NCBI GenBank assembly: GCA_031286095.1
Contig: JAITUY010000055.1
Location: 1 to 38,474 of the forward strand
Source: Treponema sp.
GTDB lineage: Bacteria; Spirochaetota; Spirochaetia; Treponematales; Breznakiellaceae
Reading direction: 5' to 3'
DNA: 38,474 nt
The notes under the pieces are model-generated. The model was not told the DNA's origin, ran no database searches, and worked only from the letters and a program-made list of their open reading frames with translations. Position numbers and translations under genes: made by a program. Shown piece by piece: positions 1 through 38,474 of the stretch (position 1 is its first letter; every line of letters begins with the position of its first letter).

Positions 1-116
1 TCGGACTAAAGTCCGCGTTCGCAGGCTTATAGCCTGAAAAACCGCAAGACTGGTCAGCGTAGCTGACATGAGACAACCAACTCGAACCGAAGGTTCGCAG
101 TTGTCGAACAAGTCCA
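1..116. repeat. Family A modular hairpin repeat, copy 1 (cut by window edge)
   Basis: A chain of small palindromes: GGACTAAAGTCC, AGGCTTATAGCCT, GGTCAGCGTAGCTGACA and CGAACCGAAGGTTCG, closing with ACAAGTCCA at 108-116. The same modules recur near 16.07, 17.78, 21.71 and 35.21 kb, some in the opposite orientation. It lies just downstream of the proS stop, so its transcript could fold into several hairpins and act as a terminator. No coding potential is seen. Its left end is outside the window. Confidence 0.75.
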
Positions 117-128
117 TTGTAATTTAAC

Positions 129-1970
129 TTACAATTTCATTGTCCCGATTTCTTCCCGTATCCTTTCCGTAAGTTCCCCCGCAGACTTGTCTAAGTCTAT
201 CATGCGGTTTTCTTTCTCACCGCGCCTTTTAATTTCAACCTGCGGAACATTTTGCGATAAAGCCTTGTCGCCGATTACCACGCGCCAGGGAATGCCAGTA
301 AGATCGGCATCGTTGAATTTTACTCCCGGTCGCTCATTGCGGTCGTCAAGCAGAACTTCTATTCCGTTATGTGTCAGCTCGGCGGCGAGTTTGTCGGCGG
401 TTTCTTTCACCGCGCCGTCGTATTTAATCGGAACAATGATAACATGATACGGCGCGACTGAGACAGGCCAGATAATTCCCGCCTCGTCGTGATGTTCCTC
501 AATTACGGAGGCCAGTGTGCGGTCAACTCCGATGCCGTAACAGCCCATTGCCGGCATTTGGGTTTTGCCATTCTCATCAAGATAAGTTACGTTCATTGAG
601 CGCGTGTATTTGTAGCCAAGTTTGAAAATGTGTCCAAGCTCGTTGCCCATTTTTGTATATAGTTCGCCGCCGCATTGTGAACATAAGTCTCCGGCTTTTA
701 CTGTGCGGATGTCTTCAATAAGCCAGCCTTCAAAGTCGCGCCCGTAGGCGGCGTGCTTGTAGTGCAGGTCTTTCGCCAGCGCGCCTGTTACCGCATCATT
801 CATTCCCGTAACGGTATGATCGATAATAATAGGCAGTCCCGATAATCCTACGGGACCGGCAAAACCAACAGGCGCGTTTGTAAGGCGTGTAACATCGATG
901 TCATCTGCAAGGGTTACTTCGCTTGCTTTTAGAACGGATGCAAGTTTTACTTCGTTTACGTCGAGGTCGCCGCGGATTGCCACAGCGAAAAACGCCTGAG
1001 GATACACGGCGGGCGCGTCAGGCGATTGTTTTTTTCGCTCAATATTGGCGCAACCCGGGGCGGAGGAGATGTCCAGCTCAACATTGACGGCGCGATAAAT
1101 GAGTGTCTTTATAAAAGTTTGCGGTTCTGTTTTTAGAAAGGCGCAAAGTTCTTCTATTGTTTTTACGTTTGGAGTGTCTATTTTTTCGATTGGAGGAACA
1201 CTCACCGCGACAGCTTTTGCGGCTTCGGCGGAAGTCTGCGCCGTGAAATCATTTTTGCAGGCGGCTTTCTCGACATTGGCGGCATAGCCGCATTTTTTGC
1301 AGAGTATCAGCGTATTGTCGCCTATTTCGCTTTCTACCATAAATTCTTCCGAGCCGCTTCCGCCCATAGCGCCCGAATCGGCTTTTACAGGAATTACCGA
1401 AAGTCCGCAACGTTTGAAAATCTTGCGGTAAGCGCGTCCCATCGCCTGATATGTGTCGTCAAGACTTTTGTCGTCCGCGTGCCATGAGTAGGCGTCTTTC
1501 ATTACAAATTCGCGTCCGCGCATTACACCGTAACGCGGGCGTATTTCGTCGCGGAACTTGGTGTTGATTTGGTATAGCGCAAGCGGAAGCTGACGGTAAC
1601 TTGAAAGCTCATCGCGCACGGTTGCGGTAAAAACTTCTTCGGCAGTAGGGGAAACGACAAAATCATTATCAAGCCTGTTTTTTACCCTCAACATTGATTC
1701 GCCCATTGAATCCCATCTGCCTGATTCTTTCCATAATTCGCCAGGGACGACAACTGTCGGCTTTATCTCCAAAGCGCCGATAGCGTCCATTTCTTCGCGG
1801 ATAATTTGTTCCACTTTGCGGAAAGACCGCAATCCCAGAGGAAGGTAGGTAAAAAGCCCGTTTGCAAGTTTACGCAAAAGCCCCGCGCGGAACATGAGGC
1901 GGTGGCTTGCGATAACCGCATCCGACGGGACTTCGCGTAGAGTAGGTATAAAGGCGCTGGAATAGTTCAT
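129..1970 (-). CDS. proS: Prolyl-tRNA synthetase (bacterial type, with editing insertion)
   Basis: Class II aminoacyl-tRNA synthetase that charges tRNA-Pro in the cytoplasm. The 613-residue product has the bacterial ProS order. The N-terminal catalytic part carries SPTAEEVF and the motif 2 stretch FRDEIRPRYGVMRGREF. An insertion domain of the YbaK-like editing type follows (about residues 230-400). Motif 3 is MGCYGIGVDRTLASVIEEH, followed by the anticodon-binding domain (VAPYHVIIVPIKYDGA and onward). Two Cys pairs (CKKCG and CSQCG) flank the insertion. At 613 residues it is a little longer than the usual roughly 570. The ATG at 1970 has no strong Shine-Dalgarno site, but the N-terminus MNYSSAFIPTLREVPSDA matches the family start. 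It is monocistronic. Identity is secure. Confidence 0.97.
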   Translation of the reverse strand: MNYSSAFIPTLREVPSDAVIASHRLMFRAGLLRKLANGLFTYLPLGLRSFRKVEQIIREEMDAIGALEIKPTVVVPGELWKESGRWDSMGESMLRVKNRLDNDFVVSPTAEEVFTATVRDELSSYRQLPLALYQINTKFRDEIRPRYGVMRGREFVMKDAYSWHADDKSLDDTYQAMGRAYRKIFKRCGLSVIPVKADSGAMGGSGSEEFMVESEIGDNTLILCKKCGYAANVEKAACKNDFTAQTSAEAAKAVAVSVPPIEKIDTPNVKTIEELCAFLKTEPQTFIKTLIYRAVNVELDISSAPGCANIERKKQSPDAPAVYPQAFFAVAIRGDLDVNEVKLASVLKASEVTLADDIDVTRLTNAPVGFAGPVGLSGLPIIIDHTVTGMNDAVTGALAKDLHYKHAAYGRDFEGWLIEDIRTVKAGDLCSQCGGELYTKMGNELGHIFKLGYKYTRSMNVTYLDENGKTQMPAMGCYGIGVDRTLASVIEEHHDEAGIIWPVSVAPYHVIIVPIKYDGAVKETADKLAAELTHNGIEVLLDDRNERPGVKFNDADLTGIPWRVVIGDKALSQNVPQVEIKRRGEKENRMIDLDKSAGELTERIREEIGTMKL

Positions 1971-2087
1971 AATGGAAGTTTATCAATTTTTACTGATTAT
2001 GAAAACCACAGAGGGCTGTTGCAATTCAGTGATAATGTTCCCATCTGATAAGGTGCTTCTGTAGGAAGAAGCGACAGGGAGATTATA

Positions 2088-3278
2088 ATGGTAGAAAAAG
2101 AGCGGATTAGGAGCAAGATTAATGGTAAATCAAAGGCAAATGACATTGAAAGCGGGTTAAAATGCTAATCATAAGTACCGGAAATCAAAACGGTTATACC
2201 GCTTACAAGGGAAAAAGGGATGCCAGTCTGATACATGGAAATTACGGCAGGCATTTAAACAACAACGGCGGAAAAGGCGGTTCAGGCATACCGGAAACGA
2301 TACCGTTATTTTGGCCCGGCCTTTGCGGCGGAGAAGCTGAGCGAAATAGAAGGGATACCAATGAGCGTGAGTGTACTGAGGCGGAACCTCTAGTACTCTG
2401 TAACAGGTAAATGTTCACAATAACTTATTACCAGACATCCTCACGCAGAGGGCGCGGAGACGCAGAGGATCAAGGGTGATTAGCTATCTTGTATCCCTTT
2501 TATGTTGTTTTTCATTATAAGATAATAAAAAAGCATAGCGGGAAACGCGCAATTAGGTAACAAAGCGCAGTTCTCCGTGCCTTTGAGTCCTTTGCGACCT
2601 CTGCGTGAAAAAAAAAGTGTAGTTTTAGTTGTTACAGACTACTAGGAAGTGGGGATTGGAAGGGGTTGCTACAAAGCAAGGAGTACCGCAGTAGGCTGGA
2701 GCGGCGAGTATGCTTTGGCGAATTGGTACAATTTGACGGTAGCCATCATAAGTGGTTTGAAGGGCGCGGACAATCGTGCTGTTTAATAACGATGATAGAC
2801 AATGAAACGAACACCCGGTTGTCGCGTTTTTTTGAGGAAGAGACGATACTGGGGGTACAGGTGATAGCGGGGAACAGCCGGGTTGAACGGAATCACGGCA
2901 TAGATCACCTTGTGAAGGAACTCAGGCTTGCCGTTATTTCGACCATCTGTGAGGCTAACATGTTTTTGGAAAAAACCAACCTGCCTAAAATGAACCGGAA
3001 GTTTTCCCGTCCGGCGGCAAGACCGTAGGATGTCCATGTTCTGCCGGGAAATGTTAACTTAAAAGATATCATGCGTTTTGAATACGAACGACAGTCGCTA
3101 ACAATTATGCGGTTCGCTTTGAACCTGCCTGTTTCAAATACTTAAAACTAAAAAGCCGCTTCCACATCCTAAGGACAAAGTAACCATAAGAATATACCTT
3201 GATGGAAACCTGACTGTACTCTGGAAGGGAACTAAACTCCTTGTTAAGGAGTTAACCAAAATCCAAAAGGCGGCATGA
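2088..3278 (+). pseudogene. Decayed DDE transposase/integrase-core gene of an insertion sequence
   Basis: Remains of one transposase can be read across several frames. An N-terminal helix-turn-helix part starts at ATG 2088 behind GGGAG (MVEKERIRSKINGKSKAND). Then come a segment with DASLIHGNYGRH (near 2220), YFGPAFAAEKLSEIEGIPM in another frame (about 2310), the catalytic-core start CFGELVQFDGSHHKWFEG (about 2710), RVERNHGIDHLVKELRL (about 2890) and the C-terminus KLLVKELTKIQKAA ending at 3278. Several frameshifts, a roughly 70-codon deletion after FFEEETILG, and a MITE at 2391-2644 have destroyed it. The core with FDGSHHKW and later RVERNHG is typical of integrase-catalytic-core transposases common in treponemes. 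Clear terminal inverted repeats were not identified, so the element's ends are uncertain. It cannot make active protein. Confidence 0.85.
2391..2644. mobile_element. MITE inserted in the dead transposase (TA target duplication)
   Basis: Near-perfect 13-bp terminal inverted repeats, GTACTCTGTAACA (2393-2405) and TGTTACAGACTAC (2630-2642), have one mismatch. They sit between two copies of TA, each in the context CTAG. This is the pattern left by IS630/Tc1-type elements, which duplicate TA. The interior has no ORF. It carries two copies, in opposite orientation, of the CTCTGCG-rich repeat (about 2441-2474 and 2576-2608) seen again at 11,064-11,093. Removing it places the two transposase halves next to each other, with a residual 1-2 nt frame offset. 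Confidence 0.75.
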
Positions 3279-3370
3279 CCAAGAGGACATTTCTACAGGT
3301 CGTTGACATTACCCTTCCATGATACTTGACAGACAGAAAAAAAGATTTATTATTAAAAGCAGGAGAAGAT

Positions 3371-3820
3371 ATGCCAGATAAAATAACCGCAAGCGAGCCT
3401 TGGAAAAGTATGATAAATCACAATATTCTTATTGTTTGGGAACCCTCGTACAATTTAGGAATACCGATTGTTGACGAACAGCACAGAGGGATTGTTTCCA
3501 CAATTAATTCCCTTTGTTACGCAATACAGTACAGGCACGGCAATGAGATGCTCAGACCAGTGATAGGCATGGTTACGGAATATACCCGTATTCATTTTGA
3601 GATAGAAGAGGATTTTTTAAAAAAATGCGGCTATCCCAATTTGGAAGACCATCGTAAATTACACGAAGAACTGACAAATGCGCTGTCACACACAAGTCAT
3701 GACAGCATTTGGAATAAAGACCCCCAGGAGTTTCTGGAATTCTTAAAAAAATGGTGGATTAACCACATCTGTAAAGAAGACAGAGTATTCAGCCATTACC
3801 TTACAAAAAACAAGTCTTAA
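3371..3820 (+). CDS. Bacteriohemerythrin (oxygen-binding diiron protein)
   Basis: A cytoplasmic four-helix non-heme diiron protein that binds O2 reversibly, used for oxygen sensing, storage or detoxification. The product is 149 residues from ATG 3371, behind AGGAG with good spacing. An upstream TTG at 3326 would add 15 residues but has no better ribosome site. Iron-ligand motifs appear in family order: VDEQHRG (first His), HFEIEEDFLKKCGYP (His and Glu), HRKLHEEL (two His) and INHICKED (His and Asp). The N-terminal IVWEPSYNLGIPIVDEQH is the classic family opening. It stands alone between mobile-element debris. Related proteins act as chemotaxis receptors' sensory domains, but no other domain is attached here. 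Confidence 0.93.
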   Translation: MPDKITASEPWKSMINHNILIVWEPSYNLGIPIVDEQHRGIVSTINSLCYAIQYRHGNEMLRPVIGMVTEYTRIHFEIEEDFLKKCGYPNLEDHRKLHEELTNALSHTSHDSIWNKDPQEFLEFLKKWWINHICKEDRVFSHYLTKNKS

Positions 3821-4258
3821 AACTTCGCTGTTTTGTAAAGAGTAGGAATTTGCCCCCCAAAAATCTTTAATTGGGTAGTGTCTTTTGGCGGATTATTTGG
3901 ACTGGTAGTTTTATCTTGAATTTTGTCAGATTTTTAAAAGATAAATAACCGAAGGAGAGTCCTCCAATGCATAATAAAAGCCCACCTGCCGACATCGTCA
4001 AATTTAACTGGATTTATATATGTTTGGTAATTACCTGACAGTTCCCACGATACATATGGCTTTTAAATGGTGGTGTTTTTTCGAGCCTATCCTGTTTTTT
4101 GTGTAAATGGAAATCTCGATTTTTTTCCCATTACCATTTACACAAAATTTATGACAAGCCTAGCAGAAAAACTGCTGGAAATTTGATATTTCAAGAAGTA
4201 AAGAAAAATGGATAATCTATTTACACAAAAAATAGGATAGCTCCGTTTTTTTTCGCTT
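3821..4258. other. Gene-poor intergenic stretch
   Basis: No convincing gene. A 23-codon reading frame (ATG 3967 to TGA 4038, reading MHNKSPPADIVKFNWIYICL and so on) sits behind a good GAAGGAGAG site and could be the stump of a deleted gene. The right half is the MITE at 4087-4240. Confidence 0.5.
4087..4240. mobile_element. MITE-like element with IS256-like ends
   Basis: 24-bp terminal inverted repeats at 4087-4110 and 4217-4240 match at 22 of 24 positions, each containing TTTTTTGTGTAAAT. A third internal, inverted copy of the tip (CCATTTACACAAAA) is at 4134-4147. The TTTGTGTAAA tip resembles IS256-family termini. The 154-bp interior has no ORF. It abuts the 3' end of the BspA-FliF fusion gene. 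Confidence 0.6.
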
Positions 4259-5728
4259 TTATTCAAAATTATTAAGTACCGCTCCATACTGATCTGTAAT
4301 GATAATATTTTCGTCATGGAGATTCTCAATTGCGAGTTTAAGAAGTTTCTGAATACCCTCAATTTTTTTACGGTTTTTTGTTATGTCGCTTTCTGACTTG
4401 GGTATGATGATCGCACTTGCAGTTACTGGGGGTTGATTAGTCAGGAGAAATTCTTTTTTAGGCCATACGATATTGAGACTAACATCGTCAACGCCTTCAA
4501 TAGCCCTGATATGTTCAATTATCATCTGTCTTAGAGTCCATTGTAAATTAACATTGCGCTCAAGATCAGTAATTGTCCGGTTATCAAATATCTTCCATAA
4601 ATCTATATTTGAGGGAATAGGTCCCCCTTGATCAATATAGTAACTCATGCGTCGCGCTGTTCTGTTGTCAGGCCTGTAATCTGATACATGCTCAAGTACA
4701 ATCGTATCAAATGTTTCATAATTATCAAAACTTACATTTTCACAAACAGGTGTTTCAGTGTAAAATAGTGCTGATTTTGTCCATGTTTCACTTGATACGT
4801 TTCTCGTATATTTTCCAATGCCTTCAGAAAGATATTTGCTACGCAAATCGCCAAGAAATTGGAATGCACTATTATTGAAGTTATCCGAACTAATCGTTCC
4901 TTTAAATGTTACGCTAGTAAGGTTGGTACAACTGGAAAAAGCCCCTCTCCCAATGCTGGTAACTCCGCTACCTATGGTTAGGCTGACAAGGTTGGTGCAA
5001 TCCCGAAAAGCCATTTCTCCAACACTGGTAACGTTGTCTAGTATTATTAAGCGACTGGTATTTAAAGCGTCATTTCCAATGATGGTTACACTGGCAAGGT
5101 TTATACAACCCGAAAAAGAATCTCCAATACTGGTAACACTGTTGGGTATGGTTACATTGGTAAGATTGGTACAATCGGCAAAAGCGCTCCTTCCAATACT
5201 GATAGCACTGTTTGGTATGGTTAGGCTAGTAAGACTAGTACAACCAGCAAAAGTACCAGCTTCAATACTGGTAACACTGTCCGGTATGGTTACGCTGGTA
5301 AGATTGGTACAGTCCAAAAAAGCCCAACCCCCAATACTTGTAACACTGTCCGGTATGGTTATGCTGGTAAGATTAGTGCAACCGAAAAAAGCACCAAATC
5401 CAATACTGGTAACACTGTTGGGTATGGTTACGCTAGTAATGCTAGCGCATTCGGCAAAAGCTTCAAATCCAATACTGGTAACTGGAAGATTTTGTATACT
5501 TGGCGGAATACGAACATTCCTTTTTGAACCGATATATTTGGTAATAACTACCTCACCGCTTCTATTGGTATCCCAACCTACATAAAAATCACTCTTACTG
5601 TCATACTTTTGGATGTACTCGCTAATTGTGCTAATTGCGACAATAAGAGTAACAACGAATATAAGAGCAAGAACGCTTATTATCAGCATACTTTTTTTAA
5701 TATGACCTGTTTTATAAAAAAAATTCAT
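4259..5728 (-). CDS. BspA-type leucine-rich repeat protein fused to a FliF (M-ring) fragment
   Basis: A 489-residue chimera. Residues 14-36 form one hydrophobic anchor or uncleaved signal. From about 60 to 300 run some nine copies of the 23-residue BspA/LRR_5 repeat (core LTSVTIPNSVTSIG with AF and CTN), a family of surface adhesion and protein-binding repeats. Residues 357-489 are different. TARRMSYYID, DLWKIFD, TDLERNVN, GVDDVSLNIVWPKKEF, TASAIIIPKSESDITKNRKK and NIIITDQYGAVLN follow the ring-building domain of spirochete FliF, the flagellar MS-ring protein. The fusion stops (NNFE) where FliF would continue. The start has a strong GGAGGT site. Codon use and base content are AT-rich compared with the core genes. 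Function is unknown: an envelope-anchored repeat protein whose C-terminus could pack with, or derive from, the flagellar basal body. Confidence 0.85.
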   Translation of the reverse strand: MNFFYKTGHIKKSMLIISVLALIFVVTLIVAISTISEYIQKYDSKSDFYVGWDTNRSGEVVITKYIGSKRNVRIPPSIQNLPVTSIGFEAFAECASITSVTIPNSVTSIGFGAFFGCTNLTSITIPDSVTSIGGWAFLDCTNLTSVTIPDSVTSIEAGTFAGCTSLTSLTIPNSAISIGRSAFADCTNLTNVTIPNSVTSIGDSFSGCINLASVTIIGNDALNTSRLIILDNVTSVGEMAFRDCTNLVSLTIGSGVTSIGRGAFSSCTNLTSVTFKGTISSDNFNNSAFQFLGDLRSKYLSEGIGKYTRNVSSETWTKSALFYTETPVCENVSFDNYETFDTIVLEHVSDYRPDNRTARRMSYYIDQGGPIPSNIDLWKIFDNRTITDLERNVNLQWTLRQMIIEHIRAIEGVDDVSLNIVWPKKEFLLTNQPPVTASAIIIPKSESDITKNRKKIEGIQKLLKLAIENLHDENIIITDQYGAVLNNFE

Positions 5729-5782
5729 TTTCTACCTCCACTAACCATGAATGTTATTGCATGGTTTTCTTTAGTTATGTAA

Positions 5783-5814
5783 ACCCCTAAAAGCCTAACG
5801 TGGTTTTTAGAGGT
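5783..5814 (-). terminator. Stem-loop downstream of the transglutaminase-like gene
   Basis: The arms ACCCCTAAAAGCC (5783-5795) and GGTTTTTAGAGGT (5802-5814) pair with two mismatches around a 6-nt loop. The structure begins 11 nt after the stop of the minus-strand gene at 5825. There is no long T tract after it, so termination is plausible but not certain. Confidence 0.45.
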
Positions 5815-5824
5815 TCCATAATAT

Positions 5825-7234
5825 TTATTTTTTCTTTATTTCTTTAACCATTCTTCCCTTGTTATGATGAAATACCTTATATCCATAACCAATATTTGAA
5901 AAACGAAAGAGATGCTCATCAAAAGTAATATTTGACCAACCGTAGTCATCTGTTTGATATATTATTCCGGTTTCATGATTTATGTGTTCATTATCAAACC
6001 ATGTTAAATCAAAATACAATGTTCTACCGTCGTTTAGCTTTAGGACATTCCATGCGTGTCCAGGAGCTTCCCATAATTGAACAGAACTAACGCTATTCAA
6101 CTTTAACGCCTTAGACATAACTTCGTTTGCATAACCTGAACAAACAGCGTATCTTAGATTTGGAGTTCTTCTTACTGGGCCTCTATATCCGTTAAAATTT
6201 GCCCAGTCATATTCAATCTCTTTACAAAGTTTTTGAGCAAAATAAATAATCTCAGCAAAGGCAGGGTCATTTATAAGCATTATTTCAACTTTTTGTTTTT
6301 GTTCCCATTTAAATCGTAGTGTTTGATATTTTGCGTATTCGCCGTAAGTTTCAGATAGATTAGAAGACCCCCTGTAGGTGGCTTCCTGACCCCACGTTTT
6401 TAATTGTCCAGCGTCTGTATATCCTCTTGCGACAATATAAGACGCTTCCGCATGAACAGAATTATTGTCATTACCCCACCATAGGCTTAACTTTGGATTA
6501 ATCATAAAAGGTTTTTCCATTTTTTCTCTTGTAAAAGCTCTGTTCATAACCCAGTCTTTTACTTTTGGCGGAAATTGCGACAGATCGGCTCCATAGTAAT
6601 AGTATGGCTCTATTTCATAGTATATGTTAAGTGTTTTATTTGATATATTTTCAATAAAGATTGTTGTATCTGTTTGATTTGTATCGCTTGAAGTTATGTC
6701 TTTGTTATCTTCTAAAAGAATTGTTGTTGTGTTAGCTTGGCTTATACTGTCTAAAATTACATCTGATTTGTCTTTTGAAATGGGTGTTGTGTCTGTTTGG
6801 TTTGAAATGCTTAGAGTTGCATTTGATTTATTTCCCGAAGTCGTTTTTGTGCTGGTCTTGGTTGTACTATTTGAAGTTATGTTTGATTTGTTTTCCGAGG
6901 CGATTGTTATTATAGCGGCTTTTTTTATATTGTTTAAGTCAGCAATTAATTTGTTTCCTAAAGGTGTTTTTATGACAGTTTGACTTATTTTACTTGCAGA
7001 AATAAATCCAGATAAAAATCCAATAAAAACAGCCAATAATATTATAGCATTAATTTTTCCCGCTTTATGCTTTGAAAATAATAAAACAACAATAAAAATA
7101 AATGTCAGTACATAAGGGATAATGCCATATTTTGCTCCAAAATTTTTAAAAAATCTTAATATTATAAATACCCAAGTAATAATAATTAGTAATATTGGGG
7201 ATTTTTTATTATTATATTTATCTTTATTTTCCAT
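5825..7234 (-). CDS. Membrane-anchored transglutaminase-like (papain-fold) protein
   Basis: A 469-residue protein. Three hydrophobic segments (about 12-28, 38-53 and 62-80) anchor it. Residues 110-200 form a Ser/Thr/Asn/Lys-rich linker built from loose copies of a roughly 22-residue unit (NKSNIT, NQTDTT). The C-terminal domain carries a transglutaminase-core triad: Cys365 in CSGYANEV, His393 in PGHAWNVL and Asp409 in YFDLTWFD. Such domains act as proteases, amidases or crosslinking enzymes; the substrate cannot be told. The catalytic domain should lie outside the cytoplasmic membrane if the linker is periplasmic. The ribosome site is weak (AAGAAA). It lies in the AT-rich minus-strand envelope island and its neighbours give no pathway. 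Confidence 0.85.
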   Translation of the reverse strand: MENKDKYNNKKSPILLIIITWVFIILRFFKNFGAKYGIIPYVLTFIFIVVLLFSKHKAGKINAIILLAVFIGFLSGFISASKISQTVIKTPLGNKLIADLNNIKKAAIITIASENKSNITSNSTTKTSTKTTSGNKSNATLSISNQTDTTPISKDKSDVILDSISQANTTTILLEDNKDITSSDTNQTDTTIFIENISNKTLNIYYEIEPYYYYGADLSQFPPKVKDWVMNRAFTREKMEKPFMINPKLSLWWGNDNNSVHAEASYIVARGYTDAGQLKTWGQEATYRGSSNLSETYGEYAKYQTLRFKWEQKQKVEIMLINDPAFAEIIYFAQKLCKEIEYDWANFNGYRGPVRRTPNLRYAVCSGYANEVMSKALKLNSVSSVQLWEAPGHAWNVLKLNDGRTLYFDLTWFDNEHINHETGIIYQTDDYGWSNITFDEHLFRFSNIGYGYKVFHHNKGRMVKEIKKK

Positions 7235-7353
7235 AATTATAATTTCTTATCTTCAAGTAGTTGAGGGTTTTAAACCTTCAATATATAAGTCTTCAACTTG
7301 ATCGTACCATACTAGTCCTATTTATGAATAAATTTCTCCCTCTTGTTTTCTTT

Positions 7354-7767
7354 TTAGTTACCCTGCTTAAATGCCCAATAATTAAATCTTGTATTAGAGG
7401 TAAATTCACAATAAACGTTTAAAACTTGTCCTCCTTGTACAGGAAGTACTAAATAATCAAAAAAGATACTAATAAAGAACGTGTCTCCCACGATCGTATT
7501 AACGCGACTTAGAACTTTTTTAACAACTTCTATTTGGTCATTACTTAATTGTATATTAGGAGTAACTTTTCCAAGGATATGTTCCACTTCCATAGACATT
7601 TCCATGTTTTTACGATACTGTTCCAGCCCACAATACTTTCCCTTGCGTAACGGTGAAAGTACAGAAACATAATAAATTTTTTCGGATGTATAAATTGGTT
7701 CTTGTACTTGTGTAAACGCTACAGTTGCAAATAACAAGAACACTATAATAAAAATAATTCTTTTCAT
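7354..7767 (-). CDS. Small secreted protein, unknown function
   Basis: 137 residues from the ATG at 7767, chosen because TTAAGGAG sits just upstream and the next residues (MKRIIFIIVFLLFATVAFTQ) form a clean signal peptide. A longer frame starting at 7797 would put ten extra residues before it. The mature part (VQEPIYTSEKIYYVSVLSPL and onward) has no motif I recognise and a single Cys near the middle. A predicted export to the periplasm is the only functional statement the sequence supports. Confidence 0.7.
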   Translation of the reverse strand: MKRIIFIIVFLLFATVAFTQVQEPIYTSEKIYYVSVLSPLRKGKYCGLEQYRKNMEMSMEVEHILGKVTPNIQLSNDQIEVVKKVLSRVNTIVGDTFFISIFFDYLVLPVQGGQVLNVYCEFTSNTRFNYWAFKQGN

Positions 7768-7818
7768 AAGAAACTCCTTAAAAATTGTATTTTGCAAACC
7801 ATATTTCTGCCATAAACT

Positions 7819-8166
7819 TTATCTTTTTTTCCTACGTTGACGGATTGTATAAAACGCACTTGACTTTGAAATAATATCAAGAAGTGCATTTTTATCTAAA
7901 ACCAAAACATCTTCCATATCAAAATTCTTCAATATTGCTTCTGTAATATTTTTATTATCTTCGCGTTGTAGTTTTAATCCTTTGAGAAAACGAGTCTTCG
8001 TACCATCAGGATTTGTATATCCTTTAAAAAACAATGGAACTGTAATTTTAAAGAATCCTTTTATAGTAGGATCACAAAATTTGAACATATTTGTAATTAC
8101 TACGAATGCTGTTGCAAGAGTTGTAATTATTTCAGCTAATAATTTTATTATCTCAAGAACACACAT
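7819..8166 (-). CDS. Small membrane-associated protein, unknown
   Basis: 115 residues starting MCVLEIIKLLAEIITTLATA, with one N-terminal hydrophobic helix (about 4-27) and a second weaker one (about 38-50). A basic C-terminus (TIRQRRKKR) follows. GGAGGAAAT gives a strong ribosome site. The start lies inside the last codons of the 56-residue gene upstream (overlap 8148-8166, different frame), which suggests translational coupling. No family recognised. Confidence 0.65.
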   Translation of the reverse strand: MCVLEIIKLLAEIITTLATAFVVITNMFKFCDPTIKGFFKITVPLFFKGYTNPDGTKTRFLKGLKLQREDNKNITEAILKNFDMEDVLVLDKNALLDIISKSSAFYTIRQRRKKR

Positions 8167-8318
8167 ATTTCCTCCATAACATCCGTTTGAGCGGTAGAAT
8201 ACCTGTCAAGACATGCTGTCTGAACGGCTAAATCCTGAAGAAAATCTGTAAAATCATCAGCCGTGATTGTACTTATAAGAATTGAAAATAGTACGATAGC
8301 AAATACGTTTATTTTCAT
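8148..8318 (-). CDS. 56-residue secreted peptide, unknown
   Basis: A short frame with a signal peptide (MKINVFAIVLFSILISTITA, probable cleavage before DDFTDF). The mature part of about 36 residues has two Cys. AAGGAA lies upstream of ATG 8318. Its 3' end overlaps the start of the next minus-strand gene by 19 nt, so the two are probably co-translated. It is supported only by signal peptide, ribosome site and overlap; no homology is claimed. Confidence 0.55.
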   Translation of the reverse strand: MKINVFAIVLFSILISTITADDFTDFLQDLAVQTACLDRYSTAQTDVMEEICVFLR

Positions 8319-8390
8319 TAATTTCAAAATTCCTTATTTCTAATCATTCGATCCGTCTAAATTTTCTTGTCATATAACTTATCTCCATAA

Positions 8391-8669
8391 TTAGTGAAAA
8401 TGGTGATGTACATCATTTCTATTTGATTTATTTTCACTGCTTAATACAAGTAAAAGTAAAAAAATAACCACTGGAGCAAGAAAAAAATAAAAACAAGCCC
8501 ACGGTCCGCCTTTTATTTTATATACTGCAATTGTAAGGCAGATATGGGCTATTACGATTATGGTTATAAAAATAGGATTTATATTACTCAATGCGCTTTG
8601 ATCTTCTTGTGCAAAAATACTTATTGTTACAAAAAGAATCAAACCTGAAAAAAAGATTATTTTCTTCAT
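8391..8669 (-). CDS. Small secreted/membrane protein, unknown
   Basis: 92 residues. A signal-like segment (MKKIIFFSGLILFVTISIFA, then QEDQ) is followed by two hydrophobic helices (about 32-48 and 55-78) and a short His-rich tail (NDVHHHFH). The ribosome site GGGGGAAT precedes ATG 8669. The layout resembles small holin-like or inner-membrane proteins, but nothing specific identifies it. It is the downstream neighbour of the lipoprotein gene at 8685, 15 nt away, and probably shares its transcript. Confidence 0.65.
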   Translation of the reverse strand: MKKIIFFSGLILFVTISIFAQEDQSALSNINPIFITIIVIAHICLTIAVYKIKGGPWACFYFFLAPVVIFLLLLVLSSENKSNRNDVHHHFH

Positions 8670-8684
8670 TATTCCCCCTGTTTA

Positions 8685-9545
8685 TTATTTTTTTTCAACC
8701 TTTATAACTTTGCCATTTTTAATATAAGCAAGTAACGAATGCCCTTGTATATTTGTCGTATAAATAAATCCCTTGTTTTTATAGTCATTGATTAAATTAT
8801 TAATTTGAGGTACTGTTATAACAGAATCGCCATTCCCAGAATAATATTGATCTTGTCGTTCATAATATTGAGCAATAATGTAGCCTTCCGTTTCTGATCT
8901 GTTCTTAGCAACTATATCTATTTTCCATAATTCCCAAATATTTTCAGTATATGATTCGGGTTGTATTAATCTTGTACCATGACTCCAATAACTTTTGATA
9001 TTATTCTTATATATATAATATGAATCGCCGATCCTGCTTTTGTTAAAAGCTTCATTTTCTTGAAAAGTAGGATATGATGTATAACTATTTATTATATTAT
9101 TAAATTGATTTATTTTAGGTCGTAAAGTGGCATTATCGTTACGATGTACGATATATCGTCCTGAGCCATCCGCAAGAAATGCTCCTTCTTCTACTTTATG
9201 CATTCCATAATACCGAGCATCTTTATAAACCACACAGCCATCTGAGAATGCATTAAATTCCAGAAACATTATTTGTGTTTGACTTTTAACTTTATATTGA
9301 ACTGTATTTACTTTGCTAACTTGATACTTTATTACCTTATTAGTAAAAAAAACAATTTTATCATACTCATTATTTCCATCAGATGACTGAACAACGCCAT
9401 TATAGCCAAAATAGTTAATCAAATCATTTTCTGTTCTACCAACAAAATAATTTATCCCCTGTGTATTAACACTTGCACAAGTAGATAATATAAAAACAGA
9501 AATAAAAAGAATAACAATCAATGTTATAAATAATTTCTTTTTCAT
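8685..9545 (-). CDS. Lipoprotein, unknown function
   Basis: 286 residues with a type II signal peptide: a basic start, a long hydrophobic core, and lipobox LSTC at about residues 20-23. The mature protein is therefore a membrane-anchored lipoprotein. The body (NYFVGRTENDLINYFGYNGV, later INQFNNIINSYTSYPTFQEN) shows no catalytic signature. A weak resemblance of the GRTENDLINYFGYNG stretch to small lipoprotein domains that follow a GxxxxDLxxxxG pattern is noted without a name. AAGGAG precedes the ATG. It leads the small-protein cluster. Confidence 0.75.
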   Translation of the reverse strand: MKKKLFITLIVILFISVFILSTCASVNTQGINYFVGRTENDLINYFGYNGVVQSSDGNNEYDKIVFFTNKVIKYQVSKVNTVQYKVKSQTQIMFLEFNAFSDGCVVYKDARYYGMHKVEEGAFLADGSGRYIVHRNDNATLRPKINQFNNIINSYTSYPTFQENEAFNKSRIGDSYYIYKNNIKSYWSHGTRLIQPESYTENIWELWKIDIVAKNRSETEGYIIAQYYERQDQYYSGNGDSVITVPQINNLINDYKNKGFIYTTNIQGHSLLAYIKNGKVIKVEKK

Positions 9546-9576
9546 TCATAAACTCCTTATGTTATAAATGCGTTTT

Positions 9577-9768
9577 TTATCTATTTGCACCCCAAAATCT
9601 TTTGCAGTTATGTTGGAGTAAAAAATCGTCAATTTTTTCACCTTTCTTGAACATTTCCCCAGCTTCTTCGGCAATCTTTTTTTCAACATTTTCCCAAATA
9701 ACGGGGTTTTTCCCATCATCACTGATTTTAATTCTCTTTCCCTTTTCATCGTAAATAAAACCATTCAT
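9577..9768 (-). CDS. Short hypothetical protein
   Basis: 63 residues from ATG 9768 (MNGFIYDEKGKRIKISDDGK), or 67 from the GTG at 9780. The product is charged and soluble, with no signal peptide and no motif recognised. It lies between the lipoprotein gene and the divergent XRE regulator. An overlapping frame at 9546-9764 is basic and looks like a shadow. The ribosome site is weak for either start. Confidence 0.45.
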   Translation of the reverse strand: MNGFIYDEKGKRIKISDDGKNPVIWENVEKKIAEEAGEMFKKGEKIDDFLLQHNCKRFWGANR

Positions 9769-9880
9769 GTTCAATACCACTTTCTTCTCATTCTTTTTAG
9801 GAACAATTTACTTATCCTAAAATTTTACCTTTTTCTCCGCAATTTTACAAAAGAATACACCCCCTGAAATTATCATAAAA

Positions 9881-9932
9881 TAAACTACTCCTATTGTCAA
9901 TAGTTAATATACTCCTAATATAGGATAGTTTA
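9881..9932 (+). promoter_or_regulatory. Promoter with operator-like dyad in front of the XRE gene
   Basis: A -35 box TTGTCA (9894-9899) and a -10-like AATATA (9917-9922) lie 17 bp apart. They are enclosed by an inverted repeat, TAAACTACTCCTAT (9881-9894) against ATAGGATAGTTTA (9920-9932), differing by one extra base. ACTCCTA also occurs as a direct repeat (9885 and 9911). The placement suggests autoregulation by the HTH protein that starts at 9943. Confidence 0.55.
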
Positions 9933-9942
9933 GCCTTTACAT

Positions 9943-10344
9943 ATGGAAAAAATGAAAAGCATATTGGCAAAGAGAGTAACAGCCGAAGAACAGGCTTTAA
10001 AGGATATTTTAAGCGGTAATCTCAAGAAATACCGCCATCGCCGAAACTGGTCGCAGTTCACACTGGCGGCAAAAGTTGACATTTCTACCAATTTTTTGGC
10101 GGATATAGAGGCGGGAAACACATGGGTTTCCGCCCAAACGCTGGTAAAGTTTGCAAAAATTTTCGAAATTGAGGTTTTTGAACTCTTAAAACCGCAGAAA
10201 GAGGATAAAGACCCCAAAACAAAGAAAGAAATCGATAATAACAAGGCAGTATTGAACCAATTTTCACAAGATTTGACCGTTGTTTTGCAAGAATCAATGG
10301 AAAAAGCGCTTAATCATGTAAAAAAGCAGTATAAAATCGGTTGA
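9943..10344 (+). CDS. XRE-family helix-turn-helix regulator
   Basis: A 133-residue DNA-binding protein. The N-terminal third holds an HTH_3/Cro-type domain: LSGNLKKYRHRRNWSQFTLA (helix 1-2), then AAKVDISTNFLADIEAG (recognition helix) and VSAQTLVKFAKIFEIEVFEL. The remainder is a charged helical tail (KTKKEIDNNKAVLNQFSQDL) that could dimerise. Residues 1-25 precede the usual start of the domain; ATG 9943 and a second ATG at 9952 are both possible. An operator-like dyad lies immediately upstream. It may control itself, the divergent envelope cluster or the toxin-antitoxin remnant behind it. Confidence 0.88.
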   Translation: MEKMKSILAKRVTAEEQALKDILSGNLKKYRHRRNWSQFTLAAKVDISTNFLADIEAGNTWVSAQTLVKFAKIFEIEVFELLKPQKEDKDPKTKKEIDNNKAVLNQFSQDLTVVLQESMEKALNHVKKQYKIG

Positions 10345-10443
10345 AAACTTATCTTGCGCGTTTGCTTTTTCCCTCCTGCTATAATAATTTATATATTTAG
10401 CCTTTTCCAAAACTCGGTTAGTTTTGGAAAATCCTCTACTATT

Positions 10444-10668
10444 ATGAATGAACTAAAGACGCATATTGTAGCCGGTCCTGAAATACGTTTCGGCAAACCC
10501 TGTATAAAAGGAACGCGAATAATCGTGGTGGATATTTTGCAATGGTTTTCAGCGGGGGGATGACTGAACAGGAAATAATTGCAGAGAACACATATTATGG
10601 CGGCGCTTGCTTTTTCGGCGGAAAGAGACACATTAACCAAAGTGGTCGCGCATGAAACTGTTGCTTGA
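10444..10668 (+). pseudogene. DUF433 antitoxin-like gene, frameshifted
   Basis: Starts MNELKTHIVAGPEIRFGKPC and continues IKGTRIIVVDILQWFSAGG, the DUF433 opening (proteins paired with PIN-like toxins). The frame breaks at a run of six G (near 10,554-10,559). It resumes one frame over (MTEQEIIAEN), loses a few residues, and resumes again as MAALAFSAERDTLTKVVAHE ending at 10,668. Two frameshifts and a small deletion show it is dead. It overlaps the start of the partner gene by 17 nt, the arrangement of an intact pair. Confidence 0.75.
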
Positions 10669-10975
10669 TGCAAATATTTAGTGGCGTTTATCCTCCGTAT
10701 TGTCCGAACATTTTGTCGAACAAGTCCAATACAGAACTTCCAAAACCGGCAAAGATACGGAAATATGGAATTATGCCGCCGTAAACGGTTATACCATTAT
10801 TACTCAAGATTCAGACTTTTTGTATTTATTTGAGACAAAAGGATTTCTGCCGAAGGTAATTCTGCTACGTGCAGGAAAGATAGATATAAAAACGGCGGAT
10901 AAAATATTATTGCAAACCAAACCATCTATTCTTGATTTAGGACAAGGGAATTACAGATTGCTGGAAATCATATAA
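10652..10975 (+). pseudogene. DUF5615 PIN-like toxin gene with in-frame TAG
   Basis: ATG 10,652 gives MKLLLDANI, then TAG (10,679-10,681), then WRLSSVLSEHFVEQV, WNYAAVNGYTIITQDSDFLY and KVILLRAGKIDIKTADKILL in one frame to 10,975. LLLDAN and ITQDSDF carry the acidic residues expected of the PIN-like nuclease fold. The stop falls where Ser is usual (DANIS), so one C-to-A change explains it. A restart at TTG 10,700 would lose the first catalytic Asp. It is interpreted as a disabled toxin next to a disabled antitoxin. Confidence 0.75.
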
Positions 10976-10984
10976 AATCTCCCC

Positions 10985-11093
10985 GTTCGTGTTGGTTAGT
11001 GCTGGTTCGCTGTAAAAATTCTTCTCCCGTATTCAACAAAAATCCCTCTAACAACAACTTTGCTCCTCCGCGTCTCTGCGCCTCTGCGAGATG
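10985..11093. repeat. Family C and family D repeat fragments
   Basis: GTTCGTGTTGGTTAGTGCTG (from 10,986) resembles the family C repeat near 21.3 and 24.9 kb. CTCCGCGTCTCTGCGCCTCT (11,064-11,083) is a third copy of the CTCTGCG-rich repeat found in the MITE at 2391-2644. No gene here. Confidence 0.55.
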
Positions 11094-11095
11094 TC

Positions 11096-11791
11096 TTATT
11101 TAAAAACTTCCCCAACCCGTCCGTTCTCCATAACCAGAACCCTGTCACAAAGATACTCCACCGCATCCTTATTATGCGAAATAAAAAGCACGCTAAGCCC
11201 GAGATTTGCGTGTAATTCCCTGAACAGGTTGAGTATCTGCGCGCCCGTCGATACGTCCAGAGAGCTGATTGCCTCGTCTGCGATTAAAAGACGAGGGGAC
11301 AGAATCAGGGAGCGCGCTATGCAGACACGCTGTTTTTGTCCGCCGCTTAACTCGTGAACACGGCGCGTTTTGTATGACGGGTCTAGTCCTACGCGCTCAA
11401 GCATTTCGTCTATTTTTCGTTCGCGTTCTACGGGCGTTCCTGTCTTATGAATAATAAGAGGTTCTTCCATTAGCCAGCCGATTTTTTTCACTGGGTTTAA
11501 AGACGCGCCCGGTTCTTGAAAAACCATTTGAACCTGCAGAGATTTATTTTTCAGTTCTTTGCCGTCAATTAAAATTTTCCCCTCGTATTCGATAATGCCA
11601 AGAATGCATTTTGCGAGAGAGGTTTTGCCGCAACCCGATTTTCCCGTAAGCCCTAAAATTTCACCATTTTGCAGTTCAAGGTTTATGTGATCCAGTACGG
11701 GCTTTATCTGTTTTTTGCCGAACAGCGCGAAATTTCTGCTGATATATGCGCTTGAAACATCGCGGACGGAAAGCAGGGCGGAGTTATCCAT
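11096..11791 (-). CDS. Peptide-type ABC importer, ATP-binding protein (DppF/OppF-like)
   Basis: Cytoplasmic ATPase of the peptide/nickel importer family. From ATG 11,791 it has 231 residues; GGAGGA lies 6 nt upstream, so this start is preferred over 11,845. Signatures are present in order: Walker A GKSGCGKTS, Q-loop MVFQEPGASLNPV, ABC signature LSGGQKQR, Walker B LLIADEAISSLD and switch His (LFISHNKD). It ends soon after the nucleotide-binding domain and lacks the C-terminal oligopeptide extension seen in its partner, which makes it short for the family. Its start overlaps the stop of the upstream ATPase gene by 8 nt. It is the last gene of the operon. Confidence 0.93.
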   Translation of the reverse strand: MDNSALLSVRDVSSAYISRNFALFGKKQIKPVLDHINLELQNGEILGLTGKSGCGKTSLAKCILGIIEYEGKILIDGKELKNKSLQVQMVFQEPGASLNPVKKIGWLMEEPLIIHKTGTPVERERKIDEMLERVGLDPSYKTRRVHELSGGQKQRVCIARSLILSPRLLIADEAISSLDVSTGAQILNLFRELHANLGLSVLFISHNKDAVEYLCDRVLVMENGRVGEVFK

Positions 11792-12770
11792 TTTGATTTC
11801 CTCCGCCGGGAAAGTGACAAAAAACTTTTCCACCGCCATTTTCAACCGCGCCGGGAAAAGATTTAACGCATATATTTTGCGCTTTTATACAGCGCGGCGC
11901 GAAAGGACATCCTGTAAAATTATCTTCTACCGACGGAACTTTTCCCGGAATATTGGCAAGGTTCCTGCCGCGCTTGTCCCTGCCGGGAATTGCCCCGATA
12001 AGAGCTTGCGTGTAGGGATGAAGGGGAGAGTAGAGCGCATCCGCGCGTCCCTCTTCGACAATTTTTCCGGCATACATAACAAGAAAGCGGCTACAGAATG
12101 AGCGTATTACGGAAAGATCGTGCGATATGATCAAAACGGCGGTTTTATGTTCGCGGTTCATTTCCACAAGCATAGAAAGTATGCGCTCCTGCGCCTGCGC
12201 GTCAAGGGAACTAGAAGGTTCGTCGGCTAACAACAGGCGCGGGTTTGTAATTACAGCGATGGCGGACATTATCAGCTGGCACATTCCGCCTGAAAGCTGG
12301 TGAGGGTATGCGTTGTATATTTTTTTCGGCTCGTCAAAACCAAGCCTGAAAAGCATCTCTACCGTACGCCTCTTGTTATTTTTTCCTTCGGCAATGTTAG
12401 TTGATACGCCGTTAAGTTCCAGCGCTTCGCGGATTTGCCTTCCTACTTTTATAAGCGGATTAAGAGACTGCCTTACTTCCTGAAAAATCATCGAAATTTC
12501 TTTTCCGCGAATACCGCAGTAATCTTTTTCGTTCAAGCTTGTTAACCGCCTGCCGCCAAAAATAATTTCGCCGCCTAAAATTTTCGCTTTTTGCGGCAGA
12601 AGACCTGCGACAGACAGGGCGGTTAGCGTTTTGCCACAGCCGGTTTCTCCCGCAAGCCCTGCAATTTCTCCCTCATTAATTGAAAAACTTACATTGTCTA
12701 CGGCGTTTATGGTTTTATCGCCTTTTTTCAGGGCAATTTGAAGATTGCTCACTTCAAGCAGACCCGGCAT
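11784..12770 (-). CDS. Peptide-type ABC importer, ATP-binding protein (DppD/OppD-like)
   Basis: 328 residues. Walker A is GETGCGKT, the Q-loop region IFQEVRQSLNPL, the signature LSGGMCQ (with Cys where Arg or Lys is common), Walker B LLLADEPSSSLD and the switch ISHDLSV. A complete C-terminal oligo/dipeptide domain follows: HPYTQALIGAIPG, then CPFAPRC and a further Cys in NICV, the cysteine pattern of DppD/OppD-type subunits. It pairs with the ATPase encoded at 11,096-11,791 to drive import through the two permeases. One base separates it from the upstream permease gene. Confidence 0.95.
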   Translation of the reverse strand: MPGLLEVSNLQIALKKGDKTINAVDNVSFSINEGEIAGLAGETGCGKTLTALSVAGLLPQKAKILGGEIIFGGRRLTSLNEKDYCGIRGKEISMIFQEVRQSLNPLIKVGRQIREALELNGVSTNIAEGKNNKRRTVEMLFRLGFDEPKKIYNAYPHQLSGGMCQLIMSAIAVITNPRLLLADEPSSSLDAQAQERILSMLVEMNREHKTAVLIISHDLSVIRSFCSRFLVMYAGKIVEEGRADALYSPLHPYTQALIGAIPGRDKRGRNLANIPGKVPSVEDNFTGCPFAPRCIKAQNICVKSFPGAVENGGGKVFCHFPGGGNQNG

Positions 12771-12771
12771 A

Positions 12772-13569
12772 TTATCCCCCGAACCTGCGTCTTAGTCCTT
12801 CGCCAAGCATGTGAAAAGCGATAACTGTAAGCATAATAAAAATTCCAGGCGCAACGGCGCACCACGGGGCGTTGTAAAACCATGTTTGCGATTCGTAGAG
12901 CATTCTGCCCCACGAAGGATTAGGCGGCTGAATGCCCATTCCCAGATAACTCATGGCGGATTCGGCAAGAATCGCGTTTGAAAGCCCGATAACGGACGCG
13001 CAAAGCAAAGACGGAATAACATTAGGCAAAATGTGAATAAAAGTTATGCGAAAGAAACCAGCGCCTAAAAGACGTTCAGCCTGAATAAAAGAGGCGTCCT
13101 TGTACTGCAGGGCTATCGTACGCATAACGCGCGTGTAACTGGGAATAAAAAGTATTAAAAGCGCGATAAACAGCGTAAACTGACCATTTCCCATAACGGC
13201 GGTAAACAAAAGGGCGATGACAATTCCGGGAAATGAATTGATAGTGTCCGTTATCCGCATAATTATTTCACCAGCGATTCCGCCGGTGAAACCGGCAATC
13301 AGACCGAGTATGCTTCCCGCCACAGACGCGCCCGCGACGGTACATACGGCAATCAGCAGTGAATTTCTGCCGCCGGTCATAATCCGCGAAAAAATATCCC
13401 TGCCGAAGTTGTCGGTTCCCAAAAGATGGCTTGTACCAGGAGATAAAAAACGTATGTTGTGATCCATCAAGTTATAATCGTGCGGCGTCCAGAAAAAACT
13501 TACAACGGACATGGCTACAATGACAACTCCAGCGGCGGTTCCAAACTTTAACTCAAAGTTTAATTTCAT
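12772..13569 (-). CDS. Peptide-type ABC importer permease (DppC/OppC-like)
   Basis: 265-residue inner-membrane permease with about six helices. The N-terminal stretch HLLGTDNFGRDIFSRIMTGG is the OppC/DppC hallmark. The EAA loop (RVMRTIALQYKDASFIQAERLLGAG) contacts the ATPases. YLGMGIQPPNPSWGRML near the C-terminus is also characteristic. Its ATG overlaps the stop of the preceding permease gene (ATGA), indicating coupled translation. The substrate cannot be read from the sequence; peptides, nickel or other small solutes are possible. Confidence 0.95.
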   Translation of the reverse strand: MKLNFELKFGTAAGVVIVAMSVVSFFWTPHDYNLMDHNIRFLSPGTSHLLGTDNFGRDIFSRIMTGGRNSLLIAVCTVAGASVAGSILGLIAGFTGGIAGEIIMRITDTINSFPGIVIALLFTAVMGNGQFTLFIALLILFIPSYTRVMRTIALQYKDASFIQAERLLGAGFFRITFIHILPNVIPSLLCASVIGLSNAILAESAMSYLGMGIQPPNPSWGRMLYESQTWFYNAPWCAVAPGIFIMLTVIAFHMLGEGLRRRFGG

Positions 13570-14525
13570 TGAATATCCCTTTGTGCCACTCTGATTCTTG
13601 GGTCTATTATCATTATTACAATGTCCGAGACTGTGTTGGCAAAAACTACGATAAACGCGATGTAAATCATTAAAGCTTGAATTAACGGGTAATCCCTTGA
13701 AGTAATCGCCGTTATCAGTAATCTGCCTGTTCCCGGTATCGAAAAAACCTGTTCAATAACGATACTGCCAGATAATACTTCGGCGATTATCATTCCGAAG
13801 ATTGTTATTGCGGGAATAACGGCGTTTTTAAACACATGACGGTAAAGTATGTAAAGCCTGCCCGCTCCCTTGCTTCTCGCCGTCCGCACATATTCGCTTT
13901 TTAATTCCTGAAAAAGCGAGCCTCGAAGAAATTTTGCCATAACCGCCGCGTTTGGAATGGCAATTGCCAAAGCGGGAAAAAAAAGACAGCCTAAAAAGCC
14001 TGAAAAACTTTCCCTGTAATCAATATACTGTCCGGGAACAAAAAGATTAAAAATATAGCCAAATATAAAAATGAACAAAAGACCGAGAAAAAAGCCCGGT
14101 GTGCTGATGCCCGCGGCGGTTAAAAAATTTACAAAGCGGTCTGCTATGTCCGCTTCGCGTCTGACGGTAAAAAGCGAGAACGGAATTGCGATTAATAAAA
14201 TTAAAAAAAGGGATAGAACGGCAAGCGAAAAACTAACGGGAAGGCGCTGGGTAATCATGATAGAAATCGCTTCCCCTCGGTAACGCAAAGATTTTCCCGG
14301 ATTGCCGGAAAGAAAGTTTAACAGCCAGTCTGTATAACGCGAAAAAATACCACGGTTAAGCCCCATTTGTTCGCGTAATTCCGATAATTGTTCAGGCGAT
14401 AAAGACGTGCCTCCCGAAACGCTTGCCGCGTCTCCGCGGATAACGCTGAATGCAAGGAAACAGAAAAAAGAGACGAGAAACATTGTAATAAACGCGATGA
14501 CTATTCTTCTTAATATATAGTTCAA
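13566..14525 (-). CDS. Peptide-type ABC importer permease (DppB/OppB-like)
   Basis: 319-residue permease. It opens with MNYILRRIVIAFITMFLVSF and has the OppB-type region LSPEQLSELREQMGLNRGIF, followed by periplasmic and membrane segments. The EAA loop is EYVRTARSKGAGRLYILYRH. GSIVIEQVFSIPGTGRLL and SRDYPLIQALM are family motifs. The initiation codon is TTG (14,523-14,525), overlapping the TGA of the binding-protein gene as TTGA, a tight coupling. It forms the channel with the DppC-like subunit. Confidence 0.95.
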   Translation of the reverse strand: MNYILRRIVIAFITMFLVSFFCFLAFSVIRGDAASVSGGTSLSPEQLSELREQMGLNRGIFSRYTDWLLNFLSGNPGKSLRYRGEAISIMITQRLPVSFSLAVLSLFLILLIAIPFSLFTVRREADIADRFVNFLTAAGISTPGFFLGLLFIFIFGYIFNLFVPGQYIDYRESFSGFLGCLFFPALAIAIPNAAVMAKFLRGSLFQELKSEYVRTARSKGAGRLYILYRHVFKNAVIPAITIFGMIIAEVLSGSIVIEQVFSIPGTGRLLITAITSRDYPLIQALMIYIAFIVVFANTVSDIVIMIIDPRIRVAQRDIQ

Positions 14526-16000
14526 TTCTTTTCTTTCTCGTAAATGGAAGCAAAATCAACCGCGTATAAAGGATATTCAAGCACTCCGTCAAAAGATTTG
14601 TTTAGGGCTTTGTAATAAAGTATATCCTGAATATATACGCTCGCCGCGTTTTCGGTAACGGCGCGCTGGGCGTCCCTGTAAAGTTTAACACGCTTTGCCT
14701 CGTCTGTTTCCGCAAGAATAGAATCATAAATTTTGTCAAAGTTTGAGTTTGAAAAATTTATAAAATTACTGCCGCTGGTTGAGTAATAGCGGGAAAGAAA
14801 ACTGCGCGGAGAGACAATAGGACTGTCTAAAGAGATGATAGTCGCCATGTAATTTCTGCCGAAATATACATCGGAAAGCCATGCCGCCCAATCAACCTGT
14901 TTAATTTTTACAGCCACGCCTACTTTGGAAAGCTGGTTTGCGATAACCTGCGCGGTATCAACATGCATTGAATAATTTGAAGGCACTGTTATTTCAAGTT
15001 CAAAACCATTTTGCGGAAGCATGGATATTGCGGTATCAGGATCGTAAGGGTATTCCAGAGAGTTTTCATAATACGCGGTTAACCCTGGAATAACGGGGCT
15101 TCCCGAAGGGGCTCCCACGCCGAAAAAAGCGGTGTCTATTATATCCTGAACATCAATTCCGTAATTAAGGGCGCGTCTTACGCGTACATCGTCAAGAGGG
15201 GGAACTTTGTTGTTAAGCGCAAGCAGTTGCACCGCCGCCGAATGACTGTTGAAAATATTTGTTTTTCTGTGATCAAGCAGAGCCGCCATAGGTCCTGTTA
15301 TGCTTGCGCCGTCTATGCCGCCGCCGCGAAGCGCGACCATAAGCGCGTCATTATTCGCGAAGAAGACGATGGTAACCTTTTTTAGATGAGGCATACCCTT
15401 CTGCCAGTAATCATCAAACTTTTTTAATACAAGATTTTGCTGTATCATATAACTTTCGATGTAGAACGGGCCTGTACCGGTGATATTTTTTTCACGGTCG
15501 GTGTTATCCGCTTTAACGATTCCTATTGTCATGTAGGGCAGGAAGTCGGGATCGGGTTTTTTCAGCGTTACTTTTACCTGATTTTTTCCGGTTACTGAAA
15601 CGTTTTCTATCCTGTCAAGCCCGGTGAAACCGGCGGCAATAGCGGTATCAAGACTGAACTTGACGTCCGCGGAACTCAATTCAGAGCCGTCGTGAAAGCG
15701 CACTCCTTCCCTTAAAGTAAAAATATATACACGGTTGTTCTCTTCAATTTTCAATGTTTCAGCGATACAGGACTTCATTATTCCAGAGGTGTCCGGCTTT
15801 ACAAGCCCCTCAAAGACATTAAAAAGTATGCTCCTGCCGTCTGCCGTATTTGCAGGGCTAAGGGGGTCAAGAGTTGAAGGTTCGCTGGTAAAGCCGTAAC
15901 GCAGTTCCCCTGTCTTTCTGCCGTCTTTGCGGCAGGACGGAAACAGGGCTATAATAATCAAAAAAAACAACGCGAATTTTAAGTTTTTAATTTTGCGCAT
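14522..16000 (-). CDS. Solute-binding lipoprotein of the peptide-type ABC importer (family 5)
   Basis: 492 residues. A lipoprotein signal (hydrophobic core, lipobox FPSC at about residues 20-23) anchors it in a membrane on the periplasmic side, where it captures substrate for the permeases. SBP family 5 motifs are clear: RYGFTSEPSTLDPLSPANTA, FNVFEGLVKPD, FTLREGVRFHDGSELSSADV, TGTGPFYIES and RVRRALNYGIDVQDI. It is first in the operon, with AAGGAG before ATG 16,000. The upstream region holds a family A repeat rather than a clear regulator site. Ligand unknown. Confidence 0.95.
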   Translation of the reverse strand: MRKIKNLKFALFFLIIIALFPSCRKDGRKTGELRYGFTSEPSTLDPLSPANTADGRSILFNVFEGLVKPDTSGIMKSCIAETLKIEENNRVYIFTLREGVRFHDGSELSSADVKFSLDTAIAAGFTGLDRIENVSVTGKNQVKVTLKKPDPDFLPYMTIGIVKADNTDREKNITGTGPFYIESYMIQQNLVLKKFDDYWQKGMPHLKKVTIVFFANNDALMVALRGGGIDGASITGPMAALLDHRKTNIFNSHSAAVQLLALNNKVPPLDDVRVRRALNYGIDVQDIIDTAFFGVGAPSGSPVIPGLTAYYENSLEYPYDPDTAISMLPQNGFELEITVPSNYSMHVDTAQVIANQLSKVGVAVKIKQVDWAAWLSDVYFGRNYMATIISLDSPIVSPRSFLSRYYSTSGSNFINFSNSNFDKIYDSILAETDEAKRVKLYRDAQRAVTENAASVYIQDILYYKALNKSFDGVLEYPLYAVDFASIYEKEKN

Positions 16001-16306
16001 GAAATCTCCTTAATTATTGTATGGGGTAATTATACAGTAAATGCAGTCTAATAACTAGTACAGTGGACTTGTTCGACAACTGCGAACCTTCGGTTCAAGT
16101 TGATTGTTTCATGGTCAACTACGCTGACCAGTCCTGCATTTTTTCTGGCTAAAGCAAGCTTTAACCCTGCAAAAATACTTTTTTATTGGCAGTTGTTCGG
16201 AAAACTGAAGTTTCCAAATAGCTCTAGTGCGTAAAAACTATGCTGTCGCGCGTTTTTTACGGTAAATAGGATTTGCCAATATTTGTATATTGGTGTATTA
16301 TAAAAT
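16001..16306. repeat. Intergenic region with family A copy 2 and family B copy 1
   Basis: Between the divergent importer operon and the HD-domain gene. TGGACTTGT opens family A at 16,064; GCGAACCTTCGGTTC, GGTCAACTACGCTGACC and AAGCAAGCTTTAACCCTGC follow to about 16,178, inverted relative to copy 1. A family B palindrome (GTTGTTCGGAAAACTGAAGT) covers about 16,191-16,219. No gene seen. Confidence 0.7.
16273..16301 (+). promoter_or_regulatory. Sigma-70-type promoter abutting the HD-domain gene
   Basis: TTGCCA (16,273-16,278), 17 bp, TATTAT (16,296-16,301). The ATG at 16,307 is only 5 nt past the -10 box, so transcription would start at or next to the start codon. This predicts a leaderless mRNA. 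Confidence 0.5.
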
Positions 16307-17731
16307 ATGCCGAAAGAGTATGAATACAATGTACCTCTTTCTAAGATTTTATTGCAGTCTGATGGAAAGAGCATTAATACAACAAATATAGGAATAATAC
16401 TTGAGGAAGATGTCCCTGTTTTTTGTAAAAACAAGAAAGCGCAAAAATACAGGCTTATGCCTTTTAAAACTTTGTATTCAGCCAATAATAATTTTTGGCG
16501 GCAGGATACGGGCTGGGATTTTTTCCTGACAAGGGAAACGCTGGATAAATTAAAAGAAAAAAATATAATTGAGCCGGATGATTCTGAACCAGAAGACGCA
16601 AAAAAGATTGAAAGCGCTCCGCAAAAACCCGCTGTTGTTCCGGGCTTTGGAGACGACTATAAAGTCATTGAAGTCATGTCAACTGCGGAAAAAATAAAAT
16701 GTCTTAATGACATTAAGCATAAAATGGAAGACCTTGTTTCCAAGAAAACAAGGGATAAATCGACGGTTACCAATGTTATGGTAAACGGCACGAGAGACGC
16801 CGTTATGATAAATCATTCGGCTATAAAAGATGTTTCTAACCTTTTGGACTCTGAAGCAAAAAAGAAGACTCAGACGCTTGTATATACTACTCATGAAATG
16901 GTAAGGTCGTACACCGAGCTTATTTCCCAGAATATTTTTGACGATGAATTAATGAAAAGACTTGTTGAAAAATCCAATGGTATGATAGTCCAGCACATGA
17001 CTAGGGTATATCTTAACGGGGTCGCCTTTCTTGCCTATTATAATAAATTTGTTTCAAATAGGGCGGCTATTATTAATATGAGAAAAACATTGAACGCGAA
17101 GTACCGTCAATATTATCAGAATCTGCTCCCCTACATTTCCATTGATGATATAGTTTTGGAACGGGTTTTCCAAAAAGGTATGATACCGGTTCCTTCCGAT
17201 CTTTTTGTTAAGTGGGCTGTCGGTTTTTTAATTCACGATATTGGAAAAGCGGACACAGTGGATTATCATGAAAGCGAAGCTTCTTTTGAGCCTAGTATTG
17301 TATATGAGCACGTCAAACTTGGTTACAATTCAGTTGTCAGCAAAACGAATTACCCGAAGGAAGCAAGTCTTATTACCGGTTATCATCATGAATATTATGG
17401 TAATCCCCAAGGTTACGGTTATTTTCGTGATCACCTTGAACATTATCAAAAAGCCAATCCGCAAGTTAAACCTGGGTATTGCATAACTTTTGATCTTGAC
17501 TCTATATTGGACTGTAATGCCCTTGCTTATTTTCCTGCAAAGATTCTGGAAATAGTCGATGTTTATGACAGCGTTACTGACCCTAACCGCGTTTACCACA
17601 AGGCGCTTAACTCCGAAGAAGCGCTTGTTATGATGCGCGATGAATTTATTATCAAGAGTCCAAAAATTGATCCCATACTTTTTGAATTGTTTACCAGTTT
17701 TCTGCAAGGTAGAAAGAGCAAGGCTAAATAG
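16307..17731 (+). CDS. HD-domain phosphohydrolase, HD-GYP-like
   Basis: 474 residues. The C-terminal half is a metal-dependent HD domain of the c-di-GMP phosphodiesterase type. It has His310-Asp311 in FLIHDIGKAD, His335 in YEHVKLG, His360-His361 in GYHHEYYGNPQGYG (in the position of the family's GYP segment) and Asp in KILEIVDVYDSVTDP. The N-terminal 120 residues (MPKEYEYNVPLSKILLQSDG) match nothing I know; a helical linker follows. Probable role: hydrolysis of a cyclic dinucleotide in spirochete signalling, which is inference since the canonical GYP is not exact. No Shine-Dalgarno precedes ATG 16,307 and a promoter sits directly on it. Confidence 0.85.
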   Translation: MPKEYEYNVPLSKILLQSDGKSINTTNIGIILEEDVPVFCKNKKAQKYRLMPFKTLYSANNNFWRQDTGWDFFLTRETLDKLKEKNIIEPDDSEPEDAKKIESAPQKPAVVPGFGDDYKVIEVMSTAEKIKCLNDIKHKMEDLVSKKTRDKSTVTNVMVNGTRDAVMINHSAIKDVSNLLDSEAKKKTQTLVYTTHEMVRSYTELISQNIFDDELMKRLVEKSNGMIVQHMTRVYLNGVAFLAYYNKFVSNRAAIINMRKTLNAKYRQYYQNLLPYISIDDIVLERVFQKGMIPVPSDLFVKWAVGFLIHDIGKADTVDYHESEASFEPSIVYEHVKLGYNSVVSKTNYPKEASLITGYHHEYYGNPQGYGYFRDHLEHYQKANPQVKPGYCITFDLDSILDCNALAYFPAKILEIVDVYDSVTDPNRVYHKALNSEEALVMMRDEFIIKSPKIDPILFELFTSFLQGRKSKAK

Positions 17732-17771
17732 CCGGCTTGCAGTTACAGGGAATATTTTTTGCTTTCAAAAT

Positions 17772-17926
17772 TGGACTTGTTCGGCAACTGCGACCTTCGG
17801 TTCGAGTTGGTTGTCTCATGGTCAGTTACGCTAACCAGTCCGGCACTTTTTCGGGTTAAAGCAAGCTTTAGTCCTGCAAAAACCGCAAGACTGTGAGACA
17901 AACAACCGGGTTGTCTCACAAGTCCA
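17772..17926. repeat. Family A repeat, copy 3 (both ends intact)
   Basis: A 155-bp element bounded by a perfect 9-bp inverted repeat, TGGACTTGT (17,772-17,780) and ACAAGTCCA (17,918-17,926). Inside are the modules GCGACCTTCGGTTCG, GGTCAGTTACGCTAACC, AAGCAAGCTTTAGTCCTGC and a terminal hairpin GTGAGACAA/TTGTCTCAC. It separates the convergent HD-domain and ABC-F genes, so a bidirectional terminator role is plausible. Confidence 0.8.
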
Positions 17927-17938
17927 TTATATATTTTT

Positions 17939-19903
17939 TTACCGCGTTAAGGCGGACGCCGCCTCTTCCCACTCCGCTGTTTTAGCCTCAATTGCCGCAG
18001 TACACTCGTCAAGTTTGATTTTAACCGACTTCGCCCTTTGCCCATCCGAATATACTTCCGGCAGGGAAAGTTCCGTCTCGAGGGCGGTTTTAGTTTTTTC
18101 AAGTTCTTCCAGAGTTTTTAAAAGTTCAGCTTCCCGCCGTTCCAATCTGCGTACAACGGTCTGTCTCTGTTTGTCAGCCGCCCGCTTTTCGGCGGAAGTA
18201 ACCTCGCCGTTAGCCGCTTTTTCCGCGCGCGGCGCTTTAGGCGCGCCGTTTTCCGCTTTTTCGCTGTTTATTCTGTCCAGATAGTACGCGTAGTTGCCGT
18301 AGAACAGCCGCGCGCGGGCCTCATTGCCGCCCGTAAGTTCCAAAGTTTTGGTGGAAAGCGCTTCCATAAAAGAGCGGTCATGCGAAACAAAGATTATAGT
18401 TCCGCCGAAATTGGCAAGCGCGTCCAAAAGTATATCCTTCGATGTAAGATCGAGATGATTTGTAGGCTCGTCAAGGATAAGAAGATTGAGAGGTTTTAAC
18501 AGCATTTTTAAAAGCGCAAGACGGCTTCTTTCGCCGCCGCTTAACACGGAAACGCTTTTGTAAACATCATCGCCGCGGAATAAGAATGCGCCCAGCATGT
18601 CGCGTAACTTGGGAATAAGATGAATAGGCGCTCCCGCTTCCATGAATTCCAGAATCTGCGTATTTTCGGCGTGTGTAAAATTTGCCGCGTCCGCCTGCTC
18701 TTCGGCTGACGTTTGCGAAAAATAACCGGCGCTAATGCCCGAGCCGTACTTAACCGCGCCTTCAAAATTTTTATCTTCCCCCGCGATAATGCGCAAAAGG
18801 GTGCTTTTTCCGGCTCCGTTGGGACCCGCCACTACAAGCCTTTCTCCCGCTGAAAGACAAAGATCAATGCCGGAAAGAACCCTGTGTTCGCCGTAACATT
18901 TCCCGATGCCTTCCAGCGTCAGCGCGATATTCCCCGAATGGGGCGGGGGCGGAAAACTGATATTTATCTTTTTTAAAGATTCCGGTATTTCAATACGTTC
19001 AATTTTTTCAAGGCGCTTAATTAATTCCTGAGCGAAAGCCGCCTTGTTCGCCTTGTAACGGAAACGGCGGATAAGCGCCTCCGTTTTGGTAATTTCTTCC
19101 TGCTGTTCTTCATAGCGTTTAACAAGAGAGGAAAGTTCAGTCTTGCGCGTTTTTTCGTAGGCGCTGTAATTTCCAGCATAGCGTTTCAAGTTTCCCTGAA
19201 ACAGCTCGTACACTTCGTTAACGCAGACGTCTAGAAAATACCTGTCGTGCGAAACAAGAAGATAACCGCCGGAAAAAGTTTCCAGCCATTTTTCCAGCCA
19301 TGATCTCGCCTCAATATCAAGGTAATTTGTCGGCTCGTCCAAAAGCAGAATGTCCGGTTTTTCCAGAAGAACTTTCGCAAGGGCGATCCTCATTTGCCAG
19401 CCGCCTGAAAATTCCCCTGTATCTCGGTTTATGTCGCCTGATGAAAAACCAAGACCAGAAAGAACGCTTGAAATCGCTGACTCCCTTCTGTAGTAGCCTG
19501 AATTTTCGATCTGTTCCTGAAGATTATGATGTTCCTCAATTAAAGATTGAGTTGACGAATCGCCGTCCTTTGACTTTTCAAGCAGTTTTCCAGTTTCCTC
19601 AAGCCGTTCAAGCAGATTGTGAACAAAGCCGAAGGCGGCTTCCGCTTCGCCGCGGAGACTGCTTCCCCTGTGGACAATGCCTGACTGCGGAAGATAAGAA
19701 ATACGCGTTCCTTTTTGTACAGCCCTGTCCCCCGAGTCGGCGCTCATACCGCCGGAGATTATTTTTATCAATGTTGATTTTCCGCAACCGTTAGCCCCAG
19801 TCAGGCAGGCGCGCGTTCCGGCGGCAAGGCGCAAGTTTATGTTTTTCAGGATATCCCTGTCGCCGAAGGCGAGGGAAACGCCGGAAAACTGGACAAACGC
19901 CAT
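17939..19903 (-). CDS. ABC-F family ATPase (ribosome-associated type)
   Basis: 654-residue soluble protein with two ABC domains and no membrane part, the ABC-F layout. First domain: Walker A GANGCGKST (36-44), signature FSGGWQMR, Walker B ILLLDEPTNYLD. Second: GPNGAGKST, LSGGERSR, LLILDEPTNHLD. The linker between them is rich in charged residues (TRKTELSSLVKRYEEQQEEI), and the C-terminal 80 residues form a coiled coil (RRLERREAELLKTLEELEKT), as in Uup/YheS/YdiF-type members. These act on translating ribosomes; the exact subgroup is not decided here. It lies 2 bp behind the SH3 lipoprotein gene, so the two probably form an operon. Confidence 0.93.
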   Translation of the reverse strand: MAFVQFSGVSLAFGDRDILKNINLRLAAGTRACLTGANGCGKSTLIKIISGGMSADSGDRAVQKGTRISYLPQSGIVHRGSSLRGEAEAAFGFVHNLLERLEETGKLLEKSKDGDSSTQSLIEEHHNLQEQIENSGYYRRESAISSVLSGLGFSSGDINRDTGEFSGGWQMRIALAKVLLEKPDILLLDEPTNYLDIEARSWLEKWLETFSGGYLLVSHDRYFLDVCVNEVYELFQGNLKRYAGNYSAYEKTRKTELSSLVKRYEEQQEEITKTEALIRRFRYKANKAAFAQELIKRLEKIERIEIPESLKKINISFPPPPHSGNIALTLEGIGKCYGEHRVLSGIDLCLSAGERLVVAGPNGAGKSTLLRIIAGEDKNFEGAVKYGSGISAGYFSQTSAEEQADAANFTHAENTQILEFMEAGAPIHLIPKLRDMLGAFLFRGDDVYKSVSVLSGGERSRLALLKMLLKPLNLLILDEPTNHLDLTSKDILLDALANFGGTIIFVSHDRSFMEALSTKTLELTGGNEARARLFYGNYAYYLDRINSEKAENGAPKAPRAEKAANGEVTSAEKRAADKQRQTVVRRLERREAELLKTLEELEKTKTALETELSLPEVYSDGQRAKSVKIKLDECTAAIEAKTAEWEEAASALTR

Positions 19904-19905
19904 TT

Positions 19906-21276
19906 CTAAAGCGACGAATCCCTGAAGAAGTACATGACCATCGGAGACGGCGCTCTTCGCGTAACGGTTATATCTTCGACGGCATAATCGGGCAGGACTT
20001 CAAGGCGCAGTCCCTGATTGTCCAAATTGTACATAAAGCGTAAGATTAATTTTGAGCCGTCCGTAAACCTTAATGTGAAAGCGCCGTTGTAGCGTTCTTC
20101 AAATGATTGGGTAATAAACAGACCCATATCAACTTGACCCTCTCCCTTTACATCGCGCGGAATTACCTGCGGAACAAGAAGATCAAACCCTGTCCATGAA
20201 AAACCGCCGGTTTGCGTAAAGGTGATAGTACCGTAATTGTTGCTTGTAAATACCGGTCCCTGATTAAAAATCAGCGCGTATTGCGATTCTCTGCGTGTAT
20301 TTTCCTGCAAGATAAGATCGTCTATATCCGCGGAAAGGGCCACGAATAAAAGGGTGCGCCTTAATCCCGTACTTTCCATAAACTGCACGGCAAGGCTTGT
20401 ATTTGTACGCAGATTCATCTGCAAACTGGTTCCCTCAAAAATCCACGCGCGTTCTCCGTCGGGAATTATTCCTTCGTAAACAAATTCCATTTCCATGCCG
20501 GGAAGTATAATTTTCGCTATACCCGTGTCCTGACCTGGATCAAAACGGTAATCTTTTTTTAGTTCATTTATGTCTATCCGCCTTGTATTTATCATCTGCA
20601 AGTATGATTCCGGCGACCATTTTTTTGATAAAACCAAATCAAGATCGGGATCGGGGGCGGTTTCTATTTTATTGCCGTGAACGGCCTGAACCGGTCCTTC
20701 ATAATGGTTGAAAATTTTCAATCTGTAGGAAAAACAAAAACCCGTAACGCCGTTATGCGTCAACACTTTGTACCAGTCGCCGGGCAAAGGCGCGCCTGTC
20801 ATGCTTATCGGCGGGTTTCCTTCAACCTTGTCAAGGATTTTTATAATTTCTCCCGTTCTTAATCTGTATACGCTCCGCGCGCCGTTGTCGGGATTGTCCC
20901 GAATGGGGAGCCTGTCCTGTAAGTTTTCGGCATAGACTGGCGCGTAGTAGGCAAATTCCTCAGAAAACCTTCTCGCTTTTCTTTTACTGCCGGCAAAGTT
21001 AAGCTGAGAAAGCGGGATTTCGATCTTGTTGTCGTCCTTTTTATCCTCCCTGTACTGTTTGGGAATGCCGACAACCCATGTCTGGTTAATGTTGGACTTG
21101 ATATATACGGGCAAAATAGTTCCCGACAAAATAGCGGGTTCTTCCGTTGACCACAGTAAAACCCCGTACCCAAGTTTTGAACATGAGGAAAAAAATGTTA
21201 ATGTAAAAATAAATAAAAAGAATAAGAATTTACCACGAACCAAACGAACATCACGAACTTTTGCCGCATAGACCAT
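19906..21276 (-). CDS. SH3-domain lipoprotein (spirochete type)
   Basis: A lipoprotein with lipobox FFSSC followed by SKLGYGVLLWSTEEPAILSG. A bacterial SH3-like domain lies around VYRLRTGEIIKILDKVEGNP to GFCFSYRLKIFNHYEGP, suggesting peptidoglycan or protein binding at the cell envelope. The rest is a beta-rich body. The start is ambiguous: an open frame reaches 21,390, but everything above about 21,240 is family C repeat DNA. ATG 21,276 (MVYAAKVRDVRLVRGKFLFF) is given, and a TTG at 21,243 would give a more normal signal peptide; neither has a Shine-Dalgarno site. The repeat has apparently invaded the 5' end of the gene. Confidence 0.78.
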   Translation of the reverse strand: MVYAAKVRDVRLVRGKFLFFLFIFTLTFFSSCSKLGYGVLLWSTEEPAILSGTILPVYIKSNINQTWVVGIPKQYREDKKDDNKIEIPLSQLNFAGSKRKARRFSEEFAYYAPVYAENLQDRLPIRDNPDNGARSVYRLRTGEIIKILDKVEGNPPISMTGAPLPGDWYKVLTHNGVTGFCFSYRLKIFNHYEGPVQAVHGNKIETAPDPDLDLVLSKKWSPESYLQMINTRRIDINELKKDYRFDPGQDTGIAKIILPGMEMEFVYEGIIPDGERAWIFEGTSLQMNLRTNTSLAVQFMESTGLRRTLLFVALSADIDDLILQENTRRESQYALIFNQGPVFTSNNYGTITFTQTGGFSWTGFDLLVPQVIPRDVKGEGQVDMGLFITQSFEERYNGAFTLRFTDGSKLILRFMYNLDNQGLRLEVLPDYAVEDITVTRRAPSPMVMYFFRDSSL

Positions 21277-21390
21277 CGTTGTTCGAGCGCATACCGGAGA
21301 TACGCGCTCGTGTTGGTTCGCGGCAGAAAATTCCCCCTCTCTGTTAGAGGACATACTCATGTATGAGGTTCGTGGTAAAAAATTAAGCAT
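21229..21390. repeat. Family C repeat overlapping the 5' end of the SH3 lipoprotein gene
   Basis: ACCACGAACCAAACGAACAT starts at 21,231, and the inverted partner CGCTCGTGTTGGTTCGCGGC lies near 21,305-21,324. GAGGTTCGTGGT (21,365-21,376) closes it. Related copies are at 24.83 and 35.95 kb. The reading frame of the downstream gene runs through it. Confidence 0.6.
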
Positions 21391-21404
21391 ATTTAGGGAG
21401 AAGA

Positions 21405-21677
21405 TTACTCAATAACCGCGATAATGTCGGTCATTTTTAAGATCAAATGTTCTTCCCCGTCAATTTTTACCTGAGAGCCGGCATATTTGTCGTACATGAC
21501 TTTCTGTCCGGGTTTTACCAGAACGGGGTCTTTTTCCGTACCCGGCCCTACTTCAACAACTACACCCTGCTGGGTTTTTTCCTGGGCTGTGTCAGGAATA
21601 ATAATTCCTCCGGCCGTTTTTGCCTCATTTTTTTCCAGTTTGACCATTACACGGTCCGCCAAAGGTTTTACCTTCAT
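21405..21677 (-). CDS. groES: Co-chaperonin GroES
   Basis: 90 residues from ATG 21,677, behind a strong GGAGG. The 13 codons above it in the same frame are not part of the protein. The sequence is classic Cpn10: MKVKPLADRVMVKLEKNEAK, mobile loop TAGGIIIPDTAQEKTQQG, roof VVEVGPGTE, then VMYDKYAGSQVKIDGEEHLI and a C-terminal DIIAVIE. It caps the GroEL cage for protein folding. groEL is not adjacent; separated groES and groEL are known in Treponema pallidum. A 14-bp-arm hairpin sits 29 nt upstream (21,706-21,742). Confidence 0.97.
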   Translation of the reverse strand: MKVKPLADRVMVKLEKNEAKTAGGIIIPDTAQEKTQQGVVVEVGPGTEKDPVLVKPGQKVMYDKYAGSQVKIDGEEHLILKMTDIIAVIE

Positions 21678-21703
21678 TTTTATCCTCCGTAATTTTAATA
21701 TAA

Positions 21704-21842
21704 TTGACTTATTCAATAATCCCGTTGGTTATTGAATAAGTCTTGCATTTTTTCAGGCTATAAGCCTGCGAACTAAAGTTCGACAAAAATGCGATTTTAT
21801 AAGGAAGTTGTTTAAAAACTGAAGCTTTTAAACAATTCTAAA
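21704..21842. repeat. Family A copy 4 with an attached family B palindrome
   Basis: The arms GACTTATTCAATAA (21,706-21,719) and TTATTGAATAAGTC (21,729-21,742) pair perfectly around 9 nt. Then come AGGCTATAAGCCT, CGAACTAAAGTTCG and a family B stretch (AAGGAAGTTGTTTAAAAACT, near 21,800-21,819). The stem bases differ from the other family A copies but remain complementary. The 9-nt spacing recalls CIRCE, but the arms are not CIRCE. Confidence 0.65.
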
Positions 21843-21900
21843 TATATAAAAATCGCAAAATTTCGTCAATAGACCTGTACGGAGACTATCAGCGTTATTA

Positions 21901-21929
21901 TAGACTTTTCATAAAATTCGATATATAAT
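21901..21929 (+). promoter_or_regulatory. Promoter of the lipoprotein-trmB pair
   Basis: TAGACT (21,901-21,906; 4 of 6 consensus), 17 bp, TATAAT (21,924-21,929). The expected transcript start is about 5 nt before the ATG at 21,941, giving almost no leader. Confidence 0.45.
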
Positions 21930-21940
21930 ATAGGTATAAT

Positions 21941-22603
21941 ATGAGTTTTTTCAGAAAAAACATAAAATTTTTCATTTTTTCCGCCGTGTTTACGGCTTTT
22001 TTTACGCTGTTTGTTTCCTGCTCAAGCTCAAAGCCTGAAATTTCGTACGGTTTTATGAATCTGGTTTTATATGAGGGAGAGACGGAGCCGGTCGAGCATT
22101 TTTCATTTTTTGTTATTGCCGACGACGAGGATGGCATCGAAAACCTTGACGAACTGTACCTGTACCATGACAAGGAACAGCTTCGCTGGAAAATTAACAG
22201 CGGCGAATGGGTTAGCTACACTCAGGATAATAAGACGTGGGTAGGTTCAAGAAGTATTACAATTCAGGAAGGCACTCTTCCGCGCGGTGTGTACCGGGCC
22301 GTACTGGTTAACAAGGGCGGTGAAAGGGGAGAGCGCCTTTTTACTTACGACGCCGGCGTCCGCCATCCCTTTCCGGGAATTACAATCGAAAACGGAATGT
22401 ATACAATCAAGTCCGAATGGCCCAGCAACCGTCTTGTCTGCTATGATAAAGCGGGGAATTATACTGCTACTGTAGATATACAGTCTTTATCTGGTTCTGT
22501 TTCGCAGTTGAACCTTCCGTCTGTAGTCAAGACTGTCGCTCTTTGGGCGGACGATCCGGCGTATTATTTAAGCGCTTTTACAAATGTGGTTCCTGTCAAT
22601 TAA
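21941..22603 (+). CDS. Lipoprotein, unknown function
   Basis: 220 residues. The signal peptide MSFFRKNIKFFIFSAVFTAF continues to lipobox FVSC (about residues 24-27), so the protein is lipid-anchored. The mature part, rich in beta-forming residues (EISYGFMNLVLYEGETEPVE, later RSITIQEGTLPRGVYRAVLV), has no motif I can name. The stop overlaps the trmB start as TAATG, so the two genes are translationally coupled. The link between a lipoprotein and a tRNA methyltransferase is probably only transcriptional. Confidence 0.8.
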   Translation: MSFFRKNIKFFIFSAVFTAFFTLFVSCSSSKPEISYGFMNLVLYEGETEPVEHFSFFVIADDEDGIENLDELYLYHDKEQLRWKINSGEWVSYTQDNKTWVGSRSITIQEGTLPRGVYRAVLVNKGGERGERLFTYDAGVRHPFPGITIENGMYTIKSEWPSNRLVCYDKAGNYTATVDIQSLSGSVSQLNLPSVVKTVALWADDPAYYLSAFTNVVPVN

Positions 22604-23259
22604 TGCTTAAAAGTTATGTGATACGGAAAGGGCATTTTACAAACGCCCAAAAAAAATCCTACGATACGCTATATGAAAAATTTGTAATTCCTTTTTTGCC
22701 GGAAGAACTTGATTTTTCCAAAATATTCGGGAATACAAGGGGCGTTACCATGGAAATTGGTTTTGGTTCAGGTTTTGCCACATCTGAAATAGCTCAGGCA
22801 AATACAGAGAAAAACTATTTAGGGATCGAGGTTCATCGTCCTGGTATCGGGCGGCTGTTATGGGAAATTGAAAAGCGCTCTCTTGAAAATATCAGAATTA
22901 TCGAACATGACGCTGTGGAAGTAGCGGAAAAAATGATACCCGCCCGCTCCCTTGACGCGGTGCACGTTTTTTTTCCAGACCCATGGCATAAAAAAAGACA
23001 TCACAAGCGCAGGCTTATCCAAAGTCCTTTTGTCCTTGTTCTTGCGGAATGTTTGAAGCCTGGCGGTTATTTGTACATGGTTACTGACTGGGAAGATTAC
23101 GCCGTCTGTGCGCTTAAGGCGCTGTCCGGTTGCGCTTCATTAAAAAACGCATACGAGTATTTTGCGGACGCTCAAGGCTGGCGGCCAAAAACAAAGTTCG
23201 AGCAGAAGGGGCTTGCAAAAAATCATAAAATAAGGGAACTGTTTTTTTTCCGCGTTTAA
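22603..23259 (+). CDS. trmB: tRNA (guanine-N7)-methyltransferase
   Basis: Methylates G46 in the variable loop of tRNAs using S-adenosylmethionine. From ATG 22,603 the product is 218 residues, normal for TrmB; an upstream in-frame start at 22,543 lies inside the preceding gene and is rejected. The SAM-binding motif is MEIGFGSGFATSEIA. NYLGIEVHRPGIG follows, and the diagnostic VFFPDPWHKKRHHKRRLIQ covers the catalytic Asp and tRNA-binding region. WRPKTKFEQKGL near the C-terminus is also typical. Start and stop of the neighbouring gene overlap by one base. Confidence 0.97.
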   Translation: MLKSYVIRKGHFTNAQKKSYDTLYEKFVIPFLPEELDFSKIFGNTRGVTMEIGFGSGFATSEIAQANTEKNYLGIEVHRPGIGRLLWEIEKRSLENIRIIEHDAVEVAEKMIPARSLDAVHVFFPDPWHKKRHHKRRLIQSPFVLVLAECLKPGGYLYMVTDWEDYAVCALKALSGCASLKNAYEYFADAQGWRPKTKFEQKGLAKNHKIRELFFFRV

Positions 23260-23403
23260 TGGTTTAATAATATCATGTAGATGGGGTGAAGGATTTTTTT
23301 ACCGCGAACTGCGTACCTTTGGAACGCTCACAAACTTTTAACCCATATCTTGCCGTTGTTTGTGATAAAATTAAAAGATTTTCATGCTTCAGGAGAATTA
23401 TAA

Positions 23404-24777
23404 GTGCTGTTAACTGTTGATATTGGAACTTCAAGTTTTAAAGCCGCTGTTTTTGACTACGGCGGAAAACGTCTTTCTTTTACGGATTTCCCCCTTTCAT
23501 TTGACGCAGACTGTTCGCAATGGTTAAAGGCGTTTGAAAACTGTTGCCGTAAACTTGGAAATATGAAAAAAATTGAGGCGGTTGTAATAAGCGGGAACGG
23601 ACCAAGCCTTGTTCCTGTTTTGGGAGAGCCGGAATCAGGAAAAGATGGATTAACAGTTCCCGCGGACAGGGTGAGGCTCTGGCTGGATCGAAGCGCGGTA
23701 AAGTATCAGGAGGAAGTGTCGGAATTGATGGGCGGTTTTGTTGATGCGTGTTTTTTCCTTCCAAAAATACTGAGCGTTAAAAATGAGGAAGCGGAATTAT
23801 ACCGTAAAACAAAACATTTTCTAGGCGTTCCTGAATATCTTGCGTTTGCGCTGACGGGTTGTGCGCGTACCGTTTTCCCATCCGAAGGGTTTGACCGCTG
23901 GTTCTGGAACGATTCCGTCCTTGAAAAACTTGATCTGGACACGGAAAAGTTTCCCCCTTTTATCCGCCCGGGAGACGCGTTCGGAACAATTAGTTCCTCA
24001 TCTGCGGATTTTTTCGGGTTTGCGAAAAATATTCCGGTTATTACTGGCGGTCCTGATTTTTTCTCCGCAATTACAGGAAGCGGGGTAACGGAGCCTTCTC
24101 ATGCGTGCGACCGAACCGGCTCCTCCGAGGGAATAAATCTTTGCACGCAAAATTTAGTTGAAGACAGGCGTTTAATGTCTTACGGTCACCCAATCAAGCC
24201 GTACTGGAATTTGTCGGGGACGATAAATACTACGGGCAAAGCGATAGAATGGTGCAAAGATTTTCTGGGGCTTTCCAGTTACGATGACTTTTATGCGCTT
24301 GCGCATAAAAGCAAACGCGGATCGGGCGGGCTTGTTTTTGTTCCGTATCTTGCGGGAGAGCGCGCCCCTGTTTGGGACCCGTCTGCGCGCGCGTTGTGGC
24401 GGGGCATAAGCTTGTCGTCTGGAAAGAGCGAGTTTGCCAATTCAGTGCTGGAAGGGATAGGGTTCGCCGTAAGAGACGTAATTAACGTAATGGAAGGAAA
24501 AGGCGTTAGCGTGGAACAACTGCACGTAACGGGGCGGCTTGCGGGGGTCGAAAGCCTTAACCGTATAAAAGCCGACATAACCGGAAAACAAATACTTGTT
24601 CCGGCGTGTAAAGAAACGGAACTTCTTGGTCTTGCGATAACAGGCTCATGTTTTATGGGCAAATATGCCTCTGTTTACGAGGCTTCTTCCGCAATGACGC
24701 GAATTGAAAAAACATACGAGCCGAATCCTGAAAATGCCGGTATTTACGAAGAGCTTTTTCTTGAATATAAGCGGTGA
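23404..24777 (+). CDS. FGGY-family carbohydrate kinase (xylulokinase-like)
   Basis: 457 residues from a GTG start behind CAGGAG. FGGY kinases phosphorylate sugars or polyols with ATP. The N-terminal phosphate-binding strand is LLTVDIGTSSFKAAVFD. The second ATPase-fold half has GGPDFFSAITGSG. GGLVFVPYLAGERAPVWDPS and ARALWRGISL are strongly xylulokinase-like, followed by LHVTGRLAGVESLNRIKADI. The sugar specificity is not determined: xylulose, glycerol or another ketose are possible. No isomerase or transporter gene is adjacent, so pathway context is missing. Confidence 0.9.
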   Translation: MLLTVDIGTSSFKAAVFDYGGKRLSFTDFPLSFDADCSQWLKAFENCCRKLGNMKKIEAVVISGNGPSLVPVLGEPESGKDGLTVPADRVRLWLDRSAVKYQEEVSELMGGFVDACFFLPKILSVKNEEAELYRKTKHFLGVPEYLAFALTGCARTVFPSEGFDRWFWNDSVLEKLDLDTEKFPPFIRPGDAFGTISSSSADFFGFAKNIPVITGGPDFFSAITGSGVTEPSHACDRTGSSEGINLCTQNLVEDRRLMSYGHPIKPYWNLSGTINTTGKAIEWCKDFLGLSSYDDFYALAHKSKRGSGGLVFVPYLAGERAPVWDPSARALWRGISLSSGKSEFANSVLEGIGFAVRDVINVMEGKGVSVEQLHVTGRLAGVESLNRIKADITGKQILVPACKETELLGLAITGSCFMGKYASVYEASSAMTRIEKTYEPNPENAGIYEELFLEYKR

Positions 24778-25123
24778 TGTTCTGGAAAAGACTTCCCCCG
24801 GAGGCAAAGGCATCTGAAAGAAATCTTTTACCACAAACCTCACGAATCAATACGAGCATAAGAAATATGTCTTACAAATTAACGCAATATAATGCGGATA
24901 ATGATAAGATATCAACTAAAAGTTCTCGAGCATACCGAAGGTACGCGATTCGCGTTGGCTCGTTGTAAGAAATCCTTGCTTTTTGGACATTCCGGGACGC
25001 AAAGTTGTTGTTCGATGAATTTTCGTTTAATTAAGATATGTCTTATTCAAATAGAGTTATATGTAATTGCCATTGACATTTCTTAAAAATAGTGAAATAA
25101 TTATTTAAGGATACTGAAAATAT
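24778..25123. repeat. Intergenic region with a family C repeat and a promoter
   Basis: Family C begins at about 24,808 (TTTTACCACAAACCTCACGA near 24,827) and an inverted part, CGATTCGCGTTGGCTCGTTG, ends near 24,967. The same unit occurs at about 35,940-35,990. The remainder is AT-rich and ends with the promoter at 25,073-25,101. No gene, and no left-hand attC site for the first cassette, was found. Confidence 0.6.
25073..25101 (+). promoter_or_regulatory. Sigma-70-type promoter of the cassette membrane protein
   Basis: TTGACA (25,073-25,078), 17 bp, AATAAT (25,096-25,101), ending 22 nt before the ATG at 25,124. TAAGGA lies between the -10 box and the start. Confidence 0.65.
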
Positions 25124-25561
25124 ATGGATAATAAAAAGAAAATTACTTTTCTTATATTTTGTATATTTTTTTGCATTACTATAATAGCTGGTGTAATAAT
25201 TATTATCAATTTATTCCCCAAAATATTCTTCTCCATAGAAGAAGCACCAGCAATATCAATTATTGGTGGGGCTTATGGACCAACTACAATATATATATCA
25301 ACAAAATATAACTGGAAATTTGTTTCAATAATTTCATTATTGTTACTTATAATTGATTTTATAATTCTTGCTATAATGAATATTATAGAGCAAGTAAAAA
25401 TAAAAAATATTAAATTAATATATAAAATACTTGTAGTATTTTTGATCAATTTATTATTGACTATATTATTATTCTCACGTATGTTTATATGGTCTATATT
25501 AATATCTGCAATAATGATTATTCTTATAATAGTTAGAGGAAAAAATAATAAAAAGAAATAA
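25124..25561 (+). CDS. Small multi-pass membrane protein (cassette gene), unknown
   Basis: 145 residues and very AT-rich in codons (many Ile, Lys and Asn). Four hydrophobic helices are visible: about 8-30, 40-58, 63-85 and 100-135, the last probably two short helices. Charged ends (MDNKKK and GKNNKKK) suit an inner-membrane protein. No family recognised. It lies 26 bp before the R'' box of an interrupted attC site, so it is read as the cargo of an integron cassette. Its own promoter lies upstream, and the left end of the cassette is lost. The base composition differs sharply from the FGGY kinase gene next door. Confidence 0.7.
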   Translation: MDNKKKITFLIFCIFFCITIIAGVIIIINLFPKIFFSIEEAPAISIIGGAYGPTTIYISTKYNWKFVSIISLLLLIIDFIILAIMNIIEQVKIKNIKLIYKILVVFLINLLLTILLFSRMFIWSILISAIMIILIIVRGKNNKKK

Positions 25562-25587
25562 AAATATAATATAACAATGACAACTGT

Positions 25588-25888
25588 ACTCAACGAGGTT
25601 GCAGAAAAACTGTTTTTAAACAAGGAAGTATTAAAAAACCATCATTTTTGGGCGTTTTGAGGCTGATTTTATGTATATTTTGAAATCATTTTTTTGAGAA
25701 GGGGTTTTTCTGCAACCTCAACAGGACTGTAACTGCATCGCCGCCTGTCGGCGGCTCGGGCTACACAAAACCGTGTTCAGGCTGTCGCCCCTTGCACGGT
25801 TTTGTGTAGCCACATTTGGGGCAAGGGTCGTTGCTACGCAATGCCCTATAACCTGACCTAAACGTCAGTTGCAGCCATAACGTTAAGT
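25588..25888 (+). other. attC-like recombination site 4, split by a MITE
   Basis: R'' is ACTCAAC (25,588-25,594; an exact RYYYAAC), interrupted by the MITE at 25,595-25,719 and followed by the duplicated AAC (25,720-25,722). L'' is GGACTGTAACTG (25,724-25,735). A long structured centre follows, then L' CAGTTGCAGCC (25,866-25,876) and R' GTTAAGT (25,882-25,888; an exact GTTRRRY). L'' has one extra A compared with L', the hallmark asymmetry of attC. The centre matches sites 2 and 3 in inverse orientation. A cassette would begin at the TT of R'. Confidence 0.75.
25595..25719. mobile_element. 125-bp MITE inside the attC R'' box
   Basis: Perfect 16-bp terminal inverted repeats, GAGGTTGCAGAAAAAC (25,595-25,610) and GTTTTTCTGCAACCTC (25,704-25,719), flanked by a 3-bp duplication AAC (25,592-25,594 and 25,720-25,722). 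There is no ORF inside. A GAGG tip and a 3-bp duplication would suit an IS5-type mobiliser, but the family is not assigned. Confidence 0.75.
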
Positions 25889-25938
25889 GAAATAAAATAT
25901 AAATTTACCGTAGAAATTTAATTATTTTTGATTGGCGG

Positions 25939-25967
25939 TTGACATATTAGTGTTATTATGATATAAA
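25939..25967 (+). promoter_or_regulatory. Sigma-70 promoter of the secreted cassette protein
   Basis: TTGACA (25,939-25,944), 17 bp, TATAAA (25,962-25,967), about 57 nt before ATG 26,025. It lies inside the cassette, downstream of the R' box of site 4. Confidence 0.7.
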
Positions 25968-26024
25968 GTAGACTGTTATGTATATTAGTAATATAAACAA
26001 ACGCTAACTCTAAAGGAGAGTGTA

Positions 26025-26429
26025 ATGACAAGAATTAAGCTTCAGTATAAATATTTGTTAATGATTTCTATTTTTGGAATAATAACCGTTAGTTCTGCAT
26101 TTGCTCAAGATAAAGCGCTCAACGGTACATGGGAATCTTCTGATGGAGAAGAATTTATATTTAACAATACAAATTTTGAAATATATTCTAATGCAGTCCC
26201 AAACATGAAAGGAACTTATACTGCTAATGATGGGAAAATTTTTTTAAAACCAACTCATTTATACGGACTTATTTTGGGTCTTGAAAACAAGTGGTTTTCA
26301 GTAAATGAAATAAGTGTAATTTATTCTGTTGAAGAGACTGCCTTTGAAGTTACTTGGGATTATTTTATTAGAGGTAATAGACTATCAATTATTATTGATG
26401 AAAAATTAGTTACTTACATAAAACAATAA
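26025..26429 (+). CDS. Small secreted lipocalin-like protein (cassette gene)
   Basis: 134 residues. A signal peptide (hydrophobic core ending SSAFA, then QDKALNG) is followed by a beta-rich body. LNGTWESSDGEEFIFNNTNF, then MKGTYTANDGKIFLKPTHLY, looks like the repeated strands of lipocalin-like or calycin domains common in treponeme secreted proteins. No ligand can be inferred. AAAGGAG precedes the ATG. The gene lies wholly between attC sites 4 and 5 in the plus orientation and has its own promoter. The cassette begins TTAAGTG and closes with R'' GCTTGAC, which pair with two transition mismatches. Confidence 0.75.
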   Translation: MTRIKLQYKYLLMISIFGIITVSSAFAQDKALNGTWESSDGEEFIFNNTNFEIYSNAVPNMKGTYTANDGKIFLKPTHLYGLILGLENKWFSVNEISVIYSVEETAFEVTWDYFIRGNRLSIIIDEKLVTYIKQ

Positions 26430-26458
26430 AATTGTTGGGTTGTAACAAATTTTACTTC

Positions 26459-26538
26459 GCTTGACAGGCCTGTAACCGCCTCGCCTCTTGCGCGGCTCTG
26501 GCTACACAAAAACGCCGGTTACGGCCAAAATATTGCAC
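26459..26538 (+). other. attC-like site 5 (short, partly decayed)
   Basis: R'' GCTTGAC (26,459-26,465; one mismatch to RYYYAAC), L'' GGCCTGTAACCG (26,467-26,478), L' CGGTTACGGCC (26,516-26,526; complementary to L'' apart from one extra base in L''), R' ATTGCAC (26,532-26,538; GTT has become ATT). The centre is only about 40 bp but keeps GGCTACACAAAA, shared with site 4. The decayed R' suggests this end can no longer recombine efficiently. Confidence 0.65.
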
Positions 26539-26577
26539 GTCATTTGTCATGAACTTGGTAAGTCAGTAAAATAATAT

Positions 26578-26622
26578 AAGGAAGTTGTTTGTAAACTGAA
26601 GTTTCCTAGCGACTCTATTCTT
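26578..26622. repeat. Family B palindrome, copy 3
   Basis: AAGGAAGTTGTTTGTAAACT followed by GAAGTTTCCTAGCGACTCTA. The same unit is at about 16,191-16,219 and 21,800-21,840. Here it truncates the 3' end of the yoeB-like remnant. Confidence 0.6.
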
Positions 26623-26745
26623 TCATCTTCATAAATTTGATATACTAATCTATGTTGCATATTTATTCTTCGTTAATAAGTACCGGATAAATCACCCAAT
26701 AATTTTTCAAATGGCGGTTGGTTTTGATAAGGATTTTTTTTGTAA
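26602..26745 (-). pseudogene. YoeB/Txe-family toxin remnant
   Basis: On the minus strand the frame reads NPYQNQPPFEKLLGDLSGTY, TAA, RRINMQHRLVYQIYEDERI. This is the C-terminal half of a Txe/YoeB ribosome-dependent mRNA endonuclease (GDLSG-YSRRIN-HRLVY core). The stop replaces the Ser codon after Tyr. The N-terminal 30-odd residues are missing and the C-terminus runs into the family B repeat. The antitoxin remnant precedes it in the usual order. Confidence 0.8.
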
Positions 26746-26774
26746 GGCGTGTTCAATAAATAATATTATAAACT

Positions 26775-27014
26775 TTACCACTCTGTTGTAGATGTGCAAT
26801 CTTCAATCTTTTCTTTCATGCCGCTAATAATTAATTTTTTTATTCCATGAATTGAGTAAAGATATAAAGTTTCTTAAATGGAACGTCAAACATCTTTTGA
26901 AATTAAAACAGCAGAATGTTTTTTACCAGCAATAATAAGTGGCTCATATGTATCCTGAACTGCCTCCAAAATAGTATTATCTTTCTTTTATGTTCTTTAC
27001 TTCAATACAGGCAT
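26775..27014 (-). pseudogene. YefM/Phd-family antitoxin remnant
   Basis: A perfect AAGGAG leads to ATG 27,014 and MPVLK, where a TAA stops it. Later, in one frame, come ILEAVQDTYEPLIIAGKKHS, AVLISKDV, TGA, RSI, TAA, ETLYLYSIHGIKKLIISGMK and EKIEDCTSTTEW, the YefM antitoxin pattern. The two internal stops are explained by TGG-to-TGA and CAA-to-TAA changes. Together with the yoeB-like remnant it is a dead stability module beside the cassette array. Confidence 0.8.
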
Positions 27015-27081
27015 AACTTTCTCCTTAATAATTCAGTATAATTACTTACTAAATAACAATTAGTCTGTCAAATATTCGCAT

Positions 27082-27711
27082 TGCCTCAAAAATAATCTAA
27101 ACCAAAGGTGGTCATGCCTCAAAATAAAAATCTAACTCAAATATGCTTTTCCGAAGGAGGGTTCTGGAAAAAATGGGTTATTAATGCAGAAAAAAAGGCG
27201 CTTACAAGGGAAATAAGTAAGCGGTATCAAAAGACCGGAAAAAAAGAGAAGACCGGCATACTTGACGAACTGGTCAAAACAACAGACTATAACCGCAAGG
27301 ACGTTTTACACGTTCTTGCCAACTGTGGAAAAACTACAACTGTCTATCGTTCCCCGTGATCCTTGCTGAACTTCTTATGTCTACCATCAAACTTATAAGC
27401 AAAGAAAGAGTTAGTGCAAAAATAAAAAAGGTTTATGATAAAATTGTTATAAGTCCGTATCAGCGGCTTATGGCTTCGCCCGATCTTTGTGATGAGGTTA
27501 AGGCGGAGTTGGCAGAGCGCATGAAACAATACGATCCGGTTAAACTCCAGCGTGAAGTCCAAAAGGCTGTTGATGCTCTGCTGTCGCTGAACAGGGCTGT
27601 AAATCTTGAAGGGGAAAAGCCCTCGCCGTTTCCGCTCTTCATGCCGTTTGACTACGGTTAGATTTTTATTTTGAAGCAACAGTCATTTCAGTTAGATTTT
27701 ATTTTGAGGCA
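27082..27711 (+). mobile_element. Internally deleted insertion sequence
   Basis: Terminal inverted repeats: TGCCTCAAAAATAATCTAA (27,082-27,100) and its near-complement TTAGATTTTATTTTGAGGCA (27,692-27,711). A second copy of the right end (TTAGATTTTTATTTTGAAGC) lies at about 27,659-27,678. Between them is a transposase start (27,108-27,359: MVMPQNKNLTQICFSEGGFW and ELVKTTDYNRKDVLHVLANC) joined out of frame to its C-terminus (27,356-27,661: LISKERVSAKIKKVYDK and CDEVKAELAERMKQYDPVKL). The DDE core is missing. It belongs to a transposase type frequent in treponemes; the IS family is not assigned. Confidence 0.75.
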
Positions 27712-27734
27712 GAACGTTCATGGCTTTTAACGTT

Positions 27735-29132
27735 TTATTCTGAATTTACCGTTAAATTTTTCACCCATTTTTCCTTGCGGAGGAAATAACGCGCGACAAA
27801 AATTTTAACTATGTCGGTAAGTTTTAATATGGCAAACATCGGGACAGGCGCAAGAGTGGTAAAAAAAGAAAGAATTACGGAGCCGGGCGCAAAGAGCAGG
27901 ACATTCACGCTCACATCGGTGTACATTCCCATTGCGGTGTCGCCTCCGGCGCGTGAAATTGCAAATTGGGTATTTATAAAACACCACAGGGGCAGATAAG
28001 CCAGAATTACAAGAACAAGTCCTAGGCAATTCGCCCTTGCCGCTATTGTAAGATTGGAAAACACAACTGGAACAAGAGCGTAAGTTAATACGGCTCCGGG
28101 AATGGCGAAAATAAAACCGGTAACAAAACCTCCCCATTTAATCCACATGGCGCGGTTACGCGCTTCGTCCAGTTTGCCAGCACCCAGCGCTCCGCCGACC
28201 AGAACGCTGGACGCTGTCCACAAACCGCCGAAGAGCGCGAAGAAAATATTTGCTATCGTCCAGCCCGCCGCCATTCCGGCTACAACTTCCGCGCCGCCTC
28301 TTCTGTTGTACATGGCAATCATCAGCGTTTCAGACACGACCCACGATATTTCTGAGGCAAAGATCATTCCCGACTTGGCAAATATTTTGGCTACAAGGCG
28401 TTTTTTTATCTTGAACAATCTTCTGATACCTGCAAAAAACGGCGCTTTTGAAAATGACGCATAACTTATAAAAGCCGTAGCCTCAAAAAGACGCGCAATA
28501 ATTGTAGCGTAAGCCGCGCCTGCAACTTCAAGACGAGGCGCGCCCAAGTTGCCGTAAATCAATATCCAGTTTCCAACCGTGTTTATAATTGTCGCAACTG
28601 CCGAGATAATAAGCGGGATTTTAGGCTTTGCGATTTCACGGAAACTGGTTGCGACGGACATTGATACCGCCATTGGGAAAAATGTCCACGACACGAGTCT
28701 TAAATAGCCTGAACCGGTAACGGCGATTTCTCCCTGCGCGGTGTTATTCGTCGTTAAAATACCGATAAGCCGCGAAGGCACGGAACGGCAAATAGAAAAA
28801 TAAAGCATTGCCGCGCTAAAAGCAAAGAGAATTTTAAAACTGTATGCGTTCCTCATGCCTTCGCGATCGTTAGCGCCGTTAAACTGCGCTATATAAATGC
28901 CGCCAGCCTGACAAATGGTGTTTACAATAACAAAGAAGATAAAATTTAAATGGTTAGTAACATTTACGGCGGCCATGCTGACGTCTCCCAGCCCGGCAAC
29001 CATAAAGCTGTCGATAAGCGAGACCATACTCATTATAAGTTGCTGAAGCATGACCGGAAGGGCGATTGCCAATGCCTCTTTGTAAAACGACACCGGACCC
29101 AAACGCGATGATAAACTCCGAAGCGGCGACAT
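27735..29132 (-). CDS. MATE-family multidrug/cation exporter
   Basis: 465-residue inner-membrane protein with about twelve helices in two MatE halves. FYKEALAIALPVMLQQLIMS opens the first half with the typical Pro and Gln residues. DSFMVAGLGDVSMAAVNVTN follows, and the second half begins near AKSGMIFASEISWVVSETLM. MATE proteins expel drugs and metabolites in exchange for Na+ or H+; the substrate is unknown. GGGGAA sits before ATG 29,132. It is separated by 130 bp from the RNA methyltransferase gene upstream, so transcription may be separate. Length is normal. Confidence 0.93.
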   Translation of the reverse strand: MSPLRSLSSRLGPVSFYKEALAIALPVMLQQLIMSMVSLIDSFMVAGLGDVSMAAVNVTNHLNFIFFVIVNTICQAGGIYIAQFNGANDREGMRNAYSFKILFAFSAAMLYFSICRSVPSRLIGILTTNNTAQGEIAVTGSGYLRLVSWTFFPMAVSMSVATSFREIAKPKIPLIISAVATIINTVGNWILIYGNLGAPRLEVAGAAYATIIARLFEATAFISYASFSKAPFFAGIRRLFKIKKRLVAKIFAKSGMIFASEISWVVSETLMIAMYNRRGGAEVVAGMAAGWTIANIFFALFGGLWTASSVLVGGALGAGKLDEARNRAMWIKWGGFVTGFIFAIPGAVLTYALVPVVFSNLTIAARANCLGLVLVILAYLPLWCFINTQFAISRAGGDTAMGMYTDVSVNVLLFAPGSVILSFFTTLAPVPMFAILKLTDIVKIFVARYFLRKEKWVKNLTVNSE

Positions 29133-29261
29133 GGATTACATTCCCCTTTTTTTGTATAGTGGCGAATTTTTATACGGGTGTCAAGCTGGTTAATAGCAAG
29201 ATGTATGCTTAAAAATTTTTAACGCAAAAAAATCCGCCGCTAGGTAAAAACAGACAAATTT

Positions 29262-30335
29262 TTAAACATACATTGTGATAATAACCGCCTTTCTTCCCGA
29301 AAGTAATATGGGGATTCTGCTTTCAAGCGTAAAAAAGGCGGGAACCTCATTCAAAAAATCATCGTTGTTTGCGCATAACAAAACAGCCCTTCCGCTCTCT
29401 TTCAGTAATTTGCCAAAAACGCCAAACATTTCCTTGTAAAAAAGACCTTTGTTGATTTCGCAGTATTCCCCCCACGGAGGGTCCGTGATAACGGCGTCTA
29501 CGCTTTTTTCGCCGATAAGCAATGGAAGTTTGGAAAAATCGCCGTCATAAAAAACAAAATCCCCTTTTTTGCGCTTTTTAAATCTTTCCGCCGTATACAG
29601 CGCGGATTCTTTATCATTATCGCAGGCGTAAAATTTATTTATATGAAAATGTTTTAACGCCGCATCGGGAATTGAGCCGTAGCCGCAAAACGGATCAAGA
29701 ACGGTATCGCTGTGGACAAGGCGCGCGAGACGGCACAATGTCCACGCGAGAGGCGGCGGCAGTTCGCCTTTGTGTAAAGTCTTTTCCCACGAAGGGCGCA
29801 GTGTAAGACGTTTCATAAAAACAGAAAAACTGTTTTGCTCTTTCTCGTTTCTGAACAAAAACCAGAATTCCGTATCTGGCAGACTTCGGTTAACTTTAAG
29901 ACCGGAAGAGCGGGAAATATAATTTTCGGCGTCTGTTCTTAATTTTTCATCGATCGCAGAGGGTATGTTTTCTGCGGAAACGACAATTCTGAAAGTGTGA
30001 ATTTTTTTGCTGTTTTTGCAGATAACTTCACCGGCGGCGTTATTTTTTACCGTGGACTTTATGTGCTTTTCTAGAGCAGTCTTCGGATTGCCGCCATCTG
30101 TCGACCTAAAGTCGCATGCCGGTATGATGCCGCAATCTTTGTGATCCATTACGCTTATTACGGCAAAGATATTGTTAAAACAAAAAAAATTAAGCGTATC
30201 GTAACCGGCGGACGTTTCAAACAGAACGGCTCCGTCTAGCAGTCTGTGAATCTTTACATCTGTAAGACGCTCTTTTATTACATCAGCGATTATGTTCTGC
30301 AGACCGGGAATAAATGCCGCATAAAACAGATTCAC
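29262..30335 (-). CDS. THUMP-type RNA guanine-N2 methyltransferase
   Basis: 357 residues. The C-terminal Rossmann domain carries SAM-binding DPFCGYGSIPDAAL (214-227) and the catalytic motif TDPPWGEY (284-291). A DPPW-type motif marks amino-N methylation of bases. The N-terminal half (about 10-170) is consistent with a THUMP-like RNA-binding region. Close relatives include Trm14/RlmL-type enzymes that make m2G in tRNA or rRNA; which RNA is not decided. The start lies 3 bp behind the nrdJ stop, so the genes are co-transcribed, though the functions look unrelated. Confidence 0.85.
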   Translation of the reverse strand: MNLFYAAFIPGLQNIIADVIKERLTDVKIHRLLDGAVLFETSAGYDTLNFFCFNNIFAVISVMDHKDCGIIPACDFRSTDGGNPKTALEKHIKSTVKNNAAGEVICKNSKKIHTFRIVVSAENIPSAIDEKLRTDAENYISRSSGLKVNRSLPDTEFWFLFRNEKEQNSFSVFMKRLTLRPSWEKTLHKGELPPPLAWTLCRLARLVHSDTVLDPFCGYGSIPDAALKHFHINKFYACDNDKESALYTAERFKKRKKGDFVFYDGDFSKLPLLIGEKSVDAVITDPPWGEYCEINKGLFYKEMFGVFGKLLKESGRAVLLCANNDDFLNEVPAFFTLESRIPILLSGRKAVIITMYV

Positions 30336-30338
30336 TTT

Positions 30339-33300
30339 TTATGAACAGCCCGTCGTGCTTCCGCAGTTGTCGCACTTTAAGCAGGTTCCGTTCCTTATCA
30401 AAGAAAATGAACCGCACAAAGAACACGGATCGCCTTCGTAACCTTTAATACGCGCGTTGACGATCTTTATCACCTCATTTTCTTCAGGGGAATGTCTTTC
30501 CATTACCGCTGTTTGAGGCGCAGTAAAAATACCAGCTTTCACCGTACCTGCCGCGCCGCCGTCTACGGCGGTAACATTCCCAGCGGAGCCGCCCAATGAA
30601 TTGCTTTGCCCCTTTACGGCAGACTTCCCTGCCGAAGGCGGCGCGACCGCTGACGGCGTTATATTCTTCGGCGCGGAAACTGTCGCGCTCGGTCTGAAAC
30701 CTGCGCTGTGCCTGTCGCCGCGGGCTTTTTCTCCCGAGGATATATCCGAGTCGCTCTTTGTTCCCGTTGCCTCAAGGTCTTCGGGTTTTACCTGAGCCAA
30801 ATCGCTTCGTTTTAGATAACTGATTGCGAGATCGCGGAAAATATAATCAATAACGCTGGTCGCCATTTTCACATAATCATGCCCCTGCACAAAACCATTG
30901 GGTTCAAATCTGCTGAAAGTGAAGGCGTCTACATATTCCTCAAGAGGGACGCCGTATTGCAGACCAAGAGAAACCGTAATCGCAAAACTGTTAAGCAGGC
31001 TTCTAAAAGCGGCTCCTTCCTTGTGCATGTCAAGGAAAATTTCGCCAAGATTGCCGTCTTCGTATTCGCCTGTTCTGATAAAAATTGAGTGTCCACCAAT
31101 TTTCGCTTTTTGCGTGTAACCCATACGGCGGTTGGGCAACGCCCTGCGCAAGCCGCGCGAATTTAATTTTTTCCGGTCCGGCGAAGAAACGGGTATATCA
31201 AGACCTTTTTCAACTTTCAAAATAGTTTCGGCTAACGGGTCAGACCCGGGATCTATGCTGTTTAACGGCTGGGAAAGTTTGGAGCCGTCGCGGTACAGTG
31301 CTACCGCTTTTAATCCGTTCTTCCACGAAAGCATATACGCGCCTTTTACGTCGTCGTAATTTGCCGAATTGGGCATGTTGATTGTTTTGGAAATTGCGCC
31401 GGAAATGAACGGCTGTACCGCCGCCATCATGCCGATATGCGCGGTCCACGGTATTGAACGTTTGCTTTTTTTGCCGGAAGGATTTGCAGTGTCAAAAATT
31501 ACATAATGTTCTTTTTTAAGTCCTGGCGCTCCTTCAAGAGCCATAGTGCCGCAGGCAAACAACTCCGCTTCCTCAATATCCTCTTTGACAAATTCAAGAT
31601 GTTTAAGAAGGGAAAACCCTTGCAACGCCCATGTTGATTCAGGCACTTTTAGAACCTTCTCCACAAAAGATTTTCCAAGCACCCACGGGGTAAAAACCGA
31701 TTCTAGATTGGTAGCTGTCTTTACCGCGTCTTCCGCGGCGGAAATCGCCTCGGGCGTAAAACCTTTTGCTTTAAGGCTTTCCGCATTGATCGCCGGAGCG
31801 CCGTTCAGCGTTTTTCTGCCCATCGCGTACGCGACAATTTCCTCAATTGTCTGCGGCGAATAGCCAAGCGTTTCAAGCGCGATAGGAACGGATTGGTTGA
31901 TTATTTTGAACTGACCGCCGCCCGCAAGGTTTTTAAATTTTACAAGCGCGAAATCAGGCTCTATACCAGTGGTATCGCAGTCCATCAAAAGACCGATAGT
32001 TCCCGTGGGGGCGATTGCTGTTACTTGCGCGTTGCGGTAACCGTACGCCTTGCCAAACTCAAGCGCCCTGTCCCATGCGTCCTTCGCCGCATCCAGAAGA
32101 TATGGCGGGCAGTTGACGGGATCAATTCCCTTGGGTATGGTGTGAAGCCCCTCATATTCGGTATCGGACGCATTATTCACCACCCGTCTGTGATTGCGTA
32201 TAACGCGGAGCATATTCTGCGCGTTTTCGCTGTAACGCGCGAAGGGTCCGTGTTCGCCCGCCATGCGTGCTGATTGCGCGTACGCTTCGCCCGTAAGAAG
32301 CGCGGAAAGCGCTCCTGCCACCGCGCGTCCCTGCTCAGAATCGTAGGCAAGCCCCATTATCATAAGAAGCGTCCCCAAATTGGCGTAACCCAGACCAAGC
32401 GTACGGTACTGGTACGAAAGCTCCGCGATGCGCGAAGACGGAAACTGCGCCATTACGACGGAAATTTCCAGAATTGTCGTCCAGATACTGATAGCGTGAA
32501 GATAGCCTTCCACGTTAAACGCCTTTTTTCGCTTATCGTATAACGCGACTAGGTTTATCGAGGCGAGATTGCACGCGGTGTCGTCCAGAAACATATATTC
32601 CGAACACGGATTGGAAGCCCGTATTTCGCCGCCGGAGGGACATGTGTGCCAGTCGTTAATTGTCGTGTGATATTGAAGACCGGGATCAGCGCACTGCCAG
32701 CTTGTCCTTGCGATATCAGTCCAAATTTTTCTGGCTTTGACGGTTTTTACCGCCTCGCTTGAAGTCCTGCTTTTAAGCTCCCAATCGGTATCGTTTAACA
32801 CTGCCCTCATAAATTCATCGGTAACGCGCAGGCTGTTATTTGAACTTTGACCTGAAACCGTATTATAAGCCTCATCTTCCCACGCGGTCGAATACTGCGA
32901 AACATCAACTTCCTCGTCCCCCTGTTCAAGTCTGCGGAGTTGCTGGTAAATATAAGACGCGGGAATTTTATCGCCTAACGCGGAGCGGAGAACCGCCGCA
33001 AGTTCATGGTTTTTTTCTGCGTTGAATTTGTCTTCTTCAGGACCGCGGAAACCGGCAAGCGCCTTTTTTATCCCATCGATATGTTTCTTTAAGATAAGGG
33101 AGCCTGTTACCATCGAGGCGACCTTGTGTTCCTCTCCAGATTTCCAGTTTATGTAATTTTCAACATCAGGGTGATCGATATCGAGCGTTACCATTTTGGC
33201 GGCTCTGCGCGTGGTTCCGCCCGATTTTATCGCGGAAGCCGAACGGTCCCCCACTTTTAAAAATGACAAAAGACCGGACGAATAGCCGCCGCCTGAAAGC

Positions 33301-34010
33301 TTTTCGTTCAAACCGCGTATACGCGAAAAATTTGAACCAGTCCCAGACCCGTACTTAAAGAGCCTCGCCTCGCGCGTCATCAGATCCATGATGCCGCCTT
33401 CGTTTACAAGATCATCATCTATAGAAAGAATAAAACAGGCGTGCGGCTGTGGGCGTCTGTAGGCGCTTTCGGATTTTACAACTTCATTCTTTTCAGGATC
33501 AAAATAAAAATGCCCCTGCGCAGGACCGTCGATCCCGTAAACCGAGTACAAACCTGTATTGAACCACTGGGGGCTGTTGGGCGCGGCAAACTGGTGCGCG
33601 AGCATATAACAGGTTTCGTCGTAGAAAGCTTTTTCGTCTTCTTCGCCGTCAAAGTATTTGTTCTGTCTGCCCCAATCAAGCCATGTGTAAGCAAGGCGGT
33701 GAAAGACTTGTCTTGCGTCATGTTCCGCCCCGTCTTCGGGCAGAGAGTTGCCCGGGTCTTCGAGGTTTTCAACAGATGGAAGCCATTTTTTCCATTCATA
33801 GATTTTCTCAGACGGGATTCCGGCTTTGCGGAAATACTTTTGGGCTATAATATCGGAAGCGATTTTGCTCCAGAACGCCGGAACAATAACCGTGTCCTCT
33901 GAAAAAATAGCCTTACCCTTACTGCCGAGAATTTCACTCCTTCTGCGTTCCCAGACAATATCATAATACGGACCGCTGTTACGGTCTGTGAAAAATCTGT
34001 TGACTTTCAT
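30339..34010 (-). CDS. nrdJ: Adenosylcobalamin-dependent (class II) ribonucleotide reductase
   Basis: 1,223 residues from ATG 34,010, chosen for its AAGGAA site and family-like N-terminus ([20 protein letters not shown]); the longer frame to 34,073 is probably untranslated. The enzyme reduces ribonucleotides to deoxyribonucleotides with vitamin B12 and needs no oxygen. Active-site motifs are present: the first redox Cys in PHACFIL (about residue 192), [22 protein letters not shown] (Asn, radical Cys, Glu) and the partner Cys in [10 protein letters not shown]. The C-terminal part has a TSCPD-like domain and a Cys cluster CSLCGSF and CLKCDNCG, which likely regenerates the active site. No cobalamin riboswitch is seen in the 100 bp upstream. 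It leads an operon with the RNA methyltransferase. Confidence 0.96.
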
Positions 34011-34113
34011 TTTCAATTCCTTTTTTTGCTTTCGGCGGCATGACCACACATATAGCGGTATTTCCTTCATCATACACTATATAAGGGGTATATGCAAGAG
34101 AAATTTGAATTTT

Positions 34114-35154
34114 TTAAGATTTTATTGAAGCGCGGGTCAGACGGTCGTTGATAGCCGCCCCAAGCCCCGCGAAAGGGGCTAATTGGGCAAAAATTCGTGA
34201 AATTTGGCATTTTTCGAGTTCGTGCAAGGTTTCAAAAAGACGGGCGGATGCTTCTAAAACCAGCCCTTTTTCGGAGAGCGTCCTTATAAGAGCCGAATTC
34301 CGCTCCCGCGCCGAAAGCCATGCGTCTCTGGCTGAACCATCAAAAAAAAGATAGGCGGCGTCTGTCTCAAAGGGCAGACTGATAATTTCTTCTATTGAAA
34401 ACACCGAAAGGGGTTTTTGCGGGGAATAGTGGCTTTTTAACTGCCCGGGGGAAGCAAGACCGCTCGACAAGTTCTGGCCGTTAAAGTCTTGATCTTTTGA
34501 AAAGCCGTCTTCCACACCGCCTATCAATTTTTCAATTTCCTCTTTCGGCGTTCCGCCGTGTCTGAGTATTTTTATTGATTTACCCGTAATATCCAGCACA
34601 GTGGATTCCACGCCGATTTGCGACTGACCACCGTCAAGAATCATGTCGATTTTTCCGCCAAGTTTATCCCGCACATGTTCCGCCCTTGTCGGGCTTAAAG
34701 AGCCGAAAGGGTTTGCGCTTGGAGCGGCCACCGCCCCGCCAGAAAGGGAAATTAGCGTCTGCGCCGCTTTATGCGCCGGAAAGCGGATTGCCGCTGTTTC
34801 AAGACCTGCGGTAGCGATTTCGGGTATCTTTTTGTTTTTAGGCAAAACAAGCGAGAGGGGACCCGGCCAAAGATTTTCCGCAAGCAGAAAAAGTTTTCTC
34901 CGTGTATCTTCTCTTAACAAAGACAGATCGGCGGTTTCTTCCAGCGTCTTTACATTAGAAATGTGAATAATGAGCGGATCGAAACGCGGACGCTCTTTTA
35001 CCTCAAAAACTTTTGCGATAGCCGCGCTATTGTAAGCGTCCGCCCCAAGCCCGTAGACTGTTTCTGTAGGAAAGGCTACAAGTCCTCCGTTACGCAGGAT
35101 TTGCGCGGCTTGCGTGAGTGAGTCCGGAGATACGGGCAGATAGTTCATGTTCAC
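34114..35154 (-). CDS. L-threonylcarbamoyladenylate synthase (Sua5 type)
   Basis: Makes threonylcarbamoyl-AMP from Thr, bicarbonate and ATP, the first step of the t6A37 tRNA modification. 346 residues: a YrdC domain (SLTQAAQILRNGGLVAFPTE, then TVYGLGADAYNSAAIAKVFE, and later AVAAPSANPFGSLSPTRAEH) and a C-terminal Sua5 extension (SPGQLKSHYSPQKPL). That makes it the long Sua5 form rather than the short TsaC. The ATG at 35,154 has no clear Shine-Dalgarno site; a second ATG two codons on is possible. 104 bp separates it from nrdJ downstream. Confidence 0.94.
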   Translation of the reverse strand: MNMNYLPVSPDSLTQAAQILRNGGLVAFPTETVYGLGADAYNSAAIAKVFEVKERPRFDPLIIHISNVKTLEETADLSLLREDTRRKLFLLAENLWPGPLSLVLPKNKKIPEIATAGLETAAIRFPAHKAAQTLISLSGGAVAAPSANPFGSLSPTRAEHVRDKLGGKIDMILDGGQSQIGVESTVLDITGKSIKILRHGGTPKEEIEKLIGGVEDGFSKDQDFNGQNLSSGLASPGQLKSHYSPQKPLSVFSIEEIISLPFETDAAYLFFDGSARDAWLSARERNSALIRTLSEKGLVLEASARLFETLHELEKCQISRIFAQLAPFAGLGAAINDRLTRASIKS

Positions 35155-35212
35155 AAGATACTACCACGCGCAAGGTTCGGCAAGGGCGGGGGATTTTAGC
35201 CTGAAGAAATGC

Positions 35213-35253
35213 AGGACTTGCGAGACAACCAACCGGGTTGCAGGACAAGTCCA
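35213..35253. repeat. Family A repeat, copy 5 (short form)
   Basis: GGACTTG (35,214-35,220) and ACAAGTCC (35,245-35,252) enclose GAGACAACCAACCGGGTTG, reproducing only the terminal hairpin of the family. It lies between the divergent Sua5 and rubrerythrin genes. A family C fragment (ACCGCGAAACAAACGAACCT) follows at 35,278. Confidence 0.65.
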
Positions 35254-35325
35254 ATATATTATTTTGAAATAATTTTTACCGCGAAACAAACGAACCTGAC
35301 CATTTATATAATTTACAAATAACTA

Positions 35326-35354
35326 TTGAAATACCCCCCAAGCAATGTTATACT
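35326..35354 (+). promoter_or_regulatory. Sigma-70 promoter of the reverse rubrerythrin gene
   Basis: TTGAAA (35,326-35,331), exactly 17 bp, TATACT (35,349-35,354). The ATG at 35,375 follows with AAGGAG between, giving a short ordinary leader. No OxyR/PerR box was recognised. Confidence 0.7.
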
Positions 35355-35374
35355 GCCGTTTAAGGAGAATAATT

Positions 35375-35914
35375 ATGAAAAAATGGGTTTGTTCAGTTTG
35401 CGGATATGTACACACGGGCGATCAGCCTCCGGCGCAATGCCCTCAGTGCAAGGTTCCGGCGGAAAAGTTTAAAGAACAGGTTGAAGGCGGCGCTTACGCG
35501 GCCGAGCATGTAGTCGGCGTCGCAAAGGGCGTAGACGCGGATATTGTAAAAGACCTGCAGGCGCACTTTAACGGCGAATGTTGTGAAGTGGGAATGTATC
35601 TGGCAATGGCGCGCGTAGCGGAACGCGAAGGTTATCCCGAAATTTCGGAAGCTTACAAACGTTACGCTTATGAAGAGGCCGATCATGCTTCGCGCTTTGC
35701 GGAAATGCTTGGCGAGGTTATCACAAACAGCACGAAGAAAAATCTTGAATTACGGATCGAAGCCGAAGCCGGAGCATGCGCAGGAAAGACCGATATCGCA
35801 AAAAGAGCGAAGGAAAAGGGTCTGGATGCAATTCATGACTCTGTTCACGAAATGGCGCGTGATGAAGCGCGCCATTGCGCCGGGTTCAAAGGTCTGCTCA
35901 AGCGGTACTTTTAA
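35375..35914 (+). CDS. Reverse rubrerythrin (rubredoxin domain first)
   Basis: 179 residues from ATG 35,375 behind TAAGGAG; an upstream in-frame start at 35,345 lacks a site. The N-terminal rubredoxin-type FeCys4 centre has Cys6, Cys9, Cys22 and Cys25 (WVCSVCGY and QCPQCK). The ferritin-like diiron domain follows: GMYLAMARVAEREGYPEISE, YEEADHASRFAEMLGE, then SVHEMARDEARHCAGF. In ordinary rubrerythrin the order is the opposite; this arrangement is that of NADH-peroxidase-like 'reverse' rubrerythrins of anaerobes. The expected role is removal of H2O2 and oxygen in the cytoplasm. With the hemerythrin and B12-dependent nucleotide reductase it fits an anaerobic or microaerophilic life. Confidence 0.93.
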   Translation: MKKWVCSVCGYVHTGDQPPAQCPQCKVPAEKFKEQVEGGAYAAEHVVGVAKGVDADIVKDLQAHFNGECCEVGMYLAMARVAEREGYPEISEAYKRYAYEEADHASRFAEMLGEVITNSTKKNLELRIEAEAGACAGKTDIAKRAKEKGLDAIHDSVHEMARDEARHCAGFKGLLKRYF

Positions 35915-35931
35915 CGTTTTTGCTGTAACTG
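35912..35931 (-). other. Half attC-like site behind the rubrerythrin gene
   Basis: The plus strand reads TAACGTTTTTGCTGTAACTG. Site 3 has TAACGTTTTGGCTGTAACTG at 38,355-38,374, which differs at one position. It corresponds to the R'-L' half of a minus-oriented attC. The other half is absent, and family C repeat DNA follows at about 35,937. Confidence 0.5.
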
Positions 35932-35991
35932 TAGGGGTGTCCAAAAAGAATCCTTTACCACAAACCTCACGAACCAATACGAACAGAAGGG

Positions 35992-36159
35992 ATATATCGT
36001 TCTGGTTGTTAATGACGTTGCCCGCTCCCCATAAAGCAATGCGGAGCATTGCGGGGGCGGGTAATGTGGGTGAGGGATGCGTGGGAATGGCAAAGCCATG
36101 ACCTAGCCGACCGAACCCTAGCTGCCTACTGGCGGCGTACATTAACAGTCCTGTTATGT
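35992..36159 (-). other. attC-like site 1 (minus orientation)
   Basis: Read on the minus strand: R'' ACATAAC (36,159-36,153), L'' GGACTGTTAATG (36,151-36,140), a structured centre with GCAATGCGGAGCATTGC, L' CATTAACAACC (36,014-36,004) and R' GATATAT (35,998-35,992; GTT changed to GAT). L'' again has an extra A relative to L'. The L boxes here read GTTAATG/CATTAAC instead of GTAACTG/CAGTTAC, changing together. It ends the Fn3 lipoprotein cassette. The decayed R' marks the array's edge. Confidence 0.75.
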
Positions 36160-36222
36160 GCCGTAAAATCTGTTATATTTGTAACAATAAAATCTAGAAA
36201 GACGATACTGCTACATATTTAT

Positions 36223-37218
36223 TTACCAGCCACCAAAAAGGTAAGTTAGTGCATAATATTTTGCTGTTCCATCACCATCGGCATTTGATGCACGAACAAA
36301 AAAGTTATATGAAGTTGTATTGTTCAACCCTGTTATTGTTGCCGAATTGGTTGACACTGTTGTTTTTAATGTTGCCGAACTAATATCATTATTACCAGTT
36401 ATGCTTTCCAACACGCTCATATACACTTTATAGCTAGTAGCTGACGGAACTGCAGTCCAATTGAGTGTGATTGACGTATTATCAATTTTAGTATGACTTA
36501 TGGTGTCTGGTACGGCTACATTGGTTTTAGCCCTTGCATAAGTGGTACTATAATCGCTGTCTACCCCATCTGACGATATTATACTTCTTGTCGTTGCTTT
36601 AACGTAGAAAATATAATCTGTTAAAGCAGTCAAATTCGTTACCTGTATTTCTGTTCCTGATGATGGATATGATCCTGCTTTTGTCAATGAAGCTGTTGTT
36701 GTATCACTCGCGTTATATAGTTTATAATACACTTCATAATTGATCGATGAAGCGCCGTCAACTGTAACAGCATTCCAACTTACCCTTATTATACTTGATG
36801 AACCATTTACCGCTGAGGCGCTAACTCCCGTAGGGGCAGGAACAGAAATCTGGTTTGTTGTTACCGAAATGTCCGCAGAATAACTTCCCAAACCATTAGC
36901 GTTATAGGCTGCAACATGGAAAGAATATCTTGTATTTGCTTTTAAGCCAGTAACAGTATGGCTTGCCGAGGTTGGACGACCTGAACTTACATAATTGGAT
37001 TGACCATCTTCTTTTCTTTCAATCCAGTATTCCGTTGCTCCGGAGACGGAATTCCAAGTAAGCTGAACGCTTGTTGCTGATACGGCATTTCCCGTTAAAC
37101 CAGTCGGCGTTGCAGGAGGTGAATCATTATCCCCTGAACCATTATCACACCCAACAACCGTCATTCCGAATACCAGCGCCAATACCAGTATTCCCAGCAA
37201 AAACCTTTTGTTTACCAT
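36223..37218 (-). CDS. Fibronectin type III lipoprotein (cassette gene)
   Basis: 331 residues. The signal MVNKRFLLGILVLALVFGMT continues to lipobox VVGC (residues 21-24), a leader repeated in many treponeme lipoproteins. Three Fn3 domains follow: about 35-120 (TPTGLTGNAVSATSVQLTWN), 128-230 (APTGVSASAVNGSSSIIRVS) and 235-325 (ITLNWTAVPSATSYKVYMSV). Fn3 domains bind proteins or carbohydrates at the cell surface; no catalytic domain is present. A strong AAGGAGG precedes the ATG. The gene lies alone between attC sites 2 and 1. The cassette starts TTATGTGCC and ends GGCACATAAC, as expected for one integron cassette. Confidence 0.88.
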   Translation of the reverse strand: MVNKRFLLGILVLALVFGMTVVGCDNGSGDNDSPPATPTGLTGNAVSATSVQLTWNSVSGATEYWIERKEDGQSNYVSSGRPTSASHTVTGLKANTRYSFHVAAYNANGLGSYSADISVTTNQISVPAPTGVSASAVNGSSSIIRVSWNAVTVDGASSINYEVYYKLYNASDTTTASLTKAGSYPSSGTEIQVTNLTALTDYIFYVKATTRSIISSDGVDSDYSTTYARAKTNVAVPDTISHTKIDNTSITLNWTAVPSATSYKVYMSVLESITGNNDISSATLKTTVSTNSATITGLNNTTSYNFFVRASNADGDGTAKYYALTYLFGGW

Positions 37219-37317
37219 AGTTTTTTCCTCCTTACTTTGGTAACAAAGTTTTATGTGTATAAATTCATAAAATCTTTATTTTGCATTATTTTAACAAAAT
37301 ATTTCAGATTTTATGGC

Positions 37318-37497
37318 ACATAACGTTCTGGCTGTAACTGACGTTTTTTTGCGCCCGATAAAGAAAAATGCGGAGCATTTTTACGGGCGCAAAAAAATGT
37401 GGCGGAACAAAACACCACAAAGGGCGTAAGCCCGACTGCGGTTTTTCGTAGCCCGAGCCGCCCAACGGGCGGCGATGCAGTTACAGTCCTGTTAGGC
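37318..37497 (-). other. attC-like site 2 (minus orientation, complete)
   Basis: Read on the minus strand: R'' GCCTAAC (37,497-37,491; exact RYYYAAC), L'' GGACTGTAACTG (37,489-37,478), a centre with several stems (GCCGCC/GGGCGGC, GGGCTTACGCCC, AAAATGCTCCGCATTTTT), L' CAGTTACAGCC (37,340-37,330) and R' GTTATGT (37,324-37,318; one mismatch to GTTRRRY). L'' pairs with L' over 11 bp apart from one unpaired A, the asymmetry that sets attC strand choice. The acetyltransferase gene stops 16 bp before R''. The site is 180 bp, long for attC but comparable with site 4. Confidence 0.85.
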
Positions 37498-37512
37498 GCT
37501 GGGTTTTTGCTT

Positions 37513-38247
37513 TTACAATTTTACTATATTACATGGATATTCATTAATAACTTTAAACCCCAATGATTTGGCTAATTTTACAGAGCCTTCATTGTACTTA
37601 TAACAATCCCATTTTGGTATACTGTTTTTCTTTAAACAGTTTTCTATAAATGTCACTGATAATAATTTACCTAATCCTTGTTTTTGATATTGGCTATCCA
37701 CTATTATATCTATTTCCACTTCATCATGGTATATTCCAGCCGAAATTATTAACCCAACTATTTTTTTATCATGTTCTACATAATATCCAAATCCATTATC
37801 TAAAAAATTTTCTTTTGTGAACCAAAAATCTGTTATCGAATTCTTTATGCCTCCGCAAACCTTATTTATATTATTTTTTTCTATTTTTTCAACTACATAT
37901 TTTTCATAGGTAATTTTTGTTTTGTTAAATATATTATTATCAAAATTCCATTCTAATCTGGGAAAATATTCTATTGGGCCTTTTAGTATATCTCTTATTA
38001 ATTCTTCCCAATATTTTGTCATACCAAACCAAATGTAATTTCCTTTATTATTTTCTGTTAGTATATAAATAATTTCTTTGTCGAATTCTTTATCTATATC
38101 ATCTCCTATAACATAAACCCAATTAAGGTTATTAATTATTAAGACTTTTTTACAGTTTTTGTTTATAAATATTTTTCCATCCATATTTTTCTGAATTACT
38201 GATTGTACTAATGGGTATCTTACATTACTCAATAACTGATATATCAT
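37513..38247 (-). CDS. GNAT-family N-acetyltransferase (cassette gene)
   Basis: 244 residues from ATG 38,247 (AAGGA 8 nt upstream; the TTG at 38,265 is less likely). The C-terminal half is a GCN5-related fold: KIVGLIISAGIYHDEVEIDI, then the acetyl-CoA-binding loop VDSQYQKQGLGKLLSVTFIE (Q-x-x-G-x-G/L pattern), then WDCYKYNEGSVKLAKSLGF. The N-terminal half is the extended type seen in larger GNAT proteins of the YobR kind. It transfers acetyl from acetyl-CoA to an unknown amine; drug or metabolite modification is common among integron cassettes. It is very AT-rich and flanked by attC sites 2 and 3. Confidence 0.85.
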   Translation of the reverse strand: MIYQLLSNVRYPLVQSVIQKNMDGKIFINKNCKKVLIINNLNWVYVIGDDIDKEFDKEIIYILTENNKGNYIWFGMTKYWEELIRDILKGPIEYFPRLEWNFDNNIFNKTKITYEKYVVEKIEKNNINKVCGGIKNSITDFWFTKENFLDNGFGYYVEHDKKIVGLIISAGIYHDEVEIDIIVDSQYQKQGLGKLLSVTFIENCLKKNSIPKWDCYKYNEGSVKLAKSLGFKVINEYPCNIVKL

Positions 38248-38280
38248 CGTTAAAATCCTTGTCAAAAATACAATTTTGAT

Positions 38281-38311
38281 TAAATATCTTACGTTAAAAT
38301 GTTTTTGTCAA
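38281..38311 (-). promoter_or_regulatory. Possible promoter of the acetyltransferase cassette gene
   Basis: On the minus strand TTGACA (38,311-38,306) is followed after 18-19 bp by ATATTT/TATTTA (about 38,287-38,281). The gene starts at 38,247. The -35 is perfect but the -10 is weak and the spacing a little long. Confidence 0.5.
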
Positions 38312-38351
38312 GTATTAATCAATATTTATCTAAAAAATTCAAAAAACTTGC

Positions 38352-38474
38352 GCCTAACGTTTTGGCTGTAACTGACGTTTGGGGCAGGTTATAGGGCGTT
38401 GCGGAGCAACGACCCCTGCCCCAAATGTGGCGGAGAAAAACCGCACAAAGGGCGACAGCCCGACTGCGGTTTTT
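38352..38474 (-). other. attC-like site 3 (cut by window end)
   Basis: The minus strand's R' GTTAGGC (38,358-38,352) and L' CAGTTACAGCC (38,374-38,364) are present. The centre runs into the window edge and closely matches the inverted site 4 (GGGGCAGGTTATAGGGCGTT, then GGGGCAAGGGTCGTT-like arms). Its R' supplies the start TTAGGCGC of the acetyltransferase cassette, complementary to the R'' of site 2. Confidence 0.8.

Follow-up and report, generated by a model that had tools for sequence, protein, structure and literature searches.

The window, a contig of 38,474 nucleotides (C77) from a Treponema genome of 2.77 Mb that is 88% complete in 270 contigs, ends in a genuine integron-type cassette array with three attC sites on its minus strand, as a preliminary description of the same sequence had claimed. 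The cassettes of this and similar arrays have probably been circles recombined by a tyrosine recombinase, most likely IntX, and inserted both beside its gene, intX, and in copies of a dispersed repeat, D. This reading is carried by the attC architecture of the sites, the match between cassette starts and R'' boxes, the presence of IntX beside arrays in many genomes, the absence of IntI and the position of docking in D, all of them established at the level of the sequence. We infer that IntX performs the cassette recombination, acting on single-stranded, folded attC sites.

Cassettes and attC sites of the window

Read along the minus strand from 38474 to 35998, the array passes from attC site 3 through the GNAT cassette, site 2 and the Fn3 cassette to site 1, with both ORFs in the same direction as the attC sites (Table 1). 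The final base of site 3, G38358, is the cut position ahead of the GNAT cassette, which starts G|TTAGGCGCA at 38358/38357 and finds its match in its own R'' box (AGCGCCTAAC at 37500-37491, where GCGCCTAAC matches the start). The Fn3 cassette behaves alike, its start G|TTATGTGCC at 37324/37323 agreeing with its own R'', GGCACATAAC, at 36162-36153, and the earlier claim that each start complements its own R'' therefore holds for both. The extra A announced for L'' is found in both complete sites (AGG-A-CTGTAACTG versus CAGTTACAG-CC), the L boxes of site 1 do co-vary (L stem CTGTTAATG/CATTAACA), and the proposal of circular integron-type cassettes with long attC sites is supported. The regular R' expected of site 1 is the one element that was not confirmed: it reads G|ATATATCC and not GTTRRRY, because the site here meets a different repeat instead of a further cassette, and beyond G35998 lies half of repeat D and no cassette. 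The GNAT gene has no match at E ≤ 1e-8 in the congeners and was not found at other congener loci.

Table 1. Coordinates of cassettes, attC sites, copies of repeat D and the recombinase gene; positions refer to the window unless a genome or contig is named.
Feature	Position	Strand	Remarks
attC site 3	38358..38474	-	incomplete, cut by the contig end; attC model E=3.6e-36, model positions 56-180
GNAT cassette	37324..38357	-	start TTAGGCGCA, ORF, attC site 2
ORF, GNAT acetyltransferase, 250 aa	37513..38265	-	PF12746, E=7e-43
attC site 2	37315..37502	-	~180 bp; R''/R', L''/L' with extrahelical A, branched tip; attC model E=2.3e-36
Fn3 cassette	35998..37323	-	start TTATGTGCC, ORF, attC site 1
ORF, lipoprotein-like, three Fn3 repeats, 331 aa	36223..37218	-	PF00041, E=2e-29
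attC site 1	35998..36163	-	~170 bp; last site of the array, co-varied L boxes, ends G35998
Right half of D (ATATATCCCTTCTGTTCGTATTGGTTCGTGAGGTTTGTGG..CTTTTTGGACAC)	35934..35997	-	chromosomal docking site of the Fn3-GNAT array
Uninterrupted copy of D	24813..24993	-	docking position 24871/24872
Second array	25592..25882	+	attC with R'' AAC interrupted by 125-bp MITE (25595-25719); attC continues to G25882
Cassette of second array	25883..26542	+	ORF 26025-26429; short 88-bp attC 26455-26542 (E=2e-5)
intX, tyrosine recombinase, 380 aa	G000:C217:1394-2533		catalytic residues present
attC downstream of IntX	G007, G009, G011, G015, G030, G032, G035		same strand as IntX; attC model

The attC model was built from 31 sites, in whose alignment 92.8% of the L-stem cells are paired and 5 of the 11 pairs have changed on both sides; pairing and covariation exceed those of shuffled and slid controls, and the unpaired extra base of L'' is A, sometimes T or G. 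The sites fold 3.7-5.7 SD below shuffled sequences (site 2, 5.5 SD), and the R''/R' and L''/L' boxes, the extrahelical base and the foldable strand by which attC sites of integrons are recognised are all present. A home-made scanner of R and L boxes gave about as many matches in shuffled sequence as in the relatives and was replaced by the alignment-based models. At a threshold of E ≤ 1e-3, the model counts 78 attC-like sites on about 60 contigs of the genome, many of them at contig ends, as is to be expected if an assembly breaks at repeats. Of the 36 congeners, 26 have sites by this model, including nine in a row and in one orientation over ~6.7 kb (G011:C86), a plain cassette array; 23 genomes of other families gave no match, and the sites in the arrays of those families are different. 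The lack of both an integrase and further sites, which was to speak against the preliminary description, is thus not what the genome presents: it holds some 78 sites and, on contig C217, a recombinase beside an attC cassette.

Each cassette would once have been a circle; a tyrosine recombinase would have acted on its folded attC at G|TT, and the start of the cassette would for this reason complement the cassette's own R''. The complementarity that in integrons denotes a circular intermediate with a G|TT crossover extends to 34 cassettes of this genome and its congeners, in which start and own R'' agree in 5.12 of the 7 free positions. Permuted R'' boxes gave 3.78±0.17 of 7, with a maximum of 4.38 in 10000 permutations, none of which reached the observed value. 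Most of the poorly matching cassettes have an R'' that a small transposon interrupts. A near-identical repeat, TATGTCAGAGACATCGTTCACACC, was also seen ~15-20 bp into the cassettes of five loci (L021, L027, L029, L037 and L048), and is perhaps another small element or a shared leader.

The second array of the window lies on the plus strand, and its cassette starts GTTAAGTGAA against an own R'' of GTCAAGCGAA (6/7). The MITE that interrupts the preceding attC, 125-129 bp long with ends GAGGTTGCAGAA..TTCTGCAACCTC, is seen at 25592-25722 in the window and in about 40 places in the genome. In nearly all of the 23 copies read it is inserted in the AAC triplet of an attC R'', with AAC on both sides as a 3-bp duplication; judged by these insertion points, it is an attC-specific small transposon, and no transposase copy for it was identified. 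Between the second array and the MATE gene, two short adjacent ORFs (27108-27661) look like a decayed transposase-type gene; the first of them has no Pfam match.

Docking of cassettes in repeat D

Repeat D is a dispersed element of 180 bp with inverted-repeat ends, GTGTCCAAAAAG..CTTTTTGGACAC. It exists in some 16-20 uninterrupted copies, one of them within the window, with the sequence ..GTTAATTTGTAAG|ATATATTTC. Site 1 ends G|ATATATCCC, and what comes next is found again behind the terminal attC of other arrays and corresponds to half of D; this right half terminates five arrays. At the opposite end, six left halves lead into six different first cassettes (TTATGTGCC, TTAAGCAAC, TTAGGCGAC and others), which begin at one common position or no more than a few bases away from it. 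The left-junction cassette of L355 matches its own R'' at 7/7, and that of C10 matches an R'' lying outside its MITE. Uninterrupted copies of D within the same genome served as empty sites for comparison, since a comparison across genomes is impossible with relatives that are only 40-83% identical in flanking proteins. As read from these junctions, cassettes dock at one fixed position within D. Insertion at this single G|A position accounts for the scattering of the arrays, of which the window array is one example. The cut in D, G|AT, presumably fits the core reported for attG.

Having terminal inverted repeats and many copies, D could itself be a cassette-carrying MITE whose transposition as a whole spread the arrays, the recombinase having acted only once. 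This is unlikely, given that most copies of D carry no cassette and that the first cassette is a different one at every left junction. In the recombination model that we favour, docking would take place not only beside intX but also at the fixed G|A position in copies of D all over the chromosome, the Fn3-GNAT array included. Two further arrays (L046, 156-334; L036, 2624-2806) end in G|GTGT(C/A)(T/C)GAACAAGTTTTTCAA(A/G)CTTTTCGGACAT, possibly a second docking repeat distinct from D.

The recombinase IntX, its distribution and its relatives

IntX has the core of a tyrosine recombinase, with the catalytic residues R-K-H-R-H-Y and a SAM-like N domain, and is devoid of the patch III/I2 insert of ~40 residues that defines IntI and by which an integron integrase is recognised. 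The IntI family model matches C217:1715-2518 in two halves with the middle missing, and the spacing from the lysine motif to H-x-x-R (HxLRH) is 58-65 residues in IntX versus 100 in 29 of 30 IntI proteins from many phyla and 99 in the remaining one. The IntI model TIGR02249 is the best overall family match of IntX, at 217.7 bits under a curated cut-off of 265 (486.8 bits for a Vibrio atypicus control); the archaeal XerA model NF040815 gives 211 bits, with a cut-off of 220, and the top PDB fold matches are of XerA type (5hxy and 4a8e). A housekeeping recombinase of the XerC/XerD kind was rejected on the scores of 187 and 179 bits, versus cut-offs of 335 and 330, and on the tree. Separate Xer-type genes are located on contig C98, and the attC model has no match at the Xer loci L053 and L081-L083. 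Downstream of intX come a NUDIX cassette and a 180-bp attC, the one such site visible in the 3.9 kb of C217. This first cassette, GGGAG|TTAAGTGCA, begins ~430 bp after intX and matches its own R'', TGCACTTAAC; a conserved attI was not delimited there.

Orthologues of IntX (E<1e-100) are present in 18 of the 36 congeners; five genomes of other families contain orthologues that have diverged further. In nine congeners the attC model has matches within ~3 kb of IntX, located downstream in those listed in Table 1 (weak in G032, E=4e-4) and, in G010 (L098) and G013 (L096), on the other side of IntX, in opposite orientation and pointing away. The arrangement of G013 and G010 is the usual divergent integron layout, and that of most congeners the Treponema-like one. 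In two other families (G056 and G057), ~300-bp repeats spaced ~1 kb apart lie directly downstream of IntX, and those read out in G057 show R''/R' boxes and G|TT starts. Some congeners, such as G003, G018 and G021, have attC-like sites and no IntX that was found. Classical IntI above the cut-off is absent from the 37 genomes of the genus (this one and the 36 congeners); at 88% completeness and 270 contigs, the analysed genome may have an IntI that went unseen. The relatives in the order include genomes with a typical spirochaete IntI, and across the rest of the order IntI occurs in 10 genomes and IntX in 5, with none having both.

In a tree of 85 proteins, IntI forms one clade (100/100) and IntX another (100/98), outside that of IntI and among recombinases without patch III; the exact branching is moderately supported and the deeper branching uncertain. 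An early small tree that placed IntX as sister to IntI plus three paralogues is superseded. On the larger tree, a single gain of patch III in IntI is simpler than its loss in IntX, within the uncertainty of the deeper branching. A further family without patch III (L078, L079 and L080 of G043, G040 and G045), from genomes in which IntI is present as well, branches off in the wider tree at a deeper point than IntX and IntI.

Proteins without patch III and 37-47% identical to IntX are found in Bacteroidota, Bacillota, Patescibacteria and archaea, and attC-like arrays flank such recombinases in Rufibacter, Seonamhaeicola, Winogradskyella and Algibacter. In the Bacteroidota cassettes, with R'' and start positions located by eye, the start matches the own R'' at 5.86 of 7 versus 2.79±0.41 after permutation, none of 20000 permutations being as high. 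In Firmicutes HGW-Firmicutes-8 (L238, 370-4700), a recombinase without patch III has long, spaced repeats on its upstream side, with the ends GTTAGGCGATG/GTTAGACGATG, which are possibly an array in Bacillota.

It could be objected that the arrays are relics (CALIN) of a lost classical IntI and IntX a Xer-like neighbour inactive on attC. Loss of intI with attC remaining has been reported for T. phagedenis (PMC3607928), ten genomes of the same order bear IntI, IntX is without patch III, and this patch is given as necessary for cassette capture by IntI in PMC7790495, which cites Messier and Roy 2001 on the point. We nevertheless regard the objection as quite improbable, because IntI is found in 0 of 37 genomes of the genus, whereas IntX lies beside attC in nine and beside arrays in two other families; the cassettes adjoining IntX have intact boxes; and the same pairing recurs in Bacteroidota, where a second loss of IntI would have to be assumed. 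Of far lower probability still is a reading of the spaced repeats as a family of transposable palindromes, of the MITE or REP-like kind, that lie between ordinary genes and are not recombination sites: they are dispersed, palindromic and many, and real MITEs are also present, but a transposon end carries no copy of the bases with which the adjacent gene block opens, the match of start to own R'' is far above permutation, it is the R box that varies, as it does in attC, and the L stem shows covariation.

Under recombination by IntX, the enzyme would cut the bottom strand of the folded attC at G|TT, and attC, the intX-proximal site and D would be the targets to which it joins cassettes. An N-terminal extension of some 70 residues that contains a W(D/S)xxxKxWxxP-like motif is common to IntX, its Bacteroidota relatives and spirochaete IntI. 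In profile comparisons this domain is homologous between Bacteroidota and spirochaete IntI (E=1.8e-11), and that of the same-genus IntX is weakly homologous (E=2e-4), aligning poorly with spirochaete IntI (E=0.014). The predicted model of the domain (mean pLDDT 72) has the SMARCAL1 HARP domain as its best PDB fold match, a weak one (probability 0.98, E=0.017); the HARP family of Pfam gives no significant match (E=0.25). HARP domains bind where single-stranded DNA meets double-stranded DNA, and on that account the N-terminal domain is a candidate reader of folded attC. As a lead and not a finding, the modelled HARP-like domain would perhaps help IntX to recognise folded attC in place of I2.

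Relation to known integrons

The I2 helix, described as indispensable for capturing cassettes and as absent from all other proteins, is held to have turned an ordinary tyrosine recombinase into the integron integrase (PMC7790495). Surveys of integrons require this helix as well: IntegronFinder combines PF00589 with an IntI-specific profile (PMC9668308). In the literature covered, which excludes preprints and most subscription journals, no published description of attC arrays with patch-III-less integrases was found. Tentatively, and with slightly less than even confidence, we propose a second large class of integrons, spread over several spirochaete families and Bacteroidota and perhaps Bacillota, Patescibacteria and archaea, in which the integrase never had patch III and the HARP-like domain reads the folded attC, the classical I2-bearing IntI being a derived branch. 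If recombinases without I2 build arrays, the view of integron origin based on I2 must change, and recombinases outside the IntI clade are the relatives needed to test that origin. In that case many arrays filed as integrase-less may also have an integrase, and Bacteroidota may have integrons much more often than is suggested by the one complete example, Salinibacter, that a survey recorded in Bacteroidetes proper (PMC9024848).

Among known recombinases, IntI (TIGR02249; V. cholerae IntI4, PDB 2a3v) shares with IntX the SAM-like N domain and R-K-H-R-H-Y, and differs in having the patch III/I2 insert, IntX remaining under the cut-off of 265 and outside the IntI clade. The closest compact fold without patch III is that of XerA and NF040815, 'site-specific tyrosine recombinase/integron integrase' (5hxy, 4a8e), from which IntX is set apart by its linkage to cassette arrays and the extra N-terminal HARP-like domain. 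The kinship with the T. denticola integron suggested at the outset stands in part. Chromosomal integrons of the T. denticola type (PMC3607928) likewise have R''/R' cassettes and stem-loop attC sites, and the gene order, with the integrase read towards the cassettes, is the same; no integrons were reported there for two termite-gut treponemes. Those integrons have IntI and one main locus, whereas the analysed genome has a recombinase without patch III, outside the IntI clade, and many short, dispersed arrays docked in D. Insertion at attG (Loot et al. 2024), in the account cited in PMC12901181, places cassettes outside attI, as docking in D does; compared with that account, the analysed natural genome reuses one repeated docking sequence, with a non-IntI recombinase. 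With its dispersed copies, D is a natural example of a single sequence that takes up cassettes throughout a chromosome.
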